NCBI RefSeq assembly: GCF_008801925.2
Contig: NZ_CP062803.1
Coordinates: 248,001 to 312,000, forward strand
DNA from: Cupriavidus basilensis
Lineage (GTDB): Bacteria > Pseudomonadota > Gammaproteobacteria > Burkholderiales > Burkholderiaceae
DNA: 64,000 bases
Reading direction: 5' to 3'
Part shown: positions 1 to 64,000 of the stretch, in pieces
How the letters are laid out: each line of letters starts with the position of its first letter
Position numbering within the stretch: the stretch's first letter is position 1
Program-made: the position numbers and the translations under genes
The notes under the pieces: generated by a model
Database searches by the model: none
The model's input: only the letters and a program-made list of their open reading frames with translations
What the model was told of the DNA's origin: nothing

Positions 1-1
1 C

Positions 2-289
2 GCCATCCACGTCGACCGCAAGCGCATGCTGGACCCCAACGAAATCGCCGACTTCATGGCCAAGAACGGCATCGACCGCAAGGCCTTCCTCGATGCTTAC
101 AACTCGTTCTCGGTGACCACCAACTCGCAACGCGCCAATAAGATCGCCGACGCCTACAAGATCGACGGCGTGCCGACCATCGTGGTGCAGGGCAAGTACG
201 TGACCTCGCCGTCCATCGCCGGCACCAAGGGCACGGCCATCCAGACCATGGATTACCTGGTCGGCCAGGTGCGCGACAAGAAGATGTAA
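2..289 (+). CDS. DsbA-family thiol:disulfide interchange protein, C-terminal part
   Basis: Only the C-terminal 95 residues are in the window; the frame is open to the left edge. The fragment contains the cis-proline loop GVPTIVVQGKY, the thioredoxin-fold signature of DsbA proteins, followed by the usual C-terminal helix (TMDYLVGQVRDKK). The active-site CXXC would be upstream of the window and cannot be checked. DsbA proteins introduce disulfides into exported proteins in the periplasm. A stop codon TAA closes the gene. The first in-frame ATG inside the window (base 26) is internal, not the true start. The call is firm at family level; whether this is the main DsbA or a paralogue cannot be told. 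Confidence 0.85.
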   Translation, partial: AIHVDRKRMLDPNEIADFMAKNGIDRKAFLDAYNSFSVTTNSQRANKIADAYKIDGVPTIVVQGKYVTSPSIAGTKGTAIQTMDYLVGQVRDKKM

Positions 290-457
290 TTCCCGGGCTG
301 CGGCCGCCGGCCTTTGGGCTCGCCACGCGCGAGCCGGCTGATGGCCACCAGCGGTCGACCGGCACCGCCGGCGCCGGCGAGGCGCAGCGGCGTCCGGCGC
401 GCGCCAGGGCGGGTCGGTCGGCATGAACCATGTTGCGCTTACCCCTGGACCCTCCCG

Positions 458-1270
458 ATGCGAGCACAGAAAGTCTTCCTTACCGGCGCGTCGAGCGGAC
501 TCGGCCAGGCCCTGGCGCGCGAGTACGCCTCGCAAGGCGCCATCCTCGGCCTGGTTGGCCGGCGTGAAGAGGCGCTGCGTGAATTCGCGCTCACCCTGCC
601 CAATCCCAATGCGGTGCGCGTCTATGGCGCGGATGTGCGCGATGCCGAGGCCATGCAGCGCGCCGCCCAGGACTTCCTCGATCATTTCGGTTGCCCCGAT
701 GTGGTGATCGCCAATGCGGGGGTATCGGTTGGCACCGTTGCCAGCGAGCGCGAGGACCTCGAAGCCTTCCGCATGGTGATGGACACCAACTGGTTCGGCG
801 TGCTCACCACCTTCCAGCCCTTCATGCAGCCCATGCGCGAACGCGATCCCGGCGCCGGCGGCTGGCGCGGCACGCTGGTCGGCATTGCCAGCGTGGCCGG
901 CGTGCGCGGCCTGCCGGGCGGAGGGGCCTACAGCGCCTCCAAGTCCGCCGTGATCAAGCTGCTGGAGAGCCTGCGCCTGGAACAGCGTCGCGAGCGCATC
1001 CGCGTGGTCACCATCGCGCCTGGCTACATCCGCACGCCGATGACCGAGCACAATCCCTATCGCATGCCCTTCCTGATGGACGCCGACGTGTTCGCCCGCA
1101 AGGCGGTGCGTGCCATTGCCGCAGGGCGCCGCTTTGCCGTGGTGCCCTGGCAGATGGGCGTGGTCGCATCCATCCTGCACCTGATGCCGCGCTGGCTCTA
1201 CGACGCCATCTTCTCCCGCGCGCCGCGCAAGCCGCGCGCGCAGGGAGGTAGCCAGGACAAGCAGCCATGA
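458..1270 (+). CDS. SDR-family oxidoreductase
   Basis: A 270-residue short-chain dehydrogenase/reductase. The N-terminal nucleotide-binding motif TGASSGLG begins near residue 9, the structural NAG motif is present (IANAGVS), and the catalytic YxxxK is seen as AYSASK. I chose ATG at 458 because the Rossmann strand starts directly after it; the open frame continues upstream without conserved sequence. The last codons overlap by 4 nt (ATGA) with the next gene, so the two are probably translationally coupled. The substrate is unknown; the C-terminal half (LHLMPRWLYDAIFSRAPRK) resembles membrane-associated DltE/DHRS-like SDRs. NAD(P) preference cannot be decided by eye. Confidence 0.85.
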   Translation: MRAQKVFLTGASSGLGQALAREYASQGAILGLVGRREEALREFALTLPNPNAVRVYGADVRDAEAMQRAAQDFLDHFGCPDVVIANAGVSVGTVASEREDLEAFRMVMDTNWFGVLTTFQPFMQPMRERDPGAGGWRGTLVGIASVAGVRGLPGGGAYSASKSAVIKLLESLRLEQRRERIRVVTIAPGYIRTPMTEHNPYRMPFLMDADVFARKAVRAIAAGRRFAVVPWQMGVVASILHLMPRWLYDAIFSRAPRKPRAQGGSQDKQP

Positions 1271-2103
1271 GCTGGCAGGACGCAGCCGGCGTCCTGCACC
1301 GCCCCGCCACGGGCGAGGTGCGCATTGCCTCGCTGGTGCCGTCCGTTACCGAACTGCTGTTCGCCCTGGGGCTGGGGCCCCTGATGGTGGCGCGCACCGG
1401 CTTTTGCATCCATCCCGAACCCGCCGTGCGTGCCGTTGCCAAGGTGGGCGGCACCAAGGACGTCAATCTCGAGCGCCTGCGGGCGTTGGCGCCCACTCAC
1501 GTAGTGGTCAACATCGACGAGAACCGGCGCGAGACGGTGGACGAGATCCGCGCGTTTGTGCCGCATGTGATCGTCACCCACCCCTGTGCGCCCGCGGACA
1601 ACCTGGCGCTCTACCGGCTGCTTGGCGGCATCTTCGGCCGCCTTGCCGAAGCGGAATCGCTCTGCGCCGCCATGGCGTCCGAACTGGCGCAGGTAAGTGC
1701 CCGGCAGTGGCCCGCGCGCAAGGTCCTGTATGCGATCTGGCAGGACCCGTGGATGACGGTGTCGCGAGAAACCTATATCAGCCAGATGCTGGCGTTGGTG
1801 AACTGGCAGACGTGGCCTTCGGCTGACGCCATGCCCCAGGCTTGTGTTGACGGCGAGTGCAGCCGGCCCAATACGCCGCAGACGCGGTATCCGAGCTTCC
1901 GGTGGAGCGACGCGCTGGTGCGGGAGATTGACCTTGTCCTGCTCTCCAGCGAGCCCTATCGGTTTACCGAGGCGCATGTCGATGCGCTGGAGCGGCAGAT
2001 TGGCAAGGAGGTATTGCTGATCGATGGGGAGATGGTTTCCTGGTACGGGAGCCGGGCTGTGGAGGGGGTGAGGTATTTGTCGAGGTTTGCAGGTGGGGTT
2101 TAG
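1267..2103 (+). CDS. BtuF-like cobalamin/metal-chelate binding protein without signal peptide
   Basis: A 278-residue protein with the two-lobed helical-backbone receptor fold of BtuF/FecB-type binding proteins: strand RIASLVPSVTELLFALG near the N terminus, the GxxKDVNLERLRALAPTHVV segment, and a backbone-like middle region followed by a second lobe (KVLYAIWQDPWMTV). Family members normally bind vitamin B12 or siderophores for an ABC importer, but this one starts directly with the fold after about 18 hydrophilic residues, with no signal peptide, and no permease or ATPase gene is adjacent. It overlaps the upstream SDR stop by 4 nt. A cytoplasmic ligand-binding or salvage role is inferred; function is unproven. 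Confidence 0.75.
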   Translation: MSWQDAAGVLHRPATGEVRIASLVPSVTELLFALGLGPLMVARTGFCIHPEPAVRAVAKVGGTKDVNLERLRALAPTHVVVNIDENRRETVDEIRAFVPHVIVTHPCAPADNLALYRLLGGIFGRLAEAESLCAAMASELAQVSARQWPARKVLYAIWQDPWMTVSRETYISQMLALVNWQTWPSADAMPQACVDGECSRPNTPQTRYPSFRWSDALVREIDLVLLSSEPYRFTEAHVDALERQIGKEVLLIDGEMVSWYGSRAVEGVRYLSRFAGGV

Positions 2104-2148
2104 GGGGTGTGACTGTGACTTCAGCTACAACCGCAACGGCTTAACGTC

Positions 2149-2172
2149 AAAGGCAAAGGCAAAGGCAAAGGC
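2149..2172 (+). repeat. AAAGGC hexanucleotide tandem repeat, 4 copies
   Basis: Four perfect copies of AAAGGC in a row at the left edge of the large inverted-repeat element. It is non-coding here and may mark replication slippage. Confidence 0.8.
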
Positions 2173-2199
2173 AGTTTCACCTCCCCTGCGGGGAGGCGA

Positions 2200-2229
2200 C
2201 CTACTTTCTTGTCTCGCCAAGAAAGTAGG
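2200..2229. repeat. Outer hairpin A1 of the inverted-repeat element
   Basis: A perfect 11-bp stem CCTACTTTCTT / AAGAAAGTAGG with an 8-nt loop. The same stem recurs in inverted order at 2714-2743. I recall stems of this type as dispersed repeats in proteobacterial genomes, but could not search. Confidence 0.85.
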
Positions 2230-2259
2230 CAAAGAAGCGACCCGGATGGGGCGACCCCC

Positions 2260-2365
2260 CCTCGTCGGCAGGCAAAAAGAGCGGCCGGGGGCCAAACTCA
2301 CATCGCCTTAGGGCGATGCTCAGACATGGCCCCCTCTTTTCCGCTCTTTTTGCCTGCCGACGAGG
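2260..2365. repeat. Long three-tier hairpin B1
   Basis: The outer stem is a perfect 25 bp (2260-2284 with 2341-2365). Inside it lie an 8-bp stem GGGGGCCA / TGGCCCCC (2287-2294 with 2327-2334) and an apical stem CATCGCC-TTAG-GGCGATG (2301-2318). The layout matches B2, but the outer-stem core sequence differs. Confidence 0.9.
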
Positions 2366-2418
2366 CGCCCCATAACGGGAGATGAAAACCCAGACGGCTC
2401 GCTGCGCATCGCGGGGAG

Positions 2419-2446
2419 GTGATTGCCGCCTGGGGGCGGAAATCAC
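2419..2446. repeat. Central hairpin C1
   Basis: A 12-bp stem with one mismatch (GTGATTGCCGCC with GGCGGAAATCAC) closing the tetraloop TGGG. It is a sister of C2, with changed but still paired bases. Confidence 0.8.
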
Positions 2447-2496
2447 GTCTACACCGCATGGTGATTTGACGACATCGCTCTCGCGCTGGGTCAGCC

Positions 2497-2524
2497 GTGT
2501 TTCCCGCCTGGGGGCGGGAAACAC
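2497..2524. repeat. Central hairpin C2
   Basis: A perfect 12-bp stem (GTGTTTCCCGCC with GGCGGGAAACAC) closing the tetraloop TGGG, identical in layout to C1. Confidence 0.85.
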
Positions 2525-2576
2525 AGGAGCGCGATGCGAAGCGAGCCGTGAAGGTGTGCCAAGGCCGTATGGGGCG

Positions 2577-2682
2577 CCTCGGGATTTCACGAAAAGAGCG
2601 GAGAAGAGGGACCCATGTCTGAGTATCGCCTTAAGGCGATGCGAGTTTGGGTCCCGGCCGCTCTTTTCGTGAAATCCCGAGG
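2577..2682. repeat. Long three-tier hairpin B2
   Basis: The outer stem is a perfect 25 bp (2577-2601 with 2658-2682). The middle stem is GGGACCCA / TGGGTCCC (2608-2615 with 2648-2655) and the apical stem ATCGCC-TTAA-GGCGAT (2625-2640). Compared with B1, nine outer-stem positions differ and each change is matched on the partner strand. Confidence 0.9.
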
Positions 2683-2713
2683 GGGTGTCGCCCCATCCGG
2701 CGCGCCTTCTTTG

Positions 2714-2743
2714 CCTACTTTCTTGGCAAGACAAGAAAGTAGG
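2714..2743. repeat. Outer hairpin A2 of the inverted-repeat element
   Basis: The same perfect 11-bp stem as A1 (CCTACTTTCTT / AAGAAAGTAGG), with the loop in inverted orientation. Confidence 0.85.
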
Positions 2744-2866
2744 TCGCCGCGCCGCAGGCGTGGTGAAACTGCAGTTGATGTTGCAGTTAAGCCTTTGAAT
2801 TTGAAGATAATTTTTCAGTTTCAGCAAGCGGCGCAGCAGCAAAACCCCACCAGTACCCCTTAACCC

Positions 2867-3940
2867 TTAAACCCGAAACCTAACAACCCCATCCTCCCCA
2901 ATCTCCCGCCTCACCTCCCCCGCATGCCACAACACATGCAAGTGCGCCAGCGCCTCGCCCATGGCAAACGTCATCTGGTGAATATCAAACTGCCGGTTGA
3001 AAATCACGCCAACGATGTCATGCGCATTGCAGGCCTTCTCCACGCAGGCCGCCCGCGTCTCGGCAAGCCGCTCCACATGGTGTTCGCGCAACTGGCGGAT
3101 CCGGGTATGCAGGTTCCGGAACGGCCGCCCATGCGACGGCAGGATCAGCACGTCCTCGGGCAGCGGCTCGTACTTGCCGAGGGAATCCAGATATAGCTTG
3201 AGCGGATTGGCTTCCGGTTCCATGTCGAACACGCTGACATTGGTGGAGATGCGCGGGAGCACCATGTCGCCGGAAATCAGCACATTCAAGGCGGCGTTGT
3301 AGAGCGCCACGTGCTCGGGCGCGTGGCCGAAGCCAGTGATCACTCGCCAGCCGGACCTGGCCGGGTCGGTGCCGATATGCACGGTATCGCCGTCCATCAT
3401 GCGGCGGTACTGGGTGGGCAGGTCGGGCACCAGCGACGGGTAGTAGCTCTTGCGTGCGCGCAGCTTTTCCAGGCTGTCGGGGTCCGTCAGGCCGTGGCGG
3501 GCGAAGTGGCTGGCCGCGAAGTCGCCGCCGGCGTTGGAGCCGATGCCGCTGCCGCCGCCCATCACGCGGGCGTTCATGTAGTCGCCCAGGCTCATCCACA
3601 GGCGCGCGTCCCAGCGCTTGCACAGCCAGTGCGCCAGCCCGATGTGGTCGGGGTGGCAGTGGGTGGCCAGCACGCGCAGCACGGGCAGGCCTTCGAGTTC
3701 GTTGGCGAACACGGTTTCCCAGTGCGCCTTGATGGTGTCGCTGGTGACGCCGCAATCGATGATGGTCCAGCCGTCGCGGCCTTCAAGGCGGTCGCGCACC
3801 AGCCACAGGTTGATGTGGTCCAGTGCGAAGGGCAGCGGCATGCGCAGCCAGTAGACGCCTGGCGCTACCTGTTGCCGCGCGCCGCCTTCGGGCAGGGTTT
3901 CACCAAACGGGTATTGGAGTTCGTGTTCGAGTGCGTTCAT
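2867..3940 (-). CDS. MBL-fold metallohydrolase
   Basis: A 357-residue metallo-beta-lactamase-fold protein. The metal-binding HxHxDH motif reads HCHPDH, followed by a later histidine (GFGHAPEH), the bridging aspartate in ISGDMVL and a C-terminal LPSHGRPF histidine. The long C-terminal helical part (LREHHVERLAETRA) is typical of the glyoxalase-II-like/LACTB2-like group. Hydrolysis of a thioester is plausible but not shown. It is divergent from the MerR gene; the shared 199-bp region holds a palindromic operator at 4040-4061, so it is probably a member of the LiuR-type regulon for branched-chain acyl-CoA breakdown. The start codon is the only ATG that retains the full N-terminal strand. Confidence 0.85.
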   Translation of the reverse strand: MNALEHELQYPFGETLPEGGARQQVAPGVYWLRMPLPFALDHINLWLVRDRLEGRDGWTIIDCGVTSDTIKAHWETVFANELEGLPVLRVLATHCHPDHIGLAHWLCKRWDARLWMSLGDYMNARVMGGGSGIGSNAGGDFAASHFARHGLTDPDSLEKLRARKSYYPSLVPDLPTQYRRMMDGDTVHIGTDPARSGWRVITGFGHAPEHVALYNAALNVLISGDMVLPRISTNVSVFDMEPEANPLKLYLDSLGKYEPLPEDVLILPSHGRPFRNLHTRIRQLREHHVERLAETRAACVEKACNAHDIVGVIFNRQFDIHQMTFAMGEALAHLHVLWHAGEVRREIGEDGVVRFRV

Positions 3941-4039
3941 GGGGAGTCTCTCGGGTCTGAAGCCCTGTGCGCGCGGTGCCGCGTGCAGGCGGGCTTTCTC
4001 GTTGTCACGGTTGCATATCGCGGTTGCCAGTAGCCTTGC

Positions 4040-4061
4040 TTGACGCTAACGTTAACGTCAA
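4040..4061. promoter_or_regulatory. LiuR-type operator (imperfect palindrome)
   Basis: A 22-bp inverted repeat TTGACGCTAACGTTAACGTC followed by AA, with a single mismatched pair, lies between the divergent MBL and MerR genes. It shares its half-site TTGACG(T)TWACGT with the palindrome at 4602-4635. The position and sequence fit LiuR/MerR-family operators, so autoregulation and control of the MBL gene are inferred. Confidence 0.75.
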
Positions 4062-4138
4062 TCGGGGCGGGCTTTTTCCATCTTAAGCGAAAACTTCATT
4101 CCATACCGAACGACCGTTCACTTTCTTACCGGGCCACC

Positions 4139-4573
4139 ATGCCAGACTCGCCAGCCACGCCAACCTACACCATCACCGATCTCGCCCGCGAGTTCGACGT
4201 GACGCCGCGTGCGATCCGTTTCTATGAGGACCAGGGCTTGCTGTCGCCGGAGCGCGAAGGGCCGACCGGGCGCAAGCGCGTCTATAACGGGCGCGAGCGC
4301 ACGCGCCTGAAGCTCACCGTGCGGGGCAAGCGGCTTGGACTGACGCTCAACGAAATCCGCGAGATTCTTGATCTGTACGAGTCGCCGCGAGACACCGCGC
4401 CGCAGCTGGAGCGCTTCCTGCATTCGCTGGCACATCACCGCGGCACACTGGAGCGCCAGCTCGAGGACTTGCAGGCGCAGCTTGCCGAGATCGATCAGCA
4501 CGAGCGGCAGTGCCGGGCGTTGCTGGCGACACATGCGTGCGAAGTGCCGCCGGATGTGGCGAAAAGTGCCTGA
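4139..4573 (+). CDS. liuR: MerR-family regulator, LiuR type
   Basis: A 144-residue MerR protein: the winged helix-turn-helix is at residues 10-45 (ITDLAREFDVTPRAIRFYEDQGLL), with the second wing RRVYNGRERTRLKL-type segment read here as GRKRVYNGRERTR, then a long dimerisation helix (residues 90-130) and a short tail with single cysteines. LiuR regulators control leucine/isovalerate degradation in proteobacteria. ATG at 4139 is chosen because the domain begins just after it. The gene lies between two TTGACG...CGTCAA palindromes, one upstream and one directly downstream, before the thioesterase gene. The regulon assignment is inferred from the operator and from the neighbouring acyl-CoA genes. 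Confidence 0.8.
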   Translation: MPDSPATPTYTITDLAREFDVTPRAIRFYEDQGLLSPEREGPTGRKRVYNGRERTRLKLTVRGKRLGLTLNEIREILDLYESPRDTAPQLERFLHSLAHHRGTLERQLEDLQAQLAEIDQHERQCRALLATHACEVPPDVAKSA

Positions 4574-4601
4574 TGAGCCATTACCTGAGTTTGCCCATCT
4601 G

Positions 4602-4635
4602 ATTCTATTGACGTTTACGTAAACGTCAATAGAAT
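4602..4635. promoter_or_regulatory. LiuR-type operator, 34-bp perfect palindrome
   Basis: The 17-bp left half ATTCTATTGACGTTTAC is followed immediately by its exact reverse complement. It lies 24 bp before the thioesterase start and contains the same TTGACGTT core as the operator at 4040-4061. As RNA it would also form a strong hairpin, so it could in addition terminate or attenuate the MerR transcript, though no T-tract follows. Confidence 0.8.
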
Positions 4636-4658
4636 AGCTTCTCAAACAAGGAAAGCCC

Positions 4659-5117
4659 ATGCCCCAAGCTGTCGATGCCACGCCGTTGTCCGCCGAGCGC
4701 GCGGATGCCATTGCCACCAGCTTCTCGCGCCAGGGCCTGATGACCACCTTCGGCGCGGCGCTGACGCGGGTCATGCGGGGCGAGGTGGAGATCGCTATGC
4801 CGTGGTCCGAGGGCGTGACCCAGCAGCACGGCTTTTTCCACGGTGGCGCCGTCGGCGCGCTGGCCGACAGCGCCTGCGGCTACGCAGCCCTGTCGGTCGT
4901 GGGGGACGGCGAGGCCGGGCTGACCGCCGAGTACAAGATCAACCTGCTCTCACCCGCACAGGGCGAGCGGCTGGTGGCGGTGGGCCGCGTGCTCAAGCCC
5001 GGCCGCACCTTGATCGTGGCGCAGGGCGACGTGTATAGCGAGACCGCCGGCGTGCGCAAGGCGGTGGCCACCATGCTGATGACCTTGTGCGTGGTGCGCA
5101 CGCTGGACCACGTCTGA
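4659..5117 (+). CDS. PaaI-family hotdog thioesterase
   Basis: A 152-residue hotdog-fold protein. The PaaI signature is [17 protein letters not shown] near residues 62-78, followed by the paired strands [11 protein letters not shown] and [10 protein letters not shown]. Such enzymes hydrolyse acyl-CoA thioesters, often to relieve stalled CoA pools in aromatic or branched-chain catabolism. An AAGGAAAG ribosome site precedes the ATG. The perfect palindrome directly upstream implies LiuR-type control. Downstream lies only a relic of an acyl-CoA dehydrogenase, suggesting that the original operon was longer. Confidence 0.85.
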
Positions 5118-5142
5118 CCACAAACGACAAAGCAGACTCAAC

Positions 5143-5229
5143 GAGCATCCGGTGGGCCGCCTGTGGCGCGACGCCAAGCTGTATGAGATCGGCGCCGGCA
5201 CGTCGGAAATCCGCCGCATGCTGATCGGC
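5143..5229 (+). pseudogene. Acyl-CoA dehydrogenase relic (C-terminal fragment)
   Basis: Reading from 5143 gives about 29 residues, [20 protein letters not shown] and then SEIRRMLIG, the conserved C-terminal segment of isovaleryl/acyl-CoA dehydrogenases ([17 protein letters not shown]). No start codon, flavin domain or other part of the enzyme is present; the frame then runs on through unrelated sequence ([11 protein letters not shown]...). The most likely reading is that a full acyl-CoA dehydrogenase gene once followed the thioesterase and was lost by internal deletion, leaving its 3' end. The rest of 5118-5398 holds nothing else I recognise. Confidence 0.75.
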
Positions 5230-5398
5230 GCGAACGGTTCTCGCAAACCATGTGATGCCGGCGCCGTGCCGCCAGGCGGCAGTGCCAGCCTAAGTGCCCC
5301 GCCGCCCACGCCGAATTGACCGAAAGAGCACTCGCCCGGCCGCCGAACCAATTTACAATCTCCGGAAACCCCTCCAGCCTTAGTCACCGGTCTGCGAC

Positions 5399-7243
5399 AT
5401 GTCCCACTTCCCCAAGCTGCTGTCCTCGCAGATCGCCTACGACGTGGCCCGGACCATGCTGGACGGGTTTGACAAGCATTACCGGCTGTTCCGCGAAGTC
5501 AGCCACCTGGCCAAGCTGAAGTTCGAAGCGGCCGACTGGCTCGGCCTGCAGCAACTGCAGCGCGACCGCATCGACTTCTACAACGAGCGGGTGCGCGAAA
5601 CCAGCGTGATCCTGGAAGACGAATACGACGCGGAAAATATCGAGGACGAGATCTGGCAGCAGATCAAGCTGCACTACATCGGGCTGCTGACCAATCATCA
5701 CCAGCCCGAACTGGCCGAGACGTTCTTCAACTCGGTGTGCACGCGCATCCTGCACCGCTCGTACTTCAACAACGACTTCATCTTCGTGCGCCCGGCCATC
5801 TCGACCGAGTACATCGAGAACGAGGAGTCGCCTACCCGGCCGACCTTTCGCGCCTACTATCCGGGCAGCCGCAAGGGCATGGCGGCGTGCTTCGAACGCA
5901 TCGTCCATAACTTCCAGCTCGAGCGGCCGTTTGACGATCTCACGCGCGATATCGGCTATGTGGTGCGCGCCGTCACCGAGTATTTCGGCGACTTCCGCAC
6001 TGCGCCGAATTTCCAGATCCATGTGCTGTCGTCGCTGTTCTTCCGCAACAAGTCGGCGTTCATCATCGGCCGTATCCTCAATGCCGACCGCACCTTCCCG
6101 CTGGCGATTCCCATCGTGCACACGCCCGATGGCAAGCTGTCGCTCGATACGGTGCTGCTCAAGAAGGTGCAACTGCTGATCCTGTTCTCCTTCACGCACT
6201 CGTATTTCATGGTCGACATGGAGATCCCGTCAGCGTATGTGACCTTCCTGCGCGACATCATGCCGCGCAAGCCGCGCGCGGAGATCTACACCTCGCTGGG
6301 CTTGCAGAAGCAGGGCAAGAACCTGTTCTACCGGGACTTCCTGCATCACCTGCAGCATTCATCGGACAAGTTCATCAGCGCACCCGGCATCAAGGGCCTG
6401 GTGATGCTGGTGTTCACGCTGCCGTCGTACCCTTACGTGTTCAAGGTGATCAAGGACTATTACCCGGCGCCCAAGGAGACCACGCGCGAGCTGATCAAGT
6501 CGAAGTACCAGCTGGTCAAGCAGCATGACCGCGTCGGGCGCATGGCCGATACGCTGGAGTACTCCGACGTGGCCTTCCCGTTGTCGCGCTTCGACGATGG
6601 GCTTGTGCGCGAGCTGGAGCTGCATGCGCCGTCGATGATCGAATACCAGCGCGCCAAGGATGGCGGCGAGGAAATTGTCGTGCGCCACGTGTATATTGAG
6701 CGCCGCATGACGCCGCTGAACATCTGGCTGCAGGAAGGCTCGGATGCGCAGGTCGAGCACGGCATCATCGAGTACGGCAACGCCATCAAGGAGCTGATCG
6801 CCGCCAATATCTTTCCCGGCGACATGCTCTACAAGAACTTCGGCGTGACGCGCCACGGGCGCGTGGTGTTCTACGACTACGACGAGATCGAGTACATGAC
6901 GGACACCAATGTCCGCCACGTGCCGCAGCCGCGCAATGAGGAGGAGGAGCTATCGGGCGAGGTGTGGTACAGCGTCGGGCGGCACGACATTTTCCCCGAG
7001 ACCTATCGCACCTTCTTGCTCGGCGACGCGCGCGTGCGTGCTGCCTTCCTGCGGCACCACGAAGATTTTTTCGATCCTGCCATGTGGCAGGCTCACAAGG
7101 ACCGGCTGCTGGCCGGGCAAATCCATGATTTCTATGCCTATGATGTTTCTGAACGCTTTATCCATCGCTACGGCGCCGGTAGCGGCGACGCCGAAGCGCG
7201 CGCGCACGGCAACGATCCCGCGCCCGCAAGGAGAGTCGCATGA
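5399..7243 (+). CDS. aceK: Isocitrate dehydrogenase kinase/phosphatase
   Basis: A 614-residue AceK, somewhat longer than the roughly 580 residues of the enteric enzyme. It phosphorylates and dephosphorylates isocitrate dehydrogenase and so sets the split between the TCA cycle and the glyoxylate bypass. Visible landmarks are the N-terminal regulatory domain, the ATP-loop region [20 protein letters not shown] with the following lysine pair FKVIKD, and the catalytic/metal segment [11 protein letters not shown]. The C-terminal tail is Ala/Pro/Arg-rich. The stop codon overlaps the ATG of the carbonic anhydrase gene (ATGA). No aceA or aceB is adjacent, unlike the enteric aceBAK operon. Confidence 0.95.
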
Positions 7244-7911
7244 GTGACGCCATCGCCCAGCTTTTCCGCAACAACCGCGAGTGGGTGGACCGCGTCAACG
7301 CGGAAGACCCGAGCTTCTTCATGCGCCTGGCCAACCAGCAGGCGCCAGAGTACCTGTGGATCGGCTGCTCGGATTCGCGTGTGCCGGCCAACCAGATCCT
7401 CGGGCTGGCACCGGGCGAGGTGTTCGTCCACCGCAATATCGCCAACGTCGTCGCCCATAGCGATCTCAACGCACTGGCCGTGATCCAGTTCGCGGTGGAA
7501 GTGCTCAAGGTGCGCCACATCACCGTGGTGGGCCACTATGGCTGCGGCGGCGTCAAGGTGGCGCTCAAGCGCCAGCGCATCGGCCTGGCCGACAACTGGC
7601 TGCGCCATGTGCGCGACGTGGCCGACAAGCACGGCGCCTACCTTGGCACCATCACCCGCGAGGAAGACGCGCATACGCGCCTGTGCGAGCTCAACGTGAT
7701 CGAGCAGGTCAACAACGTGTGCCAGACCACGGTGTTGCAGGACGCGTGGGACCGCGGGCAGCAGGTCACGGTGCATGGCTGGGTCTATGGCGTGTCAGAC
7801 GGCCTGCTGCGCGACCTGGGCATGGCCGCCAGCAGCAACGACGAACTGCACGCACAGCTTGAGGCCGCCTATCGCCAGTTCGGCGATCCGCCGCAAGCGT
7901 CGATCCGCTAG
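7240..7911 (+). CDS. can: Beta-class carbonic anhydrase
   Basis: A 223-residue beta carbonic anhydrase interconverting CO2 and bicarbonate. Zinc ligands are Cys43, His99 and Cys102 (CSDSRVP and VGHYGCGG); the catalytic dyad Asp45/Arg47 is present. The length matches E. coli Can (220). The start overlaps the aceK stop by 4 nt, with AAGGAGAG upstream, so translation is probably coupled to aceK. This pairs a CO2-handling enzyme with control of the decarboxylating isocitrate dehydrogenase step. Confidence 0.93.
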
Positions 7912-7984
7912 GCCAAGTACATAGAGATTCCCGGAAGAGCCAACAATCGCCGCCAGCCAGCGCCCCAATCATTGGAGACACCCC

Positions 7985-9181
7985 ATGCATGATCCCGTAG
8001 TCATCGTATCCGCCGCCCGCACCCCGATGGCGGCGTTCCAGGGCGAGTTCGCCACGCTGACGGCGCCGCAGCTTGGCGCCACCGCCATCCGCGCGGCGGT
8101 CGAGCGCGCGGGCCTCGCGCCCGAGCAGATCGAGGAAGTGGTGTTCGGCTGCGTGCTGCCCGCGGGCCTGGGCCAGGCGCCCGCCCGGCAGGCCGCGCTG
8201 GGCGCTGGCCTGCCGCTTGGCGTGGCTTGCACCACGGTCAACAAGATGTGCGGCTCCGGCATGCGCGCCGCCATGAACGTGCATGACGCGCTGATCGCGG
8301 GCGCGTTCGAGATCGGCATCGCCGGCGGCATGGAGAGCATGACCAATGCGCCCTACCTGGTGCCCAAGGGCCGCGGCGGCTACCGCATCGGCCACGGCAT
8401 GATCTTCGACCACATGATGCTGGACGGTCTGGAAGACGCCTATATCAAGGACGAAAAAGGCGGCGGGCGCTCGATGGGCACCTTCGGCGAGGACTGCGCG
8501 GCCAAGTACGATTTCACCCGCGCGGCGCAGGACGAGTTCGCCATGGAGAGCGTGCGGCGCGCCCAGCAGGCCACCGAGCGAGGCGACTTCCGCTGGGAGA
8601 TCGCGCCGGTGACGGTGCCGGGGCGCGGTGGCGACACCATCATCGACACCGATGAAGGCCCGCGCCGCATCAAGGTCGACAAGATCCCATCGCTCAAGCC
8701 CGCTTTTGCCAAGGACGGCACCATCACCGCCGCCTCGTCGTCATCGATCAACGACGGCGCGGCCGCGCTGGTGATGATGCGCGAATCCACCGCCAGGCGG
8801 CTCGGCCTGGAACCGCTGGCCCGCCTGCTCGGCCACACCTCGCATGCGCAGGCGCCGGGATGGTTCACCACCGCGCCGGTGGAAGCGATAAGCAAGCTCT
8901 ACCGCAAGCTCGGCTGGACGACCGACAGCGTCGACCTGTTCGAGATCAACGAAGCGTTCGCCGTGGTGCCGATGGCCGCCATGCACGACCTCAAGATCCC
9001 GCGCGACAAGGTCAACATCCACGGCGGCGCCTGCGCGCTGGGCCACCCGATCGGCGCCTCGGGCGCGCGCATCATGGCCACGCTGCTCGGCGCGCTGCGC
9101 AAGACCGGCGGCAAGCGCGGCGTGGCCAGCCTGTGCATCGGCGGCGGTGAGGCCACCGCGGTGGGGCTGGAGATCGTCTGA
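7985..9181 (+). CDS. Acetyl-CoA acetyltransferase (thiolase II type)
   Basis: A 398-residue thiolase. The acyl-accepting cysteine is Cys89 in NKMCGSGM; the histidine motif is GGACALGHPIGASG and the second cysteine lies in CIGGGEATAVG. Length and motifs fit biosynthetic/degradative acetoacetyl-CoA thiolases. It probably cleaves acetoacetyl-CoA at the end of leucine or short-chain acyl degradation, fitting the nearby LiuR regulon, acyl-CoA dehydrogenase and HMG-CoA lyase genes. A polyhydroxybutyrate role (PhaA) is possible but no phaC or phaB is here. Confidence 0.9.
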   Translation: MHDPVVIVSAARTPMAAFQGEFATLTAPQLGATAIRAAVERAGLAPEQIEEVVFGCVLPAGLGQAPARQAALGAGLPLGVACTTVNKMCGSGMRAAMNVHDALIAGAFEIGIAGGMESMTNAPYLVPKGRGGYRIGHGMIFDHMMLDGLEDAYIKDEKGGGRSMGTFGEDCAAKYDFTRAAQDEFAMESVRRAQQATERGDFRWEIAPVTVPGRGGDTIIDTDEGPRRIKVDKIPSLKPAFAKDGTITAASSSSINDGAAALVMMRESTARRLGLEPLARLLGHTSHAQAPGWFTTAPVEAISKLYRKLGWTTDSVDLFEINEAFAVVPMAAMHDLKIPRDKVNIHGGACALGHPIGASGARIMATLLGALRKTGGKRGVASLCIGGGEATAVGLEIV

Positions 9182-9265
9182 ACCCGCGGCATTGACCGCA
9201 ACAGAGCCGCTGCCGCCACCGCGCGGCAGCCAGGCCGCAATCCATATACAAGAAGGAGTACTGCC

Positions 9266-9946
9266 TTGCCAACCGCTCTCATCCTTGGTGCCTCGCGTGG
9301 CATCGGTCTCGAATTTGTGCGCCAGTACCGTGCCGATGGCTGGCGGGTGCTGGCCGTTGCGCGCAGCGATGACGGCATCAAGGCCATCGAAGCGCTGGGC
9401 GCGGAGGCGTTGCGCGCCGACCTGACCGACGCCGGCCAGGTCGCCGGGCTGGGTTGGAAGCTGGACGGCGAGTCCATCGACGTAGCGATCTACAACGCCG
9501 GCGTGATCGGCCCGCGCACCGAAGGCGCGCAGCCGGTCACCCGCGAGGACTTCGACAAGGTGATGCACGTCAATGTGCTGGGCCCGATGATGGCGCTGCC
9601 GTTGCTGCTGCCGCTGGTCGAGGCCGGGCGTTCGGGCAAGGGCGGTGTGCTGGCGGTGCTGGCCTCGCGCATGGGCAGCATCGGCACCATGGACAGCAAC
9701 CGCAGCTGGCTCTACCGGGTCAGCAAGGCGGCGGCCAATGCGGCGCTCAAGGCCGCCTCGCTCGACGCGCGCCACGCTACCTGCCTGGCCTTCCACCCGG
9801 GCTGGGTGCAGACCGAGATGGGCGGCAAGGAAGCCGACCTCACGCCGCAGCAAAGCGTATCCGGCATGCGCGGCGTGATCGCCGGCGCAACGCGCCAGGA
9901 TAACGGTAGTTTTCGCAATTACGATGGCAGCGTGATCCCGTGGTGA
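9266..9946 (+). CDS. SDR-family oxidoreductase, C-factor-like
   Basis: A 226-residue short-chain dehydrogenase: the cofactor motif GASRGIG begins at residue 8, NAGV is present, and the catalytic residues are seen in SRMGSIG and WLYRVSK. The start is TTG at 9266, supported by AAGGAG at 9253-9258 with 7-nt spacing; no ATG is available nearby. The family includes CsgA/C-factor-like reductases of unknown substrate. It lies between the thiolase and acyl-CoA dehydrogenase genes and may belong to the same transcript. Confidence 0.85.
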   Translation: MPTALILGASRGIGLEFVRQYRADGWRVLAVARSDDGIKAIEALGAEALRADLTDAGQVAGLGWKLDGESIDVAIYNAGVIGPRTEGAQPVTREDFDKVMHVNVLGPMMALPLLLPLVEAGRSGKGGVLAVLASRMGSIGTMDSNRSWLYRVSKAAANAALKAASLDARHATCLAFHPGWVQTEMGGKEADLTPQQSVSGMRGVIAGATRQDNGSFRNYDGSVIPW

Positions 9947-9994
9947 GCACGGCGTTCGTTGTTCCCGACTCTGCTACCACCTTGGTGAATTGAC

Positions 9995-11125
9995 ATGCTG
10001 CTCACGCCAGAACAGGAAATGATCCGCGATGCCGTGCGCCAGTTCGCGCAGCAGGAGATCGCGCCGCACGCCGCCGCGTGGGATCGCGACAAGACCTTCC
10101 CGCAGGCGGTGCACCGCGAGCTGGCCGCGCTCGGCGCGTACGGCGTGGCCGTGCCCGAGCAATACGGCGGCGCCGGGCTCGACTATCTCTCGCTGGCGCT
10201 GATCCTCGAAGAAATCGCCGTCGGCGACGGCGGCACCTCGACCGTCATCAGTGTCAACAATTGCCCGGTGTGCAGCATGTTGATGGCGTTCGCCAACGAG
10301 GCGCAGAAGCAGCAGTGGCTGGTGCCTCTCGCGCGCGGCGAGATGCTCGGCGCGTTCTGCCTGACCGAGCCGCACGTGGGCTCGGACGCCGCCGCGCTGC
10401 GCACCAGCGCGGTGAGGGATGGCGACGACTACGTGCTCAACGGCGTCAAGCAATTCATCACCAGCGGCAAGAACGCCGACGTGGCCATCGTGCTCGCGGT
10501 CACCGACAAGGCGGCGGGCAAGCGCGGCATCAGCGCCTTCCTGGTGCCCACCGCCACGCCCGGCTACATCGTCGCGCGGCTGGAGGAGAAACTCGGCCAG
10601 CATTCGTCGGACACCGCGCAGATCCTGTTCGAGGATTGCCGCGTGCCGGCGGCCAATATGCTGGGCGAGGAGGGCGCAGGCTACAAGATGGCGTTATCCG
10701 GCCTGGAGGGCGGACGCATCGGCATCGCCTCGCAAAGCATCGGCATGGCGCGCGCGGCGTTCGACGCGGCGCTGGCGTATGCCAAGGAACGCGAGAGCTT
10801 CGGCCAGCCGCTGTTTGCGCACCAGGCCGTGCAGTTCCGCCTGGCCGACATGGCGACCAAGATCGAGGTGGCGCGGCAGATGGTGTGGCATGCCGCGTCG
10901 CTCAAGGATGCGGGACGGCCTTGCCTGAAAGAGGCCGCCATGGCCAAGCTGTATGCCAGCGAGATGGCCGAGGAGGTCTGCTCGGCCGCCATCCAGGTCT
11001 TTGGGGGCTATGGCTATGTCAGCGATTTCCCGGTCGAGCGCATTTACCGGGATGTGCGCGTCTGCCAGATCTATGAGGGCACCAGCGACATCCAGAAGAT
11101 ACTGATCGCCCGGGCGCTGGCCTGA
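9995..11125 (+). CDS. Acyl-CoA dehydrogenase
   Basis: A 376-residue FAD-dependent acyl-CoA dehydrogenase of normal length. It shows the N-terminal helical domain, the middle-domain signatures CLTEPHVGSDAAA and ITSGKNADV, and the C-terminal FAD/substrate segment with the catalytic glutamate in QIYEGTSDIQK. The sequence resembles short-chain/2-methyl-branched-chain enzymes (butyryl-CoA or short branched-chain dehydrogenase). Electrons would pass to ETF. The neighbours (thiolase, SDR) support a beta-oxidation-like role. The exact chain-length preference cannot be set by eye. Confidence 0.9.
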   Translation: MLLTPEQEMIRDAVRQFAQQEIAPHAAAWDRDKTFPQAVHRELAALGAYGVAVPEQYGGAGLDYLSLALILEEIAVGDGGTSTVISVNNCPVCSMLMAFANEAQKQQWLVPLARGEMLGAFCLTEPHVGSDAAALRTSAVRDGDDYVLNGVKQFITSGKNADVAIVLAVTDKAAGKRGISAFLVPTATPGYIVARLEEKLGQHSSDTAQILFEDCRVPAANMLGEEGAGYKMALSGLEGGRIGIASQSIGMARAAFDAALAYAKERESFGQPLFAHQAVQFRLADMATKIEVARQMVWHAASLKDAGRPCLKEAAMAKLYASEMAEEVCSAAIQVFGGYGYVSDFPVERIYRDVRVCQIYEGTSDIQKILIARALA

Positions 11126-11236
11126 GGGCGGCTCGCGCGCAGCACGGAACCAAGCTGTTTGCGCATTATCGAATCACCGAAGCATTGAACCCAAACGGCC
11201 AGACGCCAAAAGCCAGAAGCCAGGAGCCCCCCGACA

Positions 11237-11941
11237 ATGACTGCTGCCATCGATTTCTACTTCGATTTTTCCTCGCCCTACGGCTATTTCGCCAGCACGC
11301 GCATCGACGAGCTGGCGCAGAAGTACGGGCGCATCGTCGCCTGGCATCCGATCCTGCTCGGCGTGGTGTTCAAGACCACCGGCAGTTCGCCGCTGCCGCA
11401 GGTGCCGCTCAAGGGCGACTACTCCTGGCGCGATTTCGAGCGTACCGCGCGCTTCCACAATATCGAGTACAAGCGTCCGACGCACTTCCCGCTGCCCACC
11501 ACACAGGCCGCCCGCGCCGTGCTGTGGCTGCAGAACCATCACGGCGACGATATCGCCACCGCGTTTGCCAAGTCGGTCTATCACGCCCTGTTCGTGGATG
11601 ACATCAACATCGCCGAGCCGGCCGAACTGGTGAAGCTGGCCGAGCCGCTCGGCATCGACGCGCATGCCATGGATGCAGGCGCCAGCAGCTTCCAGATCAA
11701 GGACCAGCTCAAGGCCGAGATCGACGTGGCCATGGCCAAGGGCGTGTTCGGCTCGCCCTTTGTGATCATCGACGGCGAGCCGTTCTGGGGCTTCGACCGC
11801 TTCGACCAGATCGAGGCACACCTCAAGAGCAAGCGCCCGATGGCGCTGCGTGCCGTGCCGGGCACGGACAGCAATACAAGCCATAGCGACAACAGCGCAG
11901 ATAACAGCACAGACAGCAGCAAGGAAAAGAAACCCGCATGA
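11237..11941 (+). CDS. DsbA-like 2-hydroxychromene-2-carboxylate isomerase family protein
   Basis: A 234-residue member of the DsbA-fold, GST-kappa-like family: IDFYFDFSSPYGYFAS at the N terminus carries the active-site Ser of the family (SSPY in place of CXXC), and the C-terminal half has GVFGSPFVIIDGEPFWG, the cis-Pro loop. Family members isomerise 2-hydroxychromene-2-carboxylate in naphthalene degradation or conjugate glutathione. No other aromatic-degradation gene is present, so the substrate is open. The last 24 residues are a Ser/Asn/Asp-rich tail (TDSNTSHSDNSADNS...) encoded by imperfect repeats. The end overlaps the HAD gene by 4 nt. Confidence 0.85.
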   Translation: MTAAIDFYFDFSSPYGYFASTRIDELAQKYGRIVAWHPILLGVVFKTTGSSPLPQVPLKGDYSWRDFERTARFHNIEYKRPTHFPLPTTQAARAVLWLQNHHGDDIATAFAKSVYHALFVDDINIAEPAELVKLAEPLGIDAHAMDAGASSFQIKDQLKAEIDVAMAKGVFGSPFVIIDGEPFWGFDRFDQIEAHLKSKRPMALRAVPGTDSNTSHSDNSADNSTDSSKEKKPA

Positions 11942-12627
11942 ATGCCAGCATCAAGCCGATCCGCCATCCCCGTTTCGACTGCGTGATTTTCGATTGCGAC
12001 GGCGTGCTCGTCGACAGCGAGCCCATCGTCAACCGCGTGCTCAACGAGATGCTCAACGAACTTGGCATCCGCATCTCGATCGAGGAGTCCACCAAGTGGT
12101 TTCTCGGCCGCGCGGTGCGCGAAGAGCTCGACAACATCGCCAGCCGGCGTGGCGCGCCGCTGCCGGAAAACTGGCTGTCGGAATGGTTCGTGCGTCGCAA
12201 CACGGTCCTTGAGGCGGAAGTGCAGGCGGTGCCGCATGTGCGTGAGGCGGTGCGCGCGATTGTCGCGACTGGCTTGCCGGTCTGCGTGGCCTCGGGCGCG
12301 GATCGCATCAAGGTCAAGCTGCAGCTGACGCGCACCGGCCTGGTGGAGCTGTTCCGGCAGGACGAGCGCGAGCATATCTTCTCGTCGACCGAGGTCGAGC
12401 GCAGCAAGCCGGCGCCCGACGTGTACCTGCTGGCGGCGCGCACCATGGATGTGGAGCCGGCGCGCTGCGTGGTGATCGAGGATAGTCCGACGGGCGTGAC
12501 CGCAGGCGTTGCCGCGGGCATGACGGTGCTCGGCTACGCTGCGCGCAACGCGGCGCAAACTCTGCTGGCGGCGGGCGCGGTCACTACCTTCACCGATATG
12601 CGCGAGCTGCAGGGGCTGATCGGATGA
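11938..12627 (+). CDS. HAD-superfamily phosphatase (phosphoglycolate phosphatase/beta-PGM-like)
   Basis: A 229-residue HAD hydrolase: motif I DCDGVLVDSEP with the nucleophilic Asp, motif II SGADR, the lysine in SKPAPDVYLLA and motif IV VIEDSPTG. The cap is of the small helical C1 type. Members dephosphorylate phosphoglycolate or sugar phosphates. It overlaps both neighbours by 4 nt (ATGA each side), placing it in a tightly coupled operon with the isomerase-like gene and the YchJ-like gene. The substrate is not evident. Confidence 0.88.
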   Translation: MNASIKPIRHPRFDCVIFDCDGVLVDSEPIVNRVLNEMLNELGIRISIEESTKWFLGRAVREELDNIASRRGAPLPENWLSEWFVRRNTVLEAEVQAVPHVREAVRAIVATGLPVCVASGADRIKVKLQLTRTGLVELFRQDEREHIFSSTEVERSKPAPDVYLLAARTMDVEPARCVVIEDSPTGVTAGVAAGMTVLGYAARNAAQTLLAAGAVTTFTDMRELQGLIG

Positions 12628-13049
12628 AAGCGCGCGCGTCCGGCGCCGGCACCGGCGGCTGCCCATGCGGCGGGGGCGACTACGCCACCTGCTGCGGGCG
12701 CTTTCATCGCGGCGAGGCGCTGCCGTTCAACGCCGAGCAATTGATGCGCTCGCGCTATAGCGCCTATGTGCTGGGCGACGTGGACTGGCTGCGCCATACC
12801 TGGCATCCATCTACCTGCCCGGACGACCTTGCCGCGGACACGGGCACGCGCTGGCTCGGGCTCGCGGTCAAGGCGCATGCGCAGCAGGACGAGACGCATG
12901 CCCAGGTGGAGTTCGTGGCGCGCTACAAGGTGGGCGGGCGCGCCTGGCGGCTGCACGAGCGCAGCCGCTTTGTACGCGAGCCGCGCAGCGCCGGCGAGGC
13001 GCCGCGCTGGCTCTATGTCGATGGCGAAATGCTGGGGGAGACACCATGA
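12624..13049 (+). CDS. YchJ-like UPF0225 family protein
   Basis: A 141-residue protein with an N-terminal SEC-C-type zinc motif (CPCGGGDYATCCGRFH) and the family segment LMRSRYSAYVLGDVDWLRHTWHP, followed by an NTF2-like fold. The function of this family is not established; the metal motif suggests zinc binding. It overlaps the HAD gene upstream and the GST gene downstream by 4 nt each, so all are probably made from one message. Confidence 0.88.
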   Translation: MKARASGAGTGGCPCGGGDYATCCGRFHRGEALPFNAEQLMRSRYSAYVLGDVDWLRHTWHPSTCPDDLAADTGTRWLGLAVKAHAQQDETHAQVEFVARYKVGGRAWRLHERSRFVREPRSAGEAPRWLYVDGEMLGETP

Positions 13050-13747
13050 CGGAATCGATGGCTGCTGCTGCTGCTTCTTCTGCTGCGCGGGACACGGATT
13101 ACCTGCTGTATGGCTTCGCACAATCCGGCAACACCTACAAGGTGGCCTTGCTGCTGGAAACCGTCGGCGTGCAGCGTGGCCGCAAGCTGTGGACGCCGCG
13201 CTTCGTCGACTACTTCAACGGCGAGACGCATACGCCCGAGTACCGTGCCATCAACGAAATGGGCGAGGCGCCGGTACTGGAGTTCGATGGGCAGCGGTTG
13301 TCGCAATCGGGCGCCATCCTGGACCTGCTCGCGCAGCGCCTCGACATCTACGGGCCTGCCAGCGAGGCCGAACGCTCCGAGGTCTTGCGCTGGCTGCTGT
13401 TCGACAACCACAAGTTCACGTCGTACACCGCAACCTATCGCTTCCTGCGCACCTTCACCAAGGCACCGGACCCGGCAGTGCTGCAGTTCCTGAGGCAGCG
13501 CTGCGAGGGCGCGTGGAACGTGCTCAACGCGCATTTGTCCGGGCGAGCCTACGTGCTGGGCGAGCGCCTGACCATCGCGGATTTCTCGCTGGCCGGCTAC
13601 GTGTTCTACGACGACGAGATCGGCGTGCACTGGCGCAAGGAGTATCCGCAACTCCACGCCTGGACCGAGCGCTTGCGTGCGCTGCCGGGCTGGCGCCATC
13701 CGTACGACCTGCTGCCGGGGCATCCGTTGCCCAAGCGCACGGCCTGA
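13046..13747 (+). CDS. Glutathione S-transferase family protein
   Basis: A 233-residue GST: thioredoxin-like N domain (YLLYGFAQSGNTYKVALLLE, then NEMGEAPVLEFDGQRLSQSGAIL with the cis-Pro and the Ser-Gly that holds glutathione) and an all-helical C domain with the N-capping motif LTIADFSLAGY. The N terminus carries an Ala/Ser-rich leader of about 16 residues with no export signal. It is the last gene of the overlapping set beginning at 11237. The substrate is unknown. Confidence 0.87.
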   Translation: MTESMAAAAASSAARDTDYLLYGFAQSGNTYKVALLLETVGVQRGRKLWTPRFVDYFNGETHTPEYRAINEMGEAPVLEFDGQRLSQSGAILDLLAQRLDIYGPASEAERSEVLRWLLFDNHKFTSYTATYRFLRTFTKAPDPAVLQFLRQRCEGAWNVLNAHLSGRAYVLGERLTIADFSLAGYVFYDDEIGVHWRKEYPQLHAWTERLRALPGWRHPYDLLPGHPLPKRTA

Positions 13748-13810
13748 GGCGGCGGGCAGCAGGCAGGCGGCGCCTCGCGCGGCAGGGGCAACCAAAGGAG
13801 CAGGCAAATC

Positions 13811-14716
13811 ATGAGGTGGATGCAACGACTGGCCCTGGCCCTGCTGCTGACCCTGCCAATCGCCGGGGCGATGGCGCGGGCGCCCTCCGCGAATCAGGCC
13901 ACGCAGGCACCAGAGACGACGATCACTGCCATCATCCCCGGATCGTCGGAGCAGGTCGCCATGGTTCCCAAGCCCGGCGTCATGTTCTCGCTGGAGCTGG
14001 AAACCACCATCTTCAAGCCACCCGGAGACGGCCCGTTTCCGCTGGTCGTGATCAATCACGGCAAGGCGCCGGGCAAGCCTGCCTTCCAGTCGCGCGCACG
14101 CTACCTCGCGCAGAGCGCGGAATTCGTCAAGCGCGGCTACGTTGTGGCGTTGCCGATGCGTCAGGGCTTTTCCAAATCCGGCGGCGCCTATATCGGCGGC
14201 GGCTGCAATGTCGAGAGCAACGGCCTGGTGCAGGCCGAGGACGTGGTGGCCACGCTCGAATACATGGTCAAGCAGCCTTATGTGGACAAATCGCGCATCG
14301 TCGTGATTGGCCAGTCGCATGGCGGGCTGACCACCATGGCATTCAGCACCATCGCCTATCCGGGCGTGCTGGGCGTGATCAATTTTGCCGGCGGCCTGCG
14401 CGATGAGTCTTGCAGCCGCTGGGAATTCAACCTGGTGGACGCGTTCGGCGACTACGGCAAAAAGGCGCGCTATCCCTCGCTGTGGCTGTATGGCGATAAC
14501 GACAGCTACTGGCCGCAGCCCCTGCCGGCAAAATTCTTCGAGGCCTATACCGCGCAGGCGCATGGCCCTGCCGCCAATGCCCGTATGGTGGACTACGGCA
14601 CATTCGCGGGCGACTCCCATACGCTGTTCGGCGCGCGCGCGGGCGTGCCGATCTGGCTGCCGGAGGTCGAGCGGTTCTTCAAGGAGATCGGGCTTTCGTT
14701 CGATCCGCAGCCATGA
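13811..14716 (+). CDS. Exported dienelactone hydrolase-like alpha/beta hydrolase
   Basis: A 301-residue alpha/beta hydrolase with an N-terminal signal peptide (MRWMQRLALALLLTLPIAGA, cleavage near AMA-RA). The nucleophile elbow is GQSHGG, the oxyanion/acid region includes WLYGDND, and the catalytic histidine is probably in GDSHTLF near the C terminus. The protein would act in the periplasm on an ester or small-molecule substrate. An AAAGGAG site precedes the ATG. It follows the GST gene by 63 bp and may be co-transcribed; a terminator is not obvious before bioA. Confidence 0.85.
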   Translation: MRWMQRLALALLLTLPIAGAMARAPSANQATQAPETTITAIIPGSSEQVAMVPKPGVMFSLELETTIFKPPGDGPFPLVVINHGKAPGKPAFQSRARYLAQSAEFVKRGYVVALPMRQGFSKSGGAYIGGGCNVESNGLVQAEDVVATLEYMVKQPYVDKSRIVVIGQSHGGLTTMAFSTIAYPGVLGVINFAGGLRDESCSRWEFNLVDAFGDYGKKARYPSLWLYGDNDSYWPQPLPAKFFEAYTAQAHGPAANARMVDYGTFAGDSHTLFGARAGVPIWLPEVERFFKEIGLSFDPQP

Positions 14717-14989
14717 TGCGTGATTTTTTTCGATAGACGGATGGAATCGCGCGCCGCATCCGGCTGCGCAGGGTGGAGATAGGCGCACGCAAGCGTCGGG
14801 ATAAGAGGTGCTTAGATACTTCTTCGTGCTTTGTCGCTCAACGTGGTGCCAACGTGTAAATCCGGTGCTGTTTGCCAACTCACCAGGTAGCTCCCTACCA
14901 TGACTCTCCCCAACCCGCACGCAAGTGCCGCCACGCCAGGCTTCGCCTGCCTGGGCCGGCCAGCGCGCGGTCAACAAAGGAGGGTTTCC

Positions 14990-16477
14990 TTGGAAGACCA
15001 GTCCAATTCCGCGTCCCCGGCGCCGAGCGCGCATCTTGCCCAGCCCACGCTCGGCGAGCGCAGCTTGCGCGCGGTATGGCATCCGTGCACGCCGCTGCGG
15101 CCCGATGCCGGCGAGCCGCCGCTCGCCATCGCGCGCGGCGAGGGCCCCTGGCTGCACGACACCGACGGCCAGCGCTATTTCGACGCCACCAGCTCCTGGT
15201 GGGTCAATCTGTTTGGCCACGCCAACCCGGACATCAACGCCGCGCTGCGCGAGCAGCTCGACACGCTTGAGCACGTGATGCTGGCCGGCTGCACGCATGC
15301 GCCGGCGGTGGAGCTTGCCGAGCGCTTGTCCGCGCTGACCGGCGGCGCGCTCGGCCATGTGTTCTATGCCAGCGACGGCGCGTCCGCCGTGGAGATCGCG
15401 CTGAAGATGAGCTTCCACTACTGGCGCAACACCGGCCTGGGCGGCAAGCGCGAATTCGTCTGCCTGCGCCACGGCTACCACGGCGAGACCGTGGGCGCGC
15501 TGGCGGTGACCGACGTGGCGATCTTCCGCGATGCCTACGATCCGATGCTGATGAGCTCGCACGTGGTGATGGCGCCGGATGCGCGCCAGGCCGCGCCGGG
15601 CGAGAGCGCCGCGCAGGTTGCGCAGCGCGCGCTGGATGCGCTGGAGGCGCTGCTGCAGGCGCGCGGCGGCCAGATTGCGGCGCTCATCATCGAGCCGCTG
15701 GTGCAGTGTGCCGCGGGCATGGCCATGCATGATCCGCTATACCTGGAAGGCGTGCGCGCGCTGTGCGACCGCTACCGCGTGCACCTGATCGCCGACGAGA
15801 TCGCGGTGGGATGCGGGCGCACCGGCACCTTTTTCGCGTGGGAGCAGGCACGTGGCGCGGCTGAGCCCGGCGCACCGCTGCCGGCGCACTTGTGGCCGGA
15901 TTTCCTGTGCTTGTCCAAGGGCATCAGCGGCGGCTACCTGCCGCTCTCGCTGGTGCTGTCGCGCAGCGCGATCCAGCAGGCCTTCGTGGCCGAAGCGCGC
16001 GACCCGGACCGCGCCCGCAGCTTCCTGCACTCGCATTCCTACACCGGCAACCCGCTGGCCTGCCGCGCCGCGCTGGCCACGCTCGACCTGTTCGCCAAGC
16101 AAGACGTGGTGGTGCAGAACCGCCAGCGCGCGCAGTGGCTCACGCAAGCCATGGCGGGGTTGGCGGCGGATGCCCGGCTGCATCACGTACGCCAGCGCGG
16201 CCTGATCTGGGCCGCCGATGTGCGCGAGGAATACGCGGCCGACGCGGGCGAATTCGCCGCGCGCTTCCATCATGCCGCGCGCAAGCACGGCGTGCTGATC
16301 CGGCCGATCGGCCGCACGCTTTACATCATGCCCCCGTTCGTGTTCGACGCGGCGCTTGCGCAATGGCTGGCAGGCCAGCTGCAAGCCACGCTCGACACGG
16401 TACTCGCCGGCATGGACCAGAACGATAGCGCTGGCAACGGTACCGGCGCACCCACGGAGATACGCGATGCTGCTTGA
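14990..16477 (+). CDS. bioA: Adenosylmethionine-8-amino-7-oxononanoate aminotransferase
   Basis: BioA converts 7-keto-8-aminopelargonate to 7,8-diaminopelargonate with SAM as amino donor, using PLP. The domain is complete: WHPCTPL substrate region, [34 protein letters not shown] and the PLP lysine in [15 protein letters not shown] prefer the TTG start at 14990 (495 residues) because AAAGGAGGG lies 6-7 nt upstream; an in-frame ATG at 14900 would add 30 residues without conserved sequence or a good ribosome site. It overlaps bioF by 11 nt. The 273 bp upstream (14717-14989) show only a short hairpin (14886-14899) and no recognisable operator. Confidence 0.93.
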
Positions 16478-17684
16478 GCACTTGACCCTGGCCGCCGCCG
16501 AGCGCGACGAAAAGGCACTGACGCGGCGCCGCCGCACCGCGTACTCTGCCTGCGCGCCGCAGCAAGCCGTGAGCGATGCCTGCGGCGGCGAGATGCACTC
16601 GTTGCTGACGTTCTGCAGCAACGACTACCTGGGCCTGGCCAACCATCCCGCGCTGATCGAGGCGATGGCCGAGGGCGCGCGCCAGTTCGGCGCGGGCAGC
16701 GGGGCCTCCCACCTGGTGAGCGGCCATTCGCTGGCCCACCACCGGCTTGAAGGGGAACTGGCGGCGTGGTTCGCGCCGAACATTCCGCACGCGGCCGCGC
16801 TCTACTTCAGCACCGGCTATATGGCCAACATGGCTGTGCTGACCGCGCTGGGCAGCGCCGATGCCACGCTCTTTTGCGAAGCGCTCAACCATGCCTCGCT
16901 GATCGACGGCGCGCGCCTGGCGCGGGCCGAGGTCCGCCGCTACGCGCATCGCAACATGGCCGAGCTCGAGGGTTTGCTGGCCGCCAGCACCAGCCCGCTC
17001 AAGCTGATCGTCACCGACAGCGTGTTCAGCATGGACGGCGACTTTGCGCCGCTGGCCGAGCTGCTGACGCTGGCCGAGCGGCACGATGCCTGGATCATCC
17101 TGGATGACGCGCATGGCTTCGGCGTGCTGGGCGAGCAAGGCCACGGCGTGCTGGAGCACCTCGCGCTGACGTCGCCGCGCTTTATCTATATCGGCACGCT
17201 GGGCAAGGCCGCCGGCGTGGCGGGCGCGTTCGTGGCCGCGCACGAGACCATCATCGATCATCTCGTCAACACCGCGCGGCAGTACATCTACACCACGGCC
17301 TCGCCGCCGGCGGTGGCGCACGCCTTGTCCGCCAGCCTGGCGTTGATCGCCGGTGACGAAGGGCGGCAACGCCGCGCGCAGCTGGACAAGCTGATCCATA
17401 CGCTGCGCGGCGGCCTGGCTGGCCTGACGCGGGCGGCTGGCTGGCGCCTGGGCGAGAGCGCGACGGCGATCCAGCCCGTGATCGTGGGCGACAACGTGGC
17501 GGCGCTGGCACTGTCCGCGGCGTTGGAGGCTGACGGCATCCGCGTTGGCGCGATCCGCCCGCCCACCGTGCCCGTGGGTACCGCGCGCCTGCGCATCACG
17601 CTGTCGGCCTCGCATACCGTGGCCGATGTCGAGCGCCTGCTGGCCAGCCTGGCCAGTGTGGTGCCGCGCAAGGAGGCGTCATGA
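16467..17684 (+). CDS. bioF: 8-amino-7-oxononanoate synthase
   Basis: BioF, 405 residues, a PLP enzyme that condenses pimeloyl-thioester with L-alanine. Landmarks are [24 protein letters not shown], the [10 protein letters not shown] aspartate/histidine and PLP Lys247 in [10 protein letters not shown]. The ATG at 16467 lies inside the bioA reading frame, giving an 11-nt overlap; longer upstream frame is shadow of bioA. Its end overlaps bioD by 4 nt. Second gene of a bioA-F-D-B operon. Confidence 0.95.
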
Positions 17685-18403
17685 TCGCCTGCTTTGTCAC
17701 GGGCACCGACACCGGCATCGGCAAGACGCACGCCAGCGCCACCCTGCTGCACGCGCTGCGCGCCGCCGGCCACCTGGCCGTTGGCATGAAGCCGGTGGCA
17801 AGCGGCAGCGAATGGCGCGATGACCATTGGCACAACGATGACGTGGCGCAGCTGCGCGCCGCCAGCGCCGTGACCGTTGCGCAGGCGCAGACGTGCCCGT
17901 TCTTGCTGCGCACGCCGGCTTCGCCGCACCTGGCCGCCGCCATCGAGGGCGTGCGCATCACGCGCGAGCCGATCCGCGCCGCGTTTGACGCGCTGCAGGC
18001 GCGGGCCGGCGCGGTGGTGGTGGAAGGCGTCGGCGGCTTTTGCGTGCCGCTGGACGGCGCGCCGCGCGACCAAGGCGGCTGGGACACGGCCGACCTCGCC
18101 GTGATGCTCGGCCTGCCGGTGGTGCTGGTGGTCGGCATCCGCCTGGGCTGCATCAGCCACGCCCTGCTCACCGCCGAAGCCGTGCGCGCGCGCGGGCTGC
18201 ACCTGGCCGGCTGGATCGCCAACCGCATCGATCCCGGCATGCAGCTCGCCGACGAGAACATCGACACGCTGCGCGCGGCGCTGGGCGCGCCCTGGCTCGG
18301 TACGCTGCCGTGGCAGGTCGCGCCGGCCGAAGCCGCCTGCCAGCTCGCGCTGGCGCCGCTGCTTGCCGCTTGCCATGCCGCAGGCGATGGTGTCGCCGCC
18401 TGA
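17681..18403 (+). CDS. bioD: Dethiobiotin synthetase
   Basis: BioD, 240 residues, forms the ureido ring of dethiobiotin from diaminopelargonate, CO2 and ATP. The P-loop is [13 protein letters not shown] at residues 7-19; further motifs are [18 protein letters not shown] and [14 protein letters not shown] overlaps the bioF stop by 4 nt. It is followed by bioB after 57 bp. Confidence 0.95.
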
Positions 18404-18460
18404 GCGCGCACCGGACCAAGACTGAAAACACTGAACGAATTACCGGAACAGATCGCAAAC

Positions 18461-19507
18461 ATGACCGCAACCACCCACGCCGGCGAAACCGTCGCCACCA
18501 TTTCCGCCGACACCCTGCGCCAGACCGCCCGCCGCTTTACCGAGTCTGCCCCCGCCACCAAGCCGGGCGATTGGACCGTCGCCGAGGTCGCCGCGCTGTA
18601 TGCGCTGCCGTTCAACGATCTGCTGTTCCGCGCCCAGCAGGTGCACCGCGAGCATTTCGATGCCAACGCCGTGCAGCTCTCGACGCTGCTGTCGATCAAG
18701 ACCGGCGGCTGCGAAGAGGATTGCGGCTATTGCCCGCAGAGCGCGCACCATGATGCCGGCGTCACCGCGGGCAAGCTGATGGCGCTCGACGAGGTGCTGG
18801 AAGCCGCGCGCGCCGCCAAGGCCAGCGGCGCTGGCCGCTTCTGCATGGGCGCCGCCTGGCGCAGCCCGAAGGACCGCCACCTTGAGCCGGTCATCGAAAT
18901 GGTGAAAGAGGTCAAGGCCATGGGCCTGGAGACCTGCGTCACGCTGGGCATGCTGGAGGCCGAGCAGGCGCAGCGCCTGAAGGACGCGGGGCTGGACTAC
19001 TACAACCACAACCTCGATACCTCGCCCGAGTTCTACGGCGAGATCATCGGCACCCGCACCTACCAGGACCGCCTGGACACCATCGGCCATGTGCGCGGGG
19101 CCGGCATCAACGTGTGCAGCGGCGGCATCGTCGGCATGGGCGAATCGCGCGAGGCGCGCGCCGGGCTGATCGCGCAGCTCGCCAACCTCGACCCGTATCC
19201 CGAGTCGGTGCCCATCAACAACCTGGTGGCGGTCAAGGGCACGCCGCTGGCCGACACCGCGCCGATCGACCCGTTCGAGTTCGTGCGCACCATCGCGGTG
19301 GCGCGCATCACCATGCCCGGCGCCATGGTGCGCCTGTCCGCCGGCCGCGAGACCATGGACGACGCGCTGCAGGCCCTGTGCTTCATGGCTGGCGCCAATT
19401 CCATCTTCTACGGCGACCGCCTGCTGACCACCGCCAACCCACAGGCCGATCGCGATCGCGCGCTGCTGGCACGGCTGGATATCCGCACCGAGGGCTACGC
19501 AGGGTAA
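18461..19507 (+). CDS. bioB: Biotin synthase
   Basis: BioB, 348 residues, a radical-SAM enzyme that inserts sulfur into dethiobiotin. The CxxxCxxC iron-sulfur motif is Cys84, Cys88 and Cys91 ([11 protein letters not shown]), followed by the auxiliary-cluster ligands in the barrel and the [12 protein letters not shown] and [10 protein letters not shown] motifs. It is the last gene of the operon; bioC and bioH, needed for the pimeloyl moiety, are not in the window. A biotin-dependent carboxylase gene follows 97 bp later. Confidence 0.96.
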
Positions 19508-19604
19508 GCTGGCGGCAATGGCGGCGGCCAAGGGCCCATGGTCAATGGCCGCCGTCCCCGCAACCACACTGGCTGCGGGCAGAGGTTCATCAGGGGAGGG
19601 CGCC

Positions 19605-21641
19605 ATGTTCAACAAGATCCTGATCGCCAATCGCGGCGAAATCGCCTGCCGCGTGGCAGCCACCTGCCGCCGCCTGGGCATCCGCACGGTAGCCGTCTAC
19701 TCCGACGCCGACGCCAACGCGCGCCACGTGGCGCTGTGCGACGAGGCCGTGCATATTGGCGGCGCGGCAGCGCGCGACAGCTACCTGCGCGGCGACCACA
19801 TCATCGAGATGGCCAAGGCCACCGGCGCGCAGGCCATCCATCCCGGCTACGGCTTCCTTTCCGAGAACGACGGCTTCGCGCAAGCTTGCGCCGAAGCCGG
19901 CCTCGTCTTTATCGGGCCGCCGGCATCCAGCATCCGCGCCATGGGCAGCAAGAGCGCGGCCAAGCGCCTGATGGAGGCGGCCGCGGTGCCGCTGGTGCCC
20001 GGCTACCACGGCGAGAATCAGGATGCCGCCCTGCTGCGCCGCGAAGCCGACCGCATCGGCTACCCCGTGCTGCTCAAGGCCAGCGCCGGCGGCGGCGGCA
20101 AAGGCATGCGCGTGGTGGAAGCCAGCGAAGGCTTCGAAGCCGCACTGGCGTCCGTGCAGCGCGAGGCCAGCGCCAGCTTCGGCGACGACCGCGTGCTGGT
20201 CGAAAAATACCTGACCCGCCCCCGCCATATCGAAATCCAGGTCTTTGCCGACACGCACGGCAACTGCGTCTACCTGTTCGAGCGCGACTGCTCGGTGCAG
20301 CGCCGCCACCAGAAGGTGCTGGAAGAAGCGCCGGCCCCCGGCATGAGCGAGGAACGCCGGCGCGCGATGGGCGAAGCCGCCGTTGCCGCGGCTCAGGCCG
20401 TGGGCTACGTCGGCGCCGGCACGGTGGAGTTCATCGCCAACCAGGACGGCTCGTTCTACTTCATGGAGATGAACACCCGCCTGCAGGTGGAGCACCCGGT
20501 CACCGAGATGATCACCGGGCAGGACCTGGTGGAGTGGCAACTGCGTGTGGCCTCGGGCGAGCCGTTGCCGCTCAGGCAAGATCAGCTCCAAATCCACGGC
20601 CACGCACTGGAAGCCCGCGTCTACGCCGAAAACCCCGACAAGGGCTTCCTGCCTTCCACCGGCACACTGCGCTACCTGCGCACACCGGCAGCGGTCACGT
20701 TCGCGCTGGGCCAGGACGGCAACGGCCCGGCTGGCGTGCGCATCGACTCCGGCGTGCGCGAGGGCGACACCATCAGCCCGTATTACGACCCCATGATCGC
20801 CAAGCTGATCGTGTGGGGCCGCGACCGCGAGGAGGCGCTGGCGCGCATGGCGCAGGCGCTGGCCGAATACCGTGTGGTGGGCCTGTCCACCAATGTGGCT
20901 TTCCTGCGGCGGCTGGTGACCTCGCAGGCGTTCCGCTCGGCGGATCTCGACACCGGCCTGATCGAGCGCAATCAGGCGGCATTGTTCCCACCGCCTGCGC
21001 CTGTGGGCATGGAAGTGATCGCGCTGGCGGTGGCGGCGCTGCTGGATGCGCAAGCCCGCGCGCGCCGCGTGGACCCGGCCGATGCGCACTCACCCTGGCA
21101 GCATGCCGGCGCATGGCGGTTGAATGGCGGGGAGCGGCGCGCCCTGCGTTTCTCGGTGGGCGGCCCGGCGGGCGGCCACATCGCCGATGTGACGCTCGCC
21201 ACCGATGCGCGCGGCAGCACGCTGTTCTTCGCCGACCAGGCCGCGCCGTTCCGGGCGCAGTGCGCGGCGGACGATATTCGTGTCGATCTCGGCACGCGGC
21301 GCGCCCGTGGGCAGGTCCACGCGGAAGGTGATACCTTCCATGTATTCAGCGGCTACCGCCATGTGGCCCTCACCTGGATCGACCCGCTCGCGCATGCCGC
21401 CGAGGGCGAAGGCGAGGGCGGCAAGCTCACCGCGCCCATGCCCGGCAAGGTCATCGCGGTCATGGTCCAGGCCGGCAGCCGGGTCGCGCGCGGCGCGCCG
21501 CTGCTGGTGATGGAGGCCATGAAGATGGAGCACACCATCAGTGCGCCGGCCGACGGCGTGGTGGGCGAGGTGCTGTATGGCGTGGGCGAGCAGGTCGGCG
21601 AGGGCGCGCAACTGCTGTCTTTCGATGCCGGCAACGGCTGA
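19605..21641 (+). CDS. liuD: Biotin-dependent acyl-CoA carboxylase alpha subunit (methylcrotonyl-CoA carboxylase type)
   Basis: A 678-residue fusion of biotin carboxylase (residues 1-450) and biotin carboxyl carrier domain (last 75). The biotin carboxylase part shows the glycine-rich ATP lid KASAGGGGKGMRVV and EMNTRLQVEHPVTE; the carrier part has the biotinylated lysine in EAMKMEHT. ATG at 19605 follows CAGGGGAGGG; the longer frame is not conserved. Length and the nearby HMG-CoA lyase point to 3-methylcrotonyl-CoA carboxylase of leucine degradation. Propionyl- or acetyl-CoA carboxylase alpha is an alternative. The partner beta subunit is not in the window. Confidence 0.85.
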   Translation: MFNKILIANRGEIACRVAATCRRLGIRTVAVYSDADANARHVALCDEAVHIGGAAARDSYLRGDHIIEMAKATGAQAIHPGYGFLSENDGFAQACAEAGLVFIGPPASSIRAMGSKSAAKRLMEAAAVPLVPGYHGENQDAALLRREADRIGYPVLLKASAGGGGKGMRVVEASEGFEAALASVQREASASFGDDRVLVEKYLTRPRHIEIQVFADTHGNCVYLFERDCSVQRRHQKVLEEAPAPGMSEERRRAMGEAAVAAAQAVGYVGAGTVEFIANQDGSFYFMEMNTRLQVEHPVTEMITGQDLVEWQLRVASGEPLPLRQDQLQIHGHALEARVYAENPDKGFLPSTGTLRYLRTPAAVTFALGQDGNGPAGVRIDSGVREGDTISPYYDPMIAKLIVWGRDREEALARMAQALAEYRVVGLSTNVAFLRRLVTSQAFRSADLDTGLIERNQAALFPPPAPVGMEVIALAVAALLDAQARARRVDPADAHSPWQHAGAWRLNGGERRALRFSVGGPAGGHIADVTLATDARGSTLFFADQAAPFRAQCAADDIRVDLGTRRARGQVHAEGDTFHVFSGYRHVALTWIDPLAHAAEGEGEGGKLTAPMPGKVIAVMVQAGSRVARGAPLLVMEAMKMEHTISAPADGVVGEVLYGVGEQVGEGAQLLSFDAGNG

Positions 21642-21736
21642 GCCGCCCTTTCAGGCGGAGCCCGCCGCAAGAAAACCGCAGGCCGCGCCCAGCCTCTGCG
21701 AAAATAGAAGAGAAAGAAGACCAGAGTGGAGATGAG

Positions 21737-22678
21737 ATGAAGTTGCAGTTGTATGTACCGGACGGCCGTTACCAGCCCTGGATCGACGGCTTTGCCGAGG
21801 CCCTGCCCGAAGCGCAATGCCTGACCTGGGAAGACAGCAAGAACGAGCAGGTCGACTACGCCGTGGTGTGGCGCCCGCCGCTCGAGATGCTGCGCGGGCG
21901 TAGCGACCTGAAAGCCGTGTTCAACCTGGGCGCCGGCGTGGACGGCATCCTGAGCCTGCGCGACACTGACCCGGACGCGCTGCCGGCCGGCGTGCCCATC
22001 GTGCGCCTGGACGATGCCGGCATGGCCGCGCAGATGATCGATTACGTGACACACGCGGTGCTGCGCTATTTCCGCCGCCTGGACGAGTACGCGCTGGCCC
22101 AGCAGGCCGGCACCTGGCGCTTTCTCAAGCCGCATCGCCGCGCCGATTTCACCGTGGGCGTGATGGGCGTGGGCACGCTCGGCGCGCAGATCGCGCAGGC
22201 GCTGGCCGGCTTCGGCTTCCCGGTGCGCGGCTGGAGCCGCACGGCGCGCGAGATCGAAGGGGTGCAGGGCTTTGCCGGCGAGGCTGGCCAGGCGCCGTTC
22301 CTCGATGGCCTGCGCGTGCTGGTCAACGTGCTGCCGCTCACACCGGAAACCGAGAACATCCTGGATGCCGGCCTGCTGGGCAAGCTCGCCAAGGGGGCCT
22401 ACCTGGTCAACGTGGCGCGCGGCCCGCACCTGGTCGAGCAAGACCTGCTGGCCGCCGTGCAGTCGGGCCAGATCGCCGGCGCCACGCTCGACGTGTTCCG
22501 CACCGAGCCGCTGCCCGCCGAGCATCCGTTCTGGGCCGAGCCGCGCATCACCATCACGCCGCATATCGCGGCACTGACGCTGCGCGAGGACAGCGTCGCC
22601 CAGATCGCGGCCAAGATCCGCGCGCTGGGCGCGGGCCAGCCGATCGCTGGCGTGGTCGACCTGCAACGCGGCTATTGA
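21737..22678 (+). CDS. ghrA: Glyoxylate/hydroxypyruvate reductase A
   Basis: A 313-residue D-2-hydroxyacid dehydrogenase of the GhrA group. It shows the N-terminal half catalytic domain, the NAD(P) motif GVGTLGAQIA near residues 142-151, the arginine in NVARGPHLVEQD, and the catalytic histidine in ITPHIAAL. The GhrA-type second motif FNLGAGVDG is present near residue 60. It would reduce glyoxylate or hydroxypyruvate in the cytoplasm. It lies between the carboxylase and HMG-CoA lyase genes; why a glyoxylate reductase sits there is unclear. Confidence 0.87.
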   Translation: MKLQLYVPDGRYQPWIDGFAEALPEAQCLTWEDSKNEQVDYAVVWRPPLEMLRGRSDLKAVFNLGAGVDGILSLRDTDPDALPAGVPIVRLDDAGMAAQMIDYVTHAVLRYFRRLDEYALAQQAGTWRFLKPHRRADFTVGVMGVGTLGAQIAQALAGFGFPVRGWSRTAREIEGVQGFAGEAGQAPFLDGLRVLVNVLPLTPETENILDAGLLGKLAKGAYLVNVARGPHLVEQDLLAAVQSGQIAGATLDVFRTEPLPAEHPFWAEPRITITPHIAALTLREDSVAQIAAKIRALGAGQPIAGVVDLQRGY

Positions 22679-22797
22679 GCAAGCCGGGCGCCGGGGCGGA
22701 GCGTTTGCGCCGGGAGCCCGGGCCCAATGTCCGCACATTAGTTGAATGGCGCGCGCGGCAAGACGCGCGCGCCGCTACCAGACAGCGAGGAGACATC

Positions 22798-23733
22798 ATG
22801 ACTCTGCCCCACTTTGTAAAAGTCGTAGAAGTCGGCCCGCGCGACGGCCTGCAAAACGAGAAGGCCATGGTGCCGACCGAGGTCAAGGTCGAGTTGATCA
22901 ACCGCCTCAGCGACGCCGGCTTCGTCAATATCGAAGCCGCTTCCTTTGTCTCGCCCAAATGGGTGCCGCAGATGGCCGATGGCGCCGACGTGATGGCGCG
23001 CATCCAGCGCCGGCCGGGCACGCTGTACTCCGTGCTCACGCCCAATATGAAGGGCTTCGAAGGCGCGGTGGCCGCGTCCGCGGACGAGGTCGTGATCTTC
23101 GGCGCCGCCAGCGAGGCGTTCTCGCAAAAAAATATCAACTGCTCCATCGCCGAATCCATCGAGCGCTTCGCGCCTGTCGCCGTCGCCGCCAAGGAAAAAG
23201 GCCTGCGCTTGCGCGCCAGCATCTCCTGCGCGCTGGGCTGCCCCTACCAGGGCGAGGTGCCGGTGCACGCGGTGGTGGACGTGGTGCGCCGCATGCGCGA
23301 TCTCGGCTGCGACGAGATCGACATCGCCGACACCATCGGCGTGGGCACGCCGGGCCGGGTGCAGGAGGTGATGCACGCGGTCGCCGCCGAATTCCCCATC
23401 GACCGGCTCTCCGGCCATTTCCACGATACCTACGGCCAGGCGCTGTCCAATATCCTGGCCAGCCTGCAGGTCGGCATCTCGATCTTCCACGCCTCGGTGG
23501 CGGGCCTTGGCGGCTGTCCTTACGCCAAGGGCGCCACCGGTAACGTGGCCACCGAAGACGTGCTGTACATGCTGCACGGCATGGGCATCCACACCGGCGT
23601 GGACCTGGAGCAGGTGGTGCGCGCGGGCGATTTCATCTCGCAGTCGATCGGCCGTGCCAACAGCTCGCGCGTGGGACGCGCGCTGCTGACCAAGTGGGGC
23701 GCCGCCGCGGACGCTGCGCCTGCCTGCGTATAA
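22798..23733 (+). CDS. mvaB: Hydroxymethylglutaryl-CoA lyase
   Basis: A 311-residue HMG-CoA lyase that splits HMG-CoA to acetoacetate and acetyl-CoA, the last specific step of leucine breakdown. Signatures are EVGPRDGLQNE at the N terminus, the metal-binding GHFHDTYGQALSN and the active-site loop GLGGCPYAKGATGNVATEDV with its catalytic cysteine. ATG at 22798 follows GCGAGGAGA. The 119 bp upstream contain a GCGCGC-rich hairpin. Together with the carboxylase at 19605 it supports a leucine-degradation block. Confidence 0.93.
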   Translation: MTLPHFVKVVEVGPRDGLQNEKAMVPTEVKVELINRLSDAGFVNIEAASFVSPKWVPQMADGADVMARIQRRPGTLYSVLTPNMKGFEGAVAASADEVVIFGAASEAFSQKNINCSIAESIERFAPVAVAAKEKGLRLRASISCALGCPYQGEVPVHAVVDVVRRMRDLGCDEIDIADTIGVGTPGRVQEVMHAVAAEFPIDRLSGHFHDTYGQALSNILASLQVGISIFHASVAGLGGCPYAKGATGNVATEDVLYMLHGMGIHTGVDLEQVVRAGDFISQSIGRANSSRVGRALLTKWGAAADAAPACV

Positions 23734-23758
23734 GGCCTTTCATCCGAACCCTATCGAC

Positions 23759-24274
23759 ATGAACTCTCCCGACAACGCCAAAGACACCGCCGCGCTGCCT
23801 GAAGCGGCGCAGCGCGTGGCCGGCCTGCTGGCCGGCCTTGGCCACGACAAGCCCGTGGTCATGCTGCCTGCCACCGGCAAGACCTCGGCCGAGGCAGCGG
23901 CCGGCCTCGGCTGTTCGGTGGCCGAGATCGCCAAGTCCATCATCTTTCGCCGCGTCGCCGACGACGCGCCGGTGCTGGTGATCGCCAGCGGCAGCAACCG
24001 CGTCGACGAAGCCAAGGTCGCCGCCGTGGTGGGCCCGCTCGGCAAGGCCGACGCCAGGTTCGTGCGCGAGAAAACCGGCTACGCCATCGGCGGCGTCTGC
24101 CCGATCGGCCACGCGGTGGCGCCCGTCATGCTGCTCGACAGCGACCTGTTCCGCTACGACAGCCTGTGGGCCGCCGCCGGCCACCCGCACGCCGTGTTCA
24201 ACCTCACGCCCCAGGAGCTGCAGCGCATGACCGGGGCCGAGGTGGCCGACGTGGCGCAGCGCCAGTCAGCATGA
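23759..24274 (+). CDS. YbaK/aminoacyl-tRNA deacylase-domain protein
   Basis: A 171-residue YbaK-like protein. The domain runs over most of its length, with KSIIFRRVADDAPVLVIASGSNRVDEAKV, the family GGVCPIGH motif and the C-terminal FRYDSLWAAAGHPHAVFNLTPQEL. Such proteins hydrolyse mischarged tRNA, or act as free-standing editing modules. It is 25 bp after the HMG-CoA lyase gene, so it is probably in the same operon, though its function is unrelated. Confidence 0.88.
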   Translation: MNSPDNAKDTAALPEAAQRVAGLLAGLGHDKPVVMLPATGKTSAEAAAGLGCSVAEIAKSIIFRRVADDAPVLVIASGSNRVDEAKVAAVVGPLGKADARFVREKTGYAIGGVCPIGHAVAPVMLLDSDLFRYDSLWAAAGHPHAVFNLTPQELQRMTGAEVADVAQRQSA

Positions 24275-24334
24275 AGCCGCTGCTTGTATGCGTCATGCGC
24301 GTCATGCGCGCCATCCCGGGCAAGGGCTGAGGCG

Positions 24335-24583
24335 ATGTCGCAAGCCACCCGCCTCGTTACCGAGCTCACGCGCGGCGCGCAAGCCGCACAGCGCGCGCAG
24401 CCCGTTGCGTCGCCGTGCCGCAATGTGTGCCGCATGGACGCCGCGAGCGGCTATTGCGAAGGCTGCCTGCGCACCATCGACGAGATCGCCGCATGGTCCG
24501 GCAGCGACGAGGCCGCGCGGCGCAGGATCTGGCTGCTGCTGCCGCAGCGCGCCGCGGCGTTGGCCGCAAGGGCGGCGCCATGA
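24335..24583 (+). CDS. DUF1289-family small protein
   Basis: An 82-residue protein with the four-cysteine DUF1289 pattern SPCRNVCRMDAASGYCEGCL followed by RTIDEIAAWS. The cysteines suggest a small zinc or iron-sulfur site; the function of the family is not known. ATG at 24335 follows AAGGGCTGAGGCG. It ends just before the isomerase fragment at 24617. Confidence 0.85.
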   Translation: MSQATRLVTELTRGAQAAQRAQPVASPCRNVCRMDAASGYCEGCLRTIDEIAAWSGSDEAARRRIWLLLPQRAAALAARAAP

Positions 24584-24616
24584 TGCATCCCACCCGCAAC
24601 ACAGCGTGACCCGGCC

Positions 24617-24715
24617 ATGACAACCGCCATCGACTGGTACTTTGACCCGATCTCGCCGTTCGCCTACGTGGCGTTCGAGCGCTTGCCCCGGGCCTTGCCG
24701 GCCGCCGGCCGCTGA
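24617..24715 (+). pseudogene. 2-hydroxychromene-2-carboxylate isomerase-like gene, N-terminal fragment
   Basis: An ATG-initiated reading frame of 32 codons whose first 20 residues, MTTAIDWYFDPISPFAYVAF, match the N terminus of the DsbA-like isomerase family (compare IDFYFDFSSPYGYFAS in the gene at 11237). After ERLPRALPAAGR a stop follows and the rest of the domain is absent. The next gene starts 22 bp later. The simplest reading is an internal deletion that removed about 85 percent of the gene. Confidence 0.75.
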
Positions 24716-24737
24716 TCAGCCGACTGCCTACACACCG

Positions 24738-25670
24738 ATGCCAACCACCTACACGTCTCCCACCCTGCCCGGCACCATGCGCGTTTTCGAGCGCGGCTGG
24801 CTATCCGCCAACAACATCCTGTTTGTCGATGGCGACGACACTGCGCTGGTCGATTCCGGCTACGTCACGCATGCGCCACAGACGCTGGCGCTGGTCGAGG
24901 CCGGCCTTGGCGGGCGCGCGCTGCGGCGCGTGGTGAACACGCACCTGCACTCCGACCACTGCGGCGGCAACGCCACGCTGCAGCGCCGCTGGCAGCCGCG
25001 CACGCTGATCCCCGCCGCGGAGGCCGAGGCGGTGCGCGCGTGGGACGTGGACGCCCTGAGCTATCGCGCCACCGGCCAGCAGTGCGACCGCTTCACTTTC
25101 GATGGCGTGGTGCAGGACGGCGACACCTTGCGCCTGGGCGGGCTCGACTGGCAGGTGGTAGGCGCGCCCGGCCACGATCCCCATGCCGTGATGCTGTTCG
25201 CGCCCCAGGAAGGCATCCTGATCTCGGGCGATGCCCTGTGGGAAAACGGCTTTGGCGTGATCTTCCCGGAACTCGACGGCGAGAGCGGCTTCGCCGAGCA
25301 GGCAGCCGTGCTGGCGCGCATCGCCACGCTTGATGTGCGCGTGGTGATTCCCGGTCACGGGCGGCCCTTCACCAACGTGGCGGCCGCGCTTGACGTTGCT
25401 GCTGGGCGGCTGGCTTATCTCAGCGCCGATGCCGGGCGCAACGCCACGCATGCCATCAAGGTGCTGGTGAAGTTCAAGCTGCTGGAGCAGCAGCGCATGC
25501 GGCGCGACGCGCTGCTGGCGTGGATGGCGCAGGCGCCGCTGATGCAGCGCATCCATGCGCGCTTCATGCCCGCGCAGGACATGGGGGCCATCCTGGAACG
25601 GATCCTGGCGTCGCTGGCCGCCGCCGGCGCGCTGGCGCTGGAAGGCGGCGAGGTGTACAACCGGGATTGA
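24738..25670 (+). CDS. MBL-fold metallohydrolase
   Basis: A 310-residue metallo-beta-lactamase-fold protein with the motif HLHSDHCGG, later histidines in APGHDPHAV and GHGRPF, and the bridging aspartate in ISGDALWENG. It has a C-terminal helical extension (LVKFKLLEQQRMRRDALLAWM). The related proteins are often annotated as glyoxalase II-like hydrolases. It begins shortly after the truncated isomerase fragment. ATG at 24738 is preferred over the upstream open frame because the conserved fold begins after it. Confidence 0.85.
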   Translation: MPTTYTSPTLPGTMRVFERGWLSANNILFVDGDDTALVDSGYVTHAPQTLALVEAGLGGRALRRVVNTHLHSDHCGGNATLQRRWQPRTLIPAAEAEAVRAWDVDALSYRATGQQCDRFTFDGVVQDGDTLRLGGLDWQVVGAPGHDPHAVMLFAPQEGILISGDALWENGFGVIFPELDGESGFAEQAAVLARIATLDVRVVIPGHGRPFTNVAAALDVAAGRLAYLSADAGRNATHAIKVLVKFKLLEQQRMRRDALLAWMAQAPLMQRIHARFMPAQDMGAILERILASLAAAGALALEGGEVYNRD

Positions 25671-25742
25671 GCGGTAACACCGGTAACGCGGGCGCCACCA
25701 TGTCCTGGCGCCAGTCCCTGACCCTTTGCGAGGAAACCGTCG

Positions 25743-26339
25743 ATGCCTGCCTTTCCCGTCGCACTGCTTCACCCCCTGGTCGCGCATCTCTCTCCTTCCA
25801 CGATCCACGCGCATGGCGCCGACCTCGAGATCGAGCTCGCGCCGTTCGTGCTCGGCGGCGCGCCGGTGCGCACGGCGATCCGGCTCGACGGCATGAACCT
25901 GCCTACCTACAACCTGGAACAACTGGCCGGCAGGCGCCTCGTGTTCCCGCTCAACCCGGAGCCCGGCTATATCGACGGCTCGCTCTACTTCGACGGCCGC
26001 CACCACGCGGTCGACATCCGCGAGTTGTGCTTCGGCAAGCTCGACCCGCACGGCTTGCCGGTGAGGATCGAGGGCCGCATTCATTTTGACGACGGCGCCC
26101 GCTTCGACGACACGGCACTGAGCCTGGCCGCCCGCATCGCCCGACCCCTATCCGACGCGGAGATCGACGCACTGATCGACCGCGCCGCCGCCGATGCCGG
26201 CGTCGGCTCGATCCAGCAGTCCGGCAAGGTGATGGCCGCGCTGAGCCGCCACCCGAGCCTGCGCCATGCCGACATGGCGCTGCTGCATGCGCGCGTGCAG
26301 GCCAGGCTGCTGATCGGCGAAGCCATGAGGCCGAGATGA
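25743..26339 (+). CDS. Conserved hypothetical protein with YqeY/GatB-like C-terminal region
   Basis: A 198-residue soluble protein that I do not recognise as a whole. The first 120 residues look like a beta-rich domain (AIRLDGMNLPTYNLEQLAGR, EPGYIDGSLYFDGRHHAVDI). The last 60 residues (LSDAEIDALIDRAAADAG, then SGKVMAAL) resemble the helical GatB/YqeY tail, by eye only. There is no signal peptide or membrane segment. It is 72 bp downstream of the MBL gene on the same strand. Confidence 0.6.
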   Translation: MPAFPVALLHPLVAHLSPSTIHAHGADLEIELAPFVLGGAPVRTAIRLDGMNLPTYNLEQLAGRRLVFPLNPEPGYIDGSLYFDGRHHAVDIRELCFGKLDPHGLPVRIEGRIHFDDGARFDDTALSLAARIARPLSDAEIDALIDRAAADAGVGSIQQSGKVMAALSRHPSLRHADMALLHARVQARLLIGEAMRPR

Positions 26340-26451
26340 GGCGGCGGCCTGGCCATGACGCTCGCCGCACTGGCATGCAGGCCGGGCGCGTCATGCCCCA
26401 CGATGCGCGCGCCGGCAAGTTCCCGCGCTGACCGAGTCCCAAGGATGCACC

Positions 26452-27066
26452 ATGCAAGCCCTTCACGGCCAAGGCTTCCTCCTTCGCCCCTTCCGCTATC
26501 CCGACGTGCCCCAGTTCGTGGCCGCCGTGCACGAATCGCTCGAGACCGTGGGCAAATGGCTGCCGTGGTGCCACGCGGGCTATAGCGTGCGCGATGCCGA
26601 GAACTGGGTCGACCTGTGCACGGAGAGCATGGCCATCGGCGAGGCCTACGACATAGGCGTGTTCGCCCCGGACGGCAGGGAACTGTATGGCGGCGTCTCC
26701 ATCAACCAGATCAACCGCGACTACAACTTCGGCAACCTCGGCTACTGGATCCGCCAGAGCCGGCAGCGGCAGGGACTGGGCGCGCGCGCGGCAGAGCTGA
26801 TGGCGTGCTATGCCTTTCACCGCCTCGGGCTGACGCGCCTGGAGGTGGTCGCCGCCGAGCACAACATGGTCAGCCGCGCCGTGGCGCAGAAGATCGGCGC
26901 GCAGTTCGAATGCATCGCCCGCAACCGGCTGGTGCTGCACGGCGTGCCGTGCTCGGCGGCGATGTACTCGTTGGTGCCGCCGTGGTATGGCAATGCCGGC
27001 CCGTCCAGGGACAAGGACAACGACAAGGACAACGACAAGGATCAAGACAAGGGGGCGGCGAGATAA
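26452..27066 (+). CDS. GNAT-family N-acetyltransferase (RimJ/RimL-like)
   Basis: A 204-residue acetyltransferase: LLRPFRYPDVPQFVAAVHES at the N terminus, GYWIRQSRQRQGLGARAAEL as the acetyl-CoA binding motif A, and LTRLEVVAAEHNMVSRAVAQK, as in RimJ/RimL ribosomal-protein or amino-acid N-acetyltransferases. The last 22 residues are a charged tail (DKDNDKDNDKDQDK) encoded by three near-perfect copies of GACAAGGACAAC, not part of the GNAT fold. Confidence 0.85.
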   Translation: MQALHGQGFLLRPFRYPDVPQFVAAVHESLETVGKWLPWCHAGYSVRDAENWVDLCTESMAIGEAYDIGVFAPDGRELYGGVSINQINRDYNFGNLGYWIRQSRQRQGLGARAAELMACYAFHRLGLTRLEVVAAEHNMVSRAVAQKIGAQFECIARNRLVLHGVPCSAAMYSLVPPWYGNAGPSRDKDNDKDNDKDQDKGAAR

Positions 27067-27076
27067 AAGGCGCCAC

Positions 27077-27814
27077 TCACGCCGGCACCCGCACGCCCCC
27101 CGCGCTATTGAGCGCGAACTCATATCGCTCCGACCGTATGGAAAACAGCGTGTGCTCGCAAACCGCACCATCCGCTGTGAACGACGTGCGTTCCAGTTCC
27201 AGCAGCGGATGCGTGCGCGAGGTCTGCAGCACGGCCGCCAGGTGCTGGCCGGCCGCGCGCGCGCGGATGACGAGGTCGGCCCGGTCGACCTGCATGCCCA
27301 GCAACTGCCCGATCAAGGTGTAGGACGGATTGCGCTCGGCATCTTCCCAGCCGGGCATGGCATCGCAGGCAATGTGGGTCTCGGCGAGCGCAATCGGCTC
27401 GCCATCGAGACGATGCAGGCGCTGCAAGGCGATGCAGCGGCCGAGCGCGGCGGGAAAGATGCCGCGCAGCCGGGCCGGCACGGCGATCCGCTCCAGCGCG
27501 ACCAGTTGCATCTCTGGCGCGTGTCCCTGCAACACCAGCGAATCGTAGAAGCCGCGCAGCGTATCCAGGCCATGGCGCAGCCGCTTGTCGACCACGAAGG
27601 TGCCTTTGCCTTGCTTGCGCTCGACCAGCCCAGCGTCAACCAGCCGCGTGACCGCGAGGCGCACCGTGACCCGGCTCACCCCGAAACGCGCGCCCAGTTC
27701 GGCCTCGGAGGGCAGTTTTCCGGACGGGTCGAAGCGCCGCGTCTGGATTTCTTCGCGCAACAAATCTGCGATCTGCTCGTACAGTGAAATGGCGTTCTCA
27801 CGCGCAACACTCAT
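27077..27814 (-). CDS. GntR/HutC-family transcriptional regulator with UTRA domain
   Basis: A 245-residue regulator: the GntR winged helix at residues 5-70 (YEQIADLLREEIQTRRFDPSGKLPSEAELGARFGVSRVTVR), then a UTRA ligand-binding domain with the family-typical SYTLIGQLLGM and HPLLELERTS segments. I choose ATG at 27814; 23 extra upstream codons are unconserved and AT-rich. It is divergent from the DASS transporter gene at 27973, and the 158-bp region between them is notably AT-rich, so it probably controls the transporter and the following gene. Confidence 0.85.
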   Translation of the reverse strand: MSVARENAISLYEQIADLLREEIQTRRFDPSGKLPSEAELGARFGVSRVTVRLAVTRLVDAGLVERKQGKGTFVVDKRLRHGLDTLRGFYDSLVLQGHAPEMQLVALERIAVPARLRGIFPAALGRCIALQRLHRLDGEPIALAETHIACDAMPGWEDAERNPSYTLIGQLLGMQVDRADLVIRARAAGQHLAAVLQTSRTHPLLELERTSFTADGAVCEHTLFSIRSERYEFALNSAGGVRVPA

Positions 27815-27972
27815 GTAAAACCCTGTTGTATCAAAGGCTTGTGAAAAACAGCATAACAATATGCCAATGCCTTCGTTGGACATCTTGTATTAAAACGTAT
27901 TATTGCCTTCCAAGGCCGGACTGACCAGTGCGGCGTCTTACGTGCGTATCGGGAAACCGCCAAGGAGCCGCA

Positions 27973-29502
27973 GTGAACTCTCCCCTCAATCCGCCATCGG
28001 CGCATTCGCGAGCCGGTTGGCAAGCATACCTGCACAAGCCGCCGGCCTGGTTCCGGCCGGGTCCCTTGCGCAAGGCGCAACTGGGCTTCGTGGCCGCGTG
28101 GATCGCCTTTTGCGCCATCCTGTTCGTGCTCCCGCAGCCGGAGGGCTTGCCGCCCGCGGGCCGGGCCACGCTGGCGGTGGTGGCCTGGGCGAGCCTGGTC
28201 TGGATGAGCGAGGCCGTGCCGGTTGGCGTGAGCGGCATGCTGATCCCCGCTTTGCTGGTGCTGGCGCATGCGGTGACGCCATTCTCCAAGGCGGCCAGCG
28301 GCTTTGCCACGCCCGTGGTGTTCCTGTGCCTGGCGGCGTTCATTTTCTCGGCCATCATGCAGGCGGCCGGGCTGGACCGGCGGATCGCCTTGTTCCTGCT
28401 CGACAAGCTGAAGACGCGTACCGCCAATGGTGTGATCTGGGTGATGTTCGTGGTCAACTTCGTGCTGGGCTTTCTGGTGCCGGCGGCCAATGCGCGCGCG
28501 GCTACGTTGCTGCCGGTCGTCAACGGCATCGTGGGCCTGTTCGGCGACTCGCCGCGTGAGCGCAGCGCAAAGAAGGCCATCGTGATCCAGTCGCTGGTGT
28601 ATGGCTCGATGATCAGCGGCATGTGCATTCTCACCGCGCACCTGCCCAATATGGTGATCGTCGGCCTGCTGCAGAAAAACCTCGGCCTGCACATCTCCTA
28701 TCTCGACTGGTTCAAGCTGCAATGGCCGTACCTGGGCATGTTCGTGCTGACCCAGCTGTGGGTGCAGTTCTACTTCAAGTCGCGCGCGGTGCGGCTGCCT
28801 GGCGGCCAGGCGGCGATTGCCGCCGAGCGTGCCGCGTTGGCGCCGGCAGGTGTGCAATCCAAATCGATCCTGGCGGTGTTTGCCGTGGTGGCCGTGCTGT
28901 GGGCGACCGAGTCGTGGCATGGCCTGCCTTCCGAGATCGTGGCCTTGCTCGGGCTGGCGGCGCTGTTCGTGCCCGGGGTGACGGGACTGGGCTGGAGGGA
29001 CATCCAGGCACGCACGATCTGGGGTACGTTGTTCCTGCTGGCCGGCGCGCTGAGCCTGTCCTCCGCGATTGGCGAGACCGGCCTGGCGCCGTGGGTGGCC
29101 GACTGGCTGTACCGCTTCGCGGCGGGCCATCCGTGGTGGCTGGCGTTGCTGATCGTCATGCTCGGCACGCACGTGGCGCGCCTGGCCATGCTGTCCAACG
29201 TGGCCGCCGTGACGATGATCGCGCCGATCATGCTGGCGCTGGCACCCAAGCTCGGGCTGCATCCCGCCGCGTTCACCTTGCTGGTGTGCGACAGCGACAG
29301 CTTTGCCTACATCTTGCCCACGCAGATCACCGCGGCCGTGGTGGCCTATAGCAGCGGCACCTTCACCACGGCGGACTATGCCCGCGTGGGCGTGGTGTCG
29401 GTGCTGATCGGCATTGCCTACGGCCTGCTGGTCATGGCGCCCTGGTACGCCTACCTGGGCATCCCGGTGTGGGATGCCAGCGCGCCGTGGCCATTTCATT
29501 GA
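27973..29502 (+). CDS. DASS-family anion:sodium symporter
   Basis: A 509-residue inner-membrane protein with about 11-12 hydrophobic segments. Divalent-anion symporter signatures are VPAANARAATLLPVV in the first half and LSNVAAVTMIAPIM in the second. The GTG start at 27973 is chosen because AAGGAG lies 6 nt upstream; the open frame from 27928 would give an unconserved extension. The family imports dicarboxylates, citrate, or sulfate-like anions with sodium. It is divergent from a GntR regulator and 17 bp upstream of a DUF3604-like gene, which suggests a transporter-plus-enzyme catabolic module for an unknown anion. Confidence 0.85.
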   Translation: MNSPLNPPSAHSRAGWQAYLHKPPAWFRPGPLRKAQLGFVAAWIAFCAILFVLPQPEGLPPAGRATLAVVAWASLVWMSEAVPVGVSGMLIPALLVLAHAVTPFSKAASGFATPVVFLCLAAFIFSAIMQAAGLDRRIALFLLDKLKTRTANGVIWVMFVVNFVLGFLVPAANARAATLLPVVNGIVGLFGDSPRERSAKKAIVIQSLVYGSMISGMCILTAHLPNMVIVGLLQKNLGLHISYLDWFKLQWPYLGMFVLTQLWVQFYFKSRAVRLPGGQAAIAAERAALAPAGVQSKSILAVFAVVAVLWATESWHGLPSEIVALLGLAALFVPGVTGLGWRDIQARTIWGTLFLLAGALSLSSAIGETGLAPWVADWLYRFAAGHPWWLALLIVMLGTHVARLAMLSNVAAVTMIAPIMLALAPKLGLHPAAFTLLVCDSDSFAYILPTQITAAVVAYSSGTFTTADYARVGVVSVLIGIAYGLLVMAPWYAYLGIPVWDASAPWPFH

Positions 29503-29519
29503 CATCGGAGTTCCCCCCA

Positions 29520-31928
29520 ATGACCGACAAGACAACACTGGCCGCGCGTTACGCCGCGCTGCGCGAGCGCCTGGGCACGCATCACGCGCCCGCTGGCCTG
29601 TACGAGCAGAACAAGGCGCTGCCGTTCGCCGGCCGGGTGAGCTGCTCCGTGAGCCGGCTGGAAGCGGGCGAATGGGCCGAGATCATCCTCGACTACGAGG
29701 TCGGTGCCTCCGGCGTGGCGGATGGCGCGTGGCTCAAGGCGACGTTCAAGTTCTACTCGGACTGGGCGCTGTTCCAGACCACCGACCCGGGCGGCGCCAA
29801 TTACATCAGCGCCGAATACCAGGCCGCGCCGCTTGTGCCTGGCCAGAGCCCCGCGAGCGTGCAATCGCTCAACGTGCGCTTCGAGCAGAAGGGGCATGAG
29901 CGCCCGTTCCAGAAAGCGATCATCGTCGATGTGGTCGATGGTTACCTCAATGCCGGCGATCACATCCTGATCCGCCTTGGCGACCGGCGCCGCGGCGGGC
30001 CCGGCACGCGCGTGCAGACCTTTATCGAAGACAGCTTTCGCTTCCGGCTCTATGTGGACCCGCTAGGCACTTCGCGCTTCGTGGCGGTGCCGGGCGATGC
30101 GGTGATCGATATCCACGCCGGGCAGCCGGCGCAGGTCCTGCTGCAGGCGCCGCGCTTTGCCCGGCCGGGCACGCCGTTGCCGCTCAGGGCTTCGCTGATG
30201 GACAGGTGGGGCAATATCTGCGCCGCGGCGGGCGGCTCGATACGCCTTGCCGCGTGGCAAGGCTTTGAGCTTGTCCACCAGCGCGAATATCCCGTGCCCC
30301 AGGCGGGCTGGGCATCGGTGGGCATCGACGACCTGCCCGCCAGCGCTGGCACGCTGCGCCTGGAAGCCACCCTGACGGACGCGCCCCGCGTTGCCAAGGG
30401 CTCGGCGTGGCTGACGGTCTTCGACGCAGCCGATGCGCCGCGCGCCTTCTACGCCGACTTGCATGTGCATGCGCACGACACGGTCGGCACCAATAGCCCG
30501 GCCTACAACGTGGCCTATGCGCGCGACGTGGGCGGCATCGATGTGTTCGGCTACACCGTGAACGATTTCCAGATCACCGATGCCAACTGGCAGCTTGGGC
30601 TGGAAGCCGTGGAAACCTTCAATGAGCCCGGCCGCTTTGTCGCTTACCCGGTGCAGGAGTGGTGCGGCAGCTCCACGGCGGGCGGGGATCACAACGTTGT
30701 GTTCCTCGGCGACGGCACGCCGGATTTTCCCTACAACGCCCGCGGCGAACACAATCGCACGCTGGTCTGGAACGAGGACATGAAGGGCACCGCGGCCGAG
30801 CTGGGGCGCTGGCCAGTCGAGGAGCTATGGGACGCCTATGTCGGCGCGCCCGAGCTGCACCTGATCATGCCGCACGTGGGTGGGCGGCGCTACATCCCCG
30901 ACTGGCATCATCCCGAGCTGGAACGGCTGGTGGAAATCGCTTCCAGCTGGGGGCATTTCGACTGGCTGTACCGCGATGTGATGGCGCGCGGCTACCAGTT
31001 GGGCGTGGCAGCCAGCGGCGACGAACACCGCGGCCGCCCCGGCGGCGGCCCGCCCGGCGTGCAGGTGTTCGGCGTGCGCGGCGGGCTGACCGGCGTGCTG
31101 GCCGAGCGGCTGGACCGGCAGGCGATCGGCCGCGCACTGCGCGCGCGCCACACCTGGGCCAGCACCGGCGAGCACACGGCGCTGCTGGTGCGCTGCGGCG
31201 ACTTCGTGCAGGGCGATGCGTTCTCGTTGCCGGCCTCGCATCGCGGCCCGGCCCGGCTCGACTATCGCTTCCTCGGCCAGACCGGCTGGGAGTACCTGGC
31301 GGCCTATGATCACAATGGCTTGATCTGGGAGCGCAACCTGCATCGGGAGGCGGGCTTCTCCGAGCGCCTGATCCGCGTGCGCTGGGGCGGCGCGCGGATC
31401 CGCGACCGCTATCGCTGGGCTGCCTGGCAAGGCCGCATCCGCATTCTCAATGGCACGATCAACCGCTTCGGCGGGCACGGCTTCGAGCATCAGGAAGAAG
31501 CCTGCTGGCGCGAAGGCGCGACCGACATCGGTTTTCGCAGCGATACCTATGGCGACGCGGACAGCGTGGAAATCGACGTGAGCAACCTCGCTGCCGCGCG
31601 CATCGTGATCGAAGGGCATATCGACAGCTTCATCAAGGTGGGAGATCCGCTGCAGCGCAATCCCTTCGCCCACGCGCCGGATTTCCGCTGGGAGGTCAGT
31701 GGCGCCGAACTACTCGCCAATGACGGCCTGCGCCTGGAGCTGGGCGGCACGGAACTGTTTATCGCGCTGGAGCGGCTCACCGACAAGGCATTGCCGGTGG
31801 ATGTGAGCGGCGTGGTCGACGTCGAGCCGGTGAACGGGCCCCATGGCCACCGCCCGGTGTACTTCCATGGCCGGGAACGAGACGACGGCAAGGTGTGGTC
31901 GTCGGCTCAGTTCATCACCTTCGCGTGA
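29520..31928 (+). CDS. DUF3604-like PHP-fold protein, 802 residues
   Basis: A large cytoplasmic protein with no signal peptide. The centre (around residues 315-500) holds a PHP/DUF3604-like metal motif, YADLHVHAHDTVG, with later histidines in GGDHNVVF, MPHVGGRRY and the SGDEHRGRPGGG loop. Flanking beta-rich regions carry no name I recognise. The family is commonly found in catabolic clusters and is suspected to be hydrolytic, but no function is established. It follows the transporter by 17 bp and shares its presumed GntR control. The 3' flank has a 12-bp hairpin at 31951-31976. Confidence 0.75.
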   Translation: MTDKTTLAARYAALRERLGTHHAPAGLYEQNKALPFAGRVSCSVSRLEAGEWAEIILDYEVGASGVADGAWLKATFKFYSDWALFQTTDPGGANYISAEYQAAPLVPGQSPASVQSLNVRFEQKGHERPFQKAIIVDVVDGYLNAGDHILIRLGDRRRGGPGTRVQTFIEDSFRFRLYVDPLGTSRFVAVPGDAVIDIHAGQPAQVLLQAPRFARPGTPLPLRASLMDRWGNICAAAGGSIRLAAWQGFELVHQREYPVPQAGWASVGIDDLPASAGTLRLEATLTDAPRVAKGSAWLTVFDAADAPRAFYADLHVHAHDTVGTNSPAYNVAYARDVGGIDVFGYTVNDFQITDANWQLGLEAVETFNEPGRFVAYPVQEWCGSSTAGGDHNVVFLGDGTPDFPYNARGEHNRTLVWNEDMKGTAAELGRWPVEELWDAYVGAPELHLIMPHVGGRRYIPDWHHPELERLVEIASSWGHFDWLYRDVMARGYQLGVAASGDEHRGRPGGGPPGVQVFGVRGGLTGVLAERLDRQAIGRALRARHTWASTGEHTALLVRCGDFVQGDAFSLPASHRGPARLDYRFLGQTGWEYLAAYDHNGLIWERNLHREAGFSERLIRVRWGGARIRDRYRWAAWQGRIRILNGTINRFGGHGFEHQEEACWREGATDIGFRSDTYGDADSVEIDVSNLAAARIVIEGHIDSFIKVGDPLQRNPFAHAPDFRWEVSGAELLANDGLRLELGGTELFIALERLTDKALPVDVSGVVDVEPVNGPHGHRPVYFHGRERDDGKVWSSAQFITFA

Positions 31929-31950
31929 GGCATGGTGCGCGACGATGGCG

Positions 31951-31976
31951 TGACCGGCGCGCTGGCGCGCCGGTCA
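31951..31976. terminator. Hairpin between converging genes
   Basis: A perfect 12-bp stem TGACCGGCGCGC / GCGCGCCGGTCA with a 2-nt loop. It lies between the 3' ends of the DUF3604-like gene and the minus-strand SBP gene. There is no T-tract, so a termination role is uncertain. Confidence 0.5.
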
Positions 31977-31996
31977 TCGGGGTGACGGGCTGACGC

Positions 31997-33583
31997 TCAG
32001 GAGCCTTTGGTGATGGCGAATGCGTAGGTGCGCTCATCCTGGCGCGGCACCACCTTGTACCCCTTCTTCGCCGCCCATACGTTGATCTGGAAATACAGCG
32101 GGATCACGCCGTAATCCTTGATCCCGATCTCGGTCGCGTCCTGCAGCAGCTTCTCGCGCGCGCGATCGTCGATGGTGGTCAGCGCCGTGGCCAGCTTGGC
32201 ATCCAGCGCAGGATTGCTGTAGCGCCCGCGATTGGATGCGCCCCAGCCCTTGGCCGGATCGTAGGTGGCCAGCAGCGACTTCAGCGACGAGCCAGCCTCG
32301 CCCGTGTCCGCGCCCCAGCCGGCAAGCATGAAGGAGAACTCCAGCTTGTTGGCGCGCGTGAAGAAGGTGGCGGACGGCATGGCTTCAACCCGGGTCTGGA
32401 TGCCGACGCGCGCGAGCATGGAGGCAATCGCCTGCGCGACTTGTTCGTCGTTGACGTAGCGGTTGTTGGGCGCGTGCAGCGTGAGCGCGAAGCCGTCGGG
32501 ATAGCCCGCGTCCGCCAGCAGCTTCTTGGCGCCCGCGGCGTCGAAGGTGTCGGGCTTGAGGCCCGGCACATGGCCGAACAACGTGGCGTTCACGAGCTGC
32601 CCGGTGGGTTCGGCAGCGCCTTCCATCACGCGGTCGACGATGGCCTGGCGCGAGATGGCGTGCGAGATGGCGGCGCGCACGCGCGCATCCTTGAGCGGGT
32701 TCCTGGCGAGCGGCTTGCCGGCTTTGTCGGTGACGAAGGGGGTGACGTCGCGGTTGCTGTCCAGGTGCAGGTACATCATGCGGAAGGTCGGCACCTTGAA
32801 CACGCTCACGCCGGGATCGGCGGAGAGCTTGCGGATATCCGAGGTGGGCACGTTCTCGATGACCTGCACGTCGCCGGCGAGCAGCGCTGCCACGCGCGGC
32901 GCGTCGTTGGTGAGGATGCGCAGCGATACGGTGTCCCACTCCGGCTTGTTGCCCCAGTAGCTGTCATTGCGCGTCAGCTCGATGCGGTCGCCCTTGCGGA
33001 AGCTGACGAACTTGTACGGGCCGGTGCCGACCATCGCGCGGCCGCTGTTGAAGTCGTCGCCGCTGGCGTTCTCCGCGACCTTCTTCGACAGCATATAGAT
33101 GGTGGAGAGGTCATTGGGCACCAGCGGGTAGGGACCGTGGGTGGTGATGCGCACGGTCAGCTTGTCGACCGCGGTGATGTCCTTGAAGCCCTTGGTGTAG
33201 ATGGTGTACGGCGACGGGCTGTTCTTGACCGTGGCGGGGCGGTTCAGCGAGTAGACCACGTCGGCCGAGGTGAACTCGCTGCCGTCGTGGAACTTCACGC
33301 CGGGGCGCAGCTTGATTTCCCAGGTGGTGTCGTCGACCGGCTTCCACGAGAGCGCCAGCGCGGGCTTGAAGCGCATCTTCTCGTCCTTGGCGATCAGGGC
33401 CTCGAACATATGCTCGGCCACGTTCGCGTTGGGCGTGACGTTGTGATAGTGCGGATCCAGCGAGGTGATGTCCCCCGACATGCCGATGGTGAGGCTGGCA
33501 GCAACAGCGGCTGGAGAGAGTGCGGCGCAGGCGAGGCTTGTGGCAAGTGCTGCGGCGCCAAGGGCGCGGCGGATGATCGTCAT
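31997..33583 (-). CDS. ABC transporter solute-binding protein, peptide/nickel (DppA) family
   Basis: A 528-residue extracytoplasmic solute receptor with a signal peptide ([20 protein letters not shown], cleavage near AVAA-SL). The SBP_bac_5 fold shows [15 protein letters not shown], the [24 protein letters not shown] signature and [14 protein letters not shown]. Binds oligopeptides or related ligands for an ABC importer. No permease or ATPase gene is adjacent, so it is an orphan receptor. The start ATG at 33583 has AGGGA upstream. Confidence 0.9.
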
Positions 33584-33748
33584 CGATGGGTCCCTGGTAG
33601 GCAAGATGCTGTGCAGGCATTGTCAGGAGATGCAGACATCCATGTCAAGGCGGGCAGACCCGCAGCGCCGGATGCACCGGGGCGAGGCGCTCATGCACAG
33701 CGGGCGTGCGGTTTTGCGGGGTGTTTGCCCTGCCGCGTGGCACAAACT

Positions 33749-33821
33749 TCCGGCAGTCCGATTGCCGGATATCAACTGTCAGGCCGCAAACCGGCGCAAC
33801 TGTGCCTGTGCGGCCTGACAG
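33749..33821. other. Two adjacent hairpins in the divergent intergenic region
   Basis: In the 291-bp space between the divergent SBP and GST genes, a 7-bp stem TCCGGCA / TGCCGGA (33749-33769) is followed by a perfect 13-bp stem CTGTCAGGCCGCA / TGCGGCCTGACAG with a 20-nt loop (33776-33821). Nothing else recognisable is in the region. Its role is unknown. Confidence 0.6.
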
Positions 33822-33874
33822 CCCGGCTTTATATTGGCAGCCATTCTCTTTGCGCCACGCGCGCCTCCCCGCCC

Positions 33875-34498
33875 ATGCTGAAGATCCTCGGAAAGGCCTC
33901 CTCCATCAATGTCCGCAAGGTGCTCTGGTGCTGCGACGAACTCGGCTTGCCGTTCGTGCGCGAGGACTGGGGCTCGGGCTACCGCGCCACCGATACGGCG
34001 GAATTCCTCGCGCTGAATCCAAACGCGATGGTGCCGGTGCTCGACGACGACGGCTTTGTGCTTTGGGAATCGAACACCATCATCCGCTACCTGGCGTCGC
34101 AGTATGGCAATGGCGCCATCTACCCGGTTGCGGCGCGCGAGCGCGCGCGGGTGGACCAATGGATGGACTGGCAGGCGACGGAGCTGAACAATGCGTGGCG
34201 CTATGCCTTCATGGCGCTGGTCAGGCAATCGCCGTTGCACCGGGACGAGCGGGAGATCGCGGCCTCCGTCGCCAGCTGGTCACGCCATATCGGCATCCTC
34301 GAGCGCCGGCTCGCGGTGACGGGCGGCTATGTCGCGGGCGAGCGCTTCACGCTCGCGGATATTCCGATCGGCTTGTCGGTAAACCGGTGGTACGCCACGC
34401 CGTTGCCGCATCCGGACTATCCGGCGGTGGCGGATTACTTCAAGCGGCTCGGCGCGCGGGAAGGGTTTGCGCGCCATGGGTGCAACGGCATTGCCTGA
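33875..34498 (+). CDS. Glutathione S-transferase
   Basis: A 207-residue GST. The N-terminal thioredoxin-like domain has [33 protein letters not shown] and [11 protein letters not shown]; the C-terminal helical domain carries [11 protein letters not shown]. It resembles theta/Yfc-type bacterial GSTs. Start ATG at 33875 is the first that keeps the conserved N terminus. Followed by a strong bidirectional terminator. Substrate unknown. Confidence 0.87.
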
Positions 34499-34500
34499 GG

Positions 34501-34535
34501 CAAGAAACGGGGCGCAACACGCGCCCCGTTTCTTG
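34501..34535. terminator. Bidirectional intrinsic terminator
   Basis: A perfect 15-bp stem CAAGAAACGGGGCGC / GCGCCCCGTTTCTTG with loop AACAC, followed by TTTCTTG on the plus strand. It lies between the converging GST and ZnuD-like genes. Confidence 0.85.
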
Positions 34536-34558
34536 TTTCTTGCCAGTTGCGCAGCGGC

Positions 34559-36721
34559 TTAGAACGTCGTGCGCACGCCCAGCTTGACGCTGCGCCCTGC
34601 CAGCGGCGCGATGTCGCGCAGGATCGAGGTGGCGCTGCGGGCGTCCTGGTTGGTCAGGTTGTCGCCGCGCAGGTAGACCAGCGTCTGGGTGCCCGCCATC
34701 TTGAACTTGTACGTGATGGACACGCCAAGCAAGGTGTAGGCATCGGTGGGCGTGTCATTGGATGGCACGCGCGTCTGGCGGGCGGCGTAGGTCACGTCCG
34801 CGCGCGCGCCCCACGGGCCGGCGCCGTACACCACCGCGCCGCCCAGGCGCAGCGGGGACAGGCGCGGCAGCGGCTGGCCGGTGTTGCGGTTCTCGCCGTG
34901 CACGTAGTCCGCGCGGGCCTCCAGGTCCAGCGTGTCGCTGCCGGTCAGCAGCTTCTGTGCGACGCGCGCCTTGCCTTCTGCCTCGAAGCCGTACAGCGTG
35001 GCGGGCACGCCCATGTATTGCATCACGGGCAATGCGCCGGCGCTGCCGGGCGTGACAAAGTCGCCTTCCGCATCGCGCGCGGTGCCGGTATTGGTGAGCG
35101 CCAGGTAGTTCGCGAAGCGGCTGTAATAGCCCGACAGGCCGGCGCTGTGCGGGCCCGACTTGAAGCGGACGCCCAGGTCCAGCGAGGTTGCGCGTTCCTT
35201 GTTGGCGTTGGGGTCGCCTTGCTCCCACGAACCGGTAGCCACGTGGGGGCCATTGGCGTACAGCTCGTAGAAGGTCGGGGCGCGCTCCGTGTAGGCCAGG
35301 TTGCTGGTCAGCGACCAGGCCGGCGCCAGTTTGTAGAGCAGGCCAGCGGAGGCGCTGGCGGCGTTGAAGCTGCGGCTGGCGTCGGAGAAGCGGTCGTTGC
35401 CGTTGGCCTGCGCCTTCACGCTGGTGTGGTCGATGCGCCCGCCCAGGTTGAGCTTGAGGTCGCCGCCGGCGCTCAGGGGCATTTCCTCGAAGACGAACAG
35501 GGCGGCGTTGTCGGTGTCGGTGCTCGGCACGAAGGCTTCCTCGCCCAGCGCCGAGAAGCGGGTCGAGCCAAACTGGGTGCCGATCACGCCCGTCATATTG
35601 CCGATGCGCGCGTGCCTGGCCTCGAAGCGCGCGTCCCAGCCGTTGTTCTTGAAGATGGTGCCGGTCTGCCCGGACTCGATCTCCTTGTGCTCGTAGTCGG
35701 TGTAGCTGAACTTGCCCTTGACCGATTCGATGAAGCCGCCGGTATTGCCGGCCAGGTTGCGCGCTTCGCCCTCGAGCGCGAAACGTTGCTGGCGCATCTG
35801 CAGCCGCACGGTGTCTTCGGCGGGGGTGCCGTATTCGTTGTGGTACTCGCTGTAGTTGGCGCCGACAAAGCCGTCGGCCCAGGTATAAGCGCCGCCCAGC
35901 GAGCCGCCCGACTGCTGCGCGTTGCTGTTGGGCAGGCGGCCGTAGGCCTCGCTTTCGCCTTCCGGCAGCGGCTGGCTGTTGCGCAGGCTGGCGCTGCGCG
36001 CGTAGCCGGGGATGCGCAGGTCGCTGGTCTTGCGGGCGAAGGCGTCGGCATGGATGGCGATCTGGCCATTGCCGGCCTCGAGCAGGCCGCTGGCGTTGCG
36101 CGCGCTGTCGCCGCCGGCGGTGGCGCTGGCTTCCACCGCGCCGCCGATGCCCTGGATCGGCTCCTTCGGGATGCGGTTGTCGATGACGTTGACCACGCCG
36201 CCGATGGCGTTGCCGCCGTACATCAGCGCGGCCGGGCCGCGCACCACTTCAATGCGCTCGGCCACCAGCGGATCGATTGGCACGGCGTGGTCGTTGGACA
36301 GCGTGGAGGCATCGACGGTGGTGCCGCCGTTCTGCAGCACCTTGATGCGGTCGCCGTCCAGGCCGCGGATGATCGGGCGGCTGGCGTTCGGGCCGAAGTA
36401 GCTGGAGGACACGCCGGGCAGCTTGTCCAGGGTGTCGCCCAGCGTGCTGCCCTGGCGCACGACAAGGGCATCGCCGCCGAGGGTGGAGACCGGCGCCACC
36501 AGGTCGGTGAGCTCGCTGCCCAGCGGGTTGGCCGTGATGACCACCTCGCGCAGCGTGGCGGGGGCGGCGGTGGGAGCTGCCGGCGCCGTCGATGCTGCCG
36601 GGGCGCTTTGCGCGAATACGCCCGTGGAAACGGAGGCGGAGGCGATCAGGGCCGCCACGGCGGCGAGCGGCGTGCGCCGCAGGATATGGGTTTGTTGGAG
36701 GCGGAAAGACATGGCTCGCAT
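34559..36721 (-). CDS. znuD: TonB-dependent outer-membrane receptor, ZnuD-like
   Basis: A 720-residue outer-membrane receptor. It has a signal peptide (ending ...STGVFAQ), a TonB-box-like segment REVVITANPLG, a plug domain with SSSYFGPNASRPIIRGLDGDR and ERIEVVRGPAALMYGGNAIGG, and a beta barrel ending in phenylalanine (GVRTTF). The plug strongly resembles zinc receptors of the ZnuD type. The zinc role is supported by its position after cobW and close to zur. An alternative start at 36712 is three codons shorter. It follows the small exported protein at 36880 by 158 bp and is probably in the same operon. Confidence 0.85.
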   Translation of the reverse strand: MRAMSFRLQQTHILRRTPLAAVAALIASASVSTGVFAQSAPAASTAPAAPTAAPATLREVVITANPLGSELTDLVAPVSTLGGDALVVRQGSTLGDTLDKLPGVSSSYFGPNASRPIIRGLDGDRIKVLQNGGTTVDASTLSNDHAVPIDPLVAERIEVVRGPAALMYGGNAIGGVVNVIDNRIPKEPIQGIGGAVEASATAGGDSARNASGLLEAGNGQIAIHADAFARKTSDLRIPGYARSASLRNSQPLPEGESEAYGRLPNSNAQQSGGSLGGAYTWADGFVGANYSEYHNEYGTPAEDTVRLQMRQQRFALEGEARNLAGNTGGFIESVKGKFSYTDYEHKEIESGQTGTIFKNNGWDARFEARHARIGNMTGVIGTQFGSTRFSALGEEAFVPSTDTDNAALFVFEEMPLSAGGDLKLNLGGRIDHTSVKAQANGNDRFSDASRSFNAASASAGLLYKLAPAWSLTSNLAYTERAPTFYELYANGPHVATGSWEQGDPNANKERATSLDLGVRFKSGPHSAGLSGYYSRFANYLALTNTGTARDAEGDFVTPGSAGALPVMQYMGVPATLYGFEAEGKARVAQKLLTGSDTLDLEARADYVHGENRNTGQPLPRLSPLRLGGAVVYGAGPWGARADVTYAARQTRVPSNDTPTDAYTLLGVSITYKFKMAGTQTLVYLRGDNLTNQDARSATSILRDIAPLAGRSVKLGVRTTF

Positions 36722-36879
36722 TGTTATTGGATGCTTTCGAGCGCGTGGCACCAGCGTCCGGATGCCGGCCGCGCGCCCTCCTGCGCTAAATGCGCGGGAC
36801 GGCGGCGGGCGGCAAGGTTCGGGCGCGTGGCGCGATGCGACAGGCGGCGGGCGGCGGCATGGCAACCGCGGCCCGGGGT

Positions 36880-37365
36880 TCAGGCGAGAGCGTGAACGGC
36901 CGGAGGGGCGCGCGAGCGGAAAGGCTGGGGGTGTTGCAGGTCGGGCCGGCGCCAGCCCACGCTGAACGGCACCGGCGATTGCAGGTGCGTGAGCGCCGGC
37001 ATAACCGGCGTGCCGCAATGGCTGGCGGCCACCGTGGCGCCGTCGAACAAGACGCAGAAGTGCCCCGCTAGCTTGAGCGAGAGCGGCAGGTCGGGATCGG
37101 CCCGGGCGCTATCGCTGAGCGGGATCTCGTCGTCATCGTCGTCGTCGTTGGTGTTGGCGCCGGCAATCGCGAGGGCGGCCTCGCCATTGCCGGCGGCAGC
37201 CTGCAGCGGCGGGCTGAGCAGCCCGCCGTGATGAATGCGGTGTGTCAGCCCGGCATGCTGGGCCAGCAGCAGGCACAGCGCCAGCCAGAGCGCCGGCCAC
37301 AGGCCGAGGCCGCGCTGGCGCCGGCGCTGCAGGCGCTGCCAGGGCCGAACGGCGTCAGTGGCCAT
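36880..37365 (-). CDS. Hypothetical exported or anchored protein of the zinc operon
   Basis: A 161-residue protein that starts inside the 3' end of cobW1 (overlap 11 nt) and is thus probably translationally coupled to it. Residues 20-38 form one hydrophobic segment ([15 protein letters not shown]), which may be a signal anchor. The following part is His/Asp-rich: THRIHHGG and a run of six aspartates. Two cysteines occur in the C-terminal half (HFCVLF and SHCGTP). It is reminiscent of DUF2946-type proteins found next to metal receptors, but I do not recognise it firmly. A metal-related role is inferred only from its place between cobW and the receptor. Confidence 0.65.
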
Positions 37366-38662
37366 GCCCGCCGTGATCGTGGCCATGATCGTGGCCGTGG
37401 TCATCGCAACCACAGTCGTCGCCATGCTCGTGGCCGTCATCGTCCAGGCCGTCGTCCCAGCTCGGGAACGGGTCGGCGTACTGCGCCCAGGCATCCGGGC
37501 CGGCAGCCATTTCCGCGTCGGTCAGCAGGCAGGCGTCCAGCAGCGCTTCGAGCGCGGGGCGGTCAAGGTCCTGGCCGATCAGCACCAGCTCCTGGCGCCG
37601 GTCGCCAAAGGGCGCGGGTTTGCCATCCACCGTCATATCGGCTTCGAGCTCGGCGCGGCCTGCTTCGTCTTGCGGCCATTCGGACGAATCCAGCGCGGCC
37701 CACCAGGCGCCGGCGCCACCGTGGCGGCATACGCCGCCTGCCTGGCCCCAGGTGCCGGCCGCATGCATGCGCGTGGCCAGCCAGAAGAAGCCCTTGGAGC
37801 GCAGCACGTTGCCATGCTCGCGCAGCCACTCGGTGTGGATCAGGTCGGCGAAGCGCTGCGGATGGAAGGGGCGCCGGCGGCGGTAGACGAAGCTGCCGAT
37901 GCCGTAGGCCTCGCTCTCCGGCACGTGTTCGCCGCGCAGTTCCGCCAGCCAGCCCGGGGCGGCGGCGGCGGCGTCGAAGTCAAAGCGGCCGGTGTCGAGG
38001 ATGCTCTCCAGCGGTACCTTGCCGAAGCTGGCCGGCACGATGGCCGCGCGCGGGTTGAGCGAATGCAGGATGCCGGCGAGGCGTTCGCGCTCGGCCTCGC
38101 CAACGAGGTCGAGCTTGTTGAGCACGATCACGTCGCAGAACTCGACCTGCTCGATCAGCAGGTCGACCACCGTGCGGTCGTCGTCCTCGTCGCGCGCCTG
38201 GCCACGGTCCTGGAGGAAGTCGGCTTCGTTGAAGTCTTGCAGGAAGTGCGCGGCATCGACTACCGTCACCATGGTATCCAGGCGGGCGACGGTGTCCAGC
38301 GCCACGCCTTGCTCATCCTCGAAGGTGAAGGTTTCCGCGATGGGCAGCGGCTCGGCGACCCCGGTCGACTCGACCAGCAGGTAATCGAAGCGGCCCTCGC
38401 GCGCCAGCTTGCCGATCTCGGTCAGCAGGTCTTCGCGCAGCGTGCAGCAGATGCAGCCATTGGTCAGCTCGATCAGGCGCTCGCCAGCCTGCGCCAGCAT
38501 GCCATCGCCAAGCAGGCGGGCGTCGATGTTGACGTCGGCCAGGTCGTTGACGATCACGGCCACCCGCTTGCCTTCGCGGTTGGCCAGAACATGATTGAGC
38601 AGGGTTGTCTTGCCGGCACCGAGGAATCCGGACAGCACGGTGACGGGCAGGCGATTGGCCAT
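37355..38662 (-). CDS. cobW: CobW/COG0523-family zinc-metallochaperone GTPase (copy 1)
   Basis: A 435-residue GTPase. The P-loop is GFLGAGKTT (12-20), the metal-binding CxCC motif is Cys70, Cys72, Cys73 (NGCICC), followed by ESTGVAEP and the NKLDLV specificity motif. The C-terminal CobW domain ends in a His/Asp-rich tail ([19 protein letters not shown]). COG0523 proteins under Zur control deliver zinc to client proteins in zinc shortage. It is first in an operon with the small exported protein and the receptor. A candidate operator is at 38697-38715. Confidence 0.9.
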
Positions 38663-38696
38663 GGCATCGAGTCGCGCCGGGGTTGGGGCGCGCGTT

Positions 38697-38715
38697 ATTG
38701 CAACAAAGTTGCGAC
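38697..38715. promoter_or_regulatory. Candidate Zur operator upstream of cobW1
   Basis: The inverted repeat GCAAC-AAA-GTTGC (38700-38712) lies 35-53 nt upstream of the cobW1 start codon. A closely similar site, TGCAATTCAGTTGCG, sits at the same distance before zur. The two share TGCAA-nnn-AGTTGCG. That they are Zur sites is inference. Confidence 0.45.
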
Positions 38716-38867
38716 TGTATCAGAAAGCAGGAGGGAAAGCAGGCAATTCGGGGCGCGCGATGGCCGCACGAATCCCGGCGTTCCTAATGATAGGCCCGTG
38801 CCTGTGACACCACAAAGGCGAAAGATGAATGGCAGGCGATGCCCGGTGGTGTCGTGCCGCTCAAACA

Positions 38868-38890
38868 AAACGGCCCGGAGAACCGGGCCG
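38868..38890 (-). terminator. Intrinsic terminator of dksA
   Basis: Read on the minus strand, CGGCCCGG-TTCT-CCGGGCCG is followed by TTTTGTTT. It lies 40 bp after the dksA stop. Confidence 0.85.
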
Positions 38891-38929
38891 TCTGGCGCGC
38901 GGGGCGACAAGCCCCGGGCAGTCGCTGAA

Positions 38930-39616
38930 TCAGTCGCCGAACAGCTTCTGGCGCAGTTCGCGGCGTTGCTGGGCTTCCAGCGACAGCGTGGCGGTGGGCC
39001 GGGCCAGCAGGCGCGGCACGCCGATCGGCTCGCCGGTTTCCTCGCACCAGCCGTAGTCGCCGGACTCGATGCGGGCCAGCGATTGCTCGACCTTCTTGAG
39101 CAGCTTGCGCTCGCGGTCGCGCGTGCGCAGTTCCAGCGCGTGCTCTTCCTCGATGGTGGCACGGTCCGCCGGATCCGGCACGATGACCGTTTCGCGCAGG
39201 TGCTCGGTGGTCTGGTCGGCGTTCTTCAGGATATCGTCGCGCAGCTGCTCAAGGCGATGTTTGAAGAAGCCGAGCTGCGCTTCGTTCATGTAATCCTTGT
39301 CGCCCATCTTCAGGATTTCAGCTTCAGTCAGAAGTTTATTGCTGCTCATGGTTGCTGCTGATTCTCTTGTTGGTGCGACCGGCGGCGTCTTGGTCCGCTC
39401 GGGTGCAGTGTCCGGCCGCTTGCGCGGCGCGGAGGTTTCGCTCTGGCTGGCTGCAGACTGGCTGCTGTGCGTGCCTCCCTTGGCCTCGCCCGCACCGGCG
39501 TGCGCCGTACTGCCGCGGGGAGCAGGCGCAGCCTCCATGGACTGCGCCTTCAGCGTCTCGGCCGCAGCGCTGCTGCTTTTGCTGCGGCTTTGTTTCGTTT
39601 TCGTTGCGGCTACCAT
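38930..39616 (-). CDS. dksA: RNA polymerase-binding transcription factor DksA, zinc-finger-degenerate form
   Basis: A 228-residue DksA. The conserved part begins at MSSNKLLTEAEILKM and includes the coiled coil with DPADRATIEEEHALEL and the C-terminal region GDYGWCEETGEPIGVPRLLA. Of the four zinc cysteines of the enteric protein only the first is kept; the others are replaced (CEET and TLSLEAQ). I recall this as usual for Burkholderiales DksA. The protein works with ppGpp on RNA polymerase. Start 39616 has an excellent ribosome site (GAGGAGG), giving a 90-residue Ala/Ser/Thr/Pro-rich disordered leader; an internal ATG at 39349 would give the classical 138-residue form. Confidence 0.9.
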   Translation of the reverse strand: MVAATKTKQSRSKSSSAAAETLKAQSMEAAPAPRGSTAHAGAGEAKGGTHSSQSAASQSETSAPRKRPDTAPERTKTPPVAPTRESAATMSSNKLLTEAEILKMGDKDYMNEAQLGFFKHRLEQLRDDILKNADQTTEHLRETVIVPDPADRATIEEEHALELRTRDRERKLLKKVEQSLARIESGDYGWCEETGEPIGVPRLLARPTATLSLEAQQRRELRQKLFGD

Positions 39617-39883
39617 GGGACACCTCCTCGCGTCGATCGATGACGGCGCGTGACGGGTGCCCCAAGCGGAGGGCGGTCTCCGCATGAAGCACTGCGACCG
39701 CACCTGCCGGCAGCCCGCCTCATGCTGACGACGACCGCCGCCCTGCATTGCGGGCGCCATCGCCAATCGCCCATTGCCAAAAGACAAAAGGCTACGTTAC
39801 CCGCACTAAATCCAGCCTATTGTACTTGAACAAAAAATTTGGAGATATGGGAGAAAAGCGGGGAGTTTTCCCTGATATCCCGG

Positions 39884-39903
39884 CCCCCCTCCGACGAGGG
39901 GGG
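39884..39903. terminator. GC-rich hairpin after cobW2
   Basis: An 8-bp stem CCCCCCTC / GAGGGGGG with loop CGAC, about 30 bp beyond the minus-strand cobW2 stop. No clear T-tract follows, so it is only a possible terminator. Confidence 0.4.
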
Positions 39904-39934
39904 GCGGCAGGGCGGGCGGCGCTGCCCGTCGGCT

Positions 39935-41032
39935 TCAGGCCAGGCAGGTGGCCAGGCCCTTCAGGATGGCGTCCTTGGGGAGGTCCACGCCAATGAAGAC
40001 CATTTTGGTGCCGGGGGTTTCATCGCCCCACTTTGCGCCGATATCGCTGCCCATCAGCTGATGCACGCCCTGGAAGACCACTTTCCGGTCCACCGCATCC
40101 ATATAGAGTACGCCTTTGTAGCGCAGCAGGCTTTCTCCGTAGACCGACAGGATGCCAGACAGGAATTCCTCCAGCTTGGCGTAATTGAAGGGTTTTTCGC
40201 TGCGGAAGACGAACGAGCCGATGCGGTCGGTGTGGTGGTGGTGATGGTGGTGGTCATGCTTGTGATCATGGCCGTGATCGTGGTGGTCATGATGGTCATG
40301 GCCGCAGTCATCGGCGCAGTGGTCGCCATGAGCGTGCTCGTGCGCATGGTCGTGATCGTGCTCTTCGGCCTCGGCACGCAGGAAATCCGGGTCGATTTCC
40401 AGCTTTTCGTTCAGGTTGAAGCCCCGAAGGTCAAAGATTGTGTCGATCGGCGCTTCGCCGAAATGCGCTGTGCGCACGGGCGCGCGCGGGTTCATGTGCA
40501 GCAGGCGGTGGCGCAGGTCGGCGATCTCGCCTTGCGGCACCAGGTCGGCCTTGGTGATGAAGATGGCGTCGGCAAAGCCAACCTGGCGCTGCGCTTCTTC
40601 CTGCTTGTCGAGCTGCTGGTTGGCGTGCTTGGCGTCCACCAGGGTGATCACGGCGTCCAGCAGGTAGCGCTGGGCGATCTCGTCGTCCATGAAGAAGGTC
40701 TGGGCCACCGGGCCCGGATTGGCCACGCCCGTGGTTTCGATCACGACGCGGTCGAAATCGATCTCGCCGGCGTCGCGGCGGGTCATCAGCTGGGACAGCG
40801 CCGCCACCAGGTCGCCGCGGATGGTGCAGCAGATGCAGCCGTTGCTCATCTGCACGATCTGCTCGCGGCCATCCTGCACCAGGATCTCGTTGTCGATGTT
40901 CTCTTCGCCGAACTCGTTTTCGATCACGGCGATCTTCATGCCGTGCTGCTCGCTCAGGATGCGCTTGAGCAGGGTGGTCTTGCCGCTGCCGAGGAAGCCG
41001 GTCAGGATCGTGACCGGGATCAGTTTGGACAT
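39935..41032 (-). CDS. CobW/COG0523-family GTPase (copy 2)
   Basis: A 365-residue GTPase: P-loop GFLGSGKTT, ENEFGEENIDNE, metal motif NGCICC, ETTGVANPGPV and TKADLV. It differs from copy 1 by a long His-rich insert within the C-terminal half (HDHDHAHEHAHGDHCADDCG and onward, including a run of seven histidines) followed by a complete CobW C-terminal domain (RIGSFVFRSEKPFN). The true start at 41032 gives the standard MSKLIPVTILTGF; the longer frame upstream is zur shadow. It is 101 bp downstream of zur, so co-transcription is likely. Confidence 0.92.
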   Translation of the reverse strand: MSKLIPVTILTGFLGSGKTTLLKRILSEQHGMKIAVIENEFGEENIDNEILVQDGREQIVQMSNGCICCTIRGDLVAALSQLMTRRDAGEIDFDRVVIETTGVANPGPVAQTFFMDDEIAQRYLLDAVITLVDAKHANQQLDKQEEAQRQVGFADAIFITKADLVPQGEIADLRHRLLHMNPRAPVRTAHFGEAPIDTIFDLRGFNLNEKLEIDPDFLRAEAEEHDHDHAHEHAHGDHCADDCGHDHHDHHDHGHDHKHDHHHHHHHTDRIGSFVFRSEKPFNYAKLEEFLSGILSVYGESLLRYKGVLYMDAVDRKVVFQGVHQLMGSDIGAKWGDETPGTKMVFIGVDLPKDAILKGLATCLA

Positions 41033-41133
41033 TGTTTTCTCCGGGAAGGGATACCGCTTTGGCCTGTCGTGCGCGGGATAAGTCGGGTTTGGGTAACTTG
41101 TTCGTTCATCTGGCGAGCGGGCGGTGACGCCGC

Positions 41134-41655
41134 TCAGCCATGCTTGCCAGGGGTGCGTGCGCCGCATTCGGCGCAAACGCCATTCACGGTCAGCTCCACA
41201 TGCTCCACGGCAAAGCCGCTCGGCACCTTGGGCGCGGCTTGCGCCGGGGCGCTGACGCCGTCCAGGCAGAAGGTGCGGTCGCAGCGGTTGCAATGGAAGT
41301 GGCTGTGCTGCCGGTGCACCTGCGCGCGGGCGGCCTCATGCTCGACCAGGCTGAAGCGGAAGACCCGGTCGTGGCCGGCCCGTTTCTGGGCCAGCCCTTG
41401 CTCGACCAGCCAGTCGAGCACGCGGTACACGGTCACGCGGTCGATCGCTTCGCCATCGGCCGGCATGCGGTCGATCACGGCCTGGTGGGTCAGCGGCTCA
41501 TGGCTTTCCATCAGGCAGGCCAGGATGCCAAGGCGCGGCTGGGTCACACGGGCGCCCAGCTCGCGCAGGCGTTCGTGGGCGGCGTCCAGGATGGCCGGCG
41601 CGGGGGGCATGGCGGATCCAGGCATGGCCTGGGTGGGGGAGGGGCTGCTGCTCAT
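41134..41655 (-). CDS. zur: Fur-family zinc-uptake regulator Zur
   Basis: A 173-residue Fur-family repressor. The winged helix is at residues 25-85 (VTQPRLGILACL, VTVYRVLDWLVEQGLA). The metal region has HRQHSHFHCNRCDRTFC and a C-terminal CAECGARTPGKHG, giving the two CxxC pairs of the structural zinc site. The Zur assignment rests on the CobW and ZnuD-like neighbours rather than on specific residues; a peroxide or iron role (PerR, Fur) is less likely. A candidate autoregulatory site lies at 41683-41702. Confidence 0.82.
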   Translation of the reverse strand: MSSSPSPTQAMPGSAMPPAPAILDAAHERLRELGARVTQPRLGILACLMESHEPLTHQAVIDRMPADGEAIDRVTVYRVLDWLVEQGLAQKRAGHDRVFRFSLVEHEAARAQVHRQHSHFHCNRCDRTFCLDGVSAPAQAAPKVPSGFAVEHVELTVNGVCAECGARTPGKHG

Positions 41656-41682
41656 GGACCGATTTAACCATAGCGCCCCGGG

Positions 41683-41702
41683 TGATGCAATTCAGTTGCG
41701 TC
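41683..41702. promoter_or_regulatory. Candidate Zur operator upstream of zur
   Basis: The sequence TGCAATTCAGTTGCG (41686-41700) is 31-45 nt upstream of the zur start. It matches the repeat before cobW1 at 13 of 17 aligned positions. Autoregulation is inferred from the position. Confidence 0.42.
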
Positions 41703-41802
41703 GACTCGGCGCCCTGGCGGCCATCCTCGGCCCGCACCCCGTCGCGCCAGCGGTTTGCGTCTATTATCGCCAGCAGGCCCCCGAGACCCGAGGAGACACT
41801 AC

Positions 41803-42702
41803 ATGCAGAACGACGCCAGCGCACTGCTGTTCCCCAACTTCGAGCCCTTTCGCCTGCATATCGGCGACCTGGAGATCGCCGGCGTGCGCGGCGGCTCCGG
41901 GCCGCCGCTGTTGCTGCTGCATGGGCATCCCCAAAGCCACCTGATCTGGCACAAGGTGGCCCCCGCGCTGGCCGACCACTTCACCGTGATCGCTACCGAC
42001 CTGCGCGGCTATGGGAGCAGCAGCGCGCCGCCGGGCAAGGCCGGCTTTGAGACCTACAGCAAGCGCGCGATGGCGCAGGACCAGGTGGCGGTGATGGCGC
42101 AGCTGGGTTTCGACCGCTTCGCGCTATGCGCCCATGACCGCGGCGCGCGCGTGGCGCACCGGCTCATCGCGGACCATCCCGGCCGGGTCACGCGCGCCAT
42201 GCTGCTGGACATCGCTCCCACGCTGGCCATGTACGAGCGCACCAGCATGGCATTTGCCACCGCCTACTGGCACTGGTTCTTCCTGATCCAGCCGGCGCCG
42301 TTCCCGGAGACGCTGATCAACGCGGAGCCCGAGTTCTACCTCAACAAGCTGATGGGCCTGCGCCACGCCGGATTGAGCCCGTTCGCGCCCGAGGCGATGG
42401 CCGCCTACACCGCCGCCATGCGCGATCCGGCCCACGTGCACGCCATGTGCGAGGACTACCGCGCGGCAGCCACCATCGACCTGGACCATGACCGGGCGGA
42501 CCGCGCCGATGGCCGCCGGCTGGATTGCCCGCTGCGCGTGCTGTGGGGCGAGCATGGCGTGGTGGCGCGTTGTTTCGAGCCATTGGCGCTGTGGCAGGAG
42601 GTGGCGAGCGAGGTCAGCGGCCGCGCGGTGCCCTGCGGGCATTACATCCCGGAGGAGGCGCCCCGGGTGCTGCAGGAGGAAATGCTCGGCTTCTTCCGTT
42701 GA
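41803..42702 (+). CDS. Fluoroacetate/haloacetate dehalogenase-like alpha/beta hydrolase
   Basis: A 299-residue alpha/beta hydrolase. The nucleophile is Asp112 in HDRGAR with Arg113 and Arg116, which in fluoroacetate dehalogenases bind the substrate carboxylate; His157-Trp158 (YWHWFFL) form the halide pocket, and His280 (CGHYIPEEAP) is the catalytic base. The oxyanion region is LHGHPQSHLIW. This residue pattern fits haloacetate dehalogenase better than epoxide hydrolase. The start is ATG 41803 (AGGAGA upstream). It is divergent from zur with no obvious functional link. Confidence 0.85.
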   Translation: MQNDASALLFPNFEPFRLHIGDLEIAGVRGGSGPPLLLLHGHPQSHLIWHKVAPALADHFTVIATDLRGYGSSSAPPGKAGFETYSKRAMAQDQVAVMAQLGFDRFALCAHDRGARVAHRLIADHPGRVTRAMLLDIAPTLAMYERTSMAFATAYWHWFFLIQPAPFPETLINAEPEFYLNKLMGLRHAGLSPFAPEAMAAYTAAMRDPAHVHAMCEDYRAAATIDLDHDRADRADGRRLDCPLRVLWGEHGVVARCFEPLALWQEVASEVSGRAVPCGHYIPEEAPRVLQEEMLGFFR

Positions 42703-42918
42703 TCTTCTGCCGAGCTTCCGTTGGTCTCCTTGGGTTCGCCTGTTGAGCACCGATTCCCGCAAGCTGCGTCGAGTTCGATACATTTGGCGTGCCTTTGCGA
42801 AGAAATGTCTTAGCGGGTTATTCCGGATATTTGCCACTTTTCGACATTGATAGCATTGCGCTCCGGTCGCGCGGCCCAAGCCGCCGCGGCCATATGCGCT
42901 GTGCCCGCGTCATGGTCG

Positions 42919-42948
42919 GCGCTGCCGCCCGGATCGGGCCGGCAGCGC
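42919..42948. other. Strong hairpin in the dehalogenase-Bug intergenic region
   Basis: A 9-bp stem GCGCTGCCG / CGGCAGCGC encloses an inner CCCG-GAT-CGGG hairpin. It lies in the 328-bp space 42703-43030 between the dehalogenase and Bug genes, which otherwise shows nothing I can name. No T-tract follows. Confidence 0.5.
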
Positions 42949-43030
42949 AGGAATGGCAGTGTCCGACAGGGCGCGCCACTCCGGCCGGGGCAGTGTCGGG
43001 ACGGGAATAGAAGGGTATCCAGGAGATAGC

Positions 43031-44017
43031 ATGAAACGAGTTGCAAAGTTTGTGGCTGCCGCGCTGACGGTCGGCGTGATGGGAGTGCATGCGGGCGCGC
43101 AAGCAGAGGAATTCCCCGGCAGCAAGCCGGTATCGGTGGTGGTGCCTTTTGCCGCGGGTGGCCCTACCGACAAGGTCTCGCGCGAGCTGGTCATGATCAT
43201 GTCCAAGCACCTGGGTACCACGATGGTGATCGAGAACCTGGGCGGCGCTGGCGGCACCATCGGCGCCAAGAAGGTCGCGCAGGCCAAGGGCGATGGCTAC
43301 ACCATCCTGGTCCACCATATCGGCATGTCCACCGCGCCGGCGCTGTACCGCAACCTCGGCTTCGATCCGCTCAAGGACTTCGAAACCGTGGGCGAGATCG
43401 CCGACGTGCCGATGGTGATGGTCGGCAACAAGAACCTGCCGCCCTCCAGCTTCAAGGAACTGCTGCCCTATATCAAAGCCAATGCCAGCAAGCTGTCGCT
43501 GGCCAATGCGGGCATCGGCTCGGCCTCGCACCTGTGCGGCCTGCTCTTCCTGAGCGCGATCCAGACCGACCTGACCACGGTGCCCTACAAGGGCACGGCG
43601 CCGGCGCTGACCGATATCCTGGGCGGCCAGGTCAACCTGATGTGCGACCAGACCACCAATATCGCTGGCCAGCTAAAGGCGGGCGCGCTCAAGCCGTACG
43701 CCGCCATGCAGAGCCGCCGCGTGGAAGCCTTCAAGGACATCCCGACGGCCGCCGAGCAAGGCCTGCCGGGCGTCGAAGTGAAGATCTGGCACGCCATGTA
43801 CGCGCCCAAGGGCACGCCCAAGCCGGTGGTGGACAAGCTCTCGGCAGCGCTGCAAAAGGCTGTGACGGACCCCACCTTCCGCGCCAAGATGGCTGAGCTG
43901 GGCGCCGAAGCCGTGCCCGCGCAGCGCGCCACGCCGGAATCGCTGAAGGTCTTCCTGGCCGGGGAAATCGGCAAGTGGACCCCGGTGATCAAGAAGGCCG
44001 GCGTCTACGCAGACTGA
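43031..44017 (+). CDS. Bug-family tripartite tricarboxylate receptor (TctC)
   Basis: A 328-residue periplasmic solute receptor with a signal peptide (MKRVAKFVAAALTVGVMGVH, cleavage near AQA-EE). The TctC/Bug fold shows VVVPFAAGGPTDKVSRELV, IENLGGAGGTIGAKKVAQA and YKGTAPALTDILGGQVNLMCDQ. AGGAGA precedes the ATG. Bug receptors bind carboxylates and are greatly expanded in Burkholderiales; no membrane TctAB partner is adjacent, so it is an orphan receptor. Confidence 0.92.
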   Translation: MKRVAKFVAAALTVGVMGVHAGAQAEEFPGSKPVSVVVPFAAGGPTDKVSRELVMIMSKHLGTTMVIENLGGAGGTIGAKKVAQAKGDGYTILVHHIGMSTAPALYRNLGFDPLKDFETVGEIADVPMVMVGNKNLPPSSFKELLPYIKANASKLSLANAGIGSASHLCGLLFLSAIQTDLTTVPYKGTAPALTDILGGQVNLMCDQTTNIAGQLKAGALKPYAAMQSRRVEAFKDIPTAAEQGLPGVEVKIWHAMYAPKGTPKPVVDKLSAALQKAVTDPTFRAKMAELGAEAVPAQRATPESLKVFLAGEIGKWTPVIKKAGVYAD

Positions 44018-44068
44018 CCGGACGCAAACTCCGGCTTCTCCGCTGGCATCCGCCCGCGGATGGTGATC

Positions 44069-44093
44069 AAGGCCACGCGCAATGCGTGGCCTT
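44069..44093 (+). terminator. Intrinsic terminator after the Bug gene
   Basis: A perfect 10-bp stem AAGGCCACGC-GCAAT-GCGTGGCCTT followed by TTGTCTTT. Confidence 0.88.
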
Positions 44094-44260
44094 TTGTCTT
44101 TCTGCGGCGTTGGCCGCGCGCAGCCAACGCCGCCTCGTCTATATTGTTCTGGTTGCCTTCGGTGCGGCAATGGATGCGTACGCAGAGCCGCTTGCGGCGG
44201 CCCTTGAATTCACCGCAGCCGTCGCCACCTACCTCCCTGACATATTCTCGCGAAGCCATC

Positions 44261-44797
44261 ATGGAACAGTATCACGGCACTACCATCGTCAGCGTCCGGC
44301 GCGGCAACCAGGTTGCGGTTGGCGGTGACGGCCAGGTCACACTCGGCAATATTGTGATGAAGGGCACTGCCCGCAAGGTCCGCCGCATCTACAACGGCAA
44401 GGTACTGGTTGGCTTCGCCGGCAGCACCGCCGATGCCTTCTCGCTGCTCGACCGTTTCGAGGCCAAGCTGGAGAAGTACCAGGGCAACCTGACCCGCGCC
44501 GCCGTCGACCTCGCCAAGGACTGGCGCTCGGATCGCGCGCTGCGCCGGCTCGAGGCCATGCTGATCACCGCCGACCGCGACACCACGCTGGTGATCACCG
44601 GCAACGGCGACGTGCTCGACCCCGAAGGCGGCGTGGCCGCGATCGGCTCAGGCGGCGCTTATGCCCAGTCGGCCGCCAAGGCGCTGGTGGAGAACACCGA
44701 GCTTTCGCCCAAGGACATCGTCGAGAAGTCGCTGGGCATTGCCGGCGAGCTCTGCATCTACACCAATACCAATTTCGTCATCGAGACGCTGGAATGA
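44261..44797 (+). CDS. hslV: ATP-dependent protease subunit HslV
   Basis: A 178-residue proteasome-like peptidase that forms the HslUV complex. The catalytic Thr is in [15 protein letters not shown], so the mature enzyme needs removal of a six-residue leader ending in Gly; other marks are [20 protein letters not shown] and IGSGGAYAQ. Start ATG at 44261 is the only start near the conserved region. The following hslU begins 92 bp later. Confidence 0.95.
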
Positions 44798-44889
44798 GCG
44801 TCGGCCGGCCGCGCAATGACCTGACGCGCGGCCGCCTGGGCCCGGATGCAGCACCGCTCCGGTCCGTCGTCTTCCTCTGAACGGATACC

Positions 44890-46221
44890 ATGTCGCATAC
44901 CATGACCCCGTCGGAAATTGTTTCCGAACTCGACAAGCACATCATCGGCCAGAACAAGGCCAAGAAGGCGGTAGCGGTTGCGCTGCGCAATCGCTGGCGC
45001 CGCCAGCAGGTGGAAGAACCCCTGCGCCAGGAAATCACGCCCAAGAACATCCTGATGATCGGGCCGACCGGCGTCGGCAAGACCGAGATCGCGCGTCGCC
45101 TGGCCAAGCTGGCCGATGCGCCGTTCATCAAGATCGAGGCCACCAAGTTCACCGAGGTGGGCTATGTCGGCCGCGACGTGGACACCATCGTGCGCGACCT
45201 CGCGGAGATGGCGGTCAAGCAGGCGCGCGAATCCGAAATGAAGAAGGTGCGCGCCAAGGCCGAGGAAGCCGCCGAGGACCGCCTGCTCGACGTGCTGCTG
45301 CCGCCGCCGCGCGATATCGGCTTCAATCAGCCCGAGGAAAAGGATTCCAATACGCGCCAGGTGTTCCGCAAGAAGCTGCGCGAAGGCCAGCTCGACGACA
45401 AGGAGATCGAGCTTGAGGTTGCCGCCGGCTCGCCGAACATGGACATCATGGGTCCTCCGGGCATGGAAGACATGACCGAGCAGATCCGCACCATGTTCGC
45501 CGGCCTGGGCCAGGGCAAGAAGGCGCGCCGCAAGATGAAGGTGCACGAAGCCTTCAAGCTGCTGATCGACGAAGAAGCCGCCAAGCTGCTCAATGACGAA
45601 GAGGTCAAGCACAAGGCTGTCGCCAACGTCGAGCAGAACGGCATCGTGTTCCTGGACGAGATCGACAAGATCGCCAGCCGCAGCGACGTGGGCGGCGCGG
45701 AAGTGTCGCGTCAGGGCGTGCAGCGCGACCTGCTGCCGCTGGTCGAGGGCACCACGGTGAATACCAAGTACGGCATGATCAAGACAGATCACATCCTGTT
45801 CATTGCCTCGGGCGCCTTCCACCTGTCCAAGCCGAGCGACCTGATCCCCGAGCTGCAAGGCCGCTTCCCGATCCGCGTCGAGCTGGAATCGCTGTCGGTC
45901 TCCGACTTCGAGGCCATCCTGACGCAGACCGACGCCAGCCTGACCAAGCAATACCAGGCGCTGCTGAACACCGAGCAGGTGCAGCTGGTGTTCGCGCCGG
46001 ATGGCATCCGCCGCCTGGCAGAGATCGCTTTTTCGGTCAACGAGAAGGTCGAGAACATCGGCGCGCGCCGCTTGTACACGGTGATGGAGCGGCTGCTGGA
46101 GGACCTGTCCTTCCATGCCACCAAGTCATCGGGCGAGACGGTCACCATTGACGCGGCCTATGTGGATGAGCGCCTGGGCGACCTGGCCGGCAACGAAGAC
46201 CTGTCGCGCTACGTGCTGTAA
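44890..46221 (+). CDS. hslU: ATP-dependent protease ATPase subunit HslU
   Basis: A 443-residue AAA+ unfoldase, partner of HslV. The Walker A is GPTGVGKT (58-65), Walker [10 protein letters not shown], the pore motif GYVGRDVD, and the sensor regions appear in the C-terminal half ([25 protein letters not shown]). The I-domain spans about 115-240, and contains the long acidic and MGPPGMED linker. The C-terminal tail ends in SRYVL as needed for HslV docking. An intrinsic terminator follows at 46261-46290. Confidence 0.96.
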
Positions 46222-46260
46222 GCCTTAGACCGGTTCAGCGGCATCCAGCGGCATCCAACG

Positions 46261-46290
46261 ACAAAGGGCGCACTTCGGTGCGCCCTTTGT
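46261..46290 (+). terminator. Intrinsic terminator of hslVU
   Basis: A perfect 13-bp stem ACAAAGGGCGCAC with the tetraloop TTCG, followed by CGTTTTGC. It lies 40 bp after hslU and also serves the converging YcnI-like gene. Confidence 0.9.
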
Positions 46291-46309
46291 CGTTTTGCAA
46301 TACGCCCGC

Positions 46310-46861
46310 TCAGTGCGCGTGCGCATGCCCAGCCGGCATTGGCGCTGTCAGCTCCAGCTCTGCCGCCGGCGTCTTCAGCTCGCGCAGGCTCTGGCCATCC
46401 GCAGGGATCTGCGTCCATTCGGTGCGGCCGTCCTCGCATTCCTGCACCACCGGGAAATACAGCTTGCCGGTCTGCTCGGGCAGCTTCATCAGCATCACGA
46501 ACTCATCGAAATGCGCGTCGGCCAGCGAGCCGGCAAACCAGCGCAGCGTGCGCACGTCCTCGCTCACGGTCTTGCCGTGCGAGGTGTAGGGCTTGGCCAG
46601 CGGCGCGCGTTTCACTTCCAGTTGCCAGCCTGCCTTGGGCTGCGGATGGGCGCCTTGCACGCTTTCCGGGATGGTCACGGTGATGGCGCGGGTGGCGCTG
46701 CCGTTGCAGCCATGGCCCACCATCAGCGCGCCTTTGAAGTAGCTGCCTGCCGTCGCGGCCTTTTGCTCGAACACGATGTGCGCGAACGCGGCGGGCGTCC
46801 AGCTTGCGCCAAGCGAGGCCAGCGCGATGGTCACTGCGGGCAGCAGGCGGGATGCGGTCAT
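46310..46861 (-). CDS. YcnI-family (DUF1775) copper-binding periplasmic protein
   Basis: A 183-residue exported protein: signal peptide (MTASRLLPAVTIALASLGA...) ending in ...PAAFA, with the mature N terminus HIVFEQ giving the histidine brace of YcnI proteins. The core has the characteristic LADAHFDEFVMLMKLPEQTG and conserved Trp (WQLEVKRAP, WFAGSL). The C terminus is His-rich (PAGHAHAH). YcnI proteins bind Cu(II) in the periplasm and often occur with PCuAC chaperones; here one is 4 kb away. Confidence 0.85.
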   Translation of the reverse strand: MTASRLLPAVTIALASLGASWTPAAFAHIVFEQKAATAGSYFKGALMVGHGCNGSATRAITVTIPESVQGAHPQPKAGWQLEVKRAPLAKPYTSHGKTVSEDVRTLRWFAGSLADAHFDEFVMLMKLPEQTGKLYFPVVQECEDGRTEWTQIPADGQSLRELKTPAAELELTAPMPAGHAHAH

Positions 46862-47117
46862 GTGGATTCTCCTGGGAAGCGCGTCAGTCTAGCGCCGAAG
46901 GACGCCCGCGGCCCTGCGGCGCAGGGCCGCAGGCATTGTGTGCCCCGGGAAGTCATGTCGGAATTGTCTTACGCGGCTTTCGGAGCGTCACGCCTGATTG
47001 CAGGCGGCGCGCATGCGTACTCTGTACATACGGTGTGGGCAAACGCGGATCGCACCCGGCATAGGCCAGGAGCGAGACCGCCCTCCACAATATCCGCCAC
47101 TGAAAAAGGAGCACGAC

Positions 47118-47699
47118 ATGATGAAGAAATGGCTGAGCGCAGCAGTGTGTTCGATGATGTTTGCCGGCCCTGCCGCCTTCACGCTGGCGCATGCGGCACC
47201 CGCGGGTTCCAAAGCGGACTACGACGCGGCCGTGAAGGCTGCCAGCGCCAACTACAAGGCCGCGCGCGCCCAGTGCGACAGCCTCAAGGACAACGCCAAG
47301 GACGTGTGCGTGAAGGAAGCCAAGCGCGACGAGGACGTGGCCAAGGCTAACGCCGAAGCGACCCGCGATGGCACGGCCAAGGCGCGCGCTAAGGCGGACA
47401 AGGTCAAGGCCGATGCCGACTACAGCGTGGCCAAGGAAAAATGTGACGACGCTAAGGGCAATGACAAGGATGTGTGCGTGAAGGAAGCCAAGCTTGCCCA
47501 CGAGCGGGCCTTGGGTTCGGCCAAGGTCGAGAAAGCTGCCGCCACCGGCACCAGCACCGACGTCGCCGAAGCGCGCGCCGACGCCAAGAAGGACACCATG
47601 GACGCCGCCTACAAGGCTGACAAGCAAAAGTGCGACGCACTGTCCGGCGACGCCAAGGACAAGTGCCAGGCTGAAGTGAAGACCAAGTACGCCAAGTAA
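47118..47699 (+). CDS. Exported helical repeat protein with three cysteine pairs
   Basis: A 193-residue protein with a signal peptide (MMKKWLSAAVCSMMFAGPAA, cleavage near AHA-AP). The mature part is Lys/Ala/Asp-rich and helical. It contains three similar units, each with two cysteines 10 residues apart: CDSLKDNAKDVC, CDDAKGNDKDVC and CDALSGDAKDKC, in a KEAK/AEVK context. Each pair probably forms a local disulfide or metal site. AAAAGGAG precedes the ATG. No function is known to me; the family appears in Burkholderiaceae. Confidence 0.8.
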   Translation: MMKKWLSAAVCSMMFAGPAAFTLAHAAPAGSKADYDAAVKAASANYKAARAQCDSLKDNAKDVCVKEAKRDEDVAKANAEATRDGTAKARAKADKVKADADYSVAKEKCDDAKGNDKDVCVKEAKLAHERALGSAKVEKAAATGTSTDVAEARADAKKDTMDAAYKADKQKCDALSGDAKDKCQAEVKTKYAK

Positions 47700-47778
47700 C
47701 TTGCCTGTGCGCTGGCTCAGCAGGTTGAGCCAGCACGCCGAGTCGGCACGTCACCCATCCACGATAGAGGAAACGACC

Positions 47779-47982
47779 ATGAATTGGGATCAGATCGCAG
47801 GCAAGTGGGACCAGGCCAAGGGCAAGGTCAAGGAAAAGTGGGGCCAGCTCACCGACGACGACCTTACCCAGATCCAGGGCAAGCGCGATCAGCTTGCCGG
47901 CCGGATCCAGGAGCGCTATGGCTACACCAAGGAGCGCGTGGAAGAGGAAATGAAAGCGTGGGAGCGTGATTCACGCTGGTAA
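47779..47982 (+). CDS. CsbD-family stress protein
   Basis: A 67-residue CsbD/YjbJ protein: MNWDQIAGKWDQAKGKVKEK and LAGRIQERYGYTKERVEEEM. A short helical stress-induced protein of unknown molecular function. AGAGGAAA precedes the ATG. It is 79 bp after the repeat protein gene. Confidence 0.93.
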   Translation: MNWDQIAGKWDQAKGKVKEKWGQLTDDDLTQIQGKRDQLAGRIQERYGYTKERVEEEMKAWERDSRW

Positions 47983-48128
47983 AGAGAAGCGTAAGACAGG
48001 TAAGCATTCGTAAGCACGCTGGTGCGTGTTGCGATGCAATGCCAAAGTGGCGGCCGGCACGATCGAAGGATCGTAGCCGGCCGGTTAGCGCCCGCATCCC
48101 CAACCACCAACCTGGCAGGAGAAACGAA

Positions 48129-48425
48129 ATGAAACGCGAGCTACTGTCCTCGTTCGGCGTACTGTGCGGCCTTGCCGCGGCCACTGTCTTTCTCTGTGTG
48201 CGCCCGGAGGCCGCGCCCGTACATCGCCAGGCGATTGCGCCGGTGGTGGCGAAGCCCGCCGTCCTGGCCGGCACCACGCCGCAAGCCGCGGTGGAGCTGG
48301 CCGTGCAGGCCGGCGATCTCGGCTCGCGTGCCGACCGTCATGCCAGCGACGCGCTGCGCATTGCCGAGCAAGCCCCCGGGCGGGAAGAGGACCTGGACTG
48401 GGACTACGTGCAGTTGCGCCTCTGA
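48129..48425 (+). CDS. Small N-terminally anchored hypothetical protein
   Basis: A 98-residue protein with one N-terminal hydrophobic segment (LLSSFGVLCGLAAATVFLCV) and a Pro/Ala-rich middle. The C-terminal part is acidic (EQAPGREEDLDWDYVQLRL). CAGGAGAAACGA before the ATG is a good ribosome site. It converges on the regA gene. I do not recognise it. Confidence 0.7.
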   Translation: MKRELLSSFGVLCGLAAATVFLCVRPEAAPVHRQAIAPVVAKPAVLAGTTPQAAVELAVQAGDLGSRADRHASDALRIAEQAPGREEDLDWDYVQLRL

Positions 48426-48448
48426 ACTTGCGGATTCGCGGCGAACGC

Positions 48449-49072
48449 CTAGCGCGATACCGGCCGCTTGCCCAGTTTGCGCTGCAGCGTGCGCCGATGC
48501 ATATTGAGCGCGCGCGCGGTGGCCGAGATGTTGCCCTCGTGTTCGGACAGGACGCGCTGGATGTGCTCCCACTCCAGCCGGGCCACCGATAGCGGCACCG
48601 GCTCTTCCATGGCGGCTTCGGCCGCGTCTTCCGATACCCCGGCCATCAGCGCCGTCAGGATCGAATCCACATTGGCCGGCTTGGCCAGGTACTCATCGGC
48701 ACCATGCTTGACCGCGGCCACCGCAGTGGCAATGCTCGCATAGCCCGTCAGCACCAGGATGCGCGCATCGGGCAACGCCGCGCGCAGCGGCGCGACCAGT
48801 TGCAGGCCAGACTCGGCTGGCGCGGTGCTGCCGGCTTCCGGCGGCGCGCTCAGGTGCAGGTCCAGCGTGATGTAGTCAAACGGCGTTTGCGCGGCCAGCG
48901 CCAGCGCCTGCTGGCGGTTATGGGCGATCTGCACCGCGTAGCCGCGGCGCGTCAGCGCGCGTGCCAGGGCGCCCGCGAACACGGCATCGTCGTCGACGAT
49001 CAGGAAAGGAGCGGCATCGCTGGCGCCGGGCTGTGCGCCATCGGCGGCGGGATCGTGTCGTGCGTCGGTCAT
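48449..49072 (-). CDS. regA: Redox response regulator RegA/ActR family
   Basis: A 207-residue response regulator. The receiver domain has FLIVDDDAVFAG (acidic pocket), phosphoacceptor Asp71 in ITLDLHL, and the switch Lys in YLAKPAN. After Asp71 it carries an unusual short insertion (SAPPEAGSTAPAESGLQ). The Fis-type DNA-binding helix-turn-helix is at the C terminus (HEGNISATARALNMHRRTLQRKL). It pairs with RegB; its start overlaps the regB stop by 4 nt. In betaproteobacteria RegBA/RoxSR regulates energy metabolism genes according to redox state. Confidence 0.88.
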   Translation of the reverse strand: MTDARHDPAADGAQPGASDAAPFLIVDDDAVFAGALARALTRRGYAVQIAHNRQQALALAAQTPFDYITLDLHLSAPPEAGSTAPAESGLQLVAPLRAALPDARILVLTGYASIATAVAAVKHGADEYLAKPANVDSILTALMAGVSEDAAEAAMEEPVPLSVARLEWEHIQRVLSEHEGNISATARALNMHRRTLQRKLGKRPVSR

Positions 49073-50472
49073 CGCGGGCTCGTTGTCAGGGGTGAGGCAA
49101 ACGGTGAGGCGGCCGGTAAGGCTGCCAGGGAGGGTGCGGGCAGGCGCAGCTCGGCCACGGTGCCGCCCTCGTGGTGGTCATGCCAGGCCAGCCGGCCGCC
49201 CATCTGCTGGGCCGCGCTTTGCGCCAGGTACACGCCAATGCCCTGGCCGCCATGCATGCTGGTCATCGGTGCTTCGCCCAGGCGCGCGCGCTGGGATTTC
49301 GGGATGCCCAGGCCGCGGTCGGTGACGCGGAAGATCAGCGTCGGCAGCGCGCGGTTGTCCTCCAGCGCGATGGCCAGGCGCAGCGGAATCTGCTCGTGCC
49401 CCGCGGCCAGCTGGCTGCGTGCGGCGTTGTCCAGCAGGATCGTCAGGATCTGCCCCACGCGCGCGGCCTCCACCGGCAGGGCCGCGGCTTCGCCAATGGC
49501 ATTGGCTTCCAGCCTGGCATGGGGGTGGCGCAATTGCCAGCGCTCCACATAACCGTCCAGCCACGCATCGATGCGCTGTGGCGCCGCGGTCTCGTGGTCG
49601 TCGCGCAGGCGGGCCAGGATCGATTTGCACAGATCGAGCTGTTGTTCCATGGTCTGCAGGTCCGGCAGGTAGGCGCACACTTGCGTGGTGGCCAGGCGCG
49701 GGTCCGCCGCATCGGCGCGCAGCTCGCCGGCGATGACCGCCAGCGTGGCCAGCGGCGTGCCGATCTCGTGGGCGACCGCCGCGGCCTGGTCGTTCAGCGC
49801 TTCGATGCGCGCGTCGCGCAGCAACTGTTCGCGCGCCAGGTTCAGCTCCGCGTCGCGCTGGCGCAGTACGCCGGACAGGCGCGCCACGAAGACCGCGATC
49901 ATGGTTGCGCTGGCGACAAAGTTGAGCCACATGCCGGCCAGGTGATAGTTGATGGCGTTGTCCGGGTTGTGCAGGTTCAGCGGCACATACTCGATCAGCA
50001 TCAGGCTGTAGCAGGCCATCGCGTAGACGGCGAGCGCGATCACGTTGCGCCACGGCAGGATGGCGGCGGCGATCGCCAGGCCCGGCAGGTAGAACGAGAC
50101 AAAGGGGTTGGTCGCGCCGCCGGTGAAGAACAGGTTGGCCGACAGCGCCGTCAGGTCGACCATCAGCTGGCCCATCAGCTCGGCGTCGCTCGGCATCCCG
50201 CCGCGGCTGGTGTGCATGCGCAGGCGCAGGCCGGTGAGCAGGTTGAACACCGCCTGCAGGGAAAGGATCGCCAGCAGGGGGCTGTACGGCAGGATCACGC
50301 CGGCAACGGCCTCGCACGAAACCAGCAGCACCGCTTGGCCGCCCATCAGCGCCCAGCGCAGCCAGAACAGGCGGCGCAGGCTCATCAGGTTGTGGCGGAC
50401 CGGGATGATGCTCGTGGCGGAGCCGGGGCGGGAGGGGGCCGTGTCTGGCGGCACGGCTGCGATGGTATCCAT
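49069..50472 (-). CDS. regB: Redox-sensing histidine kinase RegB/PrrB family
   Basis: A 467-residue membrane sensor kinase with five to six hydrophobic segments (residues 38-200). It bears the RegB quinone-pocket motif GGATNPF (118-124), the H-box AAAVAHEIGTPLATL with His235, the redox-box Cys282 in LDLCKSILARL, and an ATPase domain (QILTILLDNAARSQ, GLGIPKSQR). Ubiquinone state and cysteine oxidation control its activity in characterised members. It lies upstream of regA in an operon. Confidence 0.9.
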   Translation of the reverse strand: MDTIAAVPPDTAPSRPGSATSIIPVRHNLMSLRRLFWLRWALMGGQAVLLVSCEAVAGVILPYSPLLAILSLQAVFNLLTGLRLRMHTSRGGMPSDAELMGQLMVDLTALSANLFFTGGATNPFVSFYLPGLAIAAAILPWRNVIALAVYAMACYSLMLIEYVPLNLHNPDNAINYHLAGMWLNFVASATMIAVFVARLSGVLRQRDAELNLAREQLLRDARIEALNDQAAAVAHEIGTPLATLAVIAGELRADAADPRLATTQVCAYLPDLQTMEQQLDLCKSILARLRDDHETAAPQRIDAWLDGYVERWQLRHPHARLEANAIGEAAALPVEAARVGQILTILLDNAARSQLAAGHEQIPLRLAIALEDNRALPTLIFRVTDRGLGIPKSQRARLGEAPMTSMHGGQGIGVYLAQSAAQQMGGRLAWHDHHEGGTVAELRLPAPSLAALPAASPFASPLTTSPR

Positions 50473-50686
50473 GCCGCGAGTTTAACAACGACCGGCGCCC
50501 GGCCTGCCGCGTGCGACACCGTGCCGCATTGGTTGGCGCCGGGGCCGCTGCCAGACTGAACGGTTCGCTGCCGGGTGGCCAACCGGCCGGTTCCTCGATT
50601 TGCGCAGCCTGGCTCACGTCGCCAGGGGCGTCATGGTCTAATGTTCTTTTTATGCAGTCCTTTGAATCTCAGTGGAGATAGTCCAG

Positions 50687-51166
50687 ATGCAAGCCAGATT
50701 CCTCGCCGCGGTGCCCGCCGCCCTGCTCGCCGCGCTGTGCTCGAGTGCAGCATTTGCCCAGGTCGATGTCAGCAACGCCTGGGCGCGCGGCACCGTGCCG
50801 GCGCAGACCGCCACCGGTGTCTTCATGACCCTGCATGCGCACGAGCCCGCCAAGCTGATCGGCGTCAGCACGCCGGCGGCCGCCACGGCCGAAGTGCATG
50901 AGATGAAGATGGATGGCAACGTGATGCGCATGCGCGCCATCGGCGCGCTCGACCTGCCCCGCATGCAGGACGTCGAGCTCAAGCCGGGCGGCTATCACGT
51001 GATGCTGATGGGCCTCAAGGCGCCGCTCAAGAAGGGCGACACCGTGCCGCTGACGCTCAAGATCGAGCAGGGCGGCAAGGTGATCGAGCAGAAGGTCGAC
51101 GCCGAAGTGCGCGACCTCACCGCAACGGCGCCGGCCGCCGGCGCGCACGGTGACCACAAGCACTGA
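50687..51166 (+). CDS. Periplasmic copper chaperone PCuAC
   Basis: A 159-residue exported protein with signal peptide (MQARFLAAVPAALLAALCSS..., cleavage near AFA-QV). The cupredoxin-like PCuAC domain carries the copper ligands HEMKMDGNVMRMRAI and the later LKPGGYHVMLMGL. A His-rich tail HGDHKH closes it. It probably delivers Cu(I) to the cytochrome oxidase CuA/CuB sites. It is divergent from the RegB gene, which could couple copper supply to respiration control. Confidence 0.9.
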   Translation: MQARFLAAVPAALLAALCSSAAFAQVDVSNAWARGTVPAQTATGVFMTLHAHEPAKLIGVSTPAAATAEVHEMKMDGNVMRMRAIGALDLPRMQDVELKPGGYHVMLMGLKAPLKKGDTVPLTLKIEQGGKVIEQKVDAEVRDLTATAPAAGAHGDHKH

Positions 51167-51209
51167 AGCACTGCGGCACTGAAGCCGTACAGGCAGCTAG
51201 CCTAGCTGC

Positions 51210-52145
51210 CTAGCTGCGCAGGCTGATCGCGTCGTCCGGCTCGTCGCCGGCGGCCACCGCGATCACGCGGTCGCGCAGCCAGCTATGGCCGGGATCGGCG
51301 TCGGTACGGTCGTGCCAGATCAGGCTGAAGCCAAAGCCCGGCAGGGGAAAGGGCGGATCGAACACCGCGAAGCGCGGGTCCCCCTCGAACGCGGCCAGGC
51401 TGCGGCGCGCCGTGGTCAGGACCAGGTTGGTGCCGGCAATCAGCGCTGGCGCCACGCTCCAGTGGGGCAGCACGCAGGCAATCTTGCGCCGCCCGCCCAC
51501 CTTGGCCACGGCAGCGTCGATGGCATCCACGCGCTCGCTGTGGGCCGCCACCAGCACATGCGAGCGGGCCAGGTATGCCACCTGGTCAAGCTTGCCCAGG
51601 CCGCGCACCGTGGCCGCATCCACCATGCAGGCATAGGTTTCCTCGAACAGCTCCGTGCAGTGCACGCCTTCCGGGGGCTGGCCGAACACGCCCAGCGCCA
51701 GGTCGATCTCGCCGTCCGCGACCTTGGCTGTCATGGCTTCGCGGCTGGCCTGGCTGACCACCAGGTCGATGCCCGGGGCGATCTTGCGCACCGCGCGCAG
51801 CAGGCCGGGCAGCAGCGCCATGGCGCCGTAGTCGGACATGCCCAGGCGGAAGCTGCGGCGCGCCGTGGCGGGCTGGAAGCCGGACGGCCCCAGCAGGATG
51901 CGCACCTGCGCCAGCGCCTCGGCCAGCGGGCCCGCCAGTTCGTGGGCGCGCGCGCTCGGCACCAGGCCGCCCTGGCCGCGCACCAGCAGCGGGTCGTCCA
52001 GCAACTGGCGCAGGCGGCCCAGCGCGTGGCTCACCGCAGGCTGGCTGAGGTGCAGGCGCAGCGCGGCGCGCGAGATATGTCGTTCGGCCAGCAGGGCTTC
52101 CAGCACCACCAGCAGGTTCAGGTCGATACCGCGGAGATCATTCAT
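51210..52145 (-). CDS. LysR-family transcriptional regulator
   Basis: A 311-residue LTTR. The N-terminal winged helix (LNLLVVLEALLAERHISRAALRLHLSQPAVSHALGRLRQLL) is followed by the ligand-binding domain (SFRLGMSDYGAMALLPGLL). I choose ATG at 52145; upstream ATGs at 52154 or 52202 would add unconserved residues. It is divergent from the DMT-type exporter gene at 52240 and probably controls it. The effector is unknown. Confidence 0.88.
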   Translation of the reverse strand: MNDLRGIDLNLLVVLEALLAERHISRAALRLHLSQPAVSHALGRLRQLLDDPLLVRGQGGLVPSARAHELAGPLAEALAQVRILLGPSGFQPATARRSFRLGMSDYGAMALLPGLLRAVRKIAPGIDLVVSQASREAMTAKVADGEIDLALGVFGQPPEGVHCTELFEETYACMVDAATVRGLGKLDQVAYLARSHVLVAAHSERVDAIDAAVAKVGGRRKIACVLPHWSVAPALIAGTNLVLTTARRSLAAFEGDPRFAVFDPPFPLPGFGFSLIWHDRTDADPGHSWLRDRVIAVAAGDEPDDAISLRS

Positions 52146-52239
52146 GCGGCGCATATTAACGCTATGAAACGAGAATTGGTAATTCGCGGCGCAATATTTC
52201 ACACTGAGGCATCCAATTTATGGCGAAGGAGATGCCAAA

Positions 52240-52752
52240 ATGCCTGGCCTCAATCACTTTTCGCCGGCGCTTGCCGGCCTCGTTCCCGTGCTGGTGGCCA
52301 TTGTTTCCGGGGCGGTGATCCCCTTTCAGGCCGGCGCCAACGCCGCGCTCGGGCGCAGCCTGGGCCATCCGCTATGGGCCACTGTGGTGTCGCTGCTGAT
52401 CAGCCTGGCGGTGGTGGTGCCGCTGCTGTGGCTGCTGAAGGTTCCGCTGCCCTCGCTGGCGGTGGGCGGGCCGGGCTGGATGTGGGCCGGTGGCGTGGCG
52501 GGCGTGTTCTACATTACCGTGGCGCTGGTGCTGGCCCCGCGCCTGGGCGCAGGCGGCTTTATCGCGGCGGTGGTGGCGGGGCAGATGGTGGGCGCGCTGC
52601 TGCTGGACCAGTTTGGCCTGGCGGGCTTCGCGGCGCGCGCCGTGACACCGGGGCGCATGGCCGGCGCCGCGCTGGTGGTACTGGGGGTGGTGGTGATGCA
52701 GTTCGCCGCGGCGGGCGCGGCCAGCACAACGCCAGCGCAGGCGGCGAACTGA
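52240..52752 (+). CDS. YdcZ-like DMT-superfamily small transporter
   Basis: A 170-residue inner-membrane protein with five hydrophobic segments. The YdcZ/DUF606 pattern is visible: VSGAVIPFQAGANAALGRSLGHP at the N terminus and GGFIAAVVAGQMVGALLLDQFGL. Substrate unknown. Divergent LysR gene at 51210 probably regulates it. Confidence 0.85.
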   Translation: MPGLNHFSPALAGLVPVLVAIVSGAVIPFQAGANAALGRSLGHPLWATVVSLLISLAVVVPLLWLLKVPLPSLAVGGPGWMWAGGVAGVFYITVALVLAPRLGAGGFIAAVVAGQMVGALLLDQFGLAGFAARAVTPGRMAGAALVVLGVVVMQFAAAGAASTTPAQAAN

Positions 52753-52980
52753 TCAGCCTTTGGCTTGCGCCTGGCCGGCATCCTCGCGGCGGCGCGCCAG
52801 GCAGGCGGGGCACAGGCAGTGCTGGCCCGGTACGATCTGGCGAGCGGGCAGCAGCGGCTGGGTGGCGCACCAGCAGTTGGGCAGGCCGGCGGCATAGCCG
52901 CAGACAAAGCCGGCGCCGCAGGCGCTGCAATGCTCGATGGGGCGCAATTGCCCCGTCAGCACCGTGGCCGGATCGCTCAC
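52753..52980 (-). CDS. Cysteine-rich CWC-family protein
   Basis: A 75-residue protein with eight cysteines arranged as CSACGAGFVC, NCWC and CLCPAC, the hallmark of the CWC family of unknown function. It starts with GTG at 52980 overlapping the zf-HC2 stop (GTGA), so it is translationally coupled to that gene. The metal or disulfide role of the cysteines is unproven. The pattern resembles a zinc-ribbon-like fold. Confidence 0.8.
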   Translation of the reverse strand: MSDPATVLTGQLRPIEHCSACGAGFVCGYAAGLPNCWCATQPLLPARQIVPGQHCLCPACLARRREDAGQAQAKG

Positions 52981-53204
52981 GGCTTGTCCCCGGGCAGCTT
53001 GTCTTCCTGGCCCAGCCGGGACATGGCGGAGCGCATCAGCCGCATCTGGCCCGAAAAATTGGTGCACGCGTCGCAAATGGCCATGTGCCCGCGCATGCGC
53101 ACGCGCTCGAACCAGCTCAGCGGCCGGTCCATGCCCTCCATGGTCAGGTGATGGATCTCGCGGCAGTTTGGCAGCAGCCGGCGGCGGGGTGGCGTATCAG
53201 ACAT
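52977..53204 (-). CDS. zf-HC2-type putative anti-sigma factor
   Basis: A 75-residue cytoplasmic protein with the HxxxCxxC zinc motif of zf-HC2 anti-sigma factors (RGHMAICDACTNF) plus NCREIHHL upstream. It has no membrane segment. It lies downstream of an ECF sigma factor gene (gap 84 bp) and overlaps the CWC gene. It is probably the soluble anti-sigma of that sigma factor. Confidence 0.8.
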   Translation of the reverse strand: MSDTPPRRRLLPNCREIHHLTMEGMDRPLSWFERVRMRGHMAICDACTNFSGQMRLMRSAMSRLGQEDKLPGDKP

Positions 53205-53288
53205 GGCTTCCTTCGGTCGACAGGCGGTTTCAGGCCGCAGCAGCTTGCCTGGCTGCGGTGGCCCGGTTACAAGGTCCCGGCCAGGCGC

Positions 53289-53867
53289 TCACGCCTTCTG
53301 CCCAAACCAGTTCAGTTCCAGGCACTCGCGCAGGCGCATGCGGGCTCGGTACAGCATGACCCAGGCATTAGTCGTCGTGATCTCGAGTTCCTGACAGATT
53401 TCTTCGGTTTCCAGCTCTAGCCATTCCCGCATCATGAAAATCCGGCCGATCTTGGCGGGCAGCTTGTCCACGCACAGCTGGAGGATCTCGAAGAACTCGC
53501 GGCGCTCCAGCGCGCGGTCCGGGTTGCCCCAGTCCGAAGGTGGCGTATGGTAGTGGCCGTTCTTGGTGAACAGGGCGTCGAAGGCATCGATATCCGATTG
53601 CGCCTCGCCGTCTTCGTCGCCGCCGCCCAGCGTCAGGCGTACTTCGCGCCGGCCGCTGCGCAGCGTATCGATGATCTTGTGCTTGAGGATGCCGATGAGG
53701 TAGGTCTTCAGCGCGGACTGGCCGCTGAAGCGCTCCGGGTGTTCCAGCGCGGCTACCAGGGTGTCGGAGACGGTATCCTCGGCCAGTGCCTGGTCGCGTA
53801 GTTGCAGGCGGGCGAAGCGCAGCAAATGGGGGCGCAGGGCGCTAAGATCGTCGGGGTGCAGGCTCAT
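53289..53867 (-). CDS. ECF-type RNA polymerase sigma factor
   Basis: A 192-residue sigma-70 family protein. Region 2 is visible as LRFARLQLRDQALAEDTVSDTL and LKTYLIGILKHKIID, and region 4 as KIGRIFMMREWLELETEEICQELEITTTNAWVMLYRARM. ATG at 53867 is chosen as the first that keeps region 2 intact; the 31 codons upstream are unconserved. The following small zf-HC2 and CWC genes complete a three-gene module. The stimulus is unknown. Confidence 0.9.
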   Translation of the reverse strand: MSLHPDDLSALRPHLLRFARLQLRDQALAEDTVSDTLVAALEHPERFSGQSALKTYLIGILKHKIIDTLRSGRREVRLTLGGGDEDGEAQSDIDAFDALFTKNGHYHTPPSDWGNPDRALERREFFEILQLCVDKLPAKIGRIFMMREWLELETEEICQELEITTTNAWVMLYRARMRLRECLELNWFGQKA

Positions 53868-54117
53868 TGTGTTGCCGCTATTCGGTGGCGATGCGACTGT
53901 TGGACAACGGTTGGACAACTGTTGCGTGGATAGAACGCCATGGTGCGCCGCAGTACGCATGCACCGGTTTTGAACCCCCGCTGCACCACCGTCTGCACGC
54001 GTGCGCCGCGGTTTCTTGTAAAATCGGCGCCTGCCGCGGCCGGAGGTGGCCTATTCGGGGTAAAAAGCCCCTAACCTATGGTGCACCGCCGGTCAGAATT
54101 GCCATGATACCTGTTGA

Positions 54118-55056
<939 letters not shown>

Positions 55057-55066
55057 AACGCATCTA

Positions 55067-55091
55067 CGGCAGCGCGCGCCGCGCGCTGCCG
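55067..55091 (+). terminator. Intrinsic terminator after argB
   Basis: A 10-bp stem CGGCAGCGCG / CGCGCTGCCG with a 5-nt loop, followed by CTTCACTTCTTTTTC. Confidence 0.75.
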
Positions 55092-55113
55092 CTTCACTTC
55101 TTTTTCTTCCCGC

Positions 55114-56094
55114 GTGCCCTCTATTTCCCCGCCCTTGCGCCGCAGCCTGCGCGGTGCGCGCCGACGCCGCCCCGCGGGCGACAATTCCGGCCGCACGGTC
55201 TGGCTGTTCGACCTCGACAACACGCTGCACGACGCGTCGCATGCGATCTTTCCCGCCATCAACCAGTTGATGACGGCGTATGTCGCGCGCGTGCTGGGCA
55301 GTGACGAGGCCACCGCCAGCGAGGTTCGGGTGAAGTACTGGCAGCGCTATGGCGCGACGCTGCTGGGCATGATCCGCCACCACAACGTGGACCCGGCCGA
55401 CTTCCTGCGCGCCGCGCATGATTTCCCCGAACTGGCGGAGATGGTGCGGGTGCAGCGCGGCCTGGTCGGCCACCTGCGCCGCCTGCCCGGGCGCAAGATC
55501 CTGGTGACCAACGCACCGGAGCAATACGCGCGCGCGGTCATGAAGGTGGCTGGCATCCAGCGGTGTTTCGAGCGGGTGGTCGCCATTGAGGACATGTGGG
55601 TGCACGGCCATCTGCGGCCCAAGCCGGACCGGCGCATGTTGCGCCGGTTGCTGGTGCAGCAGCGGGTGGCGCCGCACCGCGCGGTGCTGGTGGAAGACAC
55701 GTTGTCTCACCTCAAGCGCTACGCGGGCACGGGCATTCGCACGGCCTGGGTGACGGGCTACCTGCGCACGCTGGCGCCATCGCGTCCGCACGACGTCCCG
55801 ATGCCCGCGGACTCCGCCGTGGCGGGCGTCAGCGGTGACGCCGTGCTGCGCAGCACGCTGGATGCGCAGGACCGGCAGCACACCGGCCACGCCGCGCAGG
55901 AACATTCAGTCACGCTGGTGGCGGCCGAGACGCAGGATCCGCCCGCGCTGGCGACTGGCACGACAGCGCCGCAGGCGCTGCCGGCATCGGCGCCGCGCGT
56001 GCGGGCGCGGATCGTAAATCGCCCCGGCTATGTGGACGTAAAAGTACAATCCATGCATCAACTCCAACGACGAATGCGGAGAATCGGGTCATGA
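55114..56094 (+). CDS. HAD-family pyrimidine 5'-nucleotidase with C-terminal extension
   Basis: A 326-residue HAD phosphatase starting at GTG. Motif I is WLFDLDNTLHDASHA, motif II LVTNAPEQY, motif III KPDRRM and motif IV VLVEDTLSH, typical of the Sdt1/PpnN-like pyrimidine 5'-nucleotidase group. The catalytic domain ends near residue 230. The last 95 residues are Ala/Thr-rich and probably disordered, ending in VKVQSMHQLQRRMRRIGS. The stop overlaps the slmA ATG (ATGA), so the two are coupled. Confidence 0.85.
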   Translation: MPSISPPLRRSLRGARRRRPAGDNSGRTVWLFDLDNTLHDASHAIFPAINQLMTAYVARVLGSDEATASEVRVKYWQRYGATLLGMIRHHNVDPADFLRAAHDFPELAEMVRVQRGLVGHLRRLPGRKILVTNAPEQYARAVMKVAGIQRCFERVVAIEDMWVHGHLRPKPDRRMLRRLLVQQRVAPHRAVLVEDTLSHLKRYAGTGIRTAWVTGYLRTLAPSRPHDVPMPADSAVAGVSGDAVLRSTLDAQDRQHTGHAAQEHSVTLVAAETQDPPALATGTTAPQALPASAPRVRARIVNRPGYVDVKVQSMHQLQRRMRRIGS

Positions 56095-56750
56095 TGCACA
56101 GTAACGGGCACCCATCGGGTGCGGCTGAGGCCGCCGCCGGGCAGGGCGCAGGCGCGGACGGGGCGCCGGCACGCAAACGCCCGCGTCCTGGCGAGCGGCG
56201 TGTGCAGATCCTGCAGACGCTGGCCGGGATGCTGGAAGTGCCGCGCGGGGAAAAGGTCACCACCGCGGCGCTGGCTGCCAAGCTCAGCGTATCGGAGGCG
56301 GCGCTGTACCGCCATTTCGCCAGCAAGGCGCAGATGTTCGAAGGCCTGATCGGCTTTATCGAGCAGACCGTCTTCGGACTGATCAACCAGATCACCTCCC
56401 AGGAAGAGCATGGCTTGCGCCAGGCGCACGCCGTGGTGCGCATGCTGCTGTCCTTTGCCGAGAAAAATCCCGGCATGACGCGCGTGCTGACCGGCGAGGC
56501 GCTGGTGGGCGAGCATGATCGCCTGCAGGAGCGCATCAACCAGGTCGTGGACCGGATCGAGGCCTCGCTGCGGCAGTGCCTGAAGATCGCCATCAGCCAG
56601 GGTGCGTTTCCGCCAGACGCCGATGTGCCGGTGCGCGCCGCGCTGATCGTGGCGACCGTGCAGGGCCTGTGGCATCGCTATGCCAAGAGCGGCTTTCGCA
56701 AACTGCCCAGCGAGAACGCGGACGCGCAGTTGCGCGTGTTGCTCGGCTAG
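56091..56750 (+). CDS. slmA: Nucleoid occlusion factor SlmA
   Basis: A 219-residue TetR-family protein. After a flexible, Gly/Ala-rich 30-residue head comes the helix-turn-helix (VTTAALAAKLSVSEAALYRHFASKAQMFEGLIGFIEQTVF), and the C-terminal helical domain with VRMLLSFAEKNPGMTRVLTGEALVGEHDRLQERI, specific to SlmA. It prevents FtsZ assembly over the chromosome. Coupled to the nucleotidase gene; a terminator follows at 56772-56795. Confidence 0.9.
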   Translation: MMHSNGHPSGAAEAAAGQGAGADGAPARKRPRPGERRVQILQTLAGMLEVPRGEKVTTAALAAKLSVSEAALYRHFASKAQMFEGLIGFIEQTVFGLINQITSQEEHGLRQAHAVVRMLLSFAEKNPGMTRVLTGEALVGEHDRLQERINQVVDRIEASLRQCLKIAISQGAFPPDADVPVRAALIVATVQGLWHRYAKSGFRKLPSENADAQLRVLLG

Positions 56751-56771
56751 GCCGCGCCAGCGGTCATGAAC

Positions 56772-56795
56772 AAGGGCAGGCTTGCGCCTGCCCTT
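56772..56795 (+). terminator. Intrinsic terminator after slmA
   Basis: A perfect 9-bp stem AAGGGCAGG-CTTGCG-CCTGCCCTT followed by TCTTGTT. Confidence 0.85.
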
Positions 56796-56870
56796 TCTTG
56801 TTGGTTCGCGTAGATCAGCCCAGCGCCGCCATCAAGCCCGCCATCCGGTACGGCGGGTGATGGCCCACAT

Positions 56871-57407
56871 TCACGTCCAGCCTGCGCCAGGCCTGATGCG
56901 ATCGAACCAGCGGCGCAGTGCAGCACCGATGCCGGCAAACGCCAGCAGCGGCAGGCCGATCCACGCACACTCCAGCCAGAAGCGCGCAGCGCCAAACAGG
57001 CCCGCGCCGGCCAGCGGCAGCGGCCGCCATGGCAAGGTCACGCGTTGCGCCGTCAGTGGGTAGAACAGCGCCGTGCCGATGCCGCGGTCGGTCAGCAGGT
57101 CCAGCAAGGGATGCGACACGGTGCTCAGCGCGATGAACACGAACGCGATGCCGCGCCGCCAGCCGCAGCGCCGCGCCGCCAGCGCGGCCAGCAGGCCCAG
57201 CGCCACCGCGAAGCCGATCGAGTGGGTCAGGCCGCGGTGGCCCAGCAAGGTGTTGTAGCGCACCCCGGCGTACCAGACGTTGAGCATGTCGACATCCGGC
57301 ACGATGCTCGCCGCGACACCAGCCAGCAGCAGGCCGGCCGGCACCCGCCGCCGTCCCAGCACGGCCGCCAGCGCGAGTGGCGGGGCGCAATGAAGGTAGG
57401 TTGGCAT
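56871..57407 (-). CDS. YdjM/DUF457-family membrane metal-dependent hydrolase
   Basis: A 178-residue inner-membrane protein with four or five hydrophobic segments. Conserved residues of the family are SIVPDVDMLN, GHRGLTHSIGF and SHPLLDLLTDRG, a set of Asp/His that probably binds a metal in the membrane plane. The family is related to LexA-regulated YdjM; function is not established. It lies downstream of creD by 16 bp and may be the last gene of that operon. Confidence 0.85.
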   Translation of the reverse strand: MPTYLHCAPPLALAAVLGRRRVPAGLLLAGVAASIVPDVDMLNVWYAGVRYNTLLGHRGLTHSIGFAVALGLLAALAARRCGWRRGIAFVFIALSTVSHPLLDLLTDRGIGTALFYPLTAQRVTLPWRPLPLAGAGLFGAARFWLECAWIGLPLLAFAGIGAALRRWFDRIRPGAGWT

Positions 57408-57423
57408 GGCGTCGCTCCTTCGA

Positions 57424-58851
57424 TCAGGCAGATGCCGAGGCGGCGGCGGCGTCTTCTTCGCCGGCCGGGGCGGCAGGTTTGTCGCGCAGCGGTTGCCATG
57501 CGGCGCCCGCGGCGTACCAGTCGATGCGCCGGGTCATGACCATGATGGCTGCCAGGATCACGAACATCAGCAGCGAGCCCAGCATCAGCGCATTGTCCTC
57601 CGACAGCAGCAGGCCATAGAGCGCGCCGTACAGCACCGTCAGCAGCGTGGCAAAGGCCAGCCCGCGCCGCCAGCTCTGCAGCACGAACGACAGGTAGAAC
57701 CCCAGCAGCCCGATGCAGGCACCGCTGGCCGCCAGGTAGGCCAGCGCGAACGAGATATGCTCGGACAGGCTCAGCAGCAACAGGAAGAACACCGCGAGCG
57801 CCAGGCCTACCAGCAGGTACTGGATCGGGTGGATGCGCAGGCGCTTGATGAGCTCGAACATGAAGAAGCCGGCAAAGGTCAGCAGCACGAACATGGCACC
57901 GTACTTCACCGCGCGCTCTGCCTGCAGGTAGATGTTGACCGGATCGATCAGCGTCACCGACACCGTTTCCAGCGTGCCGTCTCCCGGGCCAGCGAGCTGG
58001 CCGCGAGCCTTGGTGTTGTACGAGGTCACGCTCCAGTTGCTGCGAAAGCCTTGCGCGGTCACGCTGCGGGTGCGCGGCAGGAAGTCACCGTCGAAACTCG
58101 GATGCGGCCAGGCGGAATCGAGCGAGATATCGTTCTGGTCGCCCACCGGGGTGAAGGCCAGCGACTGCGCGCCCAGCAGCGGCAAGGTCAGCGAGAACGG
58201 CACCACGCGCTGTGCCTGCGCGGACCTGCCATCCAGGCCGGGCTTTGCGGCCTTGGCGGGCGGCAGGTCGATCTCGGCGTGCAGGCCTTGGGACAGGCTC
58301 TTGAGCAGCGCGCCTTGCTCCAGCTTCAGCGCCTTGCCGTCCAGCTCGAACGCAGGCGCCGCCATCAGGCCGCGCGTGTCGCTGATGCCGATCGTGATGT
58401 ACGGCTGGCCCACCTCAAAGCCGACGTGGCCGGCCGAGCGCGGCAGCTCGGCCGGATCGGGCAGCGCGATGGTGCCCTGCCAGCGGCTTTGCATCTCGTA
58501 CACCAGCACCTTGTGAATGCCGCGGTAGCGCTCGCTTGGCGTGACCTCGCCCTTGACGCGCAGCGTGGTGGGGAAGACCAGCAGTTGCCTGGCCTCCGCC
58601 TGCAGCACGGTGGCATTGGGCCGCTTGGGGTCGCTGCTGTCCGTCACGCGCAGGATCTCCTTGTACGGCAGCACCAGCACCGGGCCGGTCAGGGTTTGCG
58701 GGCCGGCGTAGCTCTGCCAGACGCTGCGCACCGCTTCCTCGCGGTAGTGCTTGCGGTCCTGCACGGCGTTGCCCACGAGGTGCAGCGGGATCAGGATCAG
58801 CAGGATCAGGAACGCCGTGATGGCGGACTTGAAAAACAGGATTCGGTTCAT
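57424..58851 (-). CDS. creD: Cell-envelope integrity inner-membrane protein CreD
   Basis: A 475-residue CreD. It has an N-terminal hydrophobic anchor (SAITAFLILLILIPLHLVG), a periplasmic beta-rich domain and a C-terminal set of six membrane segments (LTFAGFFMFELIKRL...). In gamma-proteobacteria its gene is controlled by CreBC, and it affects envelope and colicin resistance. Here the same genes are arranged creB-creC-creD on the minus strand with 110 bp between creC and creD. Confidence 0.9.
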   Translation of the reverse strand: MNRILFFKSAITAFLILLILIPLHLVGNAVQDRKHYREEAVRSVWQSYAGPQTLTGPVLVLPYKEILRVTDSSDPKRPNATVLQAEARQLLVFPTTLRVKGEVTPSERYRGIHKVLVYEMQSRWQGTIALPDPAELPRSAGHVGFEVGQPYITIGISDTRGLMAAPAFELDGKALKLEQGALLKSLSQGLHAEIDLPPAKAAKPGLDGRSAQAQRVVPFSLTLPLLGAQSLAFTPVGDQNDISLDSAWPHPSFDGDFLPRTRSVTAQGFRSNWSVTSYNTKARGQLAGPGDGTLETVSVTLIDPVNIYLQAERAVKYGAMFVLLTFAGFFMFELIKRLRIHPIQYLLVGLALAVFFLLLLSLSEHISFALAYLAASGACIGLLGFYLSFVLQSWRRGLAFATLLTVLYGALYGLLLSEDNALMLGSLLMFVILAAIMVMTRRIDWYAAGAAWQPLRDKPAAPAGEEDAAAASASA

Positions 58852-58961
58852 GGCGGCAGGCGCGCGGGAGTGACGATGCCGCTAGCTTAGGCTTGCCATG
58901 TGAGCCGCCGCGGAAGCCTGCGTGAAGCGATGCGCGCGATTGTGTGTTGAGTGTGAAGCCG

Positions 58962-60404
58962 CTAGGCCGCAGGCAGCGTCAGCGTCGCGCACGCGCCACC
59001 TTCGGCGCGGTTGGCCAGCTTGATGTCACCGTGATGCAGCGTGGCGATCTCGCGTACGAAGCACAGGCCCAGCCCGGTGCTCTTGTCTTGTCCGCCGGGG
59101 CGCGGCAGCGAATAGAAACGCTCGAACAGGCGCGGCAGCGCATAGTCGGGAACGCCGGGGCCGTGATCGGTGACGCGCACGGCGATCATGTGGGCGGGCT
59201 CGTTGCCGTGCGCTACGGACACGTCGACCGTGCTGGCCGCCGGCGCAAAGTCGATGGCATTCTCCAGCAGGTTGCCCAGCGCCTGGTGCAGCAGGAACGG
59301 ATCGCCCCTCACCACCGCCGCGGGCTGGCCCGGTGGCAGCAAGCGCAGCGTCAGGTCGCGCTGGCGGGCGCGTGGCTCCAGCTCATGCAGCAACTGCTCG
59401 ATCAGCGGCTCCAGTGCGACCGGCGCGTGGGTCTCCAGGCTCTGGCGTTGCTCCAGCGCCGCCAGCGCCAGCAGCTTGCGGATCATTTCCTCAAGCCGCT
59501 GCGCCTGCCTTCGGATATTGGCGACGAAGCGGTTGCGGTCGGCGGCCGGCATGTCTTCCTGCAGCAGCTCGGCGGCGCCGCCGATGGCCGCCAGCGGGCT
59601 CTTCATCTCGTGTGTCAGCGTGTGGATATAGTGCTCGACGTACTGTTTGTCCTCCAGCCGCAGGCGCATGCTCTCCACCGAGCGCCCCAGCTCGGCCAGC
59701 TCGCTGGCGCCGCGCAGCGGCATCTCGGCACGCTCGCCCGATGCCACCGCACGCGCGTAGCGCTGCAGGCGGCGCAGGCCGTGCACCAGCCACAGCGTGC
59801 AGGCCAGGCCGATCACGAACGCACCACCCATCAGCAGCAGGCCGTTGAGCAGGATCTTGCGCTGGCTGCGCTCGATGAACGGCGCCATGGTCACATTGGG
59901 CTTGGCCACGGTCAGCACGCCGATGGTCTTGTTGCCGTCGCGGATGGGGGCTGCCACGTGCATCACCGTGCTGGCGTCGTCGTCAGGGTTGGCGCGGGTG
60001 CTGCGCGCGCCGTACTCGCCGCGCAGCGTGCGGTAGACGTCGTTCCAGCGCGAGTAATCCGCGCCCACGGCGGCCTCGCCGGAATCGAAGCGCACGATGC
60101 CACGCGCGTCCGTGATGTAGATGCGGTAGCCCACCGCATCCTTGTGCATGCCCCACACATTGGCGTCGACCTTGTCCTCGCGCAGCCGCGCCAGGCGGCG
60201 CGCGAAGGCGCCGTTGGCAATGCGGCCGCTCTTCATGTCGTCGGCGGCCAGCACCGCCAGCACGTGGGCGGTGTCGACCAGCGTGTCTTCCATGGCCTGC
60301 CGCACGCCGGGCTTGACCTCCTGCACGAACACCCGCAGCGTGAGGAAAGCCGCCAGCCCGACGATCAGGAAGAAGCCGAGGAAGATGCGAAGCCCGATAT
60401 GCAT
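58962..60404 (-). CDS. creC: Two-component sensor histidine kinase CreC
   Basis: A 480-residue membrane sensor: a first transmembrane segment (IFLGFFLIVGLAAFLTL), a periplasmic sensor domain with the CHASE-like DADYSRWNDVYRTLRGEYGARS region, a second transmembrane segment (LLLMGGAFVIGLACTLWLV), HAMP, H-box HTLTHEMKSPLAAIGG and ATPase motifs (ALGNLLENAIDF, GLGLCFVREI). True start 60404; the upstream frame is creB antisense context. Downstream of creB by 41 bp. Confidence 0.9.
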   Translation of the reverse strand: MHIGLRIFLGFFLIVGLAAFLTLRVFVQEVKPGVRQAMEDTLVDTAHVLAVLAADDMKSGRIANGAFARRLARLREDKVDANVWGMHKDAVGYRIYITDARGIVRFDSGEAAVGADYSRWNDVYRTLRGEYGARSTRANPDDDASTVMHVAAPIRDGNKTIGVLTVAKPNVTMAPFIERSQRKILLNGLLLMGGAFVIGLACTLWLVHGLRRLQRYARAVASGERAEMPLRGASELAELGRSVESMRLRLEDKQYVEHYIHTLTHEMKSPLAAIGGAAELLQEDMPAADRNRFVANIRRQAQRLEEMIRKLLALAALEQRQSLETHAPVALEPLIEQLLHELEPRARQRDLTLRLLPPGQPAAVVRGDPFLLHQALGNLLENAIDFAPAASTVDVSVAHGNEPAHMIAVRVTDHGPGVPDYALPRLFERFYSLPRPGGQDKSTGLGLCFVREIATLHHGDIKLANRAEGGACATLTLPAA

Positions 60405-60445
60405 GCGTAGCCGTGGGTGCGTTGTGAGCGAGGTGAAGGAGGGAC

Positions 60446-61144
60446 TCAGCTTTCGAGCGAATACCCCATGCCGCGATGGGTGCGGATCGAATCGCACTCG
60501 GGGTCGAGCGCGCGCAGCTTGGCGCGTACCGTCTTGATATGCGTGTCGACGGTGCGGTCGATGGTGTCGACCGCGTCGTGCCAGACCAGGTCCATCAGCT
60601 GCGCGCGCGAATAGATGCGCCCGGGGTGCTGCAGCAGCAAGGCCAGCAGCCGGTACTCGTAGCGGGTCAGGTCGAGCCACTGGCCACGCCAGGCCAGGCG
60701 CGCGCCGTCGGCATCGAGCGTGAAGCCGTCAGGCGGCGCCAGGGCTTGCACCGGCACCTGCGGTGCTGCGCGCTTGCCGGCACGCCGCAGGATCACGCGC
60801 ACCCGCGCCGCCAGCTCGCGCGGCGAGAAGGGCTTCACCACATAGTCGTCGGCGCCGATTTCCAGGCCGACGATGCGGTCGATTTCCTCGTTGCGCGCGG
60901 TGAGGAAGATCACCGGCACATCGGAGAAGGTGCGCAGCGTGCGGCAGACTTCGAAGCCATTGATGTCGGGCAGGCCCACGTCCAGGATCACCAGGTCCGG
61001 CGCCTGCGCGCGCAGGCGCGCCAGCGCAGCGCTGCCGAGCGCGCAGTGCTCGACCGTCATGCCTTCGGTGGATAGCGCATAGAGGATGGTGTCCGCGATC
61101 GCGGATTCGTCTTCGATGACCAGGATGCTGGGTGGTTTCGTCAA
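60446..61144 (-). CDS. creB: Two-component response regulator CreB
   Basis: A 232-residue OmpR/PhoB-type regulator. Receiver marks are ILVIEDESAIADT, phosphoacceptor in LVILDVGLPDING and the Lys in YVVKPFSPREL. The C-terminal winged helix carries RYEYRLLALLLQHPGRIYSRAQLMDLVW and VDTHIKTVRAKLR. First gene of creBCD; its promoter region faces the metX leader. Confidence 0.92.
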   Translation of the reverse strand: MTKPPSILVIEDESAIADTILYALSTEGMTVEHCALGSAALARLRAQAPDLVILDVGLPDINGFEVCRTLRTFSDVPVIFLTARNEEIDRIVGLEIGADDYVVKPFSPRELAARVRVILRRAGKRAAPQVPVQALAPPDGFTLDADGARLAWRGQWLDLTRYEYRLLALLLQHPGRIYSRAQLMDLVWHDAVDTIDRTVDTHIKTVRAKLRALDPECDSIRTHRGMGYSLES

Positions 61145-61204
61145 GGCTGGATTGCGTTTGGTTGGCGTCTGGCGGCGCGCCGCCGCCGGCGCGTTTGTTT
61201 GCTC

Positions 61205-61210
61205 TATAAT
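61205..61210 (+). promoter_or_regulatory. -10 box TATAAT before the metX leader
   Basis: A perfect TATAAT lies 5-14 nt before the first stem of the SAM-II-like element, so transcription would start close to 61217. No good -35 hexamer is seen at the normal distance. Confidence 0.6.
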
Positions 61211-61214
61211 AAGC

Positions 61215-61325
61215 GGGTCGCGCCGATTTGAAGACTGGCTTGCGGGCGCGCGGCGGCATGGTAACCCCTGGAGGTTTGGTTTTGGGGGTTCCGGCAGCCA
61301 ATATAAATGCGGCTAAAGAGGTGGG
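61215..61325 (+). promoter_or_regulatory. SAM-II-like riboswitch upstream of metX
   Basis: The leader contains the marks of the SAM-II class: a P1 stem CGCGCC (61219-61224) with GGCGCG (61245-61250), the loop starting GATTTG, and a 3' segment ATAAATGCGGCTAAAGAGG (61303-61321) that matches the conserved 3' strand (AUAAAUG-GCUAAA) forming the pseudoknot. The loop between P1 and this 3' part holds about 50 extra bases (61251-61300), longer than in the compact prototypes. It would sense S-adenosylmethionine and reduce metX expression. Recognition is by eye, without a covariance model. Confidence 0.75.
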
Positions 61326-61377
61326 TCGGTTCCCTGCCACGCAAGGCAACCGGCACGCGGGACGCAAGGCCCGTGCA

Positions 61378-61474
61378 AAACCCGATTTGGCTGCGCCGTC
61401 GTTGATGCTGTGCTTGATGTCAGGTTTGATGTCATCCGCAGGCAACGTCCAAGCAAGGCCGGTCGGGTTTTTTT
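61378..61474 (+). promoter_or_regulatory. Possible attenuator in the metX leader
   Basis: AAACCCGA (61378-61385) can pair with TCGGGTTT (61463-61470), directly followed by further Ts to 61474, over a long, about 77-nt loop region. It may be a transcription attenuator working with the riboswitch. It could also be coincidental, since the loop is long. Confidence 0.35.
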
Positions 61475-61501
61475 ACGCCTGTTTGCCAACGGGCTCATTC
61501 C

Positions 61502-62674
61502 ATGACAGACGTAGCTCCGCCTCCTGCCGCGCTTGCCCTGCCGACCGACTCGGTCGGCATCGTCGCGCCGCAGTGCATGCATTTCACCGAGCCATTGAAG
61601 CTGCGCAACGGCACCTCGCTCGCCGACTACGACCTGATGGTCGAGACCTACGGCACGCTCAACGCCGCCCGCTCCAACGCCGTGCTGGTGTGCCACGCGC
61701 TTAACGCCTCGCACCACGTGGCCGGCGTGTACGCGCACGACCTGCGCGATGTCGGCTGGTGGGACAATATGGTCGGCCCGGGCAAGCCGCTCGACACCGA
61801 CCGCTTCTTCGTCATCGGCGTCAACAACCTTGGCTCCTGCTTCGGCTCGACTGGCCCGATGAGTGCCAACCCCGCCACCGGCCAGCCCTACGGCGCCACC
61901 TTCCCGGTGGTCACCGTGGAAGACTGGGTCAATGCCCAGGCGCGCGTGGCGGACCGCTTCGGCATCACCCAGTTCGCGGCGGTGATGGGCGGCAGCCTGG
62001 GCGGCATGCAAGCGCTGGCCTGGAGCCTGATGTACCCGGATCGGCTGCGCCACTGCATCGTGGTGGCCTCCACGCCCAAGCTGTCGGCGCAGAACATCGC
62101 CTTCAACGAGGTCGCGCGCAGCGCCATCCTGTCGGACCCCGATTTCCACGGCGGCAACTACTACGCGCATGGCGTCAAGCCCAAGCGCGGCCTGCGCGTG
62201 GCGCGCATGATCGGCCATATCACCTACCTGTCCGACGAGGACATGGCGGAGAAATTCGGCCGCGAGCTCAAGACCGATGACATCCGCTTCTCCTTCGATG
62301 TCGAGTTCCAGGTGGAGAGCTACCTGCGCTACCAGGGCGACAAGTTCGCCGAGTACTTCGATGCCAACACCTACTTGCTGATCACGCGCGCGCTCGACTA
62401 CTTCGATCCGGCGCTGGCCTTCGGCGGCGATCTCACGCGCGCGGTGTCGCAGACGCAGGCCAGTTTCCTGGTGGCCAGCTTCACCACCGACTGGCGCTTC
62501 GCGCCCAATCGCAGCCGCGAGCTGGTCAAGGCCCTGCTCGACAACAAGCGCCCGGTCAGCTATGCGGAGATCGATGCGCCGCACGGGCACGATGCCTTCC
62601 TGCTGGACGACCCGCGCTACCACAACCTGATGCGCGCCTACTACGAACGCATCGCCGAGGAGATAGGCGCATGA
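61502..62674 (+). CDS. metX: Homoserine O-acyltransferase MetX
   Basis: A 390-residue alpha/beta-hydrolase-fold enzyme that acylates homoserine at the first committed step of methionine synthesis. The catalytic nucleophile is Ser165 ([10 protein letters not shown]), and the acid/His are in the FTTDWRFAP and [10 protein letters not shown] regions. [13 protein letters not shown] holds the oxyanion area. MetX can use acetyl- or succinyl-CoA; which is used here cannot be read safely. The ATG has no strong ribosome site and lies 177 bp after the riboswitch. It overlaps metW by 4 nt. Confidence 0.93.
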
Positions 62675-63282
62675 ATGCCGCGGCCAACCCCAATATCCTG
62701 GCGCTGCGCCCCGACTTCCGCGCCATCGCGCGCTGGATCGAGCCCAATTCCACCGTGCTCGACCTGGGCTGCGGCGACGGCAGCCTGCTGCGCGTGCTGC
62801 AGGACGAGCTCGACGTGCAGGCCTACGGCATCGAGATCCAGGACGAAGGCGTGCTGGCATGCGTGCAGAAGGGTGTGCACGTGATCCAGCAGAACCTGGA
62901 AGGCGGCCTGGCGCTGTTCGAGGACAAGAGCTTCGATACGGTGATCTTGTCGCAGACGCTGCAGACCATCCACAACACCGCGCAGGTCCTGCGCGAGACG
63001 CTGCGGGTGGGGCGCGAATGCATCGTGTCCTTTCCCAACTTTGGCTACTGGCCGCACCGGCTGTCGGTGTTCCGAGGGCGCATGCCGGTGTCTGAGGCGC
63101 TGCCATACCAGTGGTACAACACGCCGAACGTACGGGTGCTGACCATCAGCGACTTTGAATCGCTGGCGTCCAAGGTCGGCCTGCGCATCCTTGACCGCGT
63201 GGTGATGCACGAGGGCGTGACGGTCAACTGGGGCTCGAACTGGCGCGGCAGCCTGGCGGTGTACCGGGTTTGCGCCACGTGA
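62671..63282 (+). CDS. metW: Methionine biosynthesis protein MetW
   Basis: A 203-residue SAM-dependent methyltransferase-like protein with [15 protein letters not shown] (motif I), [14 protein letters not shown] and the MetW-specific [33 protein letters not shown]. In many proteobacteria MetW works with MetX in homoserine acylation. Its ATG overlaps the metX stop (ATGA). Confidence 0.93.
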
Positions 63283-63321
63283 ACCGGCGAGGGCGGGGGC
63301 TGCGCTTGGCGGTCCGCCGCG

Positions 63322-64000
63322 CTAGCCGCTGGTCTCCAGCGCGGCCTGCGCCACCAGGTAGTCGATAAAGGCGCGCACCTTGGGGGCCAGGTGGCGGGTT
63401 GGCGTGTAGACCGCGAAGGCCGTGCCCACGTAGGGTTCGAGGATTTCCCAGTCGTCCAGCACCGGCACCAGGCTGCCCGACGCCAGCGCCGCGGCGGCCG
63501 AGAAGTCCGGCACCAGCCCGATGCCCCCGCCGGCCTGCGCCATGGCGACAATGGCCGCGCTGTTGTTGAGCGTGACCTTTGGCGGGATGCGCAGTGCCAC
63601 GGTCTGCCCGTCGCGCCTGCGCCGCAGGCTCCAGCGCTCGCCAAAGGCGCCATAGCCCAGGTAGAGGCAGCGATGCCCGGCTAACGCCGCCGGCTCGGCT
63701 GGCGTGCCATGCCGCGCCAGCCAGCCGGGTGCCGCCACCAGCCGGTAACGTACCGCGCGGATTGGCCGCGCTGCCAGCCCCGGCGCCAGTTCGCGCGCAA
63801 TGCGGATGGCTACGTCCACGCCTTCTTCCACCAGGTCCACCAGGCGGTCCGCCAGCGTCAATTGCAGGTCCAGCGCGGGAAAGCGGTCCAGCAGGGCCGG
63901 CAGCCGTGGCGCCAGCCAGGCCTGCCCGAACACCACCGGTGCGCTGACCCGCAGCAGGCCGTGCGGTGCGCCGCCGTGGTCGCTGGCCAGCGTGCTGACT
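63322..64000 (-). CDS. LysR-family transcriptional regulator, C-terminal part
   Basis: The open frame runs off the right edge; 225 residues of the LysR substrate-binding domain are present. The segment starts GLLRVSAPVVFGQAWLAPRL and continues LVDLVEEGVDVAIRIA, RPIRAVRYRLVAAPGWLARHG and the C-terminal TPTRHLAPKVRAFIDYL, typical of the LTTR subgroup including CrgA-like regulators. The DNA-binding domain lies outside the window. It converges on metW with only 39 bp between the stops. Confidence 0.85.
   Translation of the reverse strand, partial: VSTLASDHGGAPHGLLRVSAPVVFGQAWLAPRLPALLDRFPALDLQLTLADRLVDLVEEGVDVAIRIARELAPGLAARPIRAVRYRLVAAPGWLARHGTPAEPAALAGHRCLYLGYGAFGERWSLRRRRDGQTVALRIPPKVTLNNSAAIVAMAQAGGGIGLVPDFSAAAALASGSLVPVLDDWEILEPYVGTAFAVYTPTRHLAPKVRAFIDYLVAQAALETSG

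Follow-up and report, generated by a model that had tools for sequence, protein, structure and literature searches.

A dispersed mirrored hairpin element of Cupriavidus basilensis with one-sided wobble pairs and skewed flanking DNA

Between two convergent genes of Cupriavidus basilensis (a Peripla_BP_2 gene on the left, a metallo-beta-lactamase-fold gene on the right) lies a nest of inverted repeats whose corresponding stems differ in sequence and still pair. It occupies positions 2180–2763 of the window, by which we mean the whole 64,000-nucleotide stretch analyzed (NZ_CP062803.1, positions 248,001 to 312,000). From the letters alone, an initial annotation had read the nest as the product of selection on local RNA or single-strand DNA folding, or of modular exchange of stems, and had proposed searching for further copies and for a linked mobilizing enzyme of the REP-transposase type. 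We therefore asked what kind of element this is. The earlier interpretation survives in part: signs of folding selection and of stem exchange were found, and the REP-type link was not. Half elements, one-sided wobble pairs, pairing between the A loop and its flank, and compositional skew of the neighboring DNA had not been foreseen.

Layout, copies, and distribution

An inverted-repeat check of the window bore out every coordinate and pairing proposed for the A, B, and C hairpins, and with them the mirror layout A-B-C-C-B-A, with A1/A2, B1/B2, and C1/C2 where they had been placed (Table 1). The outer stems of B1 and B2 (CCTCGTCGGCAGGCAAAAAGAGCGG, CCTCGGGATTTCACGAAAAGAGCGG) differ at nine positions, and each is 25 bp long and 100% complementary. 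The C hairpins, taken to behave likewise, are both present, C1 with one mismatched pair and C2 with none. A giant cruciform had been set aside in favor of local folding; a giant imperfect palindrome exists too (arms of 79 nt at 87% and 76 nt at 89%), and local folding selection is still supported. The right half folds at −180 kcal/mol versus a mean of −110.6 in 200 shuffles (sd 5.6), its complement at −159.3 versus −96.1, the two strands being nearly equal in z-score (about −12); the element's folding is thus far beyond chance.

Table 1. Features of the window element and its surroundings (window coordinates)
Feature	Position	Strand	Description	Basis
Skewed left flank	1803..2103	+	inside Peripla_BP_2 gene 1267-2103; C lost on the + strand	
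Left end	2130..2179		variable 6-mer-like repeats (AAAGGC, AACTGC, similar) and GTTTCACC	
Hp0 left	2180..2196		small outer hairpin CCTCCCC-TGC-GGGGAGG	sequence
A1 hairpin	2200..2229		CCTACTTTCTTG / CAAGAAAGTAGG; 12-bp perfect stem	
A1 loop-flank pairing	2214..2240		TCGC 2214-2217 with GCGA 2237-2240 beyond the hairpin; likely pseudoknot	
B1 three-tier hairpin	2260..2365		internal loops CC/TCTTTT and AAACTC/CTCAGACAT	
C1 hairpin	2419..2446			inverted-repeat check
Centre	2447..2496		between two head-to-head halves	
C2 hairpin	2497..2524			inverted-repeat check
B2 hairpin	2577..2682		other B subfamily than B1	
A2 hairpin	2714..2743		12-bp perfect stem	
Hp0 right	2747..2763		outer hairpin, imperfect in the window copy	sequence
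Right end	2764..2800		GGTGAAAC and mirror 6-mer-like repeats	
Skewed right flank	2867..3167	-	inside metallo-beta-lactamase-fold gene 2867-3940; G lost on the + strand	

The search for further copies returned dozens, so the element is neither single nor unconserved. The source genome (G000) holds at least eight mirrored copies, three of them damaged, and about thirty half or shortened ones. Six near-full copies share 92–100% identity, including L004, whose A2 is cut by an insertion sequence (IS); a seventh (C1:360-362k) is split by two ISs, an eighth (C1:575k) has lost one B, and C1:667-669k matches only the right half of the window element, in two pieces. Half or shortened copies keep the order Hp0-A-B-C or lack B, and many of their C-side ends adjoin another repeat (GCTCCCCTCTCCCAC...). 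All these counts are lower bounds, based on the best 40/72 and 40/70 candidates and on at most 14 per genome in relatives. The A palindrome has 41 exact matches in the source genome, the reversed control pattern none. Among the matches listed for G000 and its sister genome G023, full mirrored copies are confined to the larger replicon, and halves occur on both. A half measures about 250 nt, and we take each Hp0-A-B-C half to be probably one copy; the window element would accordingly be two halves, of different subfamilies, placed head to head.

Occupancy is shared between close relatives and rare beyond them. At least 26 of 38 G000 sites have an orthologous occupied place in G023. The window site itself has a match in 60/60 genus genomes; among the matches listed, a continuous hit from the element to the right gene occurs only in G000, G023, and G420 (where the left gene is about 1.4 kb more distant), and fragments of the draft G443 suggest the window insertion there too. 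The two gene matches at this site are separated by 60, 72, and 112 bp in G007, G021, and G442, respectively. Only 4/39 relatives other than G000 have any element match among those listed, two of them short, and the exact A palindrome was found in 4/398 other genomes sampled from the order (reversed control 0/399). Because so few relatives and order genomes match and the window site is filled in so few, insertion of the element is lineage-limited, most of the genus evidently having no window insertion. Among the matches listed, two further C. basilensis records (L107, L117) carry related A ends.

Loss is visible as well, judging from orthologous sites in G000 and G023. The G023 copy at L035 is reduced in G000 to a collapsed scar, consisting of a fused Hp0 hairpin bordered by 6-mer sequence; three G000 copies that lack B have orthologs that carry it. 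At L044, G023 carries a window-type element and G000 a second-family mirrored element with a related A hairpin and another interior; at L235, the corresponding place in G000 has matches to a shortened copy. None of these three G023 sites (L035, L044, L235) proved to be a clean empty site in G000. Two full G000 copies 27 kb apart (C1:222823 and 250180) are 100% identical although G023 is occupied at both sites too (C1:179990 and 206825), possibly through gene conversion.

Comamonadaceae, Paraburkholderia, and Pasteurellaceae also have related mirrored elements; a copy in Pasteurella multocida (L307:2491-2920) is flanked by dapF and a DUF484 gene, which share a strand. In G021 (L079, L080, L081), mirrored elements of about 700 bp combine related A ends with interiors of TGGTTTCGTGGTGG repeats. 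In a Rhodocyclaceae MAG (L091:4673-6485), a pair of mirrored A arms surrounds about 1.3 kb containing an ORF of 374 aa, possibly cargo; no Pfam or PADLOC match was found for this ORF. At the left Hp0 position, many proteobacterial loci show, by eye, a short hairpin of different sequence. In the Cupriavidus copies examined (window element, L005, L076, L079), the A ends are immediately bordered on the outside by 6-mer-like repeats (AACTGC, AACTTC, AAAGTC, and mirror forms), variable tails reminiscent of those of SINEs.

Folding and strand polarity of the B and A hairpins

The B hairpins carry signs of selection on single-strand folding. We aligned 51 distinct, trimmed hairpins from G000, G023, and G420, having excluded 2 of 58 segments beforehand (one chimeric with an IS, one diverged). 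The B structure is paired in 94.9% of 2040 cells versus 85.1% in shuffles, and control structures slid along the alignment pair in 42–52%. In 13/40 pairs both sides have changed, with a covariation score of 0.251 versus 0.079 that 0/500 shuffles reach; the count of double-changed pairs is by itself less special, 30/500 shuffles reaching 13. Stem exchange is also borne out, since in L252, L254, and L076 the outer stem comes from one B type and the middle stem from the other. Paired divergence had been taken as a signature of selection; the covariation is there, but it is weaker evidence than assumed because double changes in a perfect palindrome can also arise by template-switch repair. More weight falls on the loops and on the G.U bias in Cupriavidus. 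Among unpaired columns, no variation is seen in AAACTC or in the CC facing TCTTTT, and CTCAGACAT and TCTTTT are nearly constant; the capped hairpin has an AACTCGCT-CGCTCAAACA apex.

A/C-type mispairs in the Cupriavidus B hairpins are one-sided. Defining the outward strand as that read from the element's center toward the A ends (C, B, A, flank), all 87 cells of the A/C type, in 16 kinds, are G.U on the outward strand and none on the opposite one, where the same 87 cells are A.C; the cells are not independent, three kinds making up 68/87, and 18 further mispaired cells are of other kinds. Columns 41/42-59/60 alternate between two states (39/51 and 11/51 rows), both fully paired on the outward strand only.

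Across taxa, the raw comparison of folds of the 170 nt from A inward points the same way: the outward strand folds better in 6/6 clear cases from Pasteurellaceae, 20/23 from Comamonadaceae, 32/38 from Paraburkholderia/Caballeronia, 12/14 from other proteobacteria, 23/23 from Cupriavidus, and 22/38 from remaining taxa (chosen loci, near-duplicates removed). A composition control with 30 shuffles per segment leaves an outward excess in Cupriavidus (−7.1 kcal/mol, 23/23 segments) but not elsewhere (Pasteurellaceae 0.0, Comamonadaceae +2.4, Paraburkholderia/Caballeronia +2.7, other proteobacteria +2.7, and the rest +2.1 kcal/mol, positive values pointing the opposite way). Because this control removed the folding advantage in the other groups, we confine strand polarity to Cupriavidus. 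A general folding polarity beyond that genus was discarded, since equal-composition shuffles give as much or more in four groups; there, the outward strand simply has a higher content of G and U.

The A end shows a different kind of coupling. Across 77 distinct loops from all taxa, the A loop tends to be complementary to the bases just past CAAAGAA (TCGCC/GGCGA, GCTGC/GCAGC, GTGT/ACAC, GTCC/GGAC, and CCTG/CAGG are examples), with a mean best complement of 4.0 versus 3.06 and a maximum of 3.32 in 300 permutations that used one flank per distinct loop. Many short A loops outside Proteobacteria have no flank complement. Loop and flank thus likely form a pseudoknot whose pairing partners change together between taxa. 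In an independent sample, the apex motif AACTCGCTNCGCTCAAACA occurs in 16/398 Pseudomonadota genomes (reversed control 0), and among 14 apex sites in ten fetched loci, 10 have an A-like hairpin upstream and an eleventh was seen by eye in L348. By eye, loop-flank complements recur there (TGGCC/GGCCA in L345, TGTG/CACA in L347); 10/10 fold better outward, a raw count without composition correction, and flank skew is mixed (−0.14 to 0.67 over ten sites).

These features lead us to favor, tentatively and at somewhat less than an even chance, a dispersed non-autonomous mobile element built as a structured single-strand module, with an outward-read strand that folds through A and B and a protein acting in trans. 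Its working form would be a single strand, perhaps RNA, read outward through C, B, A, and flank. That strand would be transcribed or made as ssDNA and would fold into the A pseudoknot and the capped B hairpin; a putative trans-acting protein would bind the folded strand and spread the element, protect it, or both. Since the element carries no enzyme, it would have to disperse in trans; a folded single strand is suggested because stems covary, loops are constant, and A forms a putative pseudoknot, and outward polarity in Cupriavidus because the wobble pairs are one-sided. RNA is the preferred working form, with ssDNA of the same polarity as the alternative. Our confidence in this account was lowered because outward folding outside Cupriavidus is no more than composition gives. 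Also weighing against it are the nearly equal z-scores of the two strands in the right half of the window element and the mixed flank skew of the apex sample.

Skewed flanks and their possible causes

Outside the A ends, the strand running into A is C-poor and G-rich for about 300 bp, into genes of either direction. Inward-strand GC skew starts at +0.12 and +0.18 over the first 100 bp, rises to +0.49 (full copies, 11 flanks) and +0.45 (A side of halves, 18 flanks) at 100–200 bp, falls to about +0.2 at 200–300 bp, and is 0.10 or less past 300 bp; the C side of half copies is flat (−0.07 to +0.05). These values come from chosen loci and some copies only, with one L004 flank excluded for its IS. 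Pasteurellaceae, Comamonadaceae, and Paraburkholderia/Caballeronia show the same flank skew and other proteobacteria a weaker one; by eye, flanks are skewed in P. caribensis, which has the element, and ordinary-looking in P. phymatum, which does not. A hairpins also exist in Oscillospiraceae, Bacteroidota, and others. Flank skew is absent in two such non-proteobacterial groups, and these hairpins may be unrelated look-alikes.

In the window, the skew reaches into both neighboring genes. Changes were counted relative to a consensus built from 25 orthologs (of 29 loci) without the element, taking the eight commonest change kinds per bin. Within 300 bp of the element, the left gene shows 44 losses of C and 9 gains (48 and 10 in G023), and three orthologs have 18/15, 16/6, and 17/9. 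In the right gene, 42 losses of G stand against 8 gains, with 20/19, 13/8, and 6/12 in three orthologs. Skew over the last 200 bp of the genes is 0.37 and 0.37 at the element versus −0.05 to 0.23 at the eight other convergent junctions of the window.

Transcription of the host genes was not supported as the cause, because skew at 100–150 bp is equal for genes reading away (0.53, 8 flanks) and toward the element (0.54, 18 flanks). All 8 away-reading frames carry a Pfam domain. This comparison covers 26/30 A-side flanks of 24 G000 loci; both flanks of L004 and the left flanks of L005 and L030 were excluded, two of these four having been called as reading away.

Nor is ongoing hypermutation clearly supported: C/T versus A/G differences between G000 and G023 number 50/16 at 200–300 bp, 22/31 at 100–200 bp, and 25/23 at 300–400 bp. 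Divergence between the two genomes is 0.025–0.062 at 100–400 bp versus 0.024–0.032 further out, and 0.20 in the repeat-rich first 100 bp (4/6 full and 14 half pairs; C-side rows are unreliable, some pairs being non-orthologous there). Because divergence is at most modestly raised, the flank change is old, slow, or held by selection.

Within the favored account, the skew might arise, less surely than the other steps, if the strand ending 3' at A were repeatedly exposed as ssDNA, for example after an SbcCD-type hairpin cut, and lost C over time. This step is weakened by the flat C side and the modest divergence: a break model expects skew on both sides of a half, and the C side, beginning about 250 bp from A, is flat.

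The same exposure could be carried further, so that mutation would produce the whole strand signal, G.U bias and flank skew alike: if A were repeatedly broken or exposed as single strand, C would be lost on both 3'-ended strands, and the element would be a palindrome with no RNA. This is consistent with inward-strand GC skew that is positive beyond A and for the most part slightly negative within, and with the loss of C (left) and G (right) from the window genes near the element; strand-biased C loss could itself make outward G.U pairs. The reading gained ground because the composition control removed folding polarity in four groups, where the strand difference follows composition. We nonetheless consider it unlikely, as near-constant internal loops and an A loop pairing kept across taxa ask for selection, the C side of halves shows no skew, and flank divergence is little raised.

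Selection on the flank is another alternative. Rho-dependent terminators act through rut sites, which are C-rich, G-poor, unstructured stretches. The outward flank strand resembles them in all three respects and differs in being tied to a repeat and in running about 300 bp into genes of either direction. An outward transcript stopped by Rho, with the flank as a selected rut region and the element as a structured terminator module for read-through RNA, would account for the C richness and G poverty of the outward strand in the main proteobacterial groups and for its weaker folding relative to the complement (6/6, 23/23, and 40/40; Cupriavidus 22/23, other proteobacteria 11/16), although the latter follows from composition. 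It also fits flanks that are fairly stable between G000 and G023, and the genomic sites. Gene pairs around 28 copies (24 in G000, 4 in G023) are convergent in 16 cases and divergent in none, against 9 convergent and 8 divergent among 57 gene pairs in the window; 30 halves are 15 convergent, 15 codirectional, and 0 divergent (from 36 loci, two of them from G023, less 4 duplicates and 2 loci with double A hits). Yet skew is just as strong where the outward RNA would be sense (8 flanks) as where the gene reads toward the element (18 flanks), and such selection would need to reshape roughly 300 bp at dozens of places in numerous lineages; we regard this explanation, too, as improbable. Exposure of the 3'-ended strand is preferred to it for the skew because gene direction makes no difference.

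Intrinsic terminators (a GC stem followed by a T run) occur at 2 sites versus 1.3 (sd 1.1) expected. The center (2447–2496) has no sigma-70-like promoter match and the element no promoter-like site. A near-universal entry of transcription at C, suggested early by 7/8 codirectional sites, shrank to 11/15 among the halves (p = 0.12) and was dropped.

If the favored account is true, codon choice in genes close to these repeats need not reflect the gene itself. Flank skew and one-sided wobble pairs can be measured in existing genomes, and because both can, the movement of non-autonomous palindromic repeats, and whether they work as RNA or ssDNA, becomes testable.

Mobility and relation to known repeat families

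No transposase, recombinase, or reverse transcriptase is consistently linked to the element in the genomes examined, so the proposed mobilizing enzyme did not materialize. Y1_Tnp, the domain expected of a REP-type transposase, has 3 matches in the source genome and occurs in 10/12 genomes or records examined (8 over the cut-off). The chromosomal Y1 relative at L033 has no adjoining copy, however, and Haemophilus influenzae HI-5290 (G457) and G319 carry A hairpins without any Y1_Tnp match; a REP-type transposase was therefore rejected as the driver. A reverse transcriptase, considered as a SINE-like idea from the 6-mer tails, fared no better: G456-G458 have no RVT_1 match, so RVT_1 is not needed for the element's presence there, and the other 7/10 genomes have one. 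Transposase genes found within copies belong to separate inserted ISs.

A MITE- or REPIN-like DNA element moved in trans by a transposase, with stems kept perfect by palindrome correction and not by selection on a strand, would make sense of the inverted ends, the intergenic sites, and the lineage-limited insertion. Palindrome-type instability would explain the B-less copies with B-bearing orthologs and the element collapsed to its Hp0 ends, and Y1 transposase relatives are present in several host genomes. Correction alone would not be expected to yield constant unpaired loops or one-sided G.U mispairs, however, and the two A-hairpin carriers devoid of Y1_Tnp speak against it. Full copies have terminal inverted repeats and half copies an A end on one side only; no autonomous copy with the same A ends was seen among the loci examined, and no target-site duplication at the window site, one G023 site, or two Paraburkholderia sites, whose flanks are too remodeled or collapsed to define one. 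We rate this reading as rather unlikely, and keep the trans-acted single-strand module as the preferred one.

A plasmid or phage origin was likewise set aside: the window element has no match in plasmids, and the Variovorax copy none in phage records. That Variovorax copy does have matches in 14 plasmid records, half of which are megaplasmids of Paraburkholderia. The Haemophilus copy has no match in E. coli. Four stretches in IMG/VR match, and their loops were compared. Rfam returned only sub-threshold microRNA-precursor models, with 0 hits at gathering scores in L157, L095, L108, and L079.

Comparison with known repeats, made on parts of the sources cited, yields likeness without identity. 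REP/REPIN/BIME sequences with their RAYT genes (PMC2817692, PMC3116915) are similarly dispersed, intergenic, and palindromic, occur as inverted pairs, and have several subfamilies per genome. A REP unit, however, spans 20–40 bp (PMC2817692), far less than one element half, and has a constant foot of the GTAG/GTGG type, whereas the lower stem of A varies (CTAC, GTGA, CTCA, and AGTA forms). The RAYT gene stands in the host genome, often flanked by repeats, and the element has no constant RAYT link; the H. influenzae REPs described in that source (GTAGGGTGGGCTT...) are other sequences. The R families of Pseudomonas fluorescens (PMC2718517) are also intergenic inverted repeats, mostly between gene tails, but R0 and R2 have inverted repeats identical to those of resident ISs, and none such was found for the element; R178 and R200 were compared by description only. 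The stem-loop families of Cozzuto 2008 (PMC2267715), likewise compared by description only, are long, intergenic, and predicted to fold; they include Ppu-1 (617 bp, 39 copies in P. putida) and Hin-1 and Pam-1, described as DUS-based. A search of open-licence papers, mostly by listing, found no description of an A-B-C element, and the part of PMC3733652 consulted does not mention the six genera looked for.

It is conceivable, though we would sooner doubt it than assume it, that these copies represent an undescribed, proteobacteria-wide class of mobile structured RNA, a pseudoknot plus a capped hairpin occurring singly or head to head, and that activity at its A end polarizes the base composition of roughly 300 bp of neighboring host DNA. 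A non-coding element would then leave a measurable mutational or selective footprint on its neighbors, genes included. Many proteobacterial genomes would, if this is right, hold an unannotated structured element that moves with no visible enzyme and reshapes adjacent gene ends.

Insertion sequences of several kinds (DDE_Tnp_1, an rve type, a Mutator type, and an rve type with an IS481 leucine zipper) stand inside or at A palindromes or the B apex at L065, L004, L306, and L326, as if the A and B hairpins were IS insertion targets.
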